Assembly: GCA_964017185.1 (NCBI GenBank)
Contig: OZ024878.1
Span: 4,216,151-4,280,150, forward strand
Origin: Rugalucina vietnamica
Taxonomy: Eukaryota; Mollusca; Bivalvia; Lucinida; Lucinidae
DNA: 64,000 bases
Reading direction: 5' to 3'
How positions within the stretch are numbered: the first letter of the stretch is position 1; each line of letters starts with the position of its first letter. The notes under the pieces are model-generated. The model saw only the letters and a list, made by a program, of their open reading frames with translations, was not told where the DNA came from and did no database searches. Shown here piece by piece: positions 1 to 64,000 of the stretch. The position numbers and the translations under genes were made by a program.

Positions 1-1466
1 TTGACCAAAATTTCATTAGTTTCAAAACTCTCTGACTATACGTACTGCTAACTTGAAAATGGCCCATACTGTCCATATTCGGTATCGGGTCGGCTAACTC
101 GAACACCGATATCTCAAAAACTGAGCGAACGATTTTCTTTAAACTCGCCCAGTTTTAAGGTCCTGACCAGTCCTAAGTTTGACCTAAATTTCATTGGTTT
201 CAAAACTCTCTAATATGCGTACTGCTAACTTGAAAATGGCCCATACTGCCCATATTGGGTATGGCGTCGGCTATCTCGAACACCGATATCTCGAAAACTG
301 AGCGAACGATTTTCTTTAAACTCGCCCAGTTTCAAGGTCCTGACCAGTCCTAAGTTTGACCAAAATTTCATTTGTTTCAAAACTCTCTGATATGCGTACT
401 GCTAACTTGAAAATGGCCCATACTGTCCATATTCGGTATGGGGTCGGCTATCTCGAACACCGAAATCTCGAAAACTGAGCGAACGATTTTCATTAAACTC
501 GCCCAGTTACAAGGTCCTGACCAGTCCTAAGTTTGACCAAAATTTCATTAGTTTCAAAACTCTCTGACTATACGTACTGCTAACTTGAAAATGGCCCATA
601 CTGTCCATATTCGGTATGGGGTCGGCTATCTCGAACACCGATATCTCGAAAACTGAGCGAACGATTTTCTTTAAACTCGCCCAGTTTCAAGGTCCTGACC
701 AGTCCTAAGTTTGACCAAAATTTCATTAGTTTCAAAACTCTCTGACTATACGTACTGCTTACTTGAAAATGGCCCATACTGTCCATATTCGGTATGGGGT
801 CGGCTAACTCGAACACCGATATCTCAAAAACTGAGCGAACGATTTTCTTTAAACTCGCCCAGTTTTAAGGTCCTGACCAGTCCTAAGTTTGACCAAAATT
901 TCATTGGTTTCAAAACTCTCTAATATGCGTACTGCTAACTTGAAAATGGCCCATATTGCCCATATTGGGTATGGCGTCGGCTATCTCGAACACCGATATC
1001 TCGAAAACTGAGCGAACGATTTTCTTTAAACTCGCCCAGTTTCAAGGTCCTGACCAGTCCTAATTTTGACCAAAATTTCATTTGTTTCAAAACTCTCTGA
1101 TATGCGTACTGCTAACTTGAAAATGGCCCATACTGTCCATATTCGGTATGGGGTCGGCTATCTCGAACACCGATATCTCGAAAACTGAGCGAACGATTTT
1201 CTTTAAACTCGCCCAGTTACAAGGTCCTGACCAGTCCTAAGTTTGACCAAAATTTCATTAGTTTCAAAACTCTCTGACTATACGTACTGCTAACTTGAAA
1301 ATGGCCCATACTGTCCATATTCGGTATGGGGTCGGCTATCTCGAACACCGATATCTCGAAAACTGAGCGAACAATTTTCTTTAAACTCGCCCAGTTTCAA
1401 GGTCCTGACCAGTCCTAAGTTTGACCAAAATTTCATTTGTTTCAAAACTCTCTAATATGCGTACTG

Positions 1467-2176
1467 CTAACTTGAAAATGGACAATACGGCCTATATTGG
1501 GTATGGCGTCGGCTATCTCGAACACCGATATCACGAAAACTGAGCGAACGATTTTCTTTAAACTCGCCCAGTTTCAAGGTCCTGACCAGTCCTAAGTTTG
1601 ACCAAAATTTCATTAGTTTCAAAACTCTCTGACTATACGTACTGCTAACTTGAAAATGGCCCATACTGTCCATATTCGGTATGGGGTCGGCTATCTCGAA
1701 CACCGATATCTCGAAAACTGAGCGAACGATTTTCTTTAAACTCGCCCAGTTTTAAGGTCCTGACCAGTCCTAAGTTTGACCAAAATTTCATTTGTTTCAA
1801 AACTCTCTAATATGCGTACTGCTAACTTGAAAATGGCCCATACTGCCTATATTGGGTATGGCGTCGGCTATCTCGAACACCGATATCACGAAAACTGAGC
1901 GAACGATTTTCTTTAAACTCGCCCAGTTTCAAGGTCCTGACCAGTCCTAAGTTTGACCAAAATTTCATTAGTTTCAAAACTCTCTGACTATACGTACTGC
2001 TAACTTGAAAATGGCCCATACTGTCCATATTCGGTATGGGGTCGGCTATCTCGAACACCGATATCTCGAAAACTGAGCGAACGATTTTCTTTAAACTCGC
2101 CCAGTTTTAAGGTCCTGACCAGTCCTAAGTTTGACCAAAATTTCATTTGTTTCAAAACTCTCTAATATGCGTACTG
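1467..2176. repeat. Dimer duplication inside the first higher-order unit
   Basis: The two-monomer block starting at 1467 is repeated at 1822. In the other higher-order units the equivalent block occurs once (for example 4838-5192). This unit also lacks the monomer carrying GCCAAATTT that is found near 6354, 9547 and 13986. Gain of two and loss of one monomer explains why this unit is 19 monomers (3371 bp) instead of 18. The pattern fits unequal crossover or gene conversion. Confidence 0.85.
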
Positions 2177-5100
2177 CTAACTTGAAATTGGCCCATACTG
2201 CCCATATTGGGTATGGCGTTGGCTATCTCGAACACCGATATCTCAAAAACTGAGCGAACGATTTTCTTTAAACTCGCCCAGTTTCAAGGTCCTGACCAGT
2301 CCTAAGTTTGACCAAAATTTCATTAGTTTCAAAACTCTCTGACTATACGTACTGCTAACTTGAAAATGGCCCATACTGTCCATATTCGGTATGGGGTCGG
2401 CTAACTCGAACACCGATATCTCAAAAACTGAGCGAACGATTTTCTTTAAACTCGCCCAGTTTTAAGGTCCTGACCAGTCCTAAGTTTGACCAAAATTTCA
2501 TTGGTTTCAAAACTCTCTAATATGCGTACTGCTAACTTGAAAATGGCCCATACTGCCCATATTGGGTATGGCGTCGGCTATCTCGAACACCGATATCTCG
2601 AAAACTGAGAGAACGATTTTCTTTAAACTCGCCCAGTTTCAAGGTCCTGACCAGTCCTAAGTTTGACCAAAATTTCATTTGTTTCAAAACTCTCTGATAT
2701 GCGTACTGCTAACTTGAAAATGGCCCATACTGTCCATATTCGGTATGGGGTCGGCTATCTCGAACACCGATATCTCGAAAACTGAGCGAACGATTTTCTT
2801 TAAACTCGCCCAGTTACAAGGTCCTGACCAGTCCTAAGTTTGACCAAAATTTCATTAGTTTCAAAACTCTCTGACTATACGTACTGCTAACTTGAAAATG
2901 GACCATACTGTCCATATTCGGTATGGGGTCGGCTAACTCGAACACCGATATCTCAAAAACTGAGCGAACGATTTTCTTTAAACTCGCCCAGTTTTAAGGT
3001 CCTGACCAGTCCTAAGTTTGACCAAAATTTCATTGGTTTCAAAACTCTCTAATATGCGTACTGCTAACTTGAAAATGGCCCATACTGCCTATATTGGGTA
3101 TGGCGTCGGCTATCTCGAACACCGATATCTCGAAAACTGAGCGAACGATTTTCTTTAAACTCGCCCAGTTTCAAAGTCCTGACCAGTCCTAAGTTTGACC
3201 AAAATTTCATTTGTTTCAAAACTCTCTAATATGCGTACTGCTAACTTGAAAATGGCCCATACTGCCCATATTGGGTATGGCGTCGGCTATCTCGAACACC
3301 GATATCACGAAAACTGAGCGAACGATTTTCTTTAAACTCGCCCAGTTTCAAGGTCCTGACCAGTCCTAAGTTTGACCAAAATTTCATTAGTTTCAAAACT
3401 CTCTGACTATACGTACTGCTAACTTGAAAATGGCCCATACTGTCCATATTCGGTATCGGGTCGGCTAACTCGAACACCGATATCTCAAAAACTGAGCGAA
3501 CGATTTTCTTTAAACTCGCCCAGTTTTAAGGTCCTGACCAGTCCTAAGTTTGACCTAAATTTCATTGGTTTCAAAACTCTCTAATATGCGTACTGCTAAC
3601 TTGAAAATGGCCCATACTGCCCATATTGGGTATGGCGTCGGCTATCTCGAACACCGATATCTCGAAAACTGAGCGAACGATTTTCTTTAAACTCGCCCAG
3701 TTTCAAGGTCCTGACCAGTCCTAAGTTTGACCAAAATTTCATTTGTTTCAAAACTCTCTGATATGCGTACTGCTAACTTGAAAATGGCCCATACTGTCCA
3801 TATTCGGTATGGGGTCGGCAATCTCGAACACCGAAATCTCGAAAACTGAGCGAACGATTTTCATTAAACTCGCCCAGTTACAAGGTCCTGACCAGTCCTA
3901 AGTTTGACCAAAATTTCATTAGTTTCAAAACTCTCTGACTATACGTACTGCTAACTTGAAAATGGCCCATACTGTCCATATTCGGTATGGGGTCGGCTAT
4001 CTCGAACACCGATATCTCGAAAACTGAGCGAACGATTTTCTTTAAACTCGCCCAGTTTCAAGGTCCTGACCAGTCCTAAGTTTGACCAAAATTTCATTAG
4101 TTTCAAAACTCTCTGACTATACGTACTGCTTACTTGAAAATGGCCCATACTGTCCATATTCGGTATGGGGTCGGCTAACTCGAACACCGATATCTCAAAA
4201 ACTGAGCGAACGATTTTCTTTAAACTCGCCCAGTTTTAAGGTCCTGACCAGTCCTAAGTTTGACCAAAATTTCATTGGTTTCAAAACTCTCTAATATGCG
4301 TATTGCTAACTTGAAAATGGCCCATATTGCCCATATTGGGTATGGCGTCGGCTATCTCGAACACCGATATCTCGAAAACTGAGCGAACGATTTTCTTTAA
4401 ACTCGCCCAGTTTCAAGGTCCTGACAAGTCCTAAGTTTGACCAAAATTTCATTTGTTTCAAAACTCTCTGATATGCGTACTGCTAACTTGAAAATGGCCC
4501 ATACTGTCCATATTCGGTATGGGGTCGGCTATCTCGAACACCGATATCTCGAAAACTGAGCGAACGATTTTCTTTAAACTCGCCCAGTTACAAGGTCCTG
4601 ACCAGTCCTAAGTTTGACCAAAATTTCATTAGTTTCAAAACTCTCTGACTATACGTACTGCTAACTTGAAAATGGCCCATACTGTCCATATTCGGTATGG
4701 GGTCGGCTATCTCGAACACCGATATCTCGAAAACTGAGCGAACAATTTTCTTTAAACTCGCCCAGTTTCAAGGTCCTGACCAGTCCTAAGTTTGACCAAA
4801 ATTTCATTTGTTTCAAAACTCTCTAATATGCGTACTGCTAACTTGAAAATGGCCCATACTGCCTATATTGGGTATGGCGTCGGCTATCTCGAACACCGAT
4901 ATCACGAAAACTGAGCGAATGATTTTCTTTAAACTCGCCCAGTTTCAAGGTCCTGACCAGTCCTAAGTTTGACCAAAATTTCATTAGTTTCAAAACTCTC
5001 TGACTATACGTACTGCTAACTTGAAAATGGCCCATACTGTCCATATTCGGTATGGGGTCGGCTATCTCGAACACCGATATCTCGAAAACTGAGCGAACGA

Positions 5101-8100
5101 TTTTCTTTAAACTCGCCCAGTTTTAAGGTCCTGACCAGTCCTAAGTTTGACCAAAATTTCATTTGTTTCAAAACTCTCTAATATGCGTACTGCTAACTTG
5201 AAATTGGCCCATACTGCCCATATTGGGTATGGCGTCGGCTATCTCGAACACCGATATCTCAAAAACTGAGCGAACGATTTTCTTTAAACTCGCCCAGTTT
5301 CAAGGTCCTGACCAGTCCTAAGTTTGACCAAAATTTCATTAGTTTCAAAACTCTCTGACTATACGTACTGCTAACTTGAAAATGGCCCATACTGTCCATA
5401 TTCGGTATGGGGTCGGCTAACTCGAACACCGATATCTCAAAAACTGAGCGAACGATTTTCTTTAAACTCGCCCAGTTTTAAGGTCCTGACCAGTCCTAAG
5501 TTTGACCAAAATTTCATTGGTTTCAAAACTCTCTAATATGCGTACTGCTAACTTGAAAATGGCCCATACTGCCCATATTGGGTATGGCGTCGGCTATCTC
5601 GAACACCGATATCTCGAAAACTGAGCGAACGATTTTCTTTAAACTCGCCCAGTTTCAAGGTCCTGACCAGTCCTAAGTTTGACCAAAATTTCATTTGTTT
5701 CAAAACTCTCTGATATGCGTACTGCTAACTTGAAAATGGCCCATACTGTCCATATTCGGTATGGGGTCGGCTATCTCGAACACCGATATCTCGAAAACTG
5801 AGCGAACGATTTTCTTTAAACTCGCCCAGTTACAAGGTCCTGACCAGTCCTAAGTTTGACCAAAATTTCATTAGTTTCAAAACTCTCTGACTATACGTAC
5901 TGCTAACTTGAAAATGGACCATACTGTCCATATTCGGTATGGGGTCGGCTAACTCGAACACCGATATCTCAAAAACTGAGCGAACGATTTTCTTTAAACT
6001 CGCCCAGTTTTAAGGTCCTGACCAGTCCTAAGTTTGACCAAAATTTCATTGGTTTCAAAACTCTCTAATATGCGTACTGCTAACTTGAAAATGGCCCATA
6101 CTGCCTATATTGGGTATGGCGTCGGCTATCTCGAACACCGATATCTCGAAAACTGAGCGAACGATTTTCTTTAAACTCGCCCAGTTTCAAAGTCCTGACC
6201 AGTCCTAAGTTTGACCAAAATTTCATTTGTTTCAAAACTCTCTAATATGCGTACTGCTAACTTGAAAATGGCCCATACTGTCCATATTCGGTATGGGGTC
6301 GGCTATCTCGAACACCGATATCTCGAAAACTGAGCGAACGATTTTCTTTAAACTCGCCAAATTTCAAGGTCCTGACCAGTCCTAAGTTTGACCAAAATTT
6401 CATTTGTTTCAAAACTCTCTAATATGCGTACTGCTAACTTGAAAATGGCCCATACTGCCTATATTGGGTATGGCGTCGGCTATCTCGAACACCGATATCA
6501 CGAAAACTGAGCGAACGATTTTCTTTAAACTCGCCCAGTTTCAAGGTCCTGACCAGTCCTAAGTTTGACCAAAATTTCATTAGTTTCAAAACTCTCTGAC
6601 TATACGTACTGCTAACTTGAAAATGGCCCATACTGTCCATATTCGGTATCGGGTCGGCTAACTCGAACACCGATATCTCAAAAACTGAGCGAACGATTTT
6701 CTTTAAACTCGCCCAGTTTTAAGGTCCTGACCAGTCCTAAGTTTGACCTAAATTTCATTGGTTTCAAAACTCTCTAATATGCGTACTGCTAACTTGAAAA
6801 TGGCCCATACTGCCCATATTGGGTATGGCGTCGGCTATCTCGAACACCGATATCTCGAAAACTGAGCGAACGATTTTCTTTAAACTCGCCCAGTTTCAAG
6901 GTCCTGACCAGTCCTAAGTTTGACCAAAATTTCATTTGTTTCAAAACTCTCTGATATGCGTACTGCTAACTTGAAAATGGCCCATACTGTCCATATTCGG
7001 TATGGGGTCGGCTATCTCGAACACCGAAATCTCGAAAACTGAGCGAACGATTTTCATTAAACTCGCCCAGTTACAAGGTCCTGACCAGTCCTAAGTTTGA
7101 CCAAAATTTCATTAGTTTCAAAACTCTCTGACTATACGTACTGCTAACTTGAAAATGGCCCATACTGTCCATATTCGGTATGGGGTCGGCTATCTCGAAC
7201 ACCGATATCTCGAAAACTGAGCGAACGATTTTCTTTAAACTCGCCCAGTTTCAAGGTCCTGACCAGTCCTAAGTTTGACCAAAATTTCATTAGTTTCAAA
7301 ACTCTCTGACTATACGTACTGCTTACTTGAAAATGGCCCATACTGTCCATATTCGGTATGGGGTCGGCTAACTCGAACACCGATATCTCAAAAACTGAGC
7401 GAACGATTTTCTTTAAACTCGCCCAGTTTTAAGGTCCTGACCAGTCCTAAGTTTGACCAAAATTTCATTGGTTTCAAAACTCTCTAATATGCGTACTGCT
7501 AACTTGAAAATGGCCCATATTGCCCATATTGGGTATGGCGTCGGCTATCTCGAACACCGATATCTCGAAAACTGAGCGAACGATTTTCTTTAAACTCGCC
7601 CAGTTTCAAGGTCCTGACCAGTCCTAAGTTTGACCAAAATTTCATTTGTTTCAAAACTCTCTGATATGCGTACTGCTAACTTGAAAATGGCCCATACTGT
7701 CCATATTCGGTATGGGGTCGGCTATCTCGAACACCGATATCTCGAAAACTGAGCAAACGATTTTCATTAAACTCGCCCAGTTACAAGGTCCTGACCAGTC
7801 CTAAGTTTGACCAAAATTTCATTAGTTTCAAAACTCTCTGACTATACGTACTGCTAACTTGAAAATGGCCCATACTGTCCATATTCGGTATGGGGTCGGC
7901 TATCTCGAACACCGATATCTCGAAAACTGAGCGAACAATTTTCTTTAAACTCGCCCAGTTTCAAGGTCCTGACCAGTCCTAAGTTTGACCAAAATTTCAT
8001 TTGTTTCAAAACTCTCTAATATGCGTTCTGCTAACTTGAAAATGGCCCATACTGCCTATATTGGGTATGGCGTCGGCTATCTCGAACACCGATATCACGA

Positions 8101-10336
8101 AAACTGAGCGAACGATTTTCTTTAAACTCGCCCAGTTTCAAGGTCCTGACCAGTCCTAAGTTTGACCAAAATTTCATTAGTTTCAAAACTCTCTGACTAT
8201 ACGTACTGCTAACTTGAAAATGGCCCATACTGTCCATATTCGGTATGGGGTCGGCTATCTCGAACACCGATATCTCGAAAACTGAGCGAACGATTTTCTT
8301 TAAACTCGCCCAGTTTTAAGGTCCTGACCAGTCCTAAGTTTGACCAAAATTTCATTTGTTTCAAAACTCTCTAATATGCGTACTGCTAACTTGAAATTGG
8401 CCCATACTGCCCATATTGGGTATGGCGTCGGCTATCTCGAACACCGATATCTCAAAAACTGAGCGAACGATTTTCTTTAAACTCGCCCAGTTTCAAGGTC
8501 CTGACCAGTCCTAAGTTTGACCAAAATTTCATTAGTTTCAAAACTCTCTGACTATACGTACTGCTAACTTGAAAATGGCCCATACTGTCCATATTCGGTA
8601 TGGGGTCGGCTAACTCGAACACCGATATCTCAAAAACTGAGCGAACGATTTTCTTTAAACTCGCCCAGTTTTAAGGTCCTGACCAGTCCTAAGTTTGACC
8701 AAAATTTCATTGGTTTCAAAACTCTCTAATATGCGTACTGCTAACTTGAAAATGGCCCATACTGCCCATATTGGGTATGGCGTCGGCTATCTCGAACACC
8801 GATATCTCGAAAACTGAGCGAACGATTTTCTTTAAACTCGCCCAGTTTCAAGGTCCTGACCAGTCCTAAGTTTGACCAAAATTTCATTTGTTTCAAAACT
8901 CTCTGATATGCGTACTGCTAACTTGAAAATGGCCCATACTGTCCATATTCGGTATGGGGTCGGCTATCTCGAACACCGATATCTCGAAAACTGAGCGAAC
9001 GATTTTCTTTAAACTCGCCCAGTTACAAGGTCCTGACCAGTCCTAAGTTTCACCAAAATTTCATTAGTTTCAAAACTCTCTGACTATACGTACTGCTAAC
9101 TTGAAAATGGACCATACTGTCCATATTCGGTATGGGGTCGGCTAACTCGAACACCGATATCTCAAAAACTGAGCGAACGATTTTCTTTAAACTCGCCCAG
9201 TTTTAAGGTCCTGACCAGTCCTAAGTTTGACCAAAATTTCATTGGTTTCAAAACTCTCTAATATGCGTACTGCTAACTTGAAAATGGCCCATACTGCCTA
9301 TATTGGGTATGGCGTCGGCTATCGCGAACACCGATATCTCGAAAACTGAGCGAACGATTTTCTTTAAACTCGCCCAGTTTCAAAGTCCTGACCAGTCCTA
9401 AGTTTGACCAAAATTTCATTTGTTTCAAAACTCTCTAATATGCGTACTGCTAACTTGAAAATGGCCCATACTGTCCATATTCGGTATGGGGTCGGCTATC
9501 TCGAACACCGATATCTCGAAAACTGAGCGAACGATTTTCTTTAAACTCGCCAAATTTCAAGGTCCTGACCAGTCCTAAGTTTGACCAAAATTTCATTTGT
9601 TTCAAAACTCTCTAATATGCGTACTGCTAACTTGAAAATGGCCCATACTGCCCATATTGGGTATGGCGTCGGCTATCTCGAACACCGATATCACGAAAAC
9701 TGAGCGAACGATTTTCTTTAAACTCGCCCAGTTTCAAGGTCCTGACCAGTCCTAAGTTTGACCAAAATTTCATTAGTTTCAAAACTCTCTGACTATACGT
9801 ACTGCTAACTTGAAAATGGCCCATACTGTCCATATTCGGTATCGGGTCGGCTAACTCGAACACCGATATCTCAAAAACTGAGCGAACGATTTTCTTTAAA
9901 CTCGCCCAGTTTTAAGGTCCTGACCAGTCCTAAGTTTGACCTAAATTTCATTGGTTTCAAAACTCTCTAATATGCGTACTGCTAACTTGAAAATGGCCCA
10001 TACTGCCCATATTGGGTATGGCGTCGGCTATCTCGAACACCGATATCTCGAAAACTGAGCGAACGATTTTCTTTAAACTCGCCCAGTTTCAAGGTCCTGA
10101 CCAGTCCTAAGTTTGACCAAAATTTCATTTGTTTCAAAACTCTCTGATATGCGTACTGCTAACTTGAAAATGGCCCATACTGTCCATATTCGGTATGGGG
10201 TCGGCTATCTCGAACACCGAAATCTCGAAAACTGAGCGAACGATTTTCATTAAACTCGCCCAGTTTCAAGGTCCTGACCAGTCCTAAGTTTGACCAAAAT
10301 TTCATTAGTTTCAAAACTCTCTGACTATACGTACTG

Positions 10337-12822
10337 CTAACTTGAAAATGGCCCATACTGTCCATATTCGGTATGGGGTCGGCTATCTCGAACACCGATA
10401 TCTCGAAAACTGAGCGAACGATTTTCTTTAAACTCGCCCAGTTTCAAGGTCCTGACCAGTCCTAAGTTTGACCAAAATTTCATTAGTTTCAAAACTCTCT
10501 GACTATACGTACTGCTTACTTGAAAATGGCCCATACTGTCCATATTCGGTATGGGGTCGGCTAACTCGAACACCGATATCTCAAAAACTGAGCGAACGAT
10601 TTTCTTTAAACTCGCCCAGTTTTAAGGTCCTGACCAGTCCTAAGTTTGACCAAAATTTCATTGGTTTCAAAACTCTCTAATATGCGTACTGCTAACTTGA
10701 AAATGGCCCATATTGCCCATATTGGGTATGGCGTCGGCTATCTCGAACACCGATATCTCGAAAACTGAGCGAACGATTTTCTTTAAACTCGCCCAGTTTC
10801 AAGGTCCTGACCAGTCCTAAGTTTGACCAAAATTTCATTTGTTTCAAAACTCTCTGATATGCGTACTGCTAACTTGAAAATGGCCCATACTGTCCATATT
10901 CGGTATGGGGTCGGCTATCTCGAACACCGATATCTCGAAAACTGAGCAAACGATTTTCATTAAACTCGCCCAGTTACAAGGTCCTGACCAGTCCTAAGTT
11001 TGACCAAAATTTCATTAGTTTCAAAACTCTCTGACTATACGTACTGCTAACTTGAAAATGGCCCATACTGTCCATATTCGGTATGGGGTCGGCTATCTCG
11101 AACACCGATATCTCGAAAACTGAGCGAACAATTTTCTTTAAACTCGCCCAGTTTCAAGGTCCTGACCAGTCCTAAGTTTGACCAAAATTTCATTTGTTTC
11201 AAAACTCTCTAATATGCGTTCTGCTAACTTGAAAATGGCCCATACTGCCTATATTGGGTATGGCGTCGGCTATCTCGAACACCGATATCACGAAAACTGA
11301 GCGAACGATTTTCTTTAAACTCGCCCAGTTTCAAGGTCCTGACCAGTCCTAAGTTTGACCAAAATTTCATTAGTTTCAAAACTCTCTGACTATACGTACT
11401 GCTAACTTGAAAATGGCCCATACTGTCCATATTCGGTATGGGGTCGGCTAACTCGAACACCGAAATCTCGAAAACTGAGCGAACGATTTTCATTAAACTC
11501 GCCCAGTTACAAGGTCCTGACCAGTCCTAAGTTTGACCAAAATTTCATTAGTTTCAAAACTCTCTGACTATACGTACTGCTAACTTGAAAATGGCCCATA
11601 CTGTCCATATTCGGTATGGGGTCGGCTATCTCGAACACCGATATCTCGAAAACTGAGCGAACGATTTTCTTTAAACTCGCCCAGTTTCAAGGTCCTGACC
11701 AGTCCTAAGTTTGACCAAAATTTCATTAGTTTCAAAACTCTCTGACTATACGTACTGCTTACTTGAAAATGGCCCATACTGTCCATATTCGGTATGGGGT
11801 CGGCTAACTCGAACACCGATATCTCAAAAACTGAGCGAACGATTTTCTTTAAACTCGCCCAGTTTTAAGGTCCTGACCAGTCCTAAGTTTGACCAAAATT
11901 TCATTGGTTTCAAAACTCTCTAATATGCGTACTGCTAACTTGAAAATGGCCCATATTGCCCATATTGGGTATGGCGTCGGCTATCTCGAACACCGATATC
12001 TCGAAAACTGAGCGAACGATTTTCTTTAAACTCGCCCAGTTTCAAGGTCCTGACCAGTCCTAAGTTTGACCAAAATTTCATTTGTTTCAAAACTCTCTGA
12101 TATGCGTACTGCTAACTTGAAAATGGCCCATACTGTCCATATTCGGTATGGGGTCGGCTATCTCGAACACCGATATCTCGAAAACTGAGCAAACGATTTT
12201 CATTAAACTCGCCCAGTTACAAGGTCCTGACCAGTCCTAAGTTTGACCAAAATTTCATTAGTTTCAAAACTCTCTGACTATACGTACTGCTAACTTGAAA
12301 ATGGCCCATACTGTCCATATTCGGTATGGGGTCGGCTATCTCGAACACCGATATCTCGAAAACTGAGCGAACAATTTTCTTTAAACTCGCCCAGTTTCAA
12401 GGTCCTGACCAGTCCTAAGTTTGACCAAAATTTCATTTGTTTCAAAACTCTCTAATATGCGTTCTGCTAACTTGAAAATGGCCCATACTGCCTATATTGG
12501 GTATGGCGTCGGCTATCTCGAACACCGATATCACGAAAACTGAGCGAACGATTTTCTTTAAACTCGCCCAGTTTCAAGGTCCTGACCAGTCCTAAGTTTG
12601 ACCAAAATTTCATTAGTTTCAAAACTCTCTGACTATACGTACTGCTAACTTGAAAATGGCCCATACTGTCCATATTCGGTATGGGGTCGGCTATCTCGAA
12701 CACCGATATCTCGAAAACTGAGCGAACGATTTTCTTTAAACTCGCCCAGTTTTAAGGTCCTGACCAGTCCTAAGTTTGACCAAAATTTCATTTGTTTCAA
12801 AACTCTCTAATATGCGTACTGC
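10337..12822. repeat. Seven-monomer segmental duplication in the satellite
   Basis: The block 10337-11579 is repeated at 11580-12822 with an offset of 1243 bp (seven monomers). The marker GCGTTCTGC, found once per unit near 8023, appears twice here (about 11216 and 12459). This stretches the last unit (9758-14193) to 25 monomers. Confidence 0.85.
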
Positions 12823-14258
12823 TAACTTGAAATTGGCCCATACTGCCCATATTGGGTATGGCGTCGGCTATCTCGAACACCGATATCTCAAAAACTGAGC
12901 GAACGATTTTCTTTAAACTCGCCCAGTTTCAAGGTCCTGACCAGTCCTAAGTTTGACCAAAATTTCATTAGTTTCAAAACTCTCTGACTATACGTACTGC
13001 TAACTTGAAAATGGCCCATACTGTCCATATTCGGTATGGGGTCGGCTAACTCGAACACCGATATCTCAAAAACTGAGCGAACGATTTTCTTTAAACTCGC
13101 CCAGTTTTAAGGTCCTGACCAGTCCTAAGTTTGACCAAAATTTCATTGGTTTCAAAACTCTCTAATATGCGTACTGCTAACTTGAAAATGGCCCATACTG
13201 CCCATATTGGGTATGGCGTCGGCTATCTCGAACACCGATATCTCGAAAACTGAGCGAACGATTTTCTTTAAACTCGCCCAGTTTCAAGGTCCTGACCAGT
13301 CCTAAGTTTGACCAAAATTTCATTTGTTTCAAAACTCTCTGATATGCGTACTGCTAACTTGAAAATGGCCCATACTGTCCATATTCGGTATGGGGTCGGC
13401 TATCTCGAACACCGATATCTCGAAAACTGAGCGAACGATTTTCTTTAAACTCGCCCAGTTACAAGGTCCTGACCAGTCCTAAGTTTCACCAAAATTTCAT
13501 TAGTTTCAAAACTCTCTGACTATACGTACTGCTAACTTGAAAATGGACCATACTGTCCATATTCGGTATGGGGTCGGCTAACTCGAACACCGATATCTCA
13601 AAAACTGAGCGAACGATTTTCTTTAAACTCGCCCAGTTTTAAGGTCCTGACCAGTCCTAAGTTTGACCAAAATTTCATTGGTTTCAAAACTCTCTAATAT
13701 GCGTACTGCTAACTTGAAAATGGCCCATACTGCCTATATTGGGTATGGCGTCGGCTATCTCGAACACCGATATCTCGAAAACTGAGCGAACGATTTTCTT
13801 TAAACTCGCCCAGTTTCAAAGTCCTGACCAGTCCTAAGTTTGACCAAAATTTCATTTGTTTCAAAACTCTCTAATATGCGTACTGCTAACTTGAAAATGG
13901 CCCATACTGTCCATATTCGGTATGGGGTCGGCTATCTCGAACACCGATATCTCGAAAACTGAGCGAACGATTTTCTTTAAACTCGCCAAATTTCAAGGTC
14001 CTGACCAGTCCTAAGTTTGACCAAAATTTCATTTGTTTCAAAACTCTCTAATATGCGTACTGCTAACTTGAAAATGGCCCATACTGCCCATATTGGGTAT
14101 GGCGTCGGCTATCTCGAACACCGATATCACGAAAACTGAGCGAACGATTTTCTTTAAACTCGCCCAGTTTTAAGGTCCTGACCAGTCCTAAGTTTGACCA
14201 AAATTTCATTAGTTTCAAAACTCTCTGACTATACGTACTGCTAACTTGAAAATGGCCA

Positions 14259-15765
14259 ATAGTTTCAAAGCTATCTGAAAATGGCCCATATTTTGTTTTT
14301 GTATCAAAAGTTTGTGAAACAAACGTTCCCCTGTTGAGTGCTGTGTGAATTTATATTTGGGTTTTTGAATTTGTAAAATCGAGGATGGCCAGGATGGCCA
14401 CTTTGAAGAAAACGCTGCCCTTTATTTGAATGCCGAAACCCTTGGTGGGACTCGTGTATTTTAGGCGGATTCTTTGCATGTTGAATTGACATTGGAATAG
14501 ATAGTGATTTATGGGCATGTTTTCTTTTTATTGTATTTACCTCTCTTTTGTGCACGTCATATTTGGCTTTAGTTGTTGTAAGCCCGGGCTAGGTCACATT
14601 AATGATTCGGGGATAGTTTCGGGTGAAGTCTTTTAGTATTTTCTGCCAGTTAATGTACAGTCAATTAGTACGTGGAGTGATCGGAAAGTAAAATTGTTGT
14701 CATTTCTTTCGTTTTTGTTATTTCGAGATGAAATTTCATCAAATAATGCAGCAATATATATTCGAGTATATAGGCAGTTATTCCATTGCAATAACGTTGA
14801 AGCTGTCGTTATTCGCCTAACGTTATGTGACGTCAAAAAACTTCTTTGTTCAAAGTTTTGTAACGCCCCCGTTTTAATTGCGTTTGTCAGCATATTATAT
14901 AATACTTATTAAATGCAACGTACAAGCTACGAGGATGCTTATCGAATGGATTTGTCTCTATAGAGTCTCGCAAATACCGACTCTTAAGATTAAAGAACAT
15001 ATTTCATTTTCGGGAAGTCATTTTTATAAGTACGTATATATTTACTGCAAGCTCGAAACATTCTAGTTTTTGCCAGTCTTTTCTTTTTATCATTTCGTTA
15101 AACATAGGCTAGAAAACAAGATACATTCAGTTTAGGTTTACAAAATGAAATCAAAATTCTTGCATATTTTAGGCTAAGTTCGCCGTATTAGTAGATAAAG
15201 CATCAGAATGCCGTATGTTTTCGAAAAAAATAATGTTAGAAAAATTAATATTCATTAAAAAAATATCAACCAACTTTTAAAAAATAATATTCATTAAAAA
15301 ATATCAACCAACTTTTCAAACACGCCAAATACACTAAAAAAAGTCAACCCAGGGATACAGGTGCGCCGGGTCACATGAAGTGACGTCATTACGCTGTCTC
15401 GTGCATGAACGCCTCACGTCATTGTTTTAAAATGCCAATGGTATTTATAATTACAAACGATCAATGTTTATTCGTACAATTTCATATCAATCGGTCGACG
15501 CAAACTTATTTTACAGCACTTTTATACGTACTTTCCGATCGCCCCTCGTACATATGGTTGCATGCGGATAGGCCATTCGCATTCTATTAGTCACATCCGT
15601 AACAATTCTTTTCTTATTCATAATCAACCTTAAGTTTAGGAATCGTATTTGCAACAATGACATCCGTATCTGTGTGTATAATATCCGCAGCATCTGTTAG
15701 GTCAGCGAACACATTTTGAAAATAGTCAAACTTCAGACAATGATGAAAATCTAAACCGATGGATA
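14259..15765. other. AT-rich spacer without recognisable gene
   Basis: Starts with a scrambled fragment of the satellite (14259-14300). No open frame here has homology or codon character I can defend. The only structure seen is a direct duplication of an AT-rich unit of about 45 bp at 15244-15318. Confidence 0.6.
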
Positions 15766-16383
15766 AAGCCCGTCTCACACAGAACACACGGTTTACACGG
15801 TTGGCCACCCGTGTAAACCGTACATACAACCGAATAAACCGTGGCCTTATCCGACTTGCACTCGGGCCATTCGAGTGTATCCGTGTAAGCCGTGTATAAT
15901 TTTTAAGACTTTTAAAAAACTAGCACGGGTGCGATGTCCGTGTATAATCGTATAAGCGACCGTACAAGACCGTGAGAGACCGTGTGAGCCCGTACGAGAC
16001 CGTATATACAACCGTACATGAAGCAAAAAGCACGAGTAAGCTCAACCCTGTCAAAATCGTATATAAATCGTATGGAATCGACCGTATATAAATCGTGTTA
16101 ACGTCGTGTTTTATCGTACTAGGCCGTAAAAGATCGAACTAGACCGTACTTGGAACCGTAAAACAATCGTATGAAAATCGTAGGCAAATCGTGTCCAAAC
16201 CGTGACAAACATTGCTTGATCGAGTATATCCGTGCTTTGTTCGTACTCACTCTTGCTACATTCGAGTCTAAATCGTACCTCAGGCACGGTTGGAGCTCAA
16301 TACTCGTACCAGTCAATCCGTGTATAACCGAGTAAACCGTATTGGAACCGTGTGCCCAACCGTGTTCTGTGTGAGACGGCCTT
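15766..16383. mobile_element. Non-autonomous TA-flanked element with word-reiterated interior
   Basis: Ends are inverted: AAGCCCGTCTCACACAGAAC on the left matches the reverse complement of the right end (GTTCTGTGTGAGACGGCCTT) with few changes. TA flanks both sides, suggesting a TA target duplication. The ~620 bp interior is almost entirely reiterated short words of the form CCGTGTAAACCGT, AATCGTATAA and GACCGTA in both orientations. No coding capacity. It resembles the element at 56135-56796 in ends and design. Confidence 0.8.
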
Positions 16384-16969
16384 TATACCACGTTGCTGAA
16401 GGCCCTACGGACGATTGCGGATTAGGTACGATTCTTGCTACGAATATGACGGACAGATACGGAAGACTTATCAGCAAGCATCTGTATTTGCTAGTGTGAC
16501 TGTTCTATGACCAATAGGAGTGGTTGCTGAAACCATAGCGAACGTCTCCATATACGCAAGTGACTGGTAATATGTAATATCCGTAACTTATCCGTATATA
16601 TCCGTGGCTGTCCCTATCATGCAAATACAAATAAATCTACCAATGCTTGTCCATATTTATTTGGCATTCATTCGTTACTTTAGCCCCGCCCTTTACAGCT
16701 AAAAAAATAATCCTAAACTATTATTATATGTTAGTTAAACCTAGCCCTCAGACGGAAAGCTACATGTAACTTGTTGAGAGAGAGAGAGCGTGTCCTCCTC
16801 TTCATACAAGTTGCTGAAAAATAATGGGCTGTACTGTTATGCGCTGTCCTTACTGTTGTCTGCATGTAAGCTAGGATTTTGAATGTAATTGTATGGATTC
16901 CTCATCTCTCTATTCCTATTTGTAATTATTTTTGTGTTGTTTTAGCCTTATGTACGTTTTCATATTTTA
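16384..16969. other. Spacer without recognisable gene
   Basis: Contains CCGTA-rich degenerate sequence near 16570-16610 and a short GA run near 16781. No supported gene or RNA. Confidence 0.5.
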
Positions 16970-17186
16970 GTTCAGTTCAGGTAACTGAGTGGCCGCCTAT
17001 TGGGGAATAGCTGCTCACTCGGCTTACTATATGTTTTGTTGGTATTGGTATAAGTAGTGTCATTTTGTTTTTTCCAACCCCTCGGTTTATGGAGTGGGAA
17101 TTTCTTTCTGATTGTGCCATTTCCTGATCATTGCCTATATACTTGTATCTTTTTATTTGTAATAATAAAACGTTAATTTCAGTCGA
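16970..17186 (+). repeat. Dispersed repeat, copy 1
   Basis: Shares segments such as GGTAACTGAGTGGCC, TTTGGAGTGGGAAT-like sequence and CATTGCCTATATACTTGTA with 40720-41150. It ends near AATAATAAAACG, which looks like a polyadenylation region, so it may be the 3' end of a retroelement. The family is not identified. Confidence 0.6.
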
Positions 17187-17214
17187 CATCCTAATCGTGT
17201 ACTGGTGATTATGT

Positions 17215-17330
17215 GCGTATGCGCATATGTGCGTACTGCCAACTGCTAGCAGTACAGACAGCAGTATACTGCCAACTGCTAGCAGTACAGCAGTATACTG
17301 CCTACTGCTACTGCTACTGCTGACTTCCTA
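17215..17330. repeat. CTGCTAGCAGTACAG simple repeats
   Basis: Short imperfect tandem and palindromic repeats of ACTGCTAGCAGTAC and CTACTGCTACTGCTG. Confidence 0.75.
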
Positions 17331-18081
17331 CCGGTGCTTTTACAGCCATGTAGTAGAGTGTTGGCTTATCACGTCCTGGTTCAATACTCGCTCGAGGCAA
17401 ATGGTAAAAACAGTAACTTTTTCACCTGTTACAATATACAAACCCACTTTTCCTTAACCTACCATACACCAGGGGAGTGTGGTAGCCTGGTAGTAGAGTA
17501 CCAGAGCAATCAAGACACTTTAAAGTCCTACCTCATCAGCAAAATGTTGTGACTTTATTACAACATGGCTGAAAAAAAGTTGCCTAGAACCAAACCAAAC
17601 ATTCACCATCCCCATATTACCGTTGGAAGTCTCTATAAATACAAACAGCTTTAAAACACAGTGCCACATACCATTCATACTTTGCCCTATCCTAGCCTAC
17701 CCAATCTGAGCCTATCCTACCATATCCCTGCCCGTACCTTCAAAACAGTCCATGTCTCGTTTGCGCGGATCAAGGGATGTGGCAGGGTAGTAGTCGCCCA
17801 TCTTAGATTGGTGGTTTTCCCATTCTCCGGTTTCCTCCACTTCGGTCAATATCCATATATCGCGCCTTCCATAATGTGTACATAAATTTAAAACATTCAG
17901 TGTCAGTGAAATGCAGATAACAACAAGTTGGCTTCTTTAAAAAGAAACCAATGAAAAGGTCAGCGGCAGTTTGTTATAAGAGCTTCCTTTTGCTCTAGAT
18001 TTCAGTGTTGTTGATTCTCTGGTTTGTCATTAATTTCGATTCCCATACGTTTCAGCTTCGTATAAATATCGTTTCTTGTTA
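17331..18081. other. Spacer without recognisable gene
   Basis: No supportable coding sequence. Short imperfect duplications such as TGGTAGTAGAGTA are the only structure noted. Confidence 0.5.
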
Positions 18082-20171
18082 GCTCACCTGAGCCGAAGGC
18101 TCATAGGTGAGCTTATAGTATACCCATGCTCCGGCGTCCGTCCGTCCGTTGTCCGTCGTCCGTCCGTCGTCGTCCACAATTTCAAAGATCTTCTTCTATG
18201 AAACCGCTGGGCCGATTGTTCTCATATTTCACATACACCATGTACAGGTAAGGGGAAAGAATAATTGTGTTTTTTGTTTTGATCGGATAAGAACTCTGGT
18301 TGCTATGGCAACTTATGCTTCCCATAGACTTATAATGGAAAAAAGTGAAAATTGCTAGTTTTTGCTGTCTTGTTGGAGATATTTGAATTTTGTTTTTGCA
18401 GAAATGTTAATTGAGTAGTCCTCTATGTTTCATGTGACTTTTGTCCTAATCCTTTATTTTGATTGGTTGCAGGGGATATAGGGCAAAATTTCGAAAAACA
18501 TTCAAAAATCTTCTTCTCAGAAACTGTCAAGGGGATTAAGCCTGTACTTTGTATACATGTTCCTGACAGTGGCCTCTACATAATTTGTGTTTTTTATTCC
18601 AGGCGGATAAGAACTCTGGTTGCTATGGCAACTTAAAGTTTCCATAGACTTATAATGGGAAAAGTGGAAATCGGCTATTTTTCAGCTAAAATGGCAGACA
18701 TTTGAATTTTGTTTTTGCAGAAATGTTTATTGAGTAGTCCTCTACGTTTCGTGTGACTTTTGTCCTAATCCTTTATTTTGATTGGTTGCAGGGGTCCCAT
18801 ATAGGGCAAAATTTCGAAAAACATTCAAAATCTTCTTTTCAGAAACTGTCAAGGGGATTAAGCCTGTACTTTGTATACATGTTCCTGACAGTGGCCTCTA
18901 CATAATTTGTGTTGTTTTTTTATTCCAGGCGGATAAGAACTCTGGTTGCTATGGCAACTTAAAGTTTCCATAGACTTATAATGGGAAAAGTGGAAATTGG
19001 CTATTTTTCAGCTAAAATTGCAGACATTTGAATTTTGTTTTTGCAGAAATGTTTATTGAGTAGTCCTCTACGTTTCATGTGACTTTTGTCCTAATCCTTT
19101 ATTTTGATTGGTTGCTGGGGCCCCATTTAGGGCAAAATTTCGAAAAACATTCAAAAATCTTCTTCTCAGAAACTGTCAAGGGGATTAAACCTGTACTTTG
19201 TATACATGTTCCTGACAGTGGCCTCTACATAATTTGTGTTTTTTATTCCAGACGGATAAGAACTCTGGTTGCTATGGCAACTTAAAGTTTCCATAGACTT
19301 ATAATGGGAAAAGTGGAAATTGGCTATTTTTCCGCTAAAATTGCAGATATTTGAATTTTGTTTTTGCAGAAATGTTTATTGAGTAGTTTTTGATGTTTCT
19401 TGTGAGTTTTGTCCTAAACCTTTATTTTGATTGGTTGCTGGGGCCCCATAAAGGGCAAAATTTTGAGAAAAAAATTTCAAAAATCTTGTCCTCGGAATCT
19501 GTCGAATGGATGAATCCTGTACTTTGTATACATGTTCCTGACAGTAGCCTCTACATAATTTGTGTTTTTTATTCCAGTCGGATAAGAACTGGTTGATATG
19601 GTTTCCATATACTTATAATGGGAAAAGTGGAAATTAGCTATATTTTCTGGACCAATCTTAGGTATTTGAATTTTGTCTTTGCAGAAATATTTATTGAGTA
19701 TATCTCTATGTTTCATGTGACTTTTTCCCTAATCCTTTATTTTGATTGGTTGCTGGGGCCACATAAAGGGTAAAATTTGGAAAAACATTTTAAAATCTCC
19801 TCCTCAGAAATTGTCTATGGCATGAAGCCTGTACTTTGTATACATGTTCCTGACAGTAGTCTCTACATAATTTGTGTTTTTTATTTCAGTCGGATAAGAA
19901 ATCTGGTTGCTATGGCAACTTAAAGTTTCGATTGACTTAAAACGGGAAAAGTGGAAACTGGCTATTTTTTTCTGGTCCAATCGCAGATATTTGAATTCTA
20001 TTTTTGCAGAAATGTTTATAGAGTAGTCCTCTACAGTTTGGTTGACTTTTGTCCTAATCCTTTATTTTGATTGGTTGGTGGGGCCCCATAAAGGGCAAAT
20101 TTTTTAAATAATTATTTGGTAAATATAGCAGATCTCAGGTGAGCGTTTACAGGACCGTTGGTCCTCTGGTT
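18082..20171. mobile_element. 2.1-kb repeat with ~320-bp internal tandem array
   Basis: The left end starts GCTCACCTGAGCC and the right end carries CTCAGGTGAGCG in inverted orientation. A GTCCGTCCGTCC tract lies near the left end. The body is a tandem series of a ~320 bp unit; the landmark GTGACTTTTGTCCTAATCC lies near 18433, 18752, 19079, 19400, 19717 and 20041, and divergence increases to the right. Each unit contains ATTTTGATTGGTTG and GGTTGCTATGGCAACTTA. I associate this class (CTCACCTGAG ends plus a GTCCGTCC tract) with dispersed molluscan repeats. No protein domain is visible. Confidence 0.8.
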
Positions 20172-21609
20172 ATGAACGCTTGACCAGTGTGTGTATCTGT
20201 CACTCAAGGCATTGACTAAAATTTCTGATGTTACAGAATCAAAGCTAATTCTAAAGAGAACACGATTACAATCAAATATGTCGAAATGTCACAGTGTTTA
20301 GTGCAGTCAATTTGTGACAGAGTTCTGAAATTTGACTTGCAGCCACACTACCGGAAAGAGACCCATGGGTCCGATGTGATGGACTAAAAGTCAGCCATAT
20401 AGAGTTGCTATAGTTTCTGTACCCCTCGTCTGGGTATCTACGATCTAAACCTAGATGCGCTATGATAAGAAGTCGCCACGATCGAGACTGCTTGCTAGAT
20501 ATTTACCGCTATTTGACAGGGAGTGTCAACTATGGATAAATTAAAATGTTTGCGGTGAATTGTCTAGTCAACATAGACGGGTTCACTAGTTTTTATTAAG
20601 CGCTTTATGTGACAAAACGCGTAATTGAGAGAGAGCAGTCGATCATGAGTACAATTTTCTTCATATTCAAAGTAAACACTGTGGAAAAGGTCCTGAGGGA
20701 CCTTTTCCAATTATATAAAAGTGAATTCATGCCATTGTGTTTATTTGTGTTTACTAAAATGCACACGGCTCGTTGAAGGCTCACAAGATGAGCTTATAGC
20801 TTGTTTCAAAATTATTTAAATATTAGTTTTATGTATTCTCCACTTTAAATGCCATATATTTATATTTTATCACACATATGCATGAATTTCTATCAAAAAC
20901 CCTTATTTTGGCAGCCATCTTGTAATTTGGCGGTCATCTTGAATTGCCCATGAATGTCAACTGCAACATCTGGACTATAAATCAGGATATCCATGTGAAT
21001 TTATTTCTGTAAAAGTATTTTTATAGACACTATTGTACTGCAATGTTGGGTTCAAGGCAAACTATATAAAAGAAGTTTACCATTTTAGCAAATGTGTTGT
21101 TATGAAAATGGTAAATGCAATTTAAAAATAAATGTCTGAGACTGAGCTACCTATTCAGTGATGTTTTAAATGTGTTTGTTTCAACAAATTTAATATAGAT
21201 TCCTCAATAAAAGGAGTTTAAGCCAAAGATTTTCCATCATTCTAATGGACATTGGTGTATTTCTCTGAAAAGTTGCTAAATTGCACTTATTGACCTTTTG
21301 ACCTTCCATACCCTGGTTCAGACAAACATGCTTGATAAAGTGTCATACACAACCCCTTAGTTTATCATTTAGCCACTAATATACCAAGTCTCAGCATTCA
21401 AATCACTAAGTTCGGCCATGATTATACTTGTATATTCAGCTGTGGTAACGTTTCTTAACTTTTGCACTCACTGAACTTTGACCTAATTTCTGACCTCAAT
21501 AGGCAAATCTGGACATGGCATCCACCCCTATGGCTTCAGGCATACATCAATTAATATGTTTATGACAACAAATTGCTTCTACTCAATTTTGCCATCTTAA
21601 GTGAAAATA
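20172..21609. other. Spacer with repeat fragments, no gene
   Basis: Holds a hairpin at 20683-20708 (GGAAAAGGTCC and its complement) and, at 20766-20802, a decayed fragment of the left end of the 18082-20171 repeat. No coding sequence supported. Confidence 0.5.
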
Positions 21610-21615
21610 AGCCTC
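21610..21615. repeat. Polinton target-site duplication, left
   Basis: AGCCTC immediately precedes the element and is repeated exactly at 40010-40015. Six bp is the hallmark duplication length of Polinton integrases. Confidence 0.95.
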
Positions 21616-21846
21616 AGTAGTAATGGCTGGCGGTATAGCGCCTTTTTCTGAAAACTTATAGCGCCTTTTTTATAGCGCCATTTCAGATAAGCGTAGCGCT
21701 AGAAATGGCGCTATAAAAAAGGCGCTATAAGTTTTCAGAAAAAGGCGCTATACCGCGCACCCTGGGTCTCAGTTTAAAAATGAACTAGCTAAGTTGCATG
21801 TGTAGGTAAGTATCCTTGAGCTAAGACAGGGACTTGAAGTAATGTG
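21616..21846 (+). repeat. Polinton left terminal inverted repeat with internal hairpin
   Basis: 231 bp, the inverted copy of 39779-40009. Fourteen bases inside the tip lies a near-perfect foldback: arms 21630-21683 and 21703-21756 (54 bp each) around a 19 bp loop. Each arm contains three copies of TATAGCGCC, six per terminus. By analogy with protein-primed viral genomes such a structure could be an origin or a polymerase/integrase binding site; that is inference. Confidence 0.95.
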
Positions 21847-21878
21847 CAAATAAAGGTTATCTTTCAGAAATAGTTGGT

Positions 21879-21894
21879 AGCCCTGAAAAGGGCT
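21879..21894 (-). terminator. Histone-type 3' stem-loop A
   Basis: On the - strand it reads AGCCCTTTTCAGGGCT followed by ACCAAC: a 6 bp stem, a TTTC loop and a 3' ACCA flank, close to the metazoan replication-dependent histone mRNA stem-loop. It starts 26 nt after the stop codon of the gene at 21921-22343. A GAAAGA purine tract follows, resembling a histone downstream element. Confidence 0.8.
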
Positions 21895-21920
21895 GTTTGA
21901 GTATTTTGTGAAGTCTGAAT

Positions 21921-22343
21921 TTATTTTGTAGTCTTCTTTCGCTTGGTTGCTTGTATTTCTTTCTTAGCTATGCCTAATCCTACAGCTGGAGATGATTTAG
22001 CCGGTTGGTCTGTATTGATGATGTCTAATCTGATAGGCATTCTGATCGCAGGGAACTGTATGCTTGGCATCTGAGCTTGTCGCTGTACTTCTTCTTCCAG
22101 TTGTTTGACTTTGGATTTCAACTCATTGAGTTCTTTAACCAAGACATCTATTATCTGTGTTCTTTGCAGTTGTTGCTGCAACTGTGATGTCTGTTGCTGG
22201 TAAGGAGAAACCGCTTGTACTGGTTGTTGATAGTACTGCTGTTGTGTAGTTGCAGTGTCATTAGTAAAGACTTCATTACATGCTTGCAGTAATATGTCTG
22301 GGTTGTTTATCATATCGTCGAAGCTGATTTGATTCGAAGCCAT
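21921..22343 (-). CDS. Polinton accessory protein, Gln-rich coiled coil
   Basis: 140 aa, not recognised. Residues ~30-60 are very rich in Q and Y. Residues ~62-90 form a heptad-like segment (IIDVLVKELNELKSKVKQLE), so a coiled-coil dimer is likely. The C-terminus is basic (ATKRKKTTK), a plausible nuclear signal. It is transcribed divergently from the gene at 22563 across a shared promoter region with two facing copies of the same motif, and ends in histone-type stem-loop A. A regulatory or DNA-binding role is a guess from composition only. Confidence 0.8.
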   Translation of the reverse strand: MASNQISFDDMINNPDILLQACNEVFTNDTATTQQQYYQQPVQAVSPYQQQTSQLQQQLQRTQIIDVLVKELNELKSKVKQLEEEVQRQAQMPSIQFPAIRMPIRLDIINTDQPAKSSPAVGLGIAKKEIQATKRKKTTK

Positions 22344-22382
22344 GACTGAACATGTATGTAAAACTTGTACTGTTGAGCTAAG

Positions 22383-22415
22383 CTTTTATACTCACTGAGA
22401 GGATTGACCTACTTT
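22383..22415 (-). promoter_or_regulatory. Promoter module copy 1 (AGGTCAATCC + TATA)
   Basis: On the - strand AAAGTAGGTCAATCC is followed after 9 nt by GTATAAAAG. The layout is base-for-base the same as the module at 22485-22517 in inverted orientation. It drives the gene ending at 21921. Confidence 0.8.
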
Positions 22416-22484
22416 CTGTCTCATGTTTGTAAAGTCGGCTGTGATTTGTTACTTATACTGGACCTTCTGATTGGTTTGAAGTTT

Positions 22485-22517
22485 AAAGTAGGTCAATCCC
22501 CCCAGAGAGTATAAAAG
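22485..22517 (+). promoter_or_regulatory. Promoter module copy 2 (AGGTCAATCC + TATA)
   Basis: AAAGTAGGTCAATCC, 9 nt spacer, GTATAAAAG. An inverted CCAAT box (CTGATTGGTT) lies just upstream near 22467. The TATA box is about 50 nt before the ATG at 22563. Confidence 0.8.
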
Positions 22518-22562
22518 CAAACGCATTTTGCAGTTCTGTACACTATTCTCGTGTACAACAAA

Positions 22563-23009
22563 ATGGCAAAACAGTTTGACTGTGAGTGCTACTTAAGAGC
22601 TTTGGAGGAGCAGGCAGACAGTATTGGTGGGGCGGCTACCAGCATGTTGGAAGCTATCAATACTTTCAAGAACAGCGCTGAGTCCTTGCAGCGGACGGTA
22701 GAAAATCTGAAGTCTATGATCAGTATGACAAGAAGTGCTATGAATTTAGCACATGGAGGACGGGTAGTTGAAAAAGTGGAGATAAAGCGGGAGGCGTTGT
22801 CACCAATTGTGTCAGAAGAGGACTGGGATGATGACAGACCCAGTCATAACTACAGTGATCAGACTGAAGATTGGGGCGCCGAGGCAAACGAGCCGTCCTA
22901 TAGTTTTGAAGGCAGGAACCTTTCGATTCCTGCCTACAGAACGGTCAAGTTTGATCGATGGGGACAGCGCTGTCCTGCCTGTGGGAGCAGATACTGTGCC
23001 TGCTCCTAA
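22563..23009 (+). CDS. Polinton accessory protein with C-terminal CxxC/CxC motif
   Basis: 148 aa from the first ATG after the TATA box (MAKQFDCECY). No family recognised. Residues ~10-65 look helical. The middle carries an IKRE sequence matching the sumoylation consensus and an acidic stretch (SEEDWDDD). The protein ends in CPACGSRYCACS, a possible metal site. It belongs to the coordinated left-end set: the same promoter as its divergent neighbour and a histone-type stem-loop 25 nt after its stop. Confidence 0.82.
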   Translation: MAKQFDCECYLRALEEQADSIGGAATSMLEAINTFKNSAESLQRTVENLKSMISMTRSAMNLAHGGRVVEKVEIKREALSPIVSEEDWDDDRPSHNYSDQTEDWGAEANEPSYSFEGRNLSIPAYRTVKFDRWGQRCPACGSRYCACS

Positions 23010-23034
23010 TCTGTGGAACATAAATCCACCCAAC

Positions 23035-23050
23035 GGCCCTTTTCAGGGCC
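23035..23050 (+). terminator. Histone-type 3' stem-loop B
   Basis: GGCCCTTTTCAGGGCC followed by ACAC: 6 bp stem and TTTC loop, matching the histone consensus GGYYYTHTHARRRCC. It lies 25 nt after the stop codon at 23007-23009. Confidence 0.85.
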
Positions 23051-23201
23051 ACACATTTCTTTCCGATTGAAATAACTTTTATTAATGTATTTATGTTGTA
23101 TATATGTTGTCTTACGGTTATGGTGTGATCTTTGTGGCGTGATCGTATGTAAACTTCTCATTGGTTCTGATTTTAACTCTTCTGATTGGTTCTGATTAAA
23201 A

Positions 23202-23232
23202 TGTAGGTCAATCCTACTCATTCACTATATAA
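23202..23232 (+). promoter_or_regulatory. Promoter module copy 3 (AGGTCAATCC + TATA)
   Basis: TGTAGGTCAATCC, then 11 nt, then TATATAA. Two TTGGTTCTGAT/ATTGGTTCTGAT (inverted CCAAT) boxes lie just upstream (about 23160-23195). It precedes the small gene at 23269. Confidence 0.75.
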
Positions 23233-23268
23233 CATCGTGTTCTGTGTCTCTCTGTACATTCTGGAACT

Positions 23269-23445
23269 ATGGGGTTCTTTGAAAAATTCAGCTTGAGGAA
23301 ATTGTGTGCTGCTTTTCACAAAAAAGATTATCGGGAAATTGAGAGGCAACAAAACAAGATGGGGATACAGATTTTTTTGGCCAGAAGAGGTATTGGTTAC
23401 TGCAAACCAGTAGCTATTGTACGACCAATGCCTCGTAGACCTTAG
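23269..23445 (+). CDS. 58-aa Polinton accessory protein
   Basis: Short frame beginning MGFFEKFSLRKLC and ending IVRPMPRRP. Basic; no family recognised. It is accepted as real because it is the only frame between a copy of the shared promoter module (TATATAA at 23226) and a histone-type stem-loop 27 nt after its stop, the same architecture as its two larger neighbours. The ATG is the first after the TATA box. Confidence 0.7.
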   Translation: MGFFEKFSLRKLCAAFHKKDYREIERQQNKMGIQIFLARRGIGYCKPVAIVRPMPRRP

Positions 23446-23472
23446 GGATCTCTTGTCTCTTATGACCAAAAC

Positions 23473-23488
23473 AGTCCTTTTCAGGACT
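23473..23488 (+). terminator. Histone-type 3' stem-loop C
   Basis: AGTCCTTTTCAGGACT followed by ACCA. The stem bases differ from copies A and B but pairing is kept, so the hairpin and not the sequence is conserved. CTTCAGAAAGAAT, resembling a histone downstream element, follows. Confidence 0.82.
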
Positions 23489-23725
23489 ACCAAATCTTCA
23501 GAAAGAATACCTTTGTAATATTGTTACTGACCAAATCTTCAGATAGAATATCTTTGTAAGACATTTGCTGACCATATCTTCAGAAAGAATATGTTTGAAA
23601 GAAATTTGCTGACCATTTCTTCAGAAAGAATATCTTTGTAATAATGTTACTAACTTGTATAATGACCAATATTTCATGACTACCAAATCTCCAGAAAGAA
23701 TACCATTGTAAGAAACAACTAACAC
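23486..23725 (+). repeat. Tandem repeat of ACCAAATCTTCAGAAAGAAT unit
   Basis: About five diverged copies with a period near 40-45 bp, each containing ACCAWATCTTCAGAAAGAATA followed by TTTGTAA. The unit begins at the 3' flank of stem-loop C, so the stem-loop flank plus purine-rich element has been amplified. An AATAAA at 23724 may be a back-up polyadenylation signal. Confidence 0.75.
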
Positions 23726-23863
23726 AATAAAACATTTTTTCAATTTTAATTTGTACAAACAATTTTTAAGTAAACACATTTGAATAATATAGTCTCTAGA
23801 ATTATTTGACTAATACAGTCTCTTAGAACATTTTGACAACAGTCACAGTTCACAACTTAAAAA

Positions 23864-24613
23864 TCAGTTCAATGTCAATTTACTTAATGATTTCTTCAGC
23901 TCTTCTTCTGGATCAAGAACAATTTCGTCACAGTTCTTAGCATCATGAGTCTCTGATTTACAGATGAAGCAATATTTCCTCTTAGGAATCCTTCGTTTCG
24001 TCTTCTTTGGCTCAGCTGTCTTCTCTACTTTTCGCTGCTTGCTTGGAGTTGGCTCTGGCACATCTTCGTCACACATTCGCTTTCGTTTGTTTGTCTTTTC
24101 CACCACTGCAGTTGATTCAGTTGATGTTGAAATTTTCTCTGGTTTTGTCTCATCTTTCTGTGGACACTTTGAAGCCCAGTGATCAAACGAACCGCACTTG
24201 AAACATTGTCCATGTGCTGGTTTTCCATCTGGTTGTTCTCTAGCAAGCTTTAGTTTCAAACAGTCGCTGGCCCAGTGTGTTGTTTCTTTACAGTAGTAAC
24301 ATTGTCCAAAAGGTGGAACAAGTTTTCCTTGTGCCCTCAGCATATCTTCTAATGGCTTTAGCTGTTGAACTTCATCTGTAGTGAGAAGTTTCTTCAAAGA
24401 TATGAAGTGGTAGTAGATACTCTTAGTCTCACTGCTCATAGTTGAATCCATGTTTACTCTTTGACGATTTGAAGTAGAATGATTCTGTGAGTCTGTGTCA
24501 CCGACTTTATACCCTGGCGCAGCATGCGTAAAGGTACCTTTCATCAATGATCGATGTTGATAGTAGATACTCTTTGGGTCATTGAATTTTTCTTTTCTTG
24601 GATCTTGTGACAT
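23864..24613 (-). CDS. Gag-like protein with three CCHC zinc knuckles
   Basis: 249 aa. Three zinc knuckles of exact CX2CX4HX4C spacing lie at residues 105-118, 137-150 and 215-228, the first two each followed by HWAS after the histidine region. The N-terminus has a duplicated KSIYYxxxSLxK block (residues 14-25 and 64-75). Between knuckles 2 and 3 lies a basic region (TNKRKRM, SKQRKVEK, KKTKRRIPKRK) likely to be nuclear-localising and nucleic-acid binding. It ends KLTLN, the same five residues that end the neighbouring 128-aa protein. A TATAAAA box (24661-24667, - strand) lies about 50 nt upstream. An RNA or ssDNA chaperone role is inference; CCHC knuckles are typical of retroviral Gag, not of Polinton cores. 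Confidence 0.85.
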   Translation of the reverse strand: MSQDPRKEKFNDPKSIYYQHRSLMKGTFTHAAPGYKVGDTDSQNHSTSNRQRVNMDSTMSSETKSIYYHFISLKKLLTTDEVQQLKPLEDMLRAQGKLVPPFGQCYYCKETTHWASDCLKLKLAREQPDGKPAHGQCFKCGSFDHWASKCPQKDETKPEKISTSTESTAVVEKTNKRKRMCDEDVPEPTPSKQRKVEKTAEPKKTKRRIPKRKYCFICKSETHDAKNCDEIVLDPEEELKKSLSKLTLN

Positions 24614-24670
24614 GTTGCTTGTTCAGATTAGAAATGATAATGTGAGTCTGTTCTTCCAGTTTTTATACGT

Positions 24671-25057
24671 TCAGTTCAGTGTCAGTTTGTCGATTGCAGA
24701 AATGAGATCTTCATATTCCATATCTTCCTCCTCACAATCTCTTCGAATATCTGTCAGTATAGATTCTAGATGAGAAATCACGCCGTCGTTATTGGCAACG
24801 TGAGTTAGCCAGTGGAGATAAGTTATCGGACTGTCATCAATGAGTCTCCACATTTCATTTGCAATTTTTCTGCACCAATATTTGAAAGTACCAAATGTTT
24901 CCAATCTGTTCAACCACATATTGATACCTTCTCTTGTTTTCAAGAATTCGGCTTCAGTTGGTTCTAATGACAAAGTCTGTTGCAAAGCACACTTGTACAC
25001 GTCAAACTGTAAGATCTGATCCAAACATACGGGTAGACTCTTTGTAATGCTATTCAT
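24671..25057 (-). CDS. Polinton accessory protein ending KLTLN
   Basis: 128 aa, not recognised. Mostly helical by composition with an acidic C-terminal third (RRDCEEEDMEYEDL). The C-terminal KLTLN matches the zinc-knuckle protein next door, so the two may share a partner or derive partly from each other. Its ATG overlaps the stop of the upstream 234-aa gene by 4 nt (ATGA), suggesting translation from a bicistronic mRNA by reinitiation. Confidence 0.75.
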   Translation of the reverse strand: MNSITKSLPVCLDQILQFDVYKCALQQTLSLEPTEAEFLKTREGINMWLNRLETFGTFKYWCRKIANEMWRLIDDSPITYLHWLTHVANNDGVISHLESILTDIRRDCEEEDMEYEDLISAIDKLTLN

Positions 25058-25758
25058 GATGTATATCCGAGCAGGTATCTGGAATAACTTGTTGGATACT
25101 GCAAAGTAACTTGATTATCTGCTTGTGTCTCGAACAACTTCCAGTTTCCAAATGATACCATGTCTCCGTCTTCGTGCTTTATATTGTCTAACAGTCTCCA
25201 ATTCAAGCAAAGTTCACTCTCAGGTCTAATATGAAATGTTGATTTGGTTATTCCCAACATTCTTAAGAACAATAACTGTGTGCCACCTAATAATTTATGG
25301 ACATGATATCTATTCATTTCACGATTGAGTAACACATATCCATGGTACGTACTACCTCCCGCAGAAATGTATCCTGTCATGAAATGGTCCTTTAAGTCGT
25401 GATGAAGTAATGGTTCTATACCCAGATCACGATAAAATGGCCATGTTACTCGCCACAGTCTGGATGATGTCAGCGTAAATAACTTACGTTTATGTAAGTC
25501 ATAAATTGCCGTGTGGAACTTCGTTCTCATTTCATCGGTCAGGTTTGGCATTTGATCTATGTCCAATAACATTCGCACCAATTCTCTGTGATAAGCTTCC
25601 CGAGATCTTGTAGACAAAGCTCTCTGTAGTCTTGGGAAGTTGACTTTAAACCACGCCTCTTGTATGTTCCATTTGAATGCAAGTCCTTTTGCAGACGAAT
25701 ACATCAAGTAGCTGAAAATGTTTTCTTGGATTTCTGGTGGTATGTAGACTTGAGCCAT
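25054..25758 (-). CDS. Possible F-box-like accessory protein
   Basis: 234 aa. The N-terminus (IPPEIQENIFSYLMYSSA, residues 6-23) resembles the first helix of an F-box; the rest is not recognised. If it is an F-box protein it would recruit Skp1-Cullin ligase, a common host-manipulation strategy of large DNA viruses. It overlaps the next gene by 4 nt. I see no clear TATA box upstream. The gene call is firm; the function is weak. Confidence 0.78.
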   Translation of the reverse strand: MAQVYIPPEIQENIFSYLMYSSAKGLAFKWNIQEAWFKVNFPRLQRALSTRSREAYHRELVRMLLDIDQMPNLTDEMRTKFHTAIYDLHKRKLFTLTSSRLWRVTWPFYRDLGIEPLLHHDLKDHFMTGYISAGGSTYHGYVLLNREMNRYHVHKLLGGTQLLFLRMLGITKSTFHIRPESELCLNWRLLDNIKHEDGDMVSFGNWKLFETQADNQVTLQYPTSYSRYLLGYTS

Positions 25759-26743
25759 GATTCTACAAAATGAATAGTGGGAAATTAGCAGTAATAATAC
25801 TTATGCATACGTTTGCGCATGCGCAATACGTAATTAATTATTTTCAAAATAGGAACGTTACGAAATACTGAAACATGTGCAAAAAGAATTTCGAGAATCG
25901 ATCAAGTCATAATAAAGTTACTGTAGATTTTAATTTCTAAATTTTACTTTTCTATTTCGCGCATGCGCAGTGGCGCGAAATTTAATTTTGAAATTTAACG
26001 TATTTGAGATATCCTACCATATGCAAAAAGAATTATGTAAATCGGATAAGTAGTTTAAAAGTTAGGTTTTTTAAAAGCTAATACTTGTTATTTTCAGTTA
26101 CAACACAGTTGTTTCCCTTGTAAACGTTATATGTAAATATTAACTTTAGTATCTTAATAGCTTTACCATTTGACTTTGTATCAACATGAAATTTTTTGTA
26201 ACATGTTTTAAACTTATTGTCATAATTATTTTTATGTAAATTATCATAGTAGTTGACTTACTTTCATAGAAAAAAATATGTTTAACTTGTCCATGCAAAT
26301 ACTCAAACCCAATTTTACTACACAGGACAAAGTGATCCCTATATATAGTTTTTCACAACTTCTCAAAATTAGCTCAGCTCAGAGTTACCAGTTATTTGGA
26401 AGGTTATACCGCTTCAGCCCGTAGATATGAAGATATTGAACAAGCATTTAGAGGTAGGGGTGTGGAATGATATATCAGGCCACATCTAAGGGCGCTAGCT
26501 TGGCTAGAGAATTGTAATAGGCCCCGCCTCAGAAACAGTCCGGTGCATGGTTCACATTCGGGTGTTTCACTTGCAGTGGATATCTTCATCTCGCCAGGGA
26601 TTCTGAAGTGCAGGGTAATCCCAATATGATAGCTGGGGATTTGTGGTAGACCAACAAGGTCGATCAGTTGTGAGACTGGCCATATTTCTTGCTGTCAGGC
26701 GAGACAACATTTGACTAAAAATTTGTCATGTCGCGTCCCTAGG
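25759..26743. other. Non-coding spacer between left and right gene blocks
   Basis: About 1 kb with no credible gene, between divergently transcribed blocks. It contains two copies of the palindrome GCGCATGCGC (about 25815 and 25961). Likely regulatory by position. Confidence 0.55.
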
Positions 26744-26750
26744 TATATAA
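26744..26750 (+). promoter_or_regulatory. TATA box of polymerase gene
   Basis: TATATAA, 57 nt before the ATG at 26807. The AGGTCAATCC motif of the left-end genes is absent. Confidence 0.6.
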
Positions 26751-26806
26751 GCTGAGACAATCTGATATTCTGAATTCATTCATTGAATAAACTTCGAAGA
26801 GTCAAC

Positions 26807-27440
26807 ATGGCAAATAAACGAAGACTGGTAGATTATTCTGATAGTGAGGAGAGTGAAGACGAGATGATGAGGCCACCACACGGCAAAAGGCAGAAAGTAT
26901 CTGATGACAATTATTTTGATATCAAGCTGAAGAGAGAGACTGAATCGAGATTGTTCAGATCTAAAGCCAAAATTTACGAAGTGGATGTAAAGAAATTTCC
27001 AGAAGATGTGTCACCGCTAGAGTTTGTTCCAAAGCTGTTTGATGACTTGGTGGAAGCTATCAAGATACAGTGTAAAGTGGCGGGCGATGACAAAATCCGT
27101 ATGACTGTCAACCATCCAGGCCTGAAGTTGGGAGTATTTGTGACATGGCGTGATGTGTCCTCGTTGACTGGAGAAATCATCCTACAAGAAATTGAGAAAG
27201 TGATGCAATCCAATGACAATTTCAAGATCAACGATGGACAGATGAGAATTGACGTGACAACGTGTAGTCTCCCTACTGGTGCTGGAAGGAGAAAACCACT
27301 TCACCATGGACTGTATTTCGAGTCAGAGACCATGAGACAGAATAAACGAAGTATTGTCCAGATCAACAATACAGATGATGTCATGTGTATGGCTAGAGCT
27401 GTGGTGGTGGGGAAATGTAATGCTGACAAAGATGATTCAG
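26807..27440 (+). CDS. Protein-primed DNA polymerase B, exon 1
   Basis: Codes for residues 1-211 of the element's polymerase, starting MANKRRLVDYSDSEESEDEM with an acidic, NLS-like head (HGKRQK). The segment around SIVQINNTDDVMCMARAVVV is typical of the N-terminal part of Polinton polymerases. The frame runs into TAG at 27443, but a donor CAG/GTTAGA at 27440/27441 joins in phase to the acceptor at 27606, giving one uninterrupted protein of 1312 aa. An independent 212-aa protein is the alternative. Confidence 0.85.
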
Positions 27441-27606
27441 GTTAGAATCTTGTAAAAAACTACTTTAAACTTTTTTACATGTTTATATGTTTGCATCTTA
27501 TGTAGGTTTTCAAAAGTTTTGAGTAACTGAGACCTATTGAAAAATATCCAAACATATGTTTCCTTAGTACTTGATTGTTTAGTTCTTTTCCAATTTCCAT
27601 TTTCAG
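27441..27606 (+). other. Spliceosomal intron in polymerase gene
   Basis: 166 bp, GTTAGA...TTTTCAG, AT-rich with a pyrimidine tract. Joining G at 27440 to AT at 27607 restores a GAT codon and keeps the downstream frame. Confidence 0.8.
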
Positions 27607-30600
27607 ATACTTGGAAGAAAACCATGAAATATATCTCGGACTCCAGAAAACCAATGCAGACTCGGGAAGCAAAGAAGTTACTGGACCAAGCTAAGATTCC
27701 TCACGACAAAGTCTGTGGCATTGAGGAATACAAGAAGATCCAAGATGTTCTGTATCCAGATTACCTGATCAAAGTCCATTCACAACATCCTAAGGATGGA
27801 CTGATCTTTCCACTACAATTCAAGAAAAAACCAGAGACAAAAGTCATTCATCTGTACTGGAATGGAGACAAACACTACGATACCGTAACCAAGGTGACGG
27901 GACTGATGGGGTGTTCATACTACTGCGAGTATTGTGATGTCGGCTACACCAACAGAGGAGATCACCGATGCAATGATGGATGTGATGGTTGCTATAGTGA
28001 CATTCCATGTATACCTGGACAGAAAGTCAAATGTGTAGATTGTAAGAGAACTTTTAAGAGTCAAAGTTGTTTTGATAATCATAAGGCAATTAAGGGTAAT
28101 CAGAAGAAATCTATTTGTCAACTTGTATACAATTGTGAAAAGTGTTCAGGTCGTATCATTGGTCGTAAAAAGAATCATGTATGTCCTGGCAATAGAAAGT
28201 GTAAGATCTGTAAGGAAATTGTAGGTCCAAATCATCAATGCTACATTCAGAAGTATGTATCTAAGAAAAATGTATCTAAGGCAGCAGATTCAGATGCCGA
28301 GGAAAGCGAAGATGAAGAGAAAACAACTACTGGTCCGAAATTCGTCTTCTTCGATTTCGAGTCATCTCAAGAAACTGGAGAACATCAAGTCAACTTTTGC
28401 GTGGCACAAAGAGCTTGTGATTACTGCATAGATCTACCCAGCGATGAATACTGTCCAGGTTGCAGCACGTTACCAGGGGGACGAGAAGTTATCTTTGAGG
28501 GAACAGATACACTATCTAGATTCTGTGCGTGGATACTGGGAGACGATAACAAAGGAGTGACATGCATAGCTCATAACTTTGGTGGATACGATGGACAGTT
28601 CATCTTGAGACATATCTTGGAAAATGGGACAATGAAACCTGATGTGATCATGAATGGAAATACGATCATGAGAATGAGAATAGGCAAAGTGACATTCCTG
28701 GACTCGTACTTGTTCCTGCACATGAGACTTGCAAATTTCCCAAAGACATTTGGATTGAAAGAAATGAAGAAAGGCTACTTTCCTCATCTTGCCAATACAC
28801 AAGCCAATCAGGACTATGTAGGACCTTACTTTCCTGCAGAGATGTACATGCCCGGACAGATGTCAGAAAAGGATAGGACCGAGTTTTACAAATGGTACAA
28901 CGAAAAGGTAGAGTCTGGAACGATCTTTGACTTTAGACGAGAGATGGAAGAATATTGTCGGAGTGATGTGGATATCTTGAGACGTGGATGCGCTAGCTTC
29001 AGGAAGATCTTGAAAGATATCAGTGGTTTAGATCCTTTGATGGAATCCTGTACGATTGCCCAAGCCTGTTCCAAAGTCTGGAGAAAGAACTATATGCCAG
29101 AAAACTGTGTGGCCATCATTCCTCCAGAAGGGTATCCAAACCAGAAAAACTACTCGATCAAAGCGGTGAGATGGATTCAAAGTATAGCAAAGGAACAAGG
29201 TATAGAGATACAGCATGCATTGAATGGAGGAGAAGCTAGGATTTGTGGACACTGCGTGGATGGTTATCACAGAGAATCTAGAACTATCTACGAGTTCCAT
29301 GGATGTTATTGGCATGGTTGTCCAACACATTTTCCAGATAGAGAGACGATTCACAAACAAAGCTGTCAGACGATGGGACAACTGTATACTAACACCAACT
29401 ACCTGATGCAAAAATTCAAAGACAATGGATACCTCGTGATCGAGATGTGGGAATGTGAATATGACAAAAGGTACAAAGAGGATGAAGAATTCAGAAAGAC
29501 TGTAGACTCTCACTTTACCAACTTAGAACCATTGAGACCAAGAGATGCTTTGTTTGGTGGGCGGACCAATTCAACAAAACTCTACCATGAAATCGACGAG
29601 ACGTCACAGGATGAAATCAAGTACATTGATGTTTGTTCCCTGTATCCAACCGTATGCAAGTATGGACTGTTTCCCTTGGGTCATCCAACCATCCTATCTC
29701 AAGAAAATGTGGACAAAGACAATATTGAGCAATATGAAGGACTGATCAAATGTAAGGTATTGCCTCCTAGAGACTTGTTTCATCCCGTACTTCCTTACAA
29801 ATGTAACAATAAACTCATGTTTCCCTTGTGCAGAACTTGTGCAGAAAGATGTGATCCCTCACAAAAGTGTACACATTCAGAAGACGATGAAAGGGCACTA
29901 GTAGGAACTTGGGTTAGCATTGAGTTAAAGGCTGCATTAGAAAAAGGATATGAATTACTGGACGTATATGAAGTGTGGCATTTCCCGGAGACGACACAGT
30001 ATGACAAGAAAACTGGCGAGGGTGGTATCTTCACGAAGTACATCGATGTCTTCTTGAAAGTCAAGCAAGAATCAAGTGGCTATCCCGAATGGTGCAAGAC
30101 CGAAGCTGACAAGAAAAAATTCATACGTGATTACTTTGAAGCAGAAGGAATCTCATTAGAAGAAATAGAGAAAAATCCCGGACTGAGAGCTATAGCCAAG
30201 ATTATGTTGAACAGTTTGTGGGGTAAGCTGGCTCAGCGTGAAAAAATGACAAAGACTGAATACATATCTGACCCAGCCAAATATTTTGAACTGATAACAA
30301 ATCCATCTAAGATCGTGAAGAATGTAGACATATACGGAGAAAGATTTGTACATGTGAACTGGGAAGAAACAGACAATCTTGTTGAACCTCACACTTGTAG
30401 CAATGTGGTTGTAGGTGCATTTGTGACGGCACAAGCCAGGTTGAGATTGTACGATAAGTTAGATAAACTGGGATCAAGAGTATTGTACTTTGACGCGGAC
30501 TCAATCATCTACGTTCACGAACCAGATGAATGGAATCCAGAAATTGGAGATCGTCTTGGTGAATGGACTGATGAAGTACCAGATGCAAGAATTGTGAAAT

Positions 30601-30911
30601 TTGTTGGTATGGGACCTAAGAACTATGGGTATGAGTATGTGGAGAAAGATGGACAAAGAAAATCTACATGTAAAGTGAAAGGATTGACACTGGACTATAA
30701 CACTTCTCAGCTGATACATTTCCATCAGATGTTGGAATGGTCAAAGTCTGAAAGTAGGAACTTTTCAGTAACTGCCAAATACAATAGAATCAAAAAGCAC
30801 AGTGATAGGAAAGTGACAACTGAGGAACAAACAAAGACTTACAAATTCACATACAATAAACGCATGGTTCTAGTTAAAGGATACACGGTACCCTATGGAT
30901 ATGATTTGTAA
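27607..30911 (+). CDS. Protein-primed DNA polymerase B, exon 2
   Basis: Replicates the linear element. Numbering is for the spliced protein. A cysteine/histidine-rich region (about 305-425) precedes the 3'-5' exonuclease motifs FDFES (461), HNFGGYD (534) and YCRSD (661). Polymerase motif A is DVCSLYP (886), B is KIMLNSLWGK (1076) and C is YFDADS (Asp at 1174). The gene ends VPYGYDL. Motif C has Ala where most family B enzymes have Thr (DTDS); both catalytic aspartates are kept. Followed by the packaging ATPase. Confidence 0.95.
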
Positions 30912-31198
30912 AGAGACTGAACAAATATGAACTGAACAAAAGTTGAACAGAATGATACGACTTGAACACAGAAAGTATACAAGTTGACAAAAAGGTTTTT
31001 TGTCGAAACTTTTTTTGCAAATGTTAAATAATGTTTCACAAAGTTTTTTCTACAAAAGTTTTTGCAATTGTTTGATGTTAATTTAAAAAAAATATTGTTA
31101 GGTGACAAGTTGTAAATTTTTTTAGCCAAACTTTTTCTAGGCTACAAGTTGTCAATTTTTTTTGCACACATTTGTTTTGTCTTGCAATTAAAAAAACA
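30912..31198. other. AT-rich intergenic spacer
   Basis: Rich in T runs and repeated AACTTGTTGACAA-like words. No gene seen; 3' UTR and promoter region by position. Confidence 0.5.
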
Positions 31199-31205
31199 TA
31201 TAAAA
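31199..31205 (+). promoter_or_regulatory. TATA box of packaging ATPase
   Basis: TATAAAA, 57 nt before the ATG at 31262; the same distance as for the polymerase gene. Confidence 0.6.
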
Positions 31206-31261
31206 ACACATGTCTTTCTTGTTCTTTCATCAGTTTGTTACACAGTTAAACAGTTAAGGTC

Positions 31262-31951
31262 ATGTCGACTATACAAGTTTTACAACAAGATATTGGTAGT
31301 TTGTTCTTCAAACATACTGCCAATATCTTTATATCTGGTCCTAGTGGTTCTGGAAAAACGGAATTTGTTAAGAAAATGATTGAATACAAAGAAGATTTGT
31401 TTGACATTCATCCACAACAAATTGTGTGGTGTTACAAAGAATGGCAATCTGCCTACAATATCCTGCAAGAACGTGAAGGATCAAACATAAAATTCATTCT
31501 CGGCATCCCAGATGACGAGGATGACATCGTCACTGATGTCAGTGTACCACACTTAGTCATCTTTGACGATATGTTGGGAGACAAAGATGAAGAAAAAATT
31601 AAGTTATGGTTTACGAGAAAAGGACATCACAGAAATGCGAGTTTGGTCTACATCACACAAAACTTATTTCAACAAAGCAAATCATCCCGCACGATAAGTT
31701 TGAACGCTCATTATCTGGTTTTGTTCCAAAGTCCAAGGGACAAAATGCAGATCAAAGTTCTTTCCAATCAACTGCAAACACCACATATGATTCCTGCCTT
31801 TAACGATGCAACATCAAAACCTCATGGTTACTTACTGGTCGATTTGAAACCAACCACACCAAATTACTTGAGATTGAGAACAAATATTTTTCAACATTGG
31901 TTTACAAAATCAGATCAATCGGGACCAGTGGTTTATTTTCCAAGCGTATAA
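31262..31951 (+). CDS. FtsK/HerA-type DNA-packaging ATPase
   Basis: 229 aa. Walker A GPSGSGKT at residues 26-33, Walker B VIFDDM at 99-104, and an ITQNLFQQ segment typical of A32-like packaging ATPases. It pumps genomic DNA into preformed capsids. Full length for the family. Its stop codon lies inside the TATA box of the next gene. Confidence 0.95.
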   Translation: MSTIQVLQQDIGSLFFKHTANIFISGPSGSGKTEFVKKMIEYKEDLFDIHPQQIVWCYKEWQSAYNILQEREGSNIKFILGIPDDEDDIVTDVSVPHLVIFDDMLGDKDEEKIKLWFTRKGHHRNASLVYITQNLFQQSKSSRTISLNAHYLVLFQSPRDKMQIKVLSNQLQTPHMIPAFNDATSKPHGYLLVDLKPTTPNYLRLRTNIFQHWFTKSDQSGPVVYFPSV

Positions 31952-31954
31952 AAG
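31947..31954 (+). promoter_or_regulatory. TATA box overlapping ATPase stop codon
   Basis: TATAAAAG; the TAA at 31949-31951 is the ATPase stop. It lies 44 nt before the ATG at 31991. Confidence 0.7.
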
Positions 31955-31990
31955 GGTGTGTTTGGTTTGACATTGATCAGTTTAGTCATC

Positions 31991-32788
31991 ATGGCTGTAG
32001 GAAAAACATCTGCTAACTTGATTCGTGTACTTTACAATTTGAGCAAGGAACACGATGCTCAGAAACGAAAAACTTTGCTTAATGCAGGTTTAGCTGAAAT
32101 GATCAAATGGTTTTCATTAGCAGCTCGTAAAATCATAGAGGGAAAAATGAAATTGCCTAAACAAACTAAAAACTTCATGGATAGACATAAAGATGATGTT
32201 AGAAAATTAGCAAGTGCAATGACAGATCCAGAAGTCAAACGTAGTATCATTCTAAAACCAGGCGGTGGTGGTTTCTTTGGTGGTGTAATTATCAGAAGTT
32301 TGATTCGATGGGATGGTACTAAACTCTTGAGACGTAAAAGATCAACTCCCAAGAAATCTAAAACTAAAAAAAGACCTGCCAAAAAATCCAAAAATCGCAT
32401 CAATGATAAATTTGTTACCAAAAGAAGAAATAAAAAAAGTAAATCTGTAAGTCCTAATTCACCAGCAGTAGGTACAAGTTGGCAAAATCTAGGAATGTCT
32501 TCACCTGATGCCAATGCAAGACGAATGTCTTTGTCAATTGCAAGATTTTCACCACTTAGAACTTCACCAAAACCAATTGTTTCACCTCTGAATTCAAAAC
32601 AACGTTACATCATGCAAAACAGTCCTACATTTCAGAAACGACACGGAACTATTCCATACATGCACTTGTTAGATCCAAAAGAGTTTGTCATGAATGATCA
32701 AACTGCATTTCCTTCTGATGTTGAAAGAATAAAAAGAGCAAAACAAGAACTTGTAAGAAGAGCTGCTAAGAAACGACTTTTGTTTTGA
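31991..32788 (+). CDS. Basic virion protein with Gly-rich hydrophobic segment
   Basis: 265 aa from the first ATG after the TATA box. The N-terminal ~85 residues are helical. They are followed by a Gly-rich hydrophobic segment (KPGGGGFFGGVIIRSLI, about 93-110) and a long Lys/Arg/Ser region (TPKKSKTKKRPAKKSKNR) suited to binding DNA. The combination resembles adenovirus-like core or minor virion proteins processed by adenain, but no homology is firm. Confidence 0.85.
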   Translation: MAVGKTSANLIRVLYNLSKEHDAQKRKTLLNAGLAEMIKWFSLAARKIIEGKMKLPKQTKNFMDRHKDDVRKLASAMTDPEVKRSIILKPGGGGFFGGVIIRSLIRWDGTKLLRRKRSTPKKSKTKKRPAKKSKNRINDKFVTKRRNKKSKSVSPNSPAVGTSWQNLGMSSPDANARRMSLSIARFSPLRTSPKPIVSPLNSKQRYIMQNSPTFQKRHGTIPYMHLLDPKEFVMNDQTAFPSDVERIKRAKQELVRRAAKKRLLF

Positions 32789-32797
32789 AAAAAAAAC

Positions 32798-32805
32798 TAT
32801 AAAAG
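32798..32805 (+). promoter_or_regulatory. TATA box before the 134-aa gene
   Basis: TATAAAAG 10 nt after the preceding stop and 47 nt before the ATG at 32852. Confidence 0.65.
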
Positions 32806-32851
32806 CTCAATGTTAGCTAAATTTTGACACAGTTTGCAAAATTGCATCAGC

Positions 32852-33256
32852 ATGGCAGCTACTAAAACAAAGCGTCGTACTAGAAAAATATTAAAGAAAA
32901 AAAGTTTAATCAAATCGTATGGTTCTTTTCTTGAAGGACTGACTCATTTACCACCTAGATGTCGTCAAAAAATGATCAATGATTCACCTAAAGAAGTCAT
33001 CGACTCAGTCGGTGAATGTTGCCTGAACATTATAAAAGGCAATGTCCGTTTGACAAAAGCTCAAAAACAAAAATTGCAAGCTCGACAACGTCACATACGT
33101 TTACTGAGTTCAAAGCAAGTGTCTGTGCCAGATAAAAAGAAAATTATCAATCAGAAAGGAGGTGCATTGCTCGGTTTATTACTAAAACCTTTGCTGGCTC
33201 CCATTGTTGGTTCAGTACTTGGAAGTCTCCTCAATCCTCATCATGGAAGGGCGTAA
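32852..33256 (+). CDS. Small basic protein with GG-hydrophobic tail (pX/pVI-like)
   Basis: 134 aa. A very basic N-terminus (TKTKRRTRKILKKKS) and a C-terminal QKGGALLGLLLKPLLAP segment: a Gly-Gly site followed by a hydrophobic or amphipathic helix. Small Polinton proteins of this layout are thought to be processed virion proteins comparable to adenovirus pX/pVI; the match is by layout only. The next ATG lies 2 nt after its stop. Confidence 0.82.
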   Translation: MAATKTKRRTRKILKKKSLIKSYGSFLEGLTHLPPRCRQKMINDSPKEVIDSVGECCLNIIKGNVRLTKAQKQKLQARQRHIRLLSSKQVSVPDKKKIINQKGGALLGLLLKPLLAPIVGSVLGSLLNPHHGRA

Positions 33257-33257
33257 A

Positions 33258-34094
33258 ATGGCCATTGTTCCATTTAAACTTTGGGAAGACATGAAACGCT
33301 GGAAAGAAGAACAAATTCAAAAACCTAGATTACCACCTAATCCAAATGTGTCTGCCACAGCAAGTCTTCAGAGAGACTTATCTTCGGTCATGGCTGACGA
33401 AGACATGTCCGAAGCTGAAAAAGCTCAATTATTTGGTGAAACTTTACACAAATTTCAATCGGCTCACAAAAAAGCTTTGCAAGATCAATCTTTAAAATTA
33501 CCAAGTGTAACATCCAGTTCCTCTAGAATGAACCAACTTGTATTAGATAGTGTACCTAGCACGATGAAACGAAAAGCACAACTTTTACTTAACATTTTAA
33601 AAGATAATCCAAACATGACTTGGGATGATGATGGTACCGTAAAACTTTATGGTAAAGCTATTGAAGGATCTAATATCATTGACTTGGTCAATGATGTTTT
33701 AAGACATAGAAAAGGCAGTGAACCCACGGGATGGCAACCGTTTGCTGAAGGGTTAAGAGAAATGAATATTCCTCAAGATGTAATTGGAAATAGGGAAAGG
33801 TGGGAGTGGATGCATCGGGGCGTATCTTCTTCTCCTAGAACTCCAGATGACAATTATGTCACACCAGCCCAAAAACGTGTTTCGACAGCACGTAAACGTG
33901 CAAGTCGTATTCCCGTTTCTAAAACACAGAAAACAACTAAAAGAAAAGTCAAATCAGAATTTACACCGTCCGAGCTAGCAAAAATTAAAAAGCAGTTGTA
34001 TTCTCCTTTGTCTGCCACAAAAAGTTATATAAAAGAAGAAATGTCTACGCCAAAGTTCCAACCCAAACAGTGGCTCACTTACGATGATCAATAA
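33258..34094 (+). CDS. Conserved-type Polinton protein, function unknown
   Basis: 278 aa starting MAIVPFKLWEDMKRWKEEQ. This start is preferred over the in-frame ATG at 33243 because it avoids overlap with the upstream gene and gives a start I associate with Polinton proteins. A helical N-terminal half is followed by a basic stretch (STARKRASRIPVSK, TTKRKVKSE). The stop overlaps the integrase ATG by one base (TAATG). Function not known to me. Confidence 0.8.
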   Translation: MAIVPFKLWEDMKRWKEEQIQKPRLPPNPNVSATASLQRDLSSVMADEDMSEAEKAQLFGETLHKFQSAHKKALQDQSLKLPSVTSSSSRMNQLVLDSVPSTMKRKAQLLLNILKDNPNMTWDDDGTVKLYGKAIEGSNIIDLVNDVLRHRKGSEPTGWQPFAEGLREMNIPQDVIGNRERWEWMHRGVSSSPRTPDDNYVTPAQKRVSTARKRASRIPVSKTQKTTKRKVKSEFTPSELAKIKKQLYSPLSATKSYIKEEMSTPKFQPKQWLTYDDQ

Positions 34095-35164
34095 TGAATT
34101 TTGACAAATTGTATTATGATCCAAAAAGTCCTGCAGGTTATGCTGGTGAACAAGCTTTGTACAAGCTTGCTAGAAAATCTTCTAAAAATGTCAAATTGAA
34201 AGATGTCAGAAATTGGTTGAAAAAACAACAGACCTACACTTTACATAAACCTATCAGAAGAAAATTTTTACGTCGTAAGACTGTGGTTGCAGGAATTGAT
34301 CATCAATGGCAAGCCGATCTAGCAGACATGTCAAAAATGTCAAAGTCCAATGATAAATTTAGATATCTGCTTTGCATTATCGATGTGTTTTCAAAATTTG
34401 CATGGGTTGTACCCATTGCAGACAAGACGGGAAAAACTTTAGTAAATGCATTTAAACTTGTGTTGAAAAATGGGCGTCAACCAAAAAGTTTGCAAACTGA
34501 CAAAGGTACAGAATTCAAAAACAGAGACTTTCAAGGGTTTTTAAAATCTAAGAAAATTCATTTCTTCACAACTGAAAACCCAGAAACAAAAGCAAGTATT
34601 GTTGAAAGATTCCAAAGAACTTTGAAAAGTCGCATGTGGAAGTATTTCACGCACAATCGCACTTTGCGATATGTTGATGTTCTTCCAAAATTAGTCGAAG
34701 GTTACAATCATGCATATCACAGAAGTATCAAACGTGCACCTGTTTCTGTGACAAAAGAGAATGAACCACAAGTGTCTGAAATTCTTTTTGGCAAACCTAG
34801 AAAACTGCAAAAACAAACTAAAATCAAAGTAGGTGATTATGTTAGGATCAATAAAACTAAACGCACATTTGACAAAGGATATTTGCCAAATTGGACACAG
34901 GAATTGTTTCAGATTTCTGATGTGGTGAAAACGCAGTTTCCCACTACCTATAAAATAAGAGATCTCGATGGTGAATCTGTCAGTGGTACATTCTACTCTC
35001 AAGAGTTACAACGTGTCGAAAAAGATCAGATTTTTGAAATCGATTCGGTCTTAGCTCACAGAAAACGCAAAGTTGGAAAGAAGTGGGTTAAAGAAATCAA
35101 AGTACACTGGAAAGGATATCCATCGAAATTTGACAGTTGGATTCTAGAGTCTGATCTTGTATAA
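34094..35164 (+). CDS. Retrovirus-like integrase with C-terminal chromodomain
   Basis: 356 aa. The rve catalytic core has Asp75 (QADLADM), Asp136 (QTDKGTEF) and Glu171 (ASIVERFQ). After an SH3-like region, residues ~314-356 form a chromodomain (IKVHWKGYPSKFDSWILESDL), which in related integrases directs insertion to marked chromatin. It inserts the element and makes the 6 bp duplication seen at the ends. All three catalytic residues are present and the gene is intact. Confidence 0.97.
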   Translation: MNFDKLYYDPKSPAGYAGEQALYKLARKSSKNVKLKDVRNWLKKQQTYTLHKPIRRKFLRRKTVVAGIDHQWQADLADMSKMSKSNDKFRYLLCIIDVFSKFAWVVPIADKTGKTLVNAFKLVLKNGRQPKSLQTDKGTEFKNRDFQGFLKSKKIHFFTTENPETKASIVERFQRTLKSRMWKYFTHNRTLRYVDVLPKLVEGYNHAYHRSIKRAPVSVTKENEPQVSEILFGKPRKLQKQTKIKVGDYVRINKTKRTFDKGYLPNWTQELFQISDVVKTQFPTTYKIRDLDGESVSGTFYSQELQRVEKDQIFEIDSVLAHRKRKVGKKWVKEIKVHWKGYPSKFDSWILESDLV

Positions 35165-35168
35165 AAGC

Positions 35169-35474
35169 ATGAAAATGGATTTTAGAAGTTCATTCAATCG
35201 CAGTGGTGATAACACTTCTGTGCAATCTTCTGCAGACAGTAAAACCAAAATAGCTAAAAATCCTTTAACATTTTTCACTCAGATCATTGTAGTATACATG
35301 ATAATCATCACATCCCTAGTTCACATCAGTTTGAGAAGTCCAGATAAAGAATTGTGGTTGATTTTACTCAGCAGTTCGATAGGGTACATTTTGCCATCAC
35401 CTGGCCTCAAATTCAGAAAACAACAATCTCTGTCTTCTTCTAGTGACGAACTTTCAAAAGAAGTAAAACCATGA
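35169..35474 (+). CDS. Small membrane protein
   Basis: 101 aa. Two hydrophobic spans, QIIVVYMIIITSLVHISL (about 38-55) and LWLILLSSSIGYILP (about 63-77), with a Ser-rich tail. Small proteins with an IGYxLPxP segment occur beside the minor capsid gene in other Polintons as far as I recall. A role in internal membrane or entry is inference. The stop overlaps the next ATG (ATGA). A TATAAAAG at 35160-35167 sits only 2 nt before this ATG. Confidence 0.75.
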   Translation: MKMDFRSSFNRSGDNTSVQSSADSKTKIAKNPLTFFTQIIVVYMIIITSLVHISLRSPDKELWLILLSSSIGYILPSPGLKFRKQQSLSSSSDELSKEVKP

Positions 35475-36316
35475 AAGATTTTTACTTGACATTACTCAGT
35501 GATAGTTGTTTGAACACTTTTCCAAGTAACAAACAATCCAATTTTACGGTACGTTTAGATCATCCAATACAAGTTGACAAAGAAAACTGGGAAGTTGCTC
35601 TTGCAGAAATTATCACTCCTGCAGAAATTTTAAATATTTCGGATGCCAACAATTTTTTCTTTCTAAGATTAACCGAACAAGCTGCAAAGAGACTCAAATT
35701 GTCCAGTGATGAAACAGAAGTATGCACGGAAAAAGATTTATGTGTAGAATATAGACTACAAATTCCAAATTCTAATTACACCTCTGCACATCACTTAATC
35801 CATGAGATGCAAAAAGTGATCGATGCTCGTTTCAAAACTGCATTGGACCAAGCTAATCACTCAGTCACTCTGTCATATGGAAATAATAGCAAACGTACAA
35901 AAGTGCGTTTCGTGGGAGAATATAAAAATGAAATGCATTTGATGTTTCCACAACCTTTAGCAGAAATTCTAGGCGTTGATAAAACATTCTTTGGCAAACC
36001 CATAGGAAACGATAAGTATCAGTTCAAATATGGTGTAGATTTAAATACACATAGCAATCGTTTCTATGTATACTCAGATGTGGCAAATTACACTTATATC
36101 GGAGACGTTACTGCACCAATACTTAGAGTTATTCCTTTCAAATACATCCAAGGAGAAATTCATTTTCATCAAGAGTTTTTGAATTTGCATTATGTGCCTG
36201 TTGCAAAATCTTACATTGATCAAGTTCACATTAGTATAAAAGGCGATACAGGTGAAGATATTCCATTCATTACTGGAAAGACGTTGATCAAGTTACATTT
36301 CAGACCCAAAGAATAA
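35471..36316 (+). CDS. Minor capsid protein (penton-like, single jelly roll)
   Basis: 281 aa. The N-terminus (FYLTLLSDSCLNTFPSN, then WEVALAEIITP) is characteristic of Polinton minor capsid proteins, which form the pentons at the icosahedral vertices. Position between the integrase and the major capsid gene fits. Intact; overlaps the upstream gene by 4 nt. Confidence 0.9.
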   Translation: MKDFYLTLLSDSCLNTFPSNKQSNFTVRLDHPIQVDKENWEVALAEIITPAEILNISDANNFFFLRLTEQAAKRLKLSSDETEVCTEKDLCVEYRLQIPNSNYTSAHHLIHEMQKVIDARFKTALDQANHSVTLSYGNNSKRTKVRFVGEYKNEMHLMFPQPLAEILGVDKTFFGKPIGNDKYQFKYGVDLNTHSNRFYVYSDVANYTYIGDVTAPILRVIPFKYIQGEIHFHQEFLNLHYVPVAKSYIDQVHISIKGDTGEDIPFITGKTLIKLHFRPKE

Positions 36317-36323
36317 TTTAATA

Positions 36324-36758
36324 ATGCGTACGCGTGGAACAATTTGTCAATATGGGTCGGGATTCAACGATTATCCCGTCTATCGTGGAGTATCAAGACA
36401 ATATGGAAATGGTTTAGGATCAATCTTTAAAGCTGCTTTGAGAACAGTTACTCCAATTTTAAAACCTTTAGCAAAAGTTGGCATACAGAGTGCAAAAAAA
36501 GTAGCAAAAGATCATGGAATTAAAGCTTTGAGAGAAATTGTTAAAGGTCAGAATGTCAAACAAGTTCTGAAACAGAGGGGTAAATCCGCTTTGAAAACTT
36601 TTGGTCAGTCTGCAATCGATCAGGTCTCTGCGGGTATAAAATCAAATCAGAAATCCAAAAAGCCTCAGTCCAAATCTAGACACCGACCTGTTCACAAAGG
36701 CAGGAGAACACTTACAAGAAAAAATCTTAGATTTCCACCAGATGTTTTGAGTAAATAA
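36324..36758 (+). CDS. Basic amphipathic protein, adenovirus pVI/pX-like
   Basis: 144 aa. A motif QYGNGLGSIFKAALRTV (about 26-42), resembling an adenain-processed Gly site followed by an amphipathic helix, then a Lys/Arg-rich C-terminal half. In adenoviruses such proteins lyse endosomal membrane or condense DNA; equivalence here is by layout and position next to the capsid genes. Confidence 0.82.
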   Translation: MRTRGTICQYGSGFNDYPVYRGVSRQYGNGLGSIFKAALRTVTPILKPLAKVGIQSAKKVAKDHGIKALREIVKGQNVKQVLKQRGKSALKTFGQSAIDQVSAGIKSNQKSKKPQSKSRHRPVHKGRRTLTRKNLRFPPDVLSK

Positions 36759-36760
36759 AA

Positions 36761-38065
36761 ATGATTCAAATTGGTTCTTGCGACTGCAGTAAAACAGAAA
36801 TAGAAATGGAATCTGTTCCACCCACCATGACAACCATGGAGGATACTCAGTGGACAGATTATCATCCTATTGCTTCATTGGATAGTCATCATGCACCCAT
36901 TGAATTCGTAATTCCACCACAGACAGAAAATTATACAGATTTGTCTCAAACCTATCTCTATCTGAGATGTCGAATTTTGCAAGCTGGTGTTGGAAATGAT
37001 CTTGAGGCAGGCAAAAAAGTAGCCCCTGTGAATAATTTCTTTCACAGCATGTTTAGCAGTATAGATTTGTATTTGAACAACAAACTTGTGACAAGTAATA
37101 TGGACACATATCCTTACAGAGCTTATCTCGAAAACTTGTTTTCATTTGGTTCTGATGTAAAACAAAATCAACTGAAAGCTGGGGAATTTTGGTATCAAGA
37201 TGAAACTGGAAAATTTGTTGCTTTTGATTCTGAGCCGATCAAAGCTCGAATAGCAGCTGTGGAAGAAAGTAAACCTTTGGAATTGATGGGACGATTGCAT
37301 TTGGATCTAGCCATGCAGGAAAAATATTTGCCAAATGGAATTGAGATCAGACTCAGATTGAATCGAGCTTCACCTCAGTTTTGTTTGATGGTCGGTGAAG
37401 TCGATGGTTATCCCTCGGTAGTCAAAATTGATGTTGCTAAAGTCTCTGTGAGAACAGTACAACTTCTACCAGCAATCACAAATGATTTGAATCAGACCAT
37501 AGCTCAGAAACAAGCAAAGTTTCCTATCAGAAGAGTAGAAGTCAAAACTTTCACGATAAACGCTGGGTTGAGATCAAAGATTGAGGATCATTTGTTCCAA
37601 GGTCAACTTCCAAAACGTGTGTTCATTGGCATGGTCACAAATGAAGAGTTCAATGGAAGCTATGCAAGCAATCCTTTCAGATTCCAACATTTCAGACTAA
37701 GTAAACTTGAAGTCAGTTGTGATGGACACAATATTTACGGCAGACCTTTTGAACCAAACTTCAATGACAATCAGTACCTGAGATCATACATGTCACTGTA
37801 TCAAGCTTTGAGCAGTCAGAACCAGGTTCAAAACTGTAATATTAGTTTCCAGGACTATAAAGACGGATACTGCTTCTGGGGATTCGATTTGACACCAGAC
37901 CAAGGAGCTGACCAGAACCATCTGCACCCTTTAAAAACAGGAAACCTGAGACTAGAGCTTCAGTTTGCCAGAGCACTTGACTACACCATCAACGTTATTG
38001 TCTACGCAGAGTTTGACAATCTGATAGAAATAAACGGACTCAGAGAAGTGGTCACAGACTACTAA
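36761..38065 (+). CDS. Major capsid protein (double jelly roll)
   Basis: 434 aa. Features of the Polinton hexon-like capsid protein: an N-terminal IEFVIPPQTENYTDLSQTYL segment, NNFFHSMFSSIDLYLNN (about 90-106), and the C-terminal half with SYMSLYQAL and GYCFWGFDLTPDQ. It forms the trimeric capsomers of the predicted virion. The frame starts MIQIGSCDC, but an internal Met at residue 17 is also possible. Intact. Confidence 0.95.
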   Translation: MIQIGSCDCSKTEIEMESVPPTMTTMEDTQWTDYHPIASLDSHHAPIEFVIPPQTENYTDLSQTYLYLRCRILQAGVGNDLEAGKKVAPVNNFFHSMFSSIDLYLNNKLVTSNMDTYPYRAYLENLFSFGSDVKQNQLKAGEFWYQDETGKFVAFDSEPIKARIAAVEESKPLELMGRLHLDLAMQEKYLPNGIEIRLRLNRASPQFCLMVGEVDGYPSVVKIDVAKVSVRTVQLLPAITNDLNQTIAQKQAKFPIRRVEVKTFTINAGLRSKIEDHLFQGQLPKRVFIGMVTNEEFNGSYASNPFRFQHFRLSKLEVSCDGHNIYGRPFEPNFNDNQYLRSYMSLYQALSSQNQVQNCNISFQDYKDGYCFWGFDLTPDQGADQNHLHPLKTGNLRLELQFARALDYTINVIVYAEFDNLIEINGLREVVTDY

Positions 38066-38069
38066 GAAG

Positions 38070-38693
38070 ATGCATCAGGGCTATTACATTGAGAAAGATC
38101 TGGAATACCAAGCAGACGTATACAGACAGACATTCTCGTCACATGAATCCGACGAACCAAGTGCCTTACAGAAAGAAGTGGAAGGACACCATACTGAATT
38201 CCAGAAGGAAAACTTTCTCATCAAAGCTGTATTGATGAATCTGAGAGAAGGTGTCAGAGACTATGTTCGACATGAATGTCAGGGATGTAGAATTGACCAT
38301 CCAAGTCAGAAATACCACGATATGTGTCTATGGACCACTGCAGAAGAATGGATCACTGACTACAAGTACCATGAACCAGCTTTAGAATGCCTCAACATCT
38401 TCGATGTCCTTGAGGATTTTGATGATCTCATGTGGGAACACATGATGGGATCACAGAGAAAGTCCATAGAAGCTATCCATTTACTGACTCCAGAACTCAC
38501 CAATGAAGTATATAAAGACTGGCAGTATTTCAAAAACAATCAGAGAGACATGACAGATCTGTGGAAGACATTCTGGGGCAAGAAATTGTTAGAATCATAC
38601 CAAGAAGCAACAGCAGCTGAAGAAGAAAGAACAGCTGAAGAAAACAACAAAGAACAAGATTGCCCAGAATCATCTCCACCAACAGAAAATTGA
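38070..38693 (+). CDS. Polinton protein of unknown function, acidic tail
   Basis: 207 aa, not recognised. Contains a HECQGCRIDHPSQKYHDMC segment (about 70-88) with Cys and His that could bind metal. The C-terminus is Glu-rich (EEERTAEENNKEQ). Placed between the major capsid and protease genes with 4 nt to the former and 2 nt to the latter, so probably a late protein. Confidence 0.8.
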   Translation: MHQGYYIEKDLEYQADVYRQTFSSHESDEPSALQKEVEGHHTEFQKENFLIKAVLMNLREGVRDYVRHECQGCRIDHPSQKYHDMCLWTTAEEWITDYKYHEPALECLNIFDVLEDFDDLMWEHMMGSQRKSIEAIHLLTPELTNEVYKDWQYFKNNQRDMTDLWKTFWGKKLLESYQEATAAEEERTAEENNKEQDCPESSPPTEN

Positions 38694-38695
38694 AA

Positions 38696-39274
38696 ATGGA
38701 TACTATACAACTCAGCAGAATATTGAACAATATGCCAGTGAAAGGAGAAGTGTGTGCTAAAGACTTATTACCAGATAGAAAACCACTGCACACAAAAGCA
38801 TACATAGTAAACACAGACTTGTCAGATGATCCAGGAGAACATTGGACAGCAGTGTACTTCAGAGATGTTAAAGTGATCTACTTTGATTCCTATGGTTTAC
38901 CACCAGATGAAGATTACATCCTACCATTTATCAATCGAAATTCAACTGGATGGATACAGAACACACAAGTGTTACAAGATCCATGGAGTAACACTTGTGG
39001 AATGTGGTGTATCTATATCATCTATCAGCTCAACAGAGGACATGATCTGAAAACAGCTATTCACAAAGAACTCAAAGGCACAGGAAAAGACTTATCTCAG
39101 AATGACAGAGACATTGACATGTGGTTCAGAAAGAACTATGGAACATTTATCAAAGACAGTACAATGTGCAAGACAATTCCAGACATTCTATTAAAACAAC
39201 GAGTACAAACTTGCAGATGTCTACATAAAACACATTGTCTTTCAAAACAGTATCCCATGTACAGATTATTGTAA
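38696..39274 (+). CDS. Adenain-like cysteine protease (C48/C5 fold)
   Basis: 192 aa. The catalytic set is His49 (GEHWTAVY), Asp64 (YFDSYG), Gln94 (LQDPWS) and Cys101 (NTCGMWC), in the order and spacing of adenovirus-type proteases. It would cleave virion precursors at Gly-rich sites such as those in the small basic proteins of this element. Length matches the family. The first Met after the upstream stop was chosen. Confidence 0.95.
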   Translation: MDTIQLSRILNNMPVKGEVCAKDLLPDRKPLHTKAYIVNTDLSDDPGEHWTAVYFRDVKVIYFDSYGLPPDEDYILPFINRNSTGWIQNTQVLQDPWSNTCGMWCIYIIYQLNRGHDLKTAIHKELKGTGKDLSQNDRDIDMWFRKNYGTFIKDSTMCKTIPDILLKQRVQTCRCLHKTHCLSKQYPMYRLL

Positions 39275-39778
39275 ATATGTTAACTTGTTGTTAAGAGTTA
39301 CATTGTAAACGAGAACAGAGGGACGGTCCTAATCCTCTGTTTCATCGTGCATTCATAGTTAGCGGGACAAATAAAATTGTTGAAAATGTTATTTAGTCTT
39401 GGGTTTTCATTTCTCCTCTCAGGAGGTAGTAGTAAAGGGTTTAAAGTTTGACAATAACTAGCTGAGTTTTTTGACGCTTATCAATGTTCTCGAGATACGA
39501 GAACATTGAAAAGCCTCAATATATTAGGAAGACGCTATAAAGTTATGCCTTTTGACTAGTTGAGGTCTTGAGATACAAGACCAAGAGACAGTGAAACGCA
39601 TACCACTTTAAAGCCTCTAAGGAAGCTATAGAGTCATGCCTCTAACAGAGTTGAAGTCCCCAGACTAAGACACTTTTCAGACGCATTCAGCTGTATAGCA
39701 ACAGAAACTTCTACATACCCACACGACTATCCCAGACAAGTCCAGCAAGTGGCACAATGTGACAAATCTACCCAGGAA
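39275..39778. other. Right-end non-coding region of the Polinton
   Basis: No gene. Contains a hairpin AACAGAGG...CCTCTGTT (39314-39341), an AATAAA near 39370 suitable for the late mRNA, and two diverged copies of a ~100 bp unit (TTGAAAAGCCTC...GACGCTATAAAGTTATGCC and its relative up to about 39650). Confidence 0.6.
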
Positions 39779-40009
39779 CACATTACTTCAAGTCCCTGTC
39801 TTAGCTCAAGGATACTTACCTACACATGCAACTTAGCTAGTTCATTTTTAAACTGAGACCCAGGGTGCGCGGTATAGCGCCTTTTTCTGAAAACTTATAG
39901 CGCCTTTTTTATAGCGCCATTTCTAGCGCTACGCTTATCTGAAATGGCGCTATAAAAAAGGCGCTATAAGTTTTCAGAAAAAGGCGCTATACCGCCAGCC
40001 ATTACTACT
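39779..40009 (-). repeat. Polinton right terminal inverted repeat
   Basis: 231 bp; exact reverse complement of 21616-21846, including the 54 bp-arm hairpin and its 19 bp loop. Ends CCATTACTACT. Confidence 0.97.
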
Positions 40010-40015
40010 AGCCTC
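40010..40015. repeat. Polinton target-site duplication, right
   Basis: AGCCTC, identical to 21610-21615. Confidence 0.95.
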
Positions 40016-40195
40016 AAATGATTGATTGGATGGCTGCCTATATTGTAAACCGCACCCTTTCGATTTGCTTGAGGCTTTACGTCATAATCAACAGCTACGT
40101 TTATGTTGCCTCAATTTAATGGGACATTTATCAAACATTAATATATCTTGGCACTCAGAAACCACTTGGAAAGTAACTAAAGGCCAATTAAGATG

Positions 40196-40198
<3 letters not shown>

Positions 40199-40232
<34 letters not shown>

Positions 40233-40233
40233 C
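40199..40233. repeat. Poly-T tract
   Basis: A run of more than 30 T. Could be the poly(A) tail of a reverse-oriented retroelement or a homopolymer; nothing coding is attached. Confidence 0.7.
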
Positions 40234-40719
40234 ATATGTGATAAAAAAAAAATTCTATGTTAAAAAGCACATATCCGTTTCTGTTTACACAAAATGCACA
40301 GAACACCTACGTTCTGATTTTCCTTCTTTTTAATTTGATATTTGTTTCTTTGAAAACCGAAAAAAAATGGAGACTGAGAACATGTTCATAGTTCCAAATG
40401 CACTGTGTTTATTGAACTTCAATAGCACTAGCACTGTGACCACCTAATACTTGTAGCTGCTCACCCTGCTTTCCGTTATTCGTGTTAAACGTTGGTATCT
40501 ATGTTTAGTATTTTCTTAATATGATTTTTCTTATTTCTTGTATATCACTGAACCACTGCAGAAGCTGAGGGTGAGGTTAGGTACCTGTAAAACCGGTTTA
40601 AGCCCGCCAGTAATTTTATATTACTGATCGTTCCAAGGCGATACTTCTGTGGTGTTTCTTATTGTTTTATGTCTTGGTGTTTAAATTTTTTGTGCTGTTG
40701 GCGCCTTATGTATGTTATC

Positions 40720-41150
40720 ATATTTTTAGTTAAGTTTAGGTAACTGAGTGGCCACCTATTGGGAAAATAGCTGCTCATTCTGTTATGTTTTTTGTTTTGT
40801 GTTGATAATAAACGCATTTCTCAAGTGAGATTGGAGAAGTCAGTAAAACCACAAACGTAATTTTAAACTAACTACTATGTATGTTTAATATACAACAATC
40901 AAAACTAAAGTGTGTGTAGACGGTGGATGCTGCGGCAGTATATAAATTGAAGCATGCGCAATACAACAGAAGAGCATGTGACCATGTATGACAACGAGCA
41001 TGCATTTAGCTAATAATAGAACACATTCGGCTTACGAAATGTTTTCATGGTATGAGTACCTCATTGTTAGTTTGGGTTTTTGGAGTGGGAATCTTTTTTC
41101 TGATTGCGCCTTTTCCTCATCGTTGCCTACTTGTACCTTTCTACATAATG
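40720..41150 (+). repeat. Dispersed repeat, copy 2 (interrupted)
   Basis: Matches 16970-17186 in two blocks: GGTAACTGAGTGGCC...ATAGCTGCTCA near 40739-40796, and TTTTTGGAGTGGGAAT...CGTTGCCTACTTGTA near 41077-41137. About 230 bp of unrelated DNA separates the blocks, so an insertion or a rearranged family member. Confidence 0.6.
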
Positions 41151-41204
41151 TGCTTATAACTGTGTACAAAACACATTATCCTCATCATACAAAAACAAAA
41201 TCAC

Positions 41205-42875
41205 TGAATTTTGTAAATACAAAGACACGGCCATCAATCCAGCTCTTTCATAGCAAAATGCAATGATAATAAATTCATTTGCGGTACTTCCCGGTTCGAA
41301 ACGTGTAAGTGACTTCGTGTTCTCTTGTATTATTAACAATTATTCCTATTTTAAGACATCTTTCAAAAATCGGAGAATGACATGATGTGGGTAATTAATC
41401 TAGCGTCTTTCATCTCCAGCCGATCTGCTGAAAACATAGCACGTGGTTTGGAATCACTTTTGAGGTGAGTGCAACTCAAGCGTTTTTAGGTTGTGTGCTA
41501 GATTTTCAACGCAAACACGCCGCATAACTTCGTTTTCCAACTTATGCAATGCGTCCATTTTATTTGGAAGATTTTATTTTGACTAATGATGAATATTTGT
41601 GGCCATAAACGTCATTTGTATGCCTCTGATTTGAAAATAATCGATATGCTATGAAGCGGCGTGATAAGCGTTCAAGAAAGGGGTCTAGCTATGAAGAAAA
41701 CTTGTCATGCTTGGAGGATGAGCAGTTCAGTTGATTTTGTTATAACGAAATACGCTGATCAGCACTGTATCATCAAGAGGCGTATTTAATAGCACCCTCA
41801 GCTTCGACAGCAACTAAGCAAATCTGGTAAATGTCTTTCTTGTTTTGAAAAAGCATGATTCTTCCTTTACAAGAACATGTTATGTCTTACAGTATGTATT
41901 TATGTATTGCAGGTATTTTTTCGATATGTATGCTTACTTATATTTATTTACTGTAGTTCGCTTCTTATGGGAGGAACGAAAACTTGAAGAGCTATATGCT
42001 TTACAGAAAATGATCAGTTTACTTCTTCTTGTACATGGAAATATCGGGGTTCCTACAGAAACCAGCATGGCTACATTATAAAAAAAAGTTTAAAAAGAGT
42101 GCACCGATGTAAGCGGAAGAGTGATTGATAATGAGCTAGAAAAAGGTGCAATGTTCAATGAATACTGACTTTTTCCATACTATTTCAAAGCAAGAAAGAC
42201 ATTTATCAGCTTTTCTTAGTTGCCGAATAAGCTAAGTAAGTAAGTAACTTCTTTATTTCATAGCTGAGGAGGATATTAAATACGCCTCTTGACGATACCA
42301 GGCTTACCGGTGCATTTCATTATTAGTACAATCAACTGGACTGCTCTAGCTCACAGTATAACGAGTTTTCTTCATAGCTAGTCTCCTTTCTTCATCGCTT
42401 ATCACGCCGCTTCATAGCATATCGATTATTTTCAAATCAGAGGCATGCAAATGACATTTAGGGTCACAAATCTTCATCATTAGTCAAAATAAGATCTTCC
42501 AAATAAAATAAACGCATTGCATAAGTTGGAAAGCGAAGTTATTTAGTGTGTTTGTGTTGAAAATCTAGCATACAACCTAAAAACGCATGTGTTGCACTCA
42601 CTTTAAAAGTGATTCCAAACCATGTGCTATGTTTTCAACAGATCGGCTGGAGGTGAAAAAAGCTAGATAAATTACCCACATCATGTCATTCTCCGATTTT
42701 TGAAAGATGTCTTTAAAAAGGAGAAATTGATAATAAAAATAGAGAACACGAAGTCGCTTACACGTTTCGAACTCCGCAGCTGCATAGTGGGAAGTACCGC
42801 AAATGAATTTATTATCATTGCATTTTGCTATGAAAGAGCTGGATTGGTGCTCGTGAAAGAAATATTTACATTTCT
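41205..42875. mobile_element. 1.7-kb foldback (long inverted repeat)
   Basis: Left arm about 41236-41857 and right arm about 42165-42845 are inverted copies; matching landmarks are GCTCTTTCATAGCAAAATGC, CGAAACGTGTAAG, CAAAAATCGGAGAATGACAT, GATTTGAAAATAATCGATAT and CAAGAGGCGTATTTAATA. The spacer is about 300 bp. Arms have diverged by small indels, so this is not a recent duplication. No coding sequence. It probably lies in a VPS26 5' intron or upstream region. Confidence 0.85.
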
Positions 42876-42889
42876 GATGCATTTAGTCT

Positions 42890-43110
42890 TAAGTCCAATT
42901 TGCATGCGCCAAATTTACACGCATGTAAATTTACTCCGGTGTGTAAATTTTACTCGGGGTAAGCAAATAACACAAATGCACACTGGAGTAAATTTACCCA
43001 TGAGTAAATAAACTCCTGGGTCTAACCAGATGCAAATTTTATTTGTACATTTACATACGCGTGAAATTTCATTTGTGTCCCATGTGTTTACCCATGAGTA
43101 TTTTTTACGA
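42890..43110. repeat. GTAAATTTAC-word element
   Basis: Dense with GTAAATTTAC and ACCCATGAGTA words in both orientations, with AATTTGCAT at one side and ATGCAAATT at the other as weak inverted ends. Similar in spirit to the word-reiterated elements at 15766 and 56135. Confidence 0.5.
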
Positions 43111-43802
43111 TTTTCCACATTTTTTGTTCTTATTACTGACGCTGTTAACCTTGTTGAAAAAGAGTGTGTTGCCATTCAACGCATTTTAGATCATGTGGAT
43201 TGCAGCCAGCCAAAATACTAGTATTTCATTCTGTGGCCTATCTGTGGCGATTAGGAAAGACCGTGAAAGCCCTGGTCAAGCCTACAATTCCTTTTTCATC
43301 CATTATCATGGAATCTACTATTTATGCATAAAAGCAAAAATTACTGTTACATCTCGTACCTTCCTCAGCTCTATCACACATCTCCTGAGCTCGTCTCTTA
43401 ATTGCCAACACAAAACCGTTTTGATCGTTGTAATAAACTTTAGCACCATACGGCTCTTTTACACTTTCCATTTTAGACTTTAACAGTGGCATGGTAAGGT
43501 TAAGGAACAACGGAGGGAAATCCGCATTGGCAAGATTCTATCTGTCTATCTTCGAATACTGCCTACGCCCTCACGAGCATTTTGGCAGGCACTGTGCGTC
43601 AGGGTCATGAAAAGAAAAAAGCTAAAAGTATGATATTGAGTCTATTTCAAGTTGATAGGTTAAAACTAGATCGATGATGAAGGAGATAAAAACAACTGTC
43701 TAGGATTGATCGGCAAATTATATTTTAGACAGTACATAAAACTGATGAGAATTTATGGGTCTAAAAGTTTAAAAACATGATAAAACATGCAGTGCACTGT
43801 TT

Positions 43803-44770
43803 CTAGGGCTTGGGGTGCTGCAGCTCTCCAACTGCTGCCTTGAATACCTCAAGACTTGGAGAAACTGCAACACTAGCTGGGTGGGCATTCCACTGGACAA
43901 CTGCCAGTGGAAAAAAGGAGTATTTGTAGTAATCTTTGCCAGTGTGGATTTGGCGAAATGTCATGGAGTGGCAAAATCTGGAAATTCGGTGTGCGGGCTG
44001 AATGTAGTCGGGGAGTGGCAAAGCCACAAGGCCATTAACAATTTTATAGAAGAGACAGAGCCGGGCTACAGACCGTCTCTGCTCAAGGGTCTGCCAGCCC
44101 AACTGAGCCATCAATGATGTGACACTAGTTGTACTGGCATAGTCATTTAGGGTCCACCGGGCTGCCCGTCTTTGGACCATTTCCAGCTTGCTTTGTTTTC
44201 TTTGGTATTGGGGTCCCATGCTGATGAAGCATTTTCCAGCTGGGGTCGGACCAAGGACTGGTATGCTGCTTCTCGGATTTGAGGGGACTTTGTTTTGATG
44301 TTGCGTTTTATAAATCCGAGAGACCTATTAGCATTTGATGTGATCCTGTTCACATGAGTGTTCTAGCTCAGGTTACTGGAGATATCAACCCCCAAGTACC
44401 TGGCGCTGCTGACAGCCTCTAGTACCTGTCCGTGCAGTATGTACTGTGTCTGAAGGGGTGTCCTAGAAGCCGTCACCCTATTCACCTGGCACTTGGAACG
44501 GTTGAACTCCATATCCCATCTTGCCTCCCATGTCTGGAGTCTGTCAAGGTCCTTCTGTAGAGTGTCACTGTCACTTTTACTGTCTAAGGTCAGGTAGATG
44601 GCAGTGCCATCAGCAAAGAGACGCACCTGTGAGACAATGTCTTGGGGAAGGTCATTGATGTAGGCCAGGAAAAGGATAGGTCCCAGCACTGAGCCCTGGG
44701 GGACTCCCGATGTGACTGGGACCGAGTCAGACTCAAGATTCAAATATGTGTTAGGGTTATCAATGTATGG
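43803..44770 (-). pseudogene. Non-LTR retrotransposon reverse transcriptase fragment (dead)
   Basis: 3' part of a LINE ORF2 of the jockey/CR1-like type: SGVPQGSVLGPILFLAYIND, then LFADGTAIY, then a C-terminal RT tail (MVQRRAARWTLNDYAS). Inactivating features: the catalytic FADD is FADG (about 44605); an in-frame stop at 44363-44365 interrupts the frame; and a 1-nt frame change occurs near 44190. The 5' end is lost near 44770, where CAACCAACC repeats begin (44842-44866). Antisense to VPS26. Confidence 0.9.
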
Positions 44771-44841
44771 TGATGGGCGGAGTGAAGGGACTCCCGAACT
44801 CGGTGGATAAACGAGGTGCGTCGTAATAGGTGGAATATATA

Positions 44842-44866
44842 CCAACCAACCAACCAACCAACCATA
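44842..44866. repeat. CAAC microsatellite
   Basis: Six or so tandem CAAC units next to the LINE fragment. Confidence 0.8.
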
Positions 44867-44898
44867 GCCGAACAAGGTGACCTGATCCGCCCTCAATC

Positions 44899-46100
44899 CG
44901 ATTGGTTCGGTTCGGTTTTTATTCGATTGGTTCGGTTCGGTTTTATTATCAGCAATTAAATTATTATAATTATTATTTCCATTTCAAAATGGATTTTAGT
45001 ATGAATATAAAGAAATCAAACATTTCAGGAAACAAAGTAAAAATAGAAAAATTAATTATTTGACCGTGTGAAAATTCTCGCATATACGAGAATCAATATG
45101 AGAGTAGGAAGCCATAATTGAAAGTAGAAAGGAGGAGGGACATTTTTACAAAAATGGTACATTTTCTGGGCTTACTGGTCACTTTATACAAGCATGACAC
45201 GAATCCTTGTAATGACAGCACAAGCACAAATCACCCCATCCAACAAAGTTTACCCTGGAAGATGGAATAAAGTTGCACAAGCACTGGAAACGTAGTTACA
45301 TTTTCAGGTCCCCCACCCAGTCTTCAGTCAACAACCACATATCATGTGACACTTCAACTTCATGTCATTATTGTATTTGGAAGTCATAGTGCCAAGCAGA
45401 GAAAATGCAAGAAATGAGGTGCTCTTCACCTATGTTTCTGTTTTTCAGTTGCAATCTGGTCCTGCGCAGGTCTTTAGACATGTTAGACTTTGAACTGTTG
45501 AATCACAGTTAAAGTTTTCACCATACCGTAATTATATGGAATAAAGGCACACTGCCTTAACTGCAAACACACACAGTAAACCTTAGGCTAGAAACTTTTG
45601 TTGATAAACTTAACATAATCATTAGGTAGGTGGGTATGTAGGTAGGTTTGCCCGGGTTTAAGTATGGTGCAGTCCGGTAACATTGCGCACCTAAGGTATT
45701 TTATGCCAGGTCAAATGTAAACTCTGACTAACGTCACTTACCATGAGATGTTTTAGTTATTCAATTAAAAAAAATATCATAATGTGAAATGCTAGCAATT
45801 TCTGTCGGCTTTAGAAATATTGTGGCTTAAACATATGCACCCCCTTGTAAAAATCGGAGGCACAGTGTCCCCTAACATATCGCACTGCTAAATCAAATGT
45901 ATATTTTATATAGCAACCTGCAATATATCCACAGCAGTTGTATTTCTGTCAATACATAGGCCACCCATGTGACAAATTGCAAACAAGATAATTCAAAGAA
46001 AATCAAGCTGTATATGGTGGCACAAAAATGTTGCCACACAGTATTTCAAAACAAAACAAATTTGGTTGCCATGCCATTTGCGCAATGTTTGGGGCCACGC
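44899..46100. other. Spacer without recognisable gene
   Basis: Starts with a short tandem GATTGGTTCGGTTCGGTTTT (44899-44943). GTAGGTAGGTAG-type simple repeats occur at 45624-45650 and 46120-46161. No coding sequence supported. Confidence 0.5.
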
Positions 46101-46234
46101 AATATTAGGGGACTTGACTGAGTGGGTAGGAAGATAGGTATAGGTAGATGTAGGTAGGTAGTGGAGTTTTCCCCCAGCTCCCTAATTTTTTGTCCTTTAG
46201 ATTCTTGCTTCATGTTGCTCCCCATGTCCCTGAA

Positions 46235-46768
46235 AACAAATAGACCTTGGCATGGAACTCGGCACCGAAATAACATGGGGCTCAAACAAACCCTGACTGA
46301 AACAACCAGGGACCGATATGTCATAATGACCTGGGGCCTAGACGACCTGAGACCAAAATGACCCTGTGCCGAAATGATCCGAGCCCGAAATGACTCGGGA
46401 CCGAAGCGACTCTGGACCGAAACAACCTGGGACGAAATGACTCTATATCGAAATGACTCATGACCGAATTGACCAAAATTACCCCTTACAGAAATGATCC
46501 AGGACTAAAAAGACATGGGGCCAAAATGACCAGGTGCTGAAATGACCCGGGGCCAAAACCACCCAGGACGGAAATGACTCTAAATTGAAACAATCCAGAA
46601 TTGAAATAACCAGGGACCGCAAGGATCCAGGACGGAAACGACCAGGGACCGAAATGATCCTAGGCCTAAATGACGCCGGACCGAAACGAATTGGGACCAA
46701 AATGACACCAGATTGAAACAACCTGGGACTGAAACGACTGGGGACCAAAATGATTCGGGGCAGAAACG
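46235..46768. repeat. Minisatellite of GACCGAAATGACCCGG type
   Basis: About 27 diverged copies of a 19-20 bp unit (consensus near GGGACCGAAATGACC). The long frame on the - strand here is produced by this repeat. Confidence 0.9.
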
Positions 46769-46773
46769 TCTCT

Positions 46774-46943
46774 AGTAACTGCATAGCTGATCAGCACCTT
46801 TGTTTTCGCTACACAGATAGTACAATCCCTCTACTGCTTTATTCCGAAATTTCAAGGTTCTAGCCTGCTTCTGTGACTACAGGCTGGTTTGTGTCGGATC
46901 TGGCTGGAAATTCAAATTGTTTGTTTTCTCATGCGATAGCTCA
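46774..46943 (+). mobile_element. GAGCC-MITE copy 1 (5' truncated)
   Basis: Contains the right half of the internal hairpin (AGCTGATCAGC), the AGTACAATCC block and the right end TTTTCTCATGCGATAGCTCA. Ends 70 bp before VPS26 exon A. Confidence 0.85.
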
Positions 46944-47012
46944 CTTGTAAATTAAATTATGTGGTAAATAGCTTGAGCAGTTTGATAATATGATGTGTAA
47001 ATTCTTTTCCAG

Positions 47013-47156
47013 AGTTTCTTTGGATTCGGCCAAAGTGCCGAAGTGGACATAGCCCTAGATGGTCAGGAGACGCGGAAAACTGCTGAAGTTAAGACGGAAG
47101 ATGGCAAGAAAGAAAGATATTACCTCTACTATGATGGTGAAACAGTCTCAGGAAAG
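47013..47156 (+). CDS. VPS26: VPS26 exon A
   Basis: Retromer subunit VPS26, an arrestin-fold protein that with VPS35 and VPS29 sorts endosomal cargo to the Golgi or plasma membrane. This exon codes for the N-terminal strand region SFFGFGQSAEVDIAL through YYDGETVSGK (48 codons). Acceptor TTTTCCAG at 47012; donor GTGAGA at 47157. The initiator ATG must lie in an upstream exon ending in ATG (phase 0), not firmly located. The donor and its flank are duplicated immediately downstream (47145-47188). All eight constitutive exons join in frame to a protein of about 340 residues, the usual VPS26 length. Confidence 0.93.
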
Positions 47157-47188
47157 GTGAGATTTTGTCTCAGGAAAGGTGAGATTTT
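47145..47188 (+). repeat. 22-bp tandem duplication of a splice donor
   Basis: A 22 bp unit (47145-47166, containing CAGGAAAGGTGAGA) is repeated perfectly at 47167-47188, giving two identical 5' splice sites at 47157 and 47179. The second would add 22 nt and shift the frame. Confidence 0.9.
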
Positions 47189-47195
47189 CTATTTC

Positions 47196-47483
47196 AGGGC
47201 CCAGTTGTTCAAAACTAACGACGTCGTTAGTTAACGATTCGTTAAAATTTCAAACTTGAATATTAAAAATACACTGTTCTTTTTTGTTGAAAAAATGTGA
47301 GAATCCTTTGCAATGCAAAGGATTCTCACATTTTTTCAACAAAAAATAACAATGTGATTCTCAGATTTTTTCAACAAAAAATAACAATGTGCATGTATTT
47401 GTTACTATAGCTGATATTTGCTTAACAAATCGTTAAGCTTAATATCGTTAAGCTAAAGATGCCTTGAACAACTGGGTCCAGGG
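47196..47483. mobile_element. MITE with GGGCCCAGTTGTTCAA ends
   Basis: Inverted ends (GGGCCCAGTTGTTCAA and TTGAACAACTGGGTCC). Contains a near-perfect palindrome at 47284-47344 (GTGAGAATCCTTTGCA arms). In VPS26 intron A-B. Confidence 0.8.
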
Positions 47484-48011
47484 CTTTTTCTCACATTTTT
47501 TGGTGCCAATAAAACTTATTTTTTGTTAAAAGGGGAAAAGTGGCACAATTATAGCAATGAAATTGGGATAAAAGCATGATATTTGCTTTACAAAAGGCCA
47601 TTTTATAAAATTATAAAGAATTGAATGATTAACATCGGGGACCCTTATCACTCACAGACATGCTACTTAAGAGATTTGCAGATCTTTTTCTTGCAAAAGT
47701 GCATTTCATTATAGTGCAGTAGCTCTGACTTTATCCATGCCACAGTCAAGGCAAATACTGAAAATCTCAATATATTTCCTATGTAGAAAGACTCGTGCAG
47801 AACAAAACATGTAGATCTAGAGTCAGCCATCCAATTCATCGATGGCAAAATGGGTATAAGCTGGCATTCATGCTTAATTTTGCTTATAATTTTCCAAGAC
47901 ATAAACTATGACAGATAGGGATGGATGCCAAGTTTGTAAATGACCCTGTATCTAGAATAAGATGCTTTTCTTGCATTCATACTGTCACACATTTTAAGAA
48001 GGCCTTAAAGT

Positions 48012-48258
48012 AATGCACTAGTCATTTGTAACCACGGCCCTCCACCCCCTGGGAATAGCAGGGACTTTGACTTTCGGTCCTGCAAATCCCCCCAAGAAGC
48101 CCAATAATGCAGGGACTGCTGGTTTGTAAAATAATTGCTGTTTTCCCCTGAAGCCTGCTATCTATTTTGGTCAATGCCCCACTCATTTCCAGGGGATAAG
48201 GTTAACCCCCACCCTCCCACATGGGTCGGGAGCCGTGGTTACAAATGACAAGTGCATA
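48012..48258. mobile_element. MITE, ATGCACTAGTCATTTGTAACC ends, copy 1
   Basis: About 247 bp with inverted ends ATGCACTAGTCATTTGTAAC and GGTTACAAATGAC...GTGCAT. GC-rich interior with GGGAATAGCAGGGAC. Other members are a 3' fragment near 48985-49019, a full copy at 62747-62983 and a decayed end at 63820-63875. Confidence 0.8.
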
Positions 48259-48295
48259 ACAAATATTTACCTGATCATAAGCATTGTTTTTGCAG

Positions 48296-48371
48296 GTGAA
48301 TATAACACTGAAGAAAGCTGGGAGCAAGCTGGAGCACCAAGGAATAAAAATAGAATTTATAGGCCAAATAG
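48296..48371 (+). CDS. VPS26: VPS26 exon B
   Basis: Codes VNITLKKAGSKLEHQGIKIE then FIGQI; the KLEHQGI segment is invariant in the family. Acceptor TTTTTGCAG at 48295; donor GTAAAA at 48372. Ends in phase 1. Confidence 0.95.
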
Positions 48372-48399
48372 GTAAAATTTAATGTATTTCTTCATACGT

Positions 48400-48680
48400 A
48401 CCAGATGTATTATTTTTTGACATCAGGAAAACATGTCCATGTATATAACAAAACTGAGCTATGCAGGGGTATACCTATTTTTTCTTATTTTTGCTGCAAA
48501 ACATAGATTGTGGGTACTCGTTAGAACCGCCTCAGTGAGGCGGTTCTAATGTGTACCCACAATCTACGTTTTGAGCAAAAATTAGAAAAATATCCAAAAA
48601 AAAAATCTACTGAAAATTTTCAATTTTTACGACTAGAGAAAAATCTGTATGGTACATGGGTGTGTTTTGGTAATGTCATT
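48400..48680. mobile_element. Foldback repeat with GTGGGTAC palindrome, copy 1
   Basis: Centre is the palindrome AGATTGTGGGTACTCGTTAG...CTAATGTGTACCCACAATCT around GAACCGCCTC/GAGGCGGTTC. Flanks are GTATACC and TTTTCTTATTTTTGCT. Related copies are at 52420-52670, 54460-54720 and 59860-60140. Confidence 0.75.
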
Positions 48681-49059
48681 GTGATTATGAATGAGATGAA
48701 CATGGGCTTCCAGGAGATATTCTGGCTATGAAATATTGTGAAAGAAAATCACTCATTCAACCGAAACTGTTCAGATTTTCCTATCATGTTGTAGTTCCCA
48801 GAAATTAATCCTTAGCCTCAAATACGAGAAATATGGGCCTTCCAATGATAAAACACTCCGTGAAAATTCCCTTTGAGTTTTCCATCATATAAGAAGCTTT
48901 AGAATAACAGTAAAGTCTGCTTTTGGGAAGGATTTGCTGGAAGGAAAGTCAGTGTCTCCGCTATTCCCCGCGCGCGTGTGTGTGGAGGGGGATGGGGTTA
49001 CAAATGACTAGTGCATAAGCAAGACGCATTCACCCAGGCCTCGAGATTATAAAACTTTT

Positions 49060-49290
49060 TTCTTGCTCAGCTCAGCTGAGATGAAATTTAAACTTCTTAT
49101 TAGTACTGAAATGGCCCAAATAAATTGAAATTTCAGGTTTAGATCAATGCCTGTAAATTTCAGGTTTAGATCACTAATGCCTGTAATTTATCCTGCTTAT
49201 AAATGTTAAAATGCCATTTTAACATTTATGAGCAGGATAAATTTTAGTCTCAGCTGAGCTGAGCATGAAAAAAGTTTTATAACCTCAGGG
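49060..49290. mobile_element. Foldback repeat with CAGCTCAGCTGAG ends, copy 1
   Basis: Inverted ends (CTCGAGATTATAAAACTTTT / AAAGTTTTATAACCTCAGGG) and an internal palindrome TTATCCTGCT...AGCAGGATAA. A second copy is at 51205-51420 and a fragment at 56965-57010. Confidence 0.75.
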
Positions 49291-49352
49291 CCAGGAATCT
49301 TTGGCTCTGGCATGAGACTGGGGTTTTAGGCAGCAAAACAAACAAAATAAGC

Positions 49353-49583
49353 GAGTGCATTAGAAAATCAACGATCTGCATATGCGAAACCAAAGGTGCA
49401 GATCAGCTTCGCAGTAACCTCGAAGCTGATCAGCGCGGTTGTTTTCGCTACACAGATAGTACAATCCTTCTTCTTCTTAAATCCGAAATTTCAGGCTTCT
49501 AGCCTTTTCCTGAGATTGTGCAGGCCGGTTTGTGTCCAACCTGGTAGGAACCCAAATTGTGGGTTTTCTTATGCACAGGCTCA
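49353..49583 (+). mobile_element. GAGCC-MITE copy 2
   Basis: Internal hairpin AGATCAGCTTCGCAGTAACC/TCGAAGCTGATCAGCGC and right end GGTTTTCTTATGCACAGGCTCA, ending 22 bp before VPS26 exon C. Confidence 0.85.
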
Positions 49584-49605
49584 AACATTTTGCTTCAAAT
49601 TCCAG

Positions 49606-49762
49606 AGTTATACTACGACAGAGGAAACCACCATGAGTTCACATCATTAGTGAAGGAATTGGCTCGCCCGGGAGAACTCACACAAAATACTAGTTACAGT
49701 TTTGAATTTCTTCAAGTAGAAAAACCATATGAAACATACACAGGTGCTAATGTAAGATTAAG
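49606..49762 (+). CDS. VPS26: VPS26 exon C
   Basis: Codes ELYYDRGNHHEFTSLVKELA, then RPGELTQNTSYSFEFLQVEK and YTGANVRLR; PGELTQ and VEKPYE are family hallmarks. Acceptor ATTCCAG at 49605, phase 1; donor GTAAGA at 49763, phase 2. Confidence 0.96.
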
Positions 49763-49863
49763 GTAAGATTCTGTGTTTTGAATTAATTTGATAAGCTGCT
49801 TTTAATTAGTTATGTGTGATAGACAATTGAATAATGAAAGAGACAGGCAGTGTTTACCTTAGA

Positions 49864-50054
49864 TGAGCCGCATCATGAGAAAACTGGATTTTTGACTATG
49901 CAAAAATAAAGACGCCTTTGTTTTGATAGTACAATTCTTCTCCTTCCTAAATTAAAAATTTCAAACTTCTAGCCTGCTTCTGTGACTGTACTGGCTGGTC
50001 TGTATCAGACCTGGTCAGAAACCCTGCAGACCGGTTTTCTCACGACACGGCTCA
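49864..50054 (+). mobile_element. GAGCC-MITE copy 3
   Basis: Both ends present (TGAGCCGCATCATGAGAAAA and GGTTTTCTCACGACACGGCT). The internal hairpin has been largely deleted. Confidence 0.85.
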
Positions 50055-50313
50055 CATTACTACTGCAAGCAATGTCAAGTGGCTTTTTCCCTGAAAATGT
50101 TCCTATAGAATTGTTAAACAATTTTGGCTGGACATGATCTTTAAAACCATTAACCAAGCCCCTGCCCCACCTCCCTGCTGCTCATAACTATAGTGAAATT
50201 CTGTGAAGGAATAGAACATTGCTGTATTCACATGTCCAAGTGCCCTGTTATTTTCTCAAGTTATCTTTCCAGTTATCTGTTCCTGACCAACATGTAATTT
50301 TTTGTTTCTACAG

Positions 50314-50478
50314 ATATTTTCTGCGTGTTACTATAGTGAAACGATTAAGTGATTCGGTAAAGGAACAGGACATTGCAGTACACACGTTGTCACAGTACCC
50401 GGAGATGAACTCTAGTATAAAGATGGAGGTCGGGATAGAGGATTGTTTACATATAGAATTTGAATATAATAAATCCAA
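50314..50478 (+). CDS. VPS26: VPS26 exon D
   Basis: Codes YFLRVTIVKRLSDSVKEQDI, then SSIKMEVGIEDCLHIEFEYN and KSK. The strictly conserved KMEVGIEDCLHIEFEYNKSK linker between the two arrestin-like halves is present. Ends in phase 2 (AA of a Lys codon), compatible with either of two alternative next exons. Donor GTAAGT. Confidence 0.97.
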
Positions 50479-50523
50479 GTAAGTAAAAAAAAAATAAGAA
50501 AACACGCCTATGAAATGTTCCAA

Positions 50524-50949
50524 GGTGGACAATCATGTGACAAATATTGTATTGTATATTTTGTTCTCGTATTCGGACAAAATCAGTATAAAGCAAATCG
50601 GTCATAACTTTCTTAAAACTGGATGAAATTTCATGCGGTAAAGTGCACATACCCCAGAATTTTAATCTCCAAACTGTTATACAACTGTAAGTTTAATGTG
50701 ATCTGTATTGTAAAAGATTACCCTGAGCAACACATTTGTAAAATATAACATCTGTTGCTCGGGGTAATCTTATAAACTATAGGGCGCATAAAACTTACAG
50801 TTGTATAACAGTTTGGAGCATAAAATTCTGGGGTGCACTTTACCACACTATATCCAATTTTAAGAAAGTTATGACCGATTTGCTTACTGGTGCCGTCCGA
50901 ATACAAGTACAAAATAGACAATACAATATTTGTCACATGATTGTCCACC
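50524..50949. mobile_element. 430-bp foldback element
   Basis: A long hairpin: GGTGGACAATCATGTGACAA on the left pairs with TTGTCACATGATTGTCCACC on the right, continuing through GTTATACAACTGTAAGTTT / AAACTTACAGTTGTATAAC-like arms to a loop near 50745. In VPS26 intron D. Confidence 0.85.
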
Positions 50950-51204
50950 ATGTGTTCATTGATTTCTCTTGTCTGTAAAAACGAAAAAAATCACTTGACA
51001 AAGTAAGGGGCTCTAATTTGGAGTGGTACGCTAGAAATATGCAAATGAAATAGTAAACAGTGGAAAATGAAATGAGTTCTCCTAAGAGCACTTTTTATCG
51101 CCAAACCAGAAATTTAGAAATGCCAAATTTAACAAATTTGCTTAGAGATGTCACCAAAAAGTGTTAAGGAATCTACTTGGGATCAAGCCCACTAAAGCAG
51201 TTCC

Positions 51205-51420
51205 CGAGGTTATAAAAAAAATTTCATTCTCAGCTCAGCTAAAATTTTATCCTGCTCATAAATGTTGAAGCATTTTAGCATTTATGAGCAGGATAAATTA
51301 CAGGCTTTGGTAATCTTAACTTGAAATATCGACCAATTTTGGTTATTTCACTAATTATGAGCAGTATAAATTTCTTTCTCACCTGATTTGAGCATGGAAA
51401 AAAGTTTACTAACCTCGGGG
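51205..51420. mobile_element. Foldback repeat with CAGCTCAGCT ends, copy 2
   Basis: Same family as 49060-49290: GAGGTTATAAAA...TCTCAGCTCAGCT at left, an internal TTATCCTGCTCATAAATGTT palindrome, and AAGTTTACTAACCTCGGGG at right. Confidence 0.7.
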
Positions 51421-51560
51421 CCAGGTTTGTGTCCTTGGGCAAGAAACATTAACTACAAACTTGGTTAATATTCAAGAAGACTGGACATACATGTACAAAC
51501 AACAACACAAACAAACAAAAGTTATTGTTCAATTTGTCTTTAATTACTGCTTTTCTGAAG

Positions 51561-51667
51561 ATACCATTTAAAAGATGTAATTGTTGGTAAAATATACTTC
51601 CTACTGGTCCGGATAAAGATCCGGTACATGGAGTTAGCCATTGTACGACGCGAAGTGACCGGGGCAG
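51561..51667 (+). CDS. VPS26: VPS26 alternative exon E' (mutually exclusive with exon E)
   Basis: 107 nt preceded by CTTTTCTGAAG (acceptor) and followed by GTATAG (donor). Read in the phase left by exon D it codes KYHLKDVIVGKIYFLLVRIK then IRYMELAIVRREVTGAG. Exon E at 53338 is also 107 nt with the same phases. The first 20 full codons give identical amino acids in both, although 12 of those 20 codons differ, every one synonymously; the last 15 codons carry all eight amino-acid differences. Including both exons shifts the frame, so they must be alternatives. Not a pseudogene: no stop, intact splice sites, constrained codons. Confidence 0.88.
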
Positions 51668-52010
51668 GTATAGAGATATTGTACTAATGTGCTCTCGCCA
51701 TCCTCTTGTGATTATGTTTATGTTGTGCGATGCTATTCATTATTGTATCACGGCTGAGTCAGGATCAGGGTTGTTTTTATTGCCTAGGTCATGTTGTGAA
51801 TGCGTAATTCAAGTGTTAAAAAATGAATATTATACTAAGACTAAGATATTAATTTTTTGCCCCAAGTGCAGCACAAATAGCAACCCTGATCTTGACTGCC
51901 GATTAGCACTCGAGAAGTTTGAAAAAAAGGTATATTTCAACACTTGAGTAATGTGTCCAAATGGTGCAGATTGTATGTTTGTGTTGTTTGTCAGTCAATG
52001 TTGTTAGATA

Positions 52011-52239
52011 TGAGCCTGTGCATGAGAAAACCAACAATTTGGGTTCCGACCAGGTCCGACACAAACTGGGCTGTACAGTCACAGATTAAGGCTAGGAGCT
52101 TGAGATTTTGGAAGAAGAGGAATTGTACTATTCATGTAGCAAAAACAAAGGTGCTGATCATCGTTGGAGTTACGGGAAGCTGGTTTGTGCCTTTGTTTGG
52201 GTATATGCAAATTGTTGGTTTTCTCAGGCGGTGGTTCAT
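52011..52239 (-). mobile_element. GAGCC-MITE copy 4
   Basis: Reverse-oriented copy: GAGCCTGTGCATGAGAAAAC at left, CCAGGTCCGACACAAACT body block, right end TTTTCTCAGGCGGTGGTTCA. It lies in the intron between exons E' and E. Confidence 0.8.
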
Positions 52240-52246
52240 GTAGTAA

Positions 52247-52390
52247 ATAACTGCCCAGTGACCAAAATAAACTAATTTATCATGCTAGGATGAGTAAACA
52301 GATTAAATGGCAAGCTTTCAGCGAGCCATTTCATCTGTTTACGGTCCTAGCGTGATAAATCATTTTATTTTTGGTCACAGGGTAGTTATT
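52247..52390. mobile_element. Foldback repeat with GTGACCAAAATAA arms
   Basis: Arms of about 60 bp: AATAACTGCCCAGTGACCAA on the left and TTGGTCACAGGGTAGTTATT on the right, around AGCTTTCAGCGAGC. Confidence 0.8.
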
Positions 52391-52419
52391 CAAGAAATGC
52401 CCCTTATATTACGAAAACT

Positions 52420-52670
52420 TGCCCATGCAATATGCAGACAATTTTAGACATGTAAAAATTGAAAATTCTCATTGGGAAAAAATGCTGTTTTTCAATATTT
52501 TTTTTTTTGCTCAGAACATTGATTGTGGGTACATGTTAGAACTGCCTCAGTGGAGCGGTTCAAACAAATACCCACAGTCTGTTTTGAAACAAAAATAAGA
52601 AAAATTGGTGTATACCCAAGTTTTACTTCATAAAAGTGGTGTTTGAGGGGGTATACATTTCAGGGATATG
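52420..52670. mobile_element. Foldback repeat with GTGGGTAC palindrome, copy 2
   Basis: ATTGATTGTGGGTACATG...AATACCCACAGTCTG centre, flanked by AAAACTTGCCCATGCAATAT and GGGGGTATAC. Confidence 0.65.
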
Positions 52671-53051
52671 TAATAGTGATGTAATCATAGATGTTGTTGT
52701 GTGCTGTTGTAGTTTTAATTATTTATTTGGGCTCCCACAAAGAGGGGCCATGAGAAATAGATGGGCTGTTTGTGCCTCCAGGTAAAGTTTATTACCCACT
52801 GATTACTGGTTAACTATGTAGAAGGTCAGAGCCTGCCCAGGAGAAGTGTTTTAGTCAAAGCATTTATACTTAAAAGCCCTAGCTGCTTACTTAGGCAGGT
52901 TTATTCGAAACACATTTCAGATGTGGTGGCATCCCCAATGTTGGATAAAAGTCCCATACCCATAGTCCCCATGACTGTAGTTGTTGACTTGGATGTAAAG
53001 CAACAAATCAAACAAACAAACAAACTCTTTATAGCTATATGATAATATAAA

Positions 53052-53283
53052 TGAGCCGCCTCATGAGAAAACCAACAATCTGCATATGTGAAACAAAAGG
53101 CGCAGATCAGCTTCGCAGTAACTGCGAATCTGATCAGCGCCATTGTTTTCGCTACATGGCTTGAACAATTTCTCCGATTTCTTAATCTAAAGTTTCTAGC
53201 CTCTATCTTCTGTGCTTAAATAGCTCAGTTTTTGTCCAACCTGTTCTGAAACCACATTGTTTGTTTTCTCATGACGCGGTTCA
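53052..53283 (+). mobile_element. GAGCC-MITE copy 5
   Basis: Complete: TGAGCCGCCTCATGAGAAAA left end, hairpin CAGCTTCGCAGTAACTGCGA, right end TTTTCTCATGACGCGGTTCA. Ends 55 bp before exon E. Confidence 0.9.
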
Positions 53284-53337
53284 GATGTTTTTGTTGTCAT
53301 AGTTTTGATATTGTGTTTTGTTTCTCCTCTCTCCTAG

Positions 53338-53444
53338 GTATCATTTAAAAGATGTTATAGTAGGAAAGATATATTTCTTACTCGTTCGAATAAAAATCAA
53401 GCACATGGAAATACAAATTATAAAAAGGGAAAGCACTGGTACAG
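53338..53444 (+). CDS. VPS26: VPS26 exon E
   Basis: Codes KYHLKDVIVGKIYFLLVRIK then IKHMEIQIIKRESTGTG, closely matching canonical VPS26 at this place. 107 nt, entering in phase 2 and leaving in phase 1. Acceptor CTCTCCTAG; donor GTACTG. Alternative partner of exon E' 1.7 kb upstream. This version is nearer the usual metazoan sequence (KHMEI..IKRE), so it is probably the default form. Confidence 0.96.
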
Positions 53445-53619
53445 GTACTGATATATATATACTTCAAATACTTCGCAATTATTCTCTTATTAGAGCTCCA
53501 ACATGAGCAAAACTACCAATCTTTTGCCTAATATGCCTACTGTTGTAGACCATATAAATATTGTCACTGGTTGTTTTGAATTTTTGTGCTTCATGGCTTC
53601 AGCCCCTATCTCACTGTAA

Positions 53620-53995
53620 TGCGACAACTGGAGACTAGTTTGTGACTATTTCGCGACAAAGATTAATGATATAAACACATTTTTCACGTTGCAGTCTCAT
53701 CGAATGGACATTTATGCGACAAATTTGCAAATTTTGGTCTAATTTTGAAAATGTGTATGTATGTCTCACGATAGTCGTGCGACTGTCTTACAGTCGCTCG
53801 TGCGACTGTAAGACAGTCGCGAGACATTTGTGAGAGTGTCTCACAACTTTCCTAAGAATGTAGCTTTAGTTTCATTTTCATTCGTACGACAGTCACGAGA
53901 CATTCATGAGAGACAGTCTCACAACATGCATACGAATGTCGCATAGTTTTATTTTCTCGCCAGATAGTCGCGAGGTATTTCTAGAGCTGTTTAGC
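53620..53995. repeat. GTCGCGAGAC-word element
   Basis: Dense with short words CGACTGT, ACAGTCGC, GCGAGACA and GTCTCACAA in both orientations, including the palindrome CGTGCGACTGTCTTACAGTC... near 53777-53820. Boundaries not resolved. A third example of a word-reiterated element. Confidence 0.55.
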
Positions 53996-54053
53996 ATTGT
54001 CATGATATAAAGATGATGAAAATAATTAATTCCTGGAAATTTCTTTTCTTAAA

Positions 54054-54220
54054 TGAGCCTATAGGTGAGAAAACCTACAATTTGGGTTCTGACCAGGTCA
54101 GACACAAACCAGGCTGTACCGTCACAGAAGATGGTTAGAGTCTTGAAATTTTGTAGTTGAGTAGCAGAGGGATTGTACTATCTGTGTTGCGAAAACAAAG
54201 ACGCTGATCAGCTTCGCGGT
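54054..54220 (-). mobile_element. GAGCC-MITE copy 6 (truncated)
   Basis: Reverse-oriented, from GAGCCTATAGGTGAGAAAAC to GCTGATCAGCTTCGCGG, lacking the far end. Confidence 0.75.
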
Positions 54221-54459
54221 TTATTACTGGTATATCAACTTCACTATCAGTAATCTAGATTTTCTATGCATATCAGTTTTATACATTTTTAAAGATACTG
54301 TAAGCCAATTAATTTTTTTCAAGCAATTTAACTTCACAAGAACAAAGACTTAGAATTTGCAAAAATATATGATCATACATGTATGTCACTGTGAAAATGT
54401 CCATTTTGAGACAAGTGCATTTTTCTTGCATAGATCTTCTGTCAGTCTGAAAAGAAATT

Positions 54460-54720
54460 GCTGCGAAACATTACGAAAAGACACCCATGCAGTGTACAGA
54501 GATTTTTTTTAGTTGTAAAAAATGAAAATTTTATTGGAAAAAAAATGATGTTTTAAATATTAAAACATTGATTGTTGATACACGTTAGAACTTCATGCGG
54601 TTCTAACAAGTACCCACAATCTATATTTTGGACCAAAAATGAGAAAAATAGTTATACCCCTGCAAACCCAATTTTCACTAAATAAAAGTGGGGTTTAAGG
54701 GGGTATTTTTTTGCACAGAC
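54460..54720. mobile_element. Foldback repeat with GTGGGTAC palindrome, copy 3
   Basis: CATTGATTGTTGATACACGT...AAGTACCCACAATCTA centre and a GGGGTTTAAGGGGGTAT right flank. Confidence 0.65.
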
Positions 54721-54854
54721 ATGTTATCCTGATGAATATGCAAGAAGAAAACAATTGGAAATTAAATGGCCCCCCAAAAAATTAGTTGAATTACAGAAGT
54801 CGCTTCTCTTATTGCATGTTAAAATGATAACCTTTCATATTCATATTTTTTCAG

Positions 54855-54923
54855 GGCCAAATACGTTTAATGAAAACGAAACTATAGCAAAGTATGAAAT
54901 TATGGACGGAGCTCCAGTCAGAG
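54855..54923 (+). CDS. VPS26: VPS26 exon F
   Basis: Codes GPNTFNENETIAKYEIMDGA then PVR; ETIAKYEIMDGAPVRGES is a near-invariant family signature continued in exon G. Acceptor TTTTTTCAG at 54854; donor GTGAGT at 54924. Phase 1 in and out. Confidence 0.96.
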
Positions 54924-54944
54924 GTGAGTCTACTGTTTAACCCA

Positions 54945-55165
54945 TTTTTAACAAATGGATTTTCCCATCATTATCATTTGGGTGAGTCCACTTTCTTTTT
55001 TAGGGGCGTCAGGAGTGATATTTAAATTTTATTCAATTTTTCGATAAAAATTCTCTAAGCAAACAGAATAGCCCCAGATGGAACGCCGCGTTCTGCGGCG
55101 TCACATCTGGGGCTATTCTGATTGTCTGTGTCCCTTAAAAGGGACGCAGACTTTAATGAGTTAAA
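54945..55165. mobile_element. Repeat with ATAGCCCCAGATG palindrome, copy 1
   Basis: The palindrome CAGAATAGCCCCAGATG...CATCTGGGGCTATTCTG surrounds GCCGCGTTCTGCGGC; flanks contain GTGAGTCCAC and TTAAAAGGGAC. A reverse-oriented relative is at 60345-60590. Confidence 0.7.
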
Positions 55166-55385
55166 AAATGCTAAATGTTTTTAGCTAACAGTGAGATTGG
55201 GGATAATTGTGTACTAGTAATGTGTTGTATAGAAAGCAGTAAAAGCAGAGGTTTAAATCGAACCACAGAAGTAAGACGATGTGCAAAGACAAAATATGCC
55301 ATCAGTAAAAGTGATGGTCAGAAATTTGATTCTACGAGAAGCAAAGCAAATTATCTCTAAGGGCGATGAAGTCATTGCTGTAAAA

Positions 55386-55600
55386 TGAGCCGCTGCACAA
55401 GAAAACCAACAATCTGCATATGCAAAAACAAAGACGCAGATCAGCTTCACAGTAACTGTGAAGCTGATCAGTGCCTTTGTTTTTGTCACATAGATAGTAC
55501 AATTCCTCTTCTTCTTAAGTCTGAAATTTCAATTGTACAGGCTGGTTTGTGTCGGACCTGGTCGGAACCAAATTTGTTGGTTTTCTCACGCACAGGCTTA
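55386..55600 (+). mobile_element. GAGCC-MITE copy 7
   Basis: Complete copy with hairpin CAGCTTCACAGTAACTGTGA: both arms changed relative to other copies but still complementary. Confidence 0.88.
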
Positions 55601-55679
55601 AATGTTTTCGTAACAACCTGTGGTTTCTCCCATTGAATTACAATGATAATCGGAATCAGTTGATGTTTAAAACTCCACT

Positions 55680-55897
55680 GTTTTTCCTATGCAAAAATGA
55701 AGGTGCAGATTAGTTGTGCAGTTACTGCACAGATTAGCTGTGCAGTTACTACACAGCTGATCCATGCCTATCCAGGGATAGTATGAGCTGTCTTCTTCTC
55801 AAATCCAAACTTTCAAGCTTCTAGCCATCTTCTTTGGCTGCACAGAACAGTTTGTGTCAGACCGGGTCCGAAATCCCGAAGACCAGTTTCCTGGTGA
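55680..55897 (+). mobile_element. GAGCC-MITE copy 8 (decayed)
   Basis: Diverged copy with duplicated TTGTGCAGTTACTGCACAG hairpin sequence and GTGTCAGACCGGGTCCGAAA. Ends about 45 bp before VPS26 exon G. Confidence 0.75.
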
Positions 55898-55941
55898 AGC
55901 TGATCTATGTTTTACCATTTTCTATGTTATACCATTTTCAG

Positions 55942-56084
55942 GCGAATCCATTCCAATCCGGTTGTTCCTCAGCGGGTACGAGTTGACTCCAACCATGAGA
56001 GACATCAACAAAAAGTTTTCAGTCCGCTACTACTTGAATTTAGTTCTAGTCGATGAAGAGGAAAGACGCTATTTTAAACAACAG
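55942..56084 (+). CDS. VPS26: VPS26 exon G
   Basis: Codes GESIPIRLFLSGYELTPTMR, then DINKKFSVRYYLNLVLVDEE and RRYFKQQ, the conserved C-terminal half including the region that contacts VPS35 in known structures. Acceptor ATTTTCAG at 55941; donor GTTTGT at 56085. Ends in phase 0. Confidence 0.97.
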
Positions 56085-56134
56085 GTTTGTAATATTACAC
56101 CTACGTAAGTTTACAAAAGGATATCTATGCCTTA

Positions 56135-56796
56135 AGGGCCTGTCACTCACTCACAAGTTGAAGCCCCGACATGCTACGAGTTGGTACGAGTTATAAGTCG
56201 CCGCTTGTCGCTCGAGTTGCCACGAGTTATGTTGAAAAAGTTTAAAAGCTGTCACACACTCACGAGTTGAAGCTATGAGTTAGTGCAAATCACAACTTGC
56301 CGCATGTCTCGCGAGTTGCTACGAGTTGTAATGCCCTACAAGTTCTACACGACATCCCTACGATATAAGTCGTGGGAACTCGCGGATACTCGTAGGAATG
56401 TCGTAGTAAACTCGTGAGATGTAGTAGGAACTTGTGAGAAGTCTCCTTCAAAATCGTAGCAACTCGTAGGTATCTCTTAGGCAACTCGCAATGTTTGACA
56501 AGACGCTGAGAATGCACGACATCCCACGACATTACTACGAGTTCTGTACGACAAGCTACAAGATCAGTACGAGTTATGCCCCGCCTACTTTAAGAAGGCG
56601 AGTTGCTATGACTTGCTACGAGAATTTTAAACCGTTTAAAATTCTCGTAGCCTTTCCACGACATGCTACGAGTTAGGAAGAGTTCTGCACGACAACCGCC
56701 GACATAGGGTGAGTTCTGCACGAGTTGCTACGAGTTCACAAAAAAAGTGGGCCGAGCTTAACTCGTAGGTCCAACTCGTGAGTGTCTGACGGGCTT
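56135..56796. mobile_element. TA-flanked element with CGAGTTGCTA-word interior
   Basis: Inverted ends AGGGCCTGTCACTCACTCAC and GTGAGTGTCTGACGGGCTT, flanked by TA. The interior consists of reiterated ACGAGTT, GCTACGAG and AACTCGTAGG words. Terminal AAGCCCGTC...ACAC is shared with the element at 15766-16383. In VPS26 intron G-H. Confidence 0.8.
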
Positions 56797-57189
56797 TAGA
56801 TGAGAAAAGTCTCTAAAAGCCTATAATCGAGGGGTCAGTTCTTAAAACATGCAAATTTTAAACTGTATTTTTTGGGTATATATGTGTGACAAAGGATTTG
56901 ACAGCGTTCCCAAATGCCAACAGGTGGAGATAACTCTTGGTTTTTGTACCTACCCAAATATTTACATCTCAGCTGAGATGAGAGCATGAAAAAAGTTGTA
57001 TAACCTCGGGCCTAGGCATCTCCAATGTTTTCGATGACACTTTACATGTATATTAAAAAAAATAAAACTCTGTCACCTTTGAATGCAGAGAAGGCCCTAC
57101 CAAGAAAGGCTTGTCAGGGTCCAAACTATTTGCAGAAAATAGAATTCATAATAATTAAAATAGTCCAATTTCATGGAGACTCAAATAAA

Positions 57190-57418
57190 TGAGCCATTGC
57201 ATAAAAAAAAAGCATTCTACATATGCGAAACCAAAGATGCGGATCAGCTGTGCAGTAAGTGCACAGCTGATCAGCCTTTGTTTTCACTCCATAGATAAAG
57301 TTATGCCTCTTCTTTCTAAACCTGAAATTTCAAGGTTCTATTTTCTGTGGCTGTTCAGCCTTGTTTGTGTCGGACCGGGTGGAAACATAAGCTGTTGGCT
57401 TTCTCATGTGATGGCTCA
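57190..57418 (+). mobile_element. GAGCC-MITE copy 9
   Basis: Left end TGAGCCATTGCATAAAAAAA, hairpin CAGCTGTGCAGTAAGTGCAC (compensated pairing), right end CTTTCTCATGTGATGGCTCA. Confidence 0.85.
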
Positions 57419-57498
57419 AACCTTCTTTTACTATGTTTAGTATGTTTTTTTGTGGAGGCTATATTCATATGTATTATGTTTCATGGCTTGTAATGTTA

Positions 57499-57735
57499 TG
57501 AGCCGCCTCGTGGGAAAACCAACAATCTGCATAGTCGAAAACAAAGGCGCAGATCAGCTTCGCGGTAACCGCGAAGCTGATCAGCGCCTTTGTTTTCGCT
57601 ACTGGGATAGTACAATTCCTCTTCTACTTAACTCCAAAATTTCAAGCTTCTAGCTCTTTTCTGAGCTTGTACAGGCCAGTTTGTGTCGGACCTGGTCGGA
57701 AACCCCGAAGACCGGTTTTCTCACGTCGCGGCTCA
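57499..57735 (+). mobile_element. GAGCC-MITE copy 10
   Basis: Well-preserved copy: TGAGCCGCCTCGTGGGAAAA, hairpin CAGCTTCGCGGTAACCGCGA, right end GGTTTTCTCACGTCGCGGCT. Ends 19 bp before VPS26 exon H. Confidence 0.92.
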
Positions 57736-57754
57736 TTTTATGTTATGTTTACAG

Positions 57755-57913
57755 GAAATCACCATATTCAGAAAAGCTGATAAAGTTCGCAAACAGCAGA
57801 GCACTCACCAAACCACCCATAGGTCCATGATGCAGCATGTATCCCAGCAACCAACAGAGAGCACAGAGAACCAATCACAACCAAACTCTGATTCAACCAA
57901 TGAGAAAGACTGA
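57755..57913 (+). CDS. VPS26: VPS26 exon H (C-terminus and stop)
   Basis: Codes EITIFRKADKVRKQQSTHQT and a low-complexity Q/S/T/N tail ending SDSTNEKD, then TGA at 57911. The EIxxxRK start is typical of the family; the variable hydrophilic tail is where paralogues differ. Acceptor TGTTTACAG at 57754. The 3' UTR end is not identified. Confidence 0.94.
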   Translation, partial: EITIFRKADKVRKQQSTHQTTHRSMMQHVSQQPTESTENQSQPNSDSTNEKD

Positions 57914-57974
57914 TACAAAATCAGTTTGATTGTGTGGACTTGTTATTTGCTCTTGGCTCAGATCAACAGAACAA
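57914..57974 (+). other. VPS26 3' UTR start
   Basis: Begins after the TGA. The polyadenylation site is not evident; the transcript may run into the MITEs that start at 57975. Confidence 0.5.
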
Positions 57975-58115
57975 TGAGCTATGTCATGAGAAAACCTGCC
58001 TTTGGGCTTTTCAACCATGTCAGACACAAACCAAGCTGCACGACCACATGAGAGGGTTAAATGCTTGAAGCTAGATGGATTTAAGATGAAGAGGGATTGT
58101 ACTATATACAGTCAA
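57975..58115 (-). mobile_element. GAGCC-MITE copy 11 (truncated)
   Basis: TGAGCTATGTCATGAGAAAA to GATTGTACTATATACAG; lacks the hairpin half. Confidence 0.75.
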
Positions 58116-58243
58116 TGCCATTCACACATTTGCATCTGTACATGTGTACAAAGCAGGTTTTCACATTCTGTGGCTCAGATAACCTGTTTGATGGTAAACT
58201 ACTTTTTGTCAGCTTTCTTAAGAAGCCCATGTAGGAACTAATT

Positions 58244-58459
58244 TAGCCACGATGTGAGAAAGCCAGTCTGTGGGTTTCAGACCAGGGCTGACACAAACCA
58301 GCCTGTACAGTCAGAGAAAATAGCTAGACGCTTGTAATTTGGGATGTATGAAGAAGAGAGATTGTATTAATTTGTAGCAACAACAAAGGTGCTGATCAGC
58401 TGTGCAGTGTGCCTTTGTTTTTGCATAGGCAAAAATCTGGTTTTCTCTTGATGTGGCTC
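58244..58459 (-). mobile_element. GAGCC-MITE copy 12
   Basis: Reverse-oriented and decayed: AGCCACGATGTGAGAAAGCC at left, GTGCTGATCAGCTGTGCAG hairpin remnant, GTTTTCTCTTGATGTGGCTC at right. Confidence 0.75.
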
Positions 58460-58534
58460 TGTCATGAAATCCTCTCTACAGTAGTTTTCATTGAGAAATA
58501 AGAAGAAATATTCATTATCATAAAAAACATCATA

Positions 58535-58770
58535 TGAGCCGCCGCATGGGAAAACCAACAATCTGTATAGGCGAAAACAAAGGCGCAGATCAGCTTCGCG
58601 GTGACCGCGAAGCTGATCAGCGCCTTTGTTTTCGCTACTCGGATAGTACAATTCCTCTTCTACTTAAGTCCGAAATTTCAAGCTTCTAGCTCTTTTCTGT
58701 GCTTGTACAGGCCAGTTTGTATCGGACTTGGTCGGAAACCACATTGTTGGTTTTCCCACGAGGCGGTTCA
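58535..58770 (+). mobile_element. GAGCC-MITE copy 13
   Basis: Well preserved; hairpin CAGCTTCGCGGTGACCGCGA; near-identical to copy 10. Confidence 0.92.
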
Positions 58771-58877
58771 TATTTGACAGCATTAATACAGCTAGTTTTG
58801 CTGACTATTGTACAGGAATTCAAGAGGCAAATGAATCAGTCAAAATTCTGTGTGATAGGTATCCCTAATATTTAATA

Positions 58878-59097
58878 AGAGCCATGTCATGAGGAAAGCA
58901 GATTTTTGCCTATGCGAAAACAAAGGTGCAGTTCAGCTGTGCAGAAACTACTACACAGATAGTACAATGCCTCTTCTTCTTAAATCCGAAATTTTGAGCT
59001 TCTAGCCTTCTCCTTTGGCTGCACAGTCCGGTCTATGTCAGACCTGGTCGTAAACCCTGAAAACAGGTTTTCTCGTGACACGGCTCATATGATTCCA
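58878..59097 (+). mobile_element. GAGCC-MITE copy 14
   Basis: AGAGCCATGTCATGAGGAAA at left, GGTTTTCTCGTGACACGGCT at right; right half of the hairpin deleted. Confidence 0.85.
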
Positions 59098-59290
59098 ATC
59101 TTGACTTCTGCTCAGACTTTTGAAAAAAATGAACTTTGAGTGTAAATAACTTTCCCTTGCATATGTTACTGGTGTATGAAAGCACATTGAAAACTGGTTG
59201 ATTACTTGGGTTATGTGTGCTAAATTAAGTGGGAAGGATAACTGACCAGCCTGACTGTTTTCAATGAGACATGAACCATATAATCAAAAA

Positions 59291-59582
59291 TACCATATTC
59301 ATTCTAATTAGCGCACATACTCTAATAATCGCACACCCTGATTGATTCCGAACTCACACTGCTCGACTAGCATTACACATTATTACCATATTAATTAACA
59401 TTAAATGATCAAACGCTATCTTGAAACACTTAATTGAAATCATTATTGATATTTTTGAAATTGATATTTCAGCAAACTATATGTTGTTTTCGATCGTTGT
59501 GTGCGCTAATTACAACAATATTTTGAAACTTAACTCTCAGTTATTCTGAAAAAATTAAGTGCTAATTAGAAGGAATACAGTA
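59291..59582. mobile_element. MITE with TACCATATTCATTCTAATTA ends
   Basis: Left TACCATATTCATTCTAATTA and right TGCTAATTAGAAGGAATACA are inverted. GCGCACA and TGTGTGCGC blocks are repeated inside. Confidence 0.75.
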
Positions 59583-59859
59583 CTTTTGTAGCGGTTGTTA
59601 GGGAAATAAATCACCCCAAGAATTTGGTTGAAAACCATTATGTAAATGTGGGAGCATAACTGTGTTTCATGGCTCACCTGTTGTTATTATGTGTCATAGA
59701 GGTACATGTACAAAGTAAAATTATCAAAATCCAGAAAAATCATCCACCATTTGAAAAAAATGTTCAACATGATTACAACTCATCAAGAAAAATCATCTAC
59801 CGTTTGAAAAAATGTTTAACATGATTAAGACTCGTCCTAAAATAAAGGACAACAGCTGC

Positions 59860-60140
59860 ATTTTTCATCACATCAGGAAAACTTGTATGTGAAATATGTA
59901 CCGCCTTAAACCCCACTTTTATACTGGGGTTTGCAGGGGTATACCTAATTTTCTTATTTTTGATCCAAAGCATAGATTGTGGGTACTCGTTAGAGAGAGG
60001 CGGTTCTAACGTGTACCCACAATGTATGTTCTGAGTGAAAATATTTAAAAAAAAATCATTTTTTTTTTTTTTCAATGAAATTTTAATTTTTTGCTTCTGA
60101 AAAAATCTATGTATATTGCATGGGCGTGTTTTCGTAAGGA
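59860..60140. mobile_element. Foldback repeat with GTGGGTAC palindrome, copy 4
   Basis: AGATTGTGGGTACTCGTTAG...CTAACGTGTACCCACAATGT centre, with GGGGTTTGCAGGGGTATACC at left and GCATGGGCGTGTTTTCGTAA at right. Confidence 0.7.
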
Positions 60141-60344
60141 GTTCTTGCTTATTGAAATCTTTTTAACTTCATTTTAGAGGGATCAAAACATCTCGTTCAT
60201 TAACATTGATAGGATGAGTAAAAGAGGGAAGAACGTTTCCATTAAAACCTTGCAAATGTTTGTATGTTTTATTTAATGATTGTTAATGATTATTGATATG
60301 AATTGAGTGTCAGATGCATTGTAAAAAATTAAACAGAAATACCA

Positions 60345-60590
60345 TTAACTCCTATAAGCTTGGCATCCTTTTTATGGGACATAGGCAAACAGTATAGCCC
60401 CAGATGTGATGCTGCAAAATGCGGCATCCCATCTGGGGCTATTCTGTTTGCATAGACTGAGAGAAATGTCATTGAAAAATGAGATAAAAATCAAAAATCA
60501 CTCCTAACCCCTAAAAATGACTGTGGACTCACCCAATTGTTAATGATGGGTGAATCCATTCGTTAAAAATCAGTTAATCCAAACCATGGT
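60345..60590. mobile_element. Repeat with ATAGCCCCAGATG palindrome, copy 2
   Basis: AGTATAGCCCCAGATGTG...CCATCTGGGGCTATTCTG around GCTGCAAAATGCGGC. Reverse-oriented relative of 54945-55165. Confidence 0.7.
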
Positions 60591-60649
60591 ACGTGCAATT
60601 ATAGTCACTCTGCATAAATCAACTATTACAACTTGAACTGAATATACTA

Positions 60650-60860
60650 CGAGCTGTTGCATGAGAAAACCAACAATTTGATATTCCGACCAGGTCCGAC
60701 ACAAACCAGCCTGTACAGTCCCAGAAGAAGGCTAGAAGCTTAAAATTTTTGGATTTCAGAAGAAGTGAGATTGTACTATCCATGTAGCGAAAACAAAGAC
60801 GCTGATCTGCATCTTTGTTTTCGCATAAGCAAATTGTCGGTTTTCTCATGCGAAGGCTCA
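60650..60860 (-). mobile_element. GAGCC-MITE copy 15
   Basis: Reverse-oriented: GAGCTGTTGCATGAGAAAAC and TTTTCTCATGCGAAGGCTCA ends; CCAGGTCCGACACAAACCAG block. Confidence 0.85.
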
Positions 60861-61211
60861 TAGGCTGTGCTAGGTCATTGGTGAATGAAGTTGCAAAAAA
60901 AAAAAAGAACAGTACATGCTACTCCAAGTTAATGCATGTACGTAGACTTTTGTTCAGTCAGATGTGACAGTAAATTACTCTGCGTTCAGAAATTTATGCA
61001 TGGGTATTCATTTAGCAATAATTCAATGTTTACAACTCATTTGTTAGCCAATAACTATACTGTAAATAGGGAAATGTTCGCAAGAACTTAATTTTCGCTA
61101 ATATTCGCGAACAAGTCTTCTCGTGAAAATAAAGTAAGCTTTATAGACAGAATTCAAGAATTTGGTATTAATTCGGAAATTGAAAATTCGCGAAATAAAA
61201 AGCTAACACAA

Positions 61212-61430
61212 ATTTCAGAACTAACAATTTGCATATGCGAAAACAAAGGCGCAGACCAGCTGTGCATTTACTGCACAGCTGATCAGCGCATTTGTTTTTG
61301 CTACAAGAATAGTACAATCCCTCTTCTTCCAAAATTTCAAGATTCTTGCCTTCTTCTGTGACTGCACAGGCTGGTTTGTATCAGAGCTGTTTGGAAACCA
61401 CATTGTTGGTTTTCTCATGTGACGGCTCAT
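61212..61430 (+). mobile_element. GAGCC-MITE copy 16
   Basis: Hairpin CCAGCTGTGCATTTACTGCA, right end TTTTCTCATGTGACGGCTCA; left end missing. Confidence 0.82.
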
Positions 61431-61853
61431 TTGTAAGGGTAAATCAATGATTGTCTGTGCTGAAAGACTTTTGATTGTATTTTATTTTAATCTGCAGGAT
61501 TTTCGATGTTTACATAATACATCACTACACATACCGCAAGTTGAGAGTATGAATTTACGCAAGTTTGTACACATTAACTGTTTTTGAAAGTTAGATGAGG
61601 AAAAAGCAAACATCTTAGAATTTGAGATTGATATCTTGAATAAGGTTCACTCTGTACACAGTGGATTCATTCCCTTTCTTTTCATTTGAATAGACATATT
61701 AAGTGACTGAATATGTATATGTGAATATATAAACATGAATGTGTCTTGAATGGTTATGTGTGTCTGTATTGTAACAGAAAATGTGAATGCTGTGCATTGA
61801 TCAACTATTATTTCATTTGTTTTTTTCTGTATATTTAGCTGCAAGCCATTAGA

Positions 61854-62090
61854 CGAGCCACTGCATAAGAAAACCAACAAAACGCTTTGTTGAAAACAAA
61901 GGCGCAGATCAGCTTCGTGGTAACCGCGAAGCTGATCAGCGCCTTTGTTTTCGCTACATGGATAGTACAATCCATCTTCTTCTTAAATCCGAAATTTCAA
62001 GATTCTAGCCTGCTTCTGTGCTTGTACAGCCCAGTTTGTGTTGAACCTGGTCGGAAACCCAAATTGTTGGTTTTCTCACTCACAGGCTCA
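61854..62090 (+). mobile_element. GAGCC-MITE copy 17
   Basis: CGAGCCACTGCATAAGAAAA at left; hairpin CAGCTTCGTGGTAACCGCGA; GGTTTTCTCACTCACAGGCT at right. Confidence 0.88.
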
Positions 62091-62151
62091 TATTGTATAT
62101 TTTACATTACATGAACAAGTCTGTACTACTTTATATTTCTTGACATCAAAT

Positions 62152-62384
62152 TGAGCCACATCATGAGAAAACCGGCTTTTCACATATGTGACTAAGCGCA
62201 GATCAGCTGTGTAGTAATTATACGGCTGATTAGCACTTTTTGTTTTGGCTTCAAGGATAATACAATCCCTATTCTTTGTGTCAGAAATTTAGACCGTCTA
62301 ACCATCTTCTGTGCCAGTACAGCCTTATATATGTCAGAGATGGTTGGAAACCCAGAAGGCCGTTTTCCTCATCATACGGCCCAT
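62152..62384 (+). mobile_element. GAGCC-MITE copy 18
   Basis: TGAGCCACATCATGAGAAAA to CGTTTTCCTCATCATACGGC; hairpin decayed (CAGCTGTGTAGTAATTATAC). Confidence 0.82.
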
Positions 62385-62387
62385 ATA

Positions 62388-62624
62388 TGAGCCGCGTCTT
62401 GAGAAAATGGGATAATTGCCTATGCGAAAACAAGGGCGCAGATCAGCTTCGCAGTAACAGCGAAGCTGATCAGCGCCTTTGTTTTTGCTACTCGGATAGT
62501 ACAATCCCTCTTCTTTCTAAATCCAAATATTCAAGCTTATAGCTATTTTCTGTGACTGTACATGCTGGTTTGTGTCAGACCTTGTCGAAAATCCTGAAGA
62601 TCGGTTTTCTCTTGTAGCGGCTTA
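62388..62624 (+). mobile_element. GAGCC-MITE copy 19
   Basis: Immediately follows copy 18 head-to-tail. Hairpin CAGCTTCGCAGTAACAGCGA; right end GGTTTTCTCTTGTAGCGGCT. Confidence 0.88.
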
Positions 62625-62746
62625 TATAGGAATCATAATGCTGTAAATATTGCACAAGATATACACAGAAAGCTGTTTGATTATGCAGCTATGGATTTTA
62701 GAAAATGAAGTTTTAATGGTTTTATATAAAGTAAAAGTATTAAATA

Positions 62747-62983
62747 ATGCAATAGTCATTCGTAACCATGGTCCCCACCCCCGGGGAATAGCGGGGTCTT
62801 TGACTTTTGGTCCACGGTCCTTTTTGCCTATAAAGTTAACCCTGGGTATTTCCCCTGCACTGCCATGGAAAAACTTTGGTCAAAGCCCCGCTCATTTCCA
62901 CGGCTATCCCCCGCCTTCCCCCAGGGTTTGGAGGGGTGTGTGTGGGGGGGGGGGGAGCTGTGGTTACAAATGACTAATGCATA
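62747..62983. mobile_element. MITE, AGTCATTTGTAACC ends, copy 2
   Basis: ATGCAATAGTCATTCGTAAC at left, GTTACAAATGACTAATGCAT at right; interior GGGGAATAGCGGGGTC and a G run near 62944. Confidence 0.8.
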
Positions 62984-63171
62984 ATTCTGACAGATATGAT
63001 GAAAATACATTCCGTTTTGAAATAATTGGCTGTGAACAACAACCCTCTGATTGTAAATTTTGAAGAAAAATTTTAAAGGTAGTTATAAGATCATGTCTTT
63101 GAGTTCACCATGTAAGCAGAATAATGCCTCATCTATTAAGTAGACTACACCTTTCCTATTAGTTTGTCATT

Positions 63172-63413
63172 TGAGCGTAGTGGAGAGAAAATCAGGCTTC
63201 TGGATTTCAGACCGGCTCCAGCAAAACTGGATTGTACGTCATTAGGAAATACATGTAGCTACTTTGGTGAAATTTTGGATGTTGTGAGAAGAGTTTTTGT
63301 ATTATCTAAGTAGCAAAAGCAAAGGTGCTGAACAGTTGTGCTGTTATCACACAGCTGATCTGTGCTTTTGTACTTCCATTAAAAAAAAGCTGGTTTTCTC
63401 GTGACTTAGCTCA
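63172..63413 (-). mobile_element. GAGCC-MITE copy 20
   Basis: Reverse-oriented, decayed: TGAGCGTAGTGGAGAGAAAA at left; hairpin GTGCTGTTATCACAC; GGTTTTCTCGTGACTTAGCT at right. Confidence 0.78.
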
Positions 63414-64000
63414 TTTATGAAGTGCAATAATATGTAAGTGCTTGAAATCATGTACAGAATTGTAAATAATTTCATGATTCATTTCGAGAAATGTGGTTGA
63501 AAATGGATAAATGTCATTTCTGTATAAACAGAATAATTTCAATGGCGCACATTTTTGTTGTGTATTTTTGTTAGTTGATAGGCAAAATGTTTTATTTTTT
63601 GTCAATAGAATTCTAGGGGTTTGACAAAATCTACATTTGGGAAGTTAGGGAAAGTATTTTATGATATTCTTTTGGTAGTTTTCATGGTTTTCAATAAAAA
63701 GTGTCCGGGAACCTGTCAGAAGGTTCATCTAGGCCCTGATTGCAGGGGAAATTAGTAGGGTTTTTACCAAAAAGGTGTCATCACAGTGCCTAGCACTGGT
63801 TTGCTGGCTGTAAAACTAGTGCCCGCAATGCCCTGGGAAGAGGGGGAGCAGTAGTTTCAAATGACCATTATGAAAACTATCCGGTAGAACTGCCTTTAGA
63901 ATACTCAATATCTAGGCAACTGACTTTTCTGCCGTATACTAATGTTTAATAGCTTTCCACAAAGCTTGTCAAAAGTTATTCATTTTGGCAAGTAGTTAGA
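63414..64000. other. Window end, no recognisable gene
   Basis: AT-rich; contains a decayed right end of the AGTCATTTGTAACC MITE family at about 63820-63875 (GTTTCAAATGACCATTATG). Nothing else supported. Confidence 0.5.

Follow-up and report, generated by a model that had tools for sequence, protein, structure and literature searches.

Three genes at the left end of a mobile, virus-like element raise the question of why such an element should carry the marks of its host's histone genes. Replication-dependent histone genes are taken to be the class of animal genes whose mRNAs lack a poly(A) tail (cf. PMC9133132). A sequence-only reading of this locus had noticed a histone-type hairpin just past the stop codon of each of the three genes and had proposed that their mRNAs are non-polyadenylated and coupled to S phase. 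We analyzed the window, that is, the whole 64-kb stretch of DNA containing the element, together with the host genome. Judging from sequence, the element, whose host is probably a bivalve, very likely expresses these three genes through the programme that the host uses for its replication-dependent histones.

Identity of the element

By its ends and gene content, the mobile element is a Polinton (Maverick), as the earlier reading had it; the terminal inverted repeats (TIRs), the (AGT)2 ends, the 6-bp target site duplication (TSD), the type B DNA polymerase (PolB), the rve integrase, and the packaging ATPase all bear this out (Table 1). Vertebrate Mavericks are described in PMC8097293 as having TIRs with (AGT)2//(ACT)2 ends and a 6-bp TSD, and the AGTAGT...ACTACT ends and AGCCTC duplication found here agree with that definition. 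The polymerase belongs to PF03175 and is predicted to be of the protein-primed type, the ATPase scores over the Pox_A32 cut-off, and the retrovirus-like integrase combines PF00665 with a chromodomain. Adintoviruses share this last arrangement, since an rve integrase with a C-terminal chromodomain is part of their definition in PMC11071296. A candidate adenovirus-like protease, scoring under its cut-off and with AATAAA 95 nt past its stop codon, may add to the likeness to Polintons. What sets the element apart from them is that genes 1–3, at its left end, carry promoters and 3′ ends of histone type; the open-access papers searched gave no report of Polintons with such promoters, 3′ ends, or expression.

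The 434-aa ORF, a guess for the double jelly-roll major capsid protein expected of a Polinton, has 1380 relatives, several of them in bivalves and named 'F54H12.2-like', and a sequence search returned no related solved structure. A search of IMG/VR with PolB gave no relatives. Long inverted repeats lie within both TIRs, and at the left end microRNA-like Rfam scores, below cut-off, fall on 55-nt inverted repeats within the TIRs, away from the hairpins.

Table 1 Features of the element, with positions in the 64-kb window
Feature	Position	Strand	Details
TSD, left	21610..21615	.	AGCCTC, 6 bp; sequence
Left TIR	21616..21846	.	231 bp, starts AGTAGT; 100% complementary to right TIR
Gene 1 HDE-like purine element	21860..21865	-	GAAAGA, 13 nt past hairpin 1; sequence
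Gene 1 hairpin	21879..21894	-	AGCCCT-TTTC-AGGGCT, then ACCA; 26 nt past stop; RF00032 33.9 bits, host model 45.7
Gene 1	21921..22343	-	140 aa, Gln-rich, basic C-terminus, coiled-coil-like by eye; ORF
Gene 1 TATA box	22383..22390	-	10 nt past promoter box; sequence
Gene 1 promoter box	22401..22415	-	H2A/H2B-type, AAAGTAGGTCAATCC; motif match
Gene 2 ATTGG (inverted CCAAT)	22470..22474	+	18 nt upstream of GTAGGTCAATCC box; sequence
Gene 2 promoter box	22485..22499	+	H2A/H2B-type, AAAGTAGGTCAATCC; motif match
Gene 2 TATA box	22510..22517	+	10 nt past promoter box; sequence
Gene 2	22563..23009	+	148 aa, long helix 7-63, acidic middle, C-terminal CPACGSRYCAC; ORF, AlphaFold model
Gene 2 hairpin	23035..23050	+	GGCCCT-TTTC-AGGGCC, then ACAC; 25 nt past stop; RF00032 33.1 bits, host model 46.2
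Gene 3 promoter box	23200..23214	+	H2A/H2B-type, AATGTAGGTCAATCC, 1 mismatch; motif match
Gene 3 TATA box	23226..23232	+	11 nt past promoter box; sequence
Gene 3	23269..23445	+	58 aa, small basic protein (MGFFEKF...); ORF
Gene 3 hairpin	23473..23488	+	AGTCCT-TTTC-AGGACT, then ACCA; 27 nt past stop; RF00032 28.6 bits, host model 43.0
Tandem post-hairpin units	23489..23652	+	four 41-bp units, ACC...CAGAAAGAATA, repeated HDE-like purine blocks; repeat family D6
Gene 3 purine element	23501..23506	+	GAAAGA, 12 nt past hairpin 3; sequence
CCHC zinc-knuckle protein	23864..24613	-	249 aa; lacks a hairpin and, within 250 nt, a promoter box
DNA polymerase B	27624..30911	+	PF03175 (organellar and viral type B polymerase), E 1.5e-48
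Packaging-ATPase-like protein	31262..31951	+	Pox_A32 24.2 bits, cut-off 22.8
rve integrase	34094..35164	+	PF00665 6.4e-13, over cut-off; chromodomain at C-terminus
434-aa protein	36761..38065	+	candidate major capsid protein (guess); sequence relatives
Adenovirus-protease-like protein	38696..39274	+	PF00770 (Peptidase_C5) 19.2 bits, E 0.0011, under cut-off 21.3
Right TIR	39779..40009	.	231 bp, ends ACTACT
TSD, right	40010..40015	.	AGCCTC, 6 bp; sequence

Proteins of the three left-end genes

Each of the three genes is short and has an uninterrupted frame, as metazoan replication-dependent histone genes do. Unlike those genes, they encode no recognizable histone and sit on a mobile, virus-like element; a Pfam scan of genes 1 and 2 gave no family over its cut-off. 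The AlphaFold model of gene 2 is one helix with a pTM of 0.34, too poor for a fold search. Ratios of dN/dS of 0.17 for gene 1 (7 copies), 0.09 for gene 2 (6 copies), and 0.13 for gene 3 (7 copies) indicate that all three are under purifying selection. Related proteins occur elsewhere (72 matches for gene 2, 35 for gene 1), and in IMG/VR gene 2 gave two 35% matches over 54 residues (L070, L071), which we took as chance.

Histone-type 3′ ends

The three hairpins are present as first described, in position, strand, TTTC loop, and ACCA/ACAC flank, and the gene ends give the same stop-to-hairpin spacers. Pattern DGYYYTTTTCARRRCH has exactly three matches in the 64 kb, where shuffled sequence would give 0.07. 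With the Rfam family RF00032 (Histone3), a 22-kb search returned them at E-values of 1.8e-6, 3.6e-6, and 1.7e-4. The gathering score of this family is 34, and the window scanned at that score yields no match: two sites fall narrowly below it and the third by 5.4 bits, whereas the hairpins of the host's own five histone genes score 35.2–37.2 bits. A covariance model trained only on those five host hairpins recovers the three sites clearly, at 43–46 bits against 15.0 for the next best in the 64 kb. The reading of the hairpins as histone-type 3′ elements thus holds by the host model and falls short by the Rfam cut-off. We consider that they probably work like RF00032 elements, though they lie below the curated membership score. 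At an E-value of 0.001, RF00032 gave a sub-cut-off match in one of 14 control genomes, a bacterium.

In structure, the hairpins share with those of metazoan histone genes the 6-bp stem, the TTTC loop, and the ACC-type flank, and they show the features that define RF00032: a 4-nt loop, G-C as the second and U-A as the sixth stem pair, and a place on the coding strand soon after the stop codon. The stem bases differ among the three and stay paired, as had been noted; two of the three close with A-U rather than G-C, and the histone consensus given in the earlier reading was one base short (15 letters for host hairpins of 16 nt). Across 15 aligned hairpins, the five host ones included, the second, fifth, and sixth pairs are invariant in all 15, and compensatory changes leave 90 of 90 cells paired, a figure partly selected because the hairpins were chosen by pattern or model. 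Genome-wide, a loose hairpin pattern has 208 matches against 28 for a reversed control; in IMG/VR the hairpin pattern has three (L120–L122), in surroundings without histone-type context.

Metazoan histone genes also carry a purine-rich block past the hairpin, the histone downstream element (HDE), and genes 1 and 3 have an HDE-like GAAAGA 13 and 12 nt past theirs; in the host H1 and H3 genes, GAAAGA lies 14 nt past the hairpin. The strict GAAAGA is absent downstream of gene 2, as it is for host H2A, H2B, and H4, and host H2A and H2B have post-hairpin segments like that of gene 2. Fallback polyadenylation is possible for genes 2 and 3, given an ATTAAA 185 nt past the gene 2 stop and an AATAAA 280 nt past that of gene 3. 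An AATAAA or ATTAAA stands no more than 500 nt from the stop in only six of 14 other genes, so the contrast in 3′ ends between the two gene sets is not sharp.

H2A/H2B-type promoters

At the other end, which the earlier reading had missed, all three genes carry the box AAAGTAGGTCAATCC of the host H2A and H2B genes, gene 3 with one mismatch. In host H2A and H2B, TATA follows the box at 10 and 11 nt, and the distances in genes 1, 2, and 3 (10, 10, and 11 nt) equal these. With up to two mismatches allowed, the box occurs in the window only at these three promoters (0.17 expected). Promoters 1 and 2 form a 34-nt inverted repeat, however, and so are not independent. No GGTCAA box lies within 250 nt upstream of any of the six other element genes tested.

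In the 1.09-Gb host genome, the pattern GTAGGTCAATCCN{8,13}TATA has 190 matches, with TATATA sites counted twice, against one for the reversed control. Among the 100 listed of the 190, 11 are at host H2A/H2B genes and 83 at gene-2-bearing Polinton copies; four are at two gene-1-like pairs (one pair read), one is at a GDSL-like gene with a histone hairpin at its 3′ end, and one lies 266 nt upstream of a gene-3-type hairpin amid Polinton remnants. These assignments were made by coordinates, the C7–C10 matches being paired by eye with gene 2 copies or histone genes. The promoter 15-mer occurs in 47 IMG/VR contigs, once in each, which we took as chance.

Conservation among copies in the host genome

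The gene 2 protein has 53 matches genome-wide, 36 of them long, at least 84% identical, and stop-free. For 17 copies on contigs C1–C6 (at least 84% identity), found by the gene 2 protein and so free of the bias of fetching by hairpin, hairpin 2 is present in all 17, 24–27 nt past the stop, hairpin 1 in 16, and hairpin 3 in 15; promoters 1, 2, and 3 are present in 16, 16, and 15. The count drew on 22 of the 53 gene 2 matches, on 52 hairpin matches near gene 2 copies among the 100 listed of 208, and on 48 of the 100 listed promoter matches, the remainder of the last being six TATATA duplicates, four at C1:78.97–78.98M, one at C5:64.7M, and 41 on C7–C10. Among the 17, the copy at C2:1674062 is split and contains stops, and in another (C4:24011670) hairpin 3 and promoter 3, about 8 kb away, were counted as present. 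Hairpin 2 survives in only one of the five divergent gene 2 remnants that were looked up.

Promoters and hairpins are nearly unchanged across copies whose synonymous sites differ by 17–36%, and this near-invariance suggests that the signals are under selection, whatever their origin. The 5′ UTRs of genes 1 and 3 and the interval between promoters 1 and 2 have diverged by 2–3%, as little as the promoters. The divergence figures come from seven copies, six of them fetched by the hairpin pattern, which biases the hairpin invariance there, and the copies compared share descent inside one genome.

Proposed mechanism and alternatives

The promoter box and its TATA spacing strengthen the prediction of S-phase-coupled, non-polyadenylated mRNAs. 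Factors acting on H2A/H2B promoters would turn on genes 1–3 at S-phase entry; the hairpin would be bound by SLBP and the purine block by U7 snRNP, with cleavage of the pre-mRNA between the two. The resulting mRNAs would lack poly(A), be translated in S phase, and decay once replication ends. The other element genes seemingly use other promoters, with a poly(A) signal that would close the rightward gene block. The element thus probably makes three proteins while the cell copies its DNA, and the likely benefit is that these, perhaps early or regulatory, are available during host replication. We lean, with less assurance, toward a fuller form of this proposal, in which the complete host programme has been captured: in the histone locus body, H2A/H2B-specific factors would read the leading genes, SLBP and U7 would mature their products, and dozens of scattered copies would fire with the histone array in each S phase.

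Could the likeness to histone genes be coincidental, the hairpins being generic structures such as terminators or DNA cruciforms near the terminus? The inverted repeats in both TIRs would fit this, as would the chance matches that the loose pattern has in the reversed control and four loci (L016, L029, L030, L038) that are found with the pattern and missed by the host model. Against it stand the exact post-stop spacing, on the strand expected for each of three genes that run in two directions, the TTTC loop, the HDE-like block, the co-occurring H2A/H2B promoter, and the stem covariation, although pairing was partly selected for. Together with the excess over shuffles and the host-model scores, these lead us to reject chance or generic hairpins as extremely improbable.

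Other explanations accept the signals as genuine histone signals. One is that they serve tissue and not timing, poly(A)-less, SLBP-bound mRNAs directing the element to the germ line or embryo, where transposition is inherited. Histone mRNAs of this form are plentiful in oocytes and early cleavage embryos; the promoter, hairpin, and copy data are equally compatible with such a role, and the many copies, two of which share an identical gene 2 protein, fit germ-line activity. This explanation is also compatible with S-phase timing, nothing separating the two, and we hold it to be rather unlikely. Alternatively, the left-end genes or the whole block may have been taken from the host, promoter and 3′ end coming along as inherited baggage from a class of host genes run by the histone programme and not as mimicry built by the element. 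The gene 2 3′ end resembles that of host H2A, and several non-histone host genes share a histone-type 3′ end: four GDSL-like genes (L015, L020, L024, L028), a 195-aa gene (L027), and a 106-aa gene in a tandem array (L001). A further GDSL-like gene, L126, named by eye, carries both promoter box and hairpin. Among the other genes read, however, only L126 has the box, genes 1 and 2 lack a Pfam assignment, and the signals seem to be kept by selection, so that we judge capture from the host unlikely.

A possible class of histone-programme genes beyond histones

The promoter and hairpin on L126, with the 3′ end on the tandem non-histone array, suggest that the host may have a hidden class of 'histone-programme' genes other than histones, populated by mobile elements. 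Both flanks of the GDSL locus L020 (L123, L124) were read and hold no Polinton gene, and the host model finds no hairpin at H3-like genes adjoining virus-type ORFs in the host genome (L058–L065). Virus-type elements engage histone biology elsewhere as well: adomaviruses carry histone-like genes, termed 'Histoid' in PMC11071296, but these encode histone-like proteins, whereas in this Polinton only the regulatory signals are histone-like.

If the main reading is right, a Polinton takes on the look of histone genes at both ends and so keeps time with host DNA synthesis, which would give a handle on Polinton expression in animals and on the DNA sequence sufficient for membership of the histone programme. 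Promoter box and hairpin together make a computable screen for more such genes.

Histone-type hairpins close three genes of a Polinton

The three hairpins lie where the sequence-only reading had placed them, on the coding strands of genes 1, 2 and 3 and starting 26, 25 and 27 nt past the respective stop codons. The surrounding element is indeed a Polinton, with the hairpins at its left end, as seen from its TIRs, end motif, TSD, PolB, ATPase and integrase. An (AGT)2//(ACT)2 end motif and a 6-bp TSD are described for vertebrate Mavericks in PMC8097293. The element encodes a PolB (PF03175, 1.5e-48), a Pox_A32-like ATPase, an rve-type integrase with a chromodomain and an adenovirus-type protease that scores under the Pfam cut-off. 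Its 434-aa ORF has 1380 relatives, the named ones including Mercenaria, Saccostrea, Ostrea and Crassostrea. One relative (73%) is in a bin labelled Thiodiazotropha, a lucinid symbiont. The host is probably a bivalve. Within each TIR, 55-nt arms separated by a 17-nt spacer make up a perfect inverted repeat, a long hairpin at each end of the element.

Coordinates of the element, its left-end genes and related loci (window positions unless a contig, C, of the same genome is named)
Feature	Position	Description
TIRs	21616-21846, 39779-40009	231 bp, 100% identical
Element ends		AGTAGT at start, ACTACT at end; 6-bp flanking duplication AGCCTC
Inverted repeats in TIRs	21630-21756, 39869-39995	
Gene 1; hairpin 1	21921-22343; 21879-21894	- strand
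Gene 2; hairpin 2	22563-23009; 23035-23050	+ strand
Gene 3; hairpin 3	23269-23445; 23473-23488	+ strand
41-bp repeats	23489-23700	tandem copies of the gene 3 post-hairpin segment
Repeats left of Polinton	18265-20119	about six of ~320 bp, tandem-like array
L125	C1:78964400-78967000	inverted gene 1 pair
Second promoter pair	C1:78.983M	18 kb from L125
L001, L003-L008	C5:38.078-38.199M	tandem hairpins
L126	C5:64726300-64728300	GDSL/SGNH-like gene
L027	C2:14.78M	195-aa gene
L002	C3:43574560-43574605	hairpin
L058-L065	C11:20.3M, 34.0M; C2:43.8M; C8:14.5M	H3-like genes

The DGYYYTTTTCARRRCH pattern matches three times in 64 kb, exactly at these hairpins, with 0.07 matches expected. The genome has a histone repeat of 6.58 kb, whose H1, H2A, H2B, H3 and H4 genes likewise finish with hairpins of this type, scoring 35.2-37.2 bits with Rfam Histone3 (RF00032). 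The Polinton hairpins score 33.9, 33.1 and 28.6 bits, all under the cut-off of 34, so that the covariance check proposed earlier fails by the Rfam model, whereas a model built from the host hairpins finds all three. This host model, trained on only five hairpins, each with 34 nt downstream, gives 46.2, 45.7 and 43.0 bits, and the runner-up anywhere in the 64 kb has 15.0. Across 15 hairpins (five host, three Polinton and seven from elsewhere in the genome, including L017, a locus with a broken gene), pairing holds in 90 of 90 stem cells and three stem pairs are altered on both sides; since the set was picked by pattern or model, this pairing is partly selected. Beyond hairpin 3 come four tandem 41-bp units containing the purine block, and alignment gaps suggest that the unit number varies among copies.

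The same genes carry an H2A/H2B-type promoter

Host H2A and H2B share a promoter box, AAAGTAGGTCAATCC, with a TATA 10 and 11 nt downstream. Read by eye, no box of this type was seen upstream of host H1, H3 or H4; upstream of H4 there is a partial inverted match, GACCTACTTTT. The 15-mer is exact in Polinton genes 1 and 2 and has one mismatch in gene 3, and the TATA follows at 10, 10 and 11 nt. With up to two mismatches, the box occurs in the window only at these three promoters (0.17 expected). Among 71 loci, 17 have the exact 15-mer; one is the stretch with host H2A/H2B, and the other 16 are overlapping loci from six copies of the Polinton.

Genome-wide, GTAGGTCAATCCN{8,13}TATA has 190 matches, versus one for the reversed control. 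Sorted by coordinates, the 100 matches listed comprise 83 in Polinton copies carrying gene 2, 11 at host H2A/H2B (the H2A TATATA counted twice), four in two pairs resembling inverted gene 1 copies, one at L126, a GDSL-like gene likewise closed by a histone hairpin, and one 266 nt upstream of a gene-3-type hairpin amid degraded copies. In the pair that was read (L125), two inverted gene 1 copies share a divergent histone-type promoter and both have the hairpin; the second pair, seen as promoter matches, lies 18 kb away.

Conservation among copies

The genome contains 53 matches to gene 2, of which 36 are long and uninterrupted by stops, with 84-100% identity. Over seven copies (six for gene 2), synonymous-site divergence is 17, 36 and 29% and dN/dS 0.17, 0.09 and 0.13 for genes 1, 2 and 3. 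Over the same seven copies, divergence is zero for hairpins 1 and 2 and 1.8% for hairpin 3, the hairpins being partly ascertained in this set, while the promoters diverge by 1.9, 2.5 and 5.3% and the stop-to-hairpin spacers by 12-14%. Equally low values occur in other noncoding DNA (5' UTR of gene 1, 3.2%; of gene 3, 2.1%; interval between promoters 1 and 2, 2.9%). A set of 17 gene 2 copies (at least 84% identity, C1-C6), free of hairpin ascertainment because it started from gene 2, keeps hairpins 1, 2 and 3 in 16, 17 and 15 copies and the promoters in 16, 16 and 15. One of five more divergent gene 2 remnants (L127, 48% identity, with a broken gene 2 frame) retains hairpins 2 and 3; at the other four, hairpin 2 is absent among the matches listed.

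Expression within the element

None of six other element genes tested has a GGTCAA box within 250 nt upstream, and four of the six have a TATA. Gene 1 lacks AATAAA and ATTAAA within 500 nt past its stop; gene 2 has ATTAAA at 185 nt, gene 3 AATAAA at 280 nt, and six of 14 other genes have either signal within 500 nt. An AATAAA also lies 95 nt past the protease stop, at the end of the rightward gene block. By these differences in box and poly(A) signals, the genes of the element appear to fall into two expression classes, which the promoter separates sharply and the poly(A) signals less so.

According to PMC9133132, a histone 3' end needs two elements, a stem-loop to which SLBP binds and, downstream, a purine-rich element for U7 snRNP, and the pre-mRNA is cleaved between the two without polyadenylation. 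The stem-loop is present in all three Polinton genes, whereas the purine-rich element is clear only in genes 1 and 3. Because an H2A/H2B promoter accompanies the histone-type 3' elements, the best-supported reading is that genes 1-3 would be expressed in S phase, as had been proposed from the hairpins, through the host histone programme. This reading rests on the promoter and host-model results. Gene 1 encodes a Gln-rich protein of coiled-coil appearance, gene 2 a protein with a single long helix, an acidic central part and Cys residues clustered at the C-terminus, and gene 3 a small basic protein; our guess is that they serve as early or regulatory proteins on meeting a cell in replication. 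Polintons and histone 3' ends are each already known, and in the open-access literature searched we found no Polinton whose genes have a histone-type design at both ends.

Origin of the histone-type ends

The histone-type promoter and 3' end may have arrived together with captured genes, since other non-histone genes of the same genome share this 3' end. On C5, 74 of the 75 RF00032 matches listed lie in tandem at ~1.4 kb spacing, and at the two loci with frames read (L001, L003) a 106-aa non-histone gene is followed by a histone hairpin and CAAGAAAGAAA. L126 is a 191-aa gene, GDSL/SGNH-like by eye, with an H2A/H2B-type promoter and a histone hairpin (Rfam 30.9 bits). GDSL-like lipase genes at four further loci (L015, L020, L024, L028; PF13472, two of four above cut-off) have histone-type hairpins followed by GAAAG-type blocks, and the promoter box was not found there. 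The L027 gene, assigned to no family, has a histone hairpin 26 nt past its stop. The L002 hairpin scores 32.2 bits with Rfam and 46.5 with the host model, and no gene of at least 60 aa was found just upstream.

Divergent histone H3-like genes occur at L058-L065, with no histone hairpins by the host model. Their neighbours are ORFs of virus type by eye, two of which gave no Pfam family when tested, and one SET-like ORF. These H3-like genes recall the 'Histoid' genes of adomaviruses.
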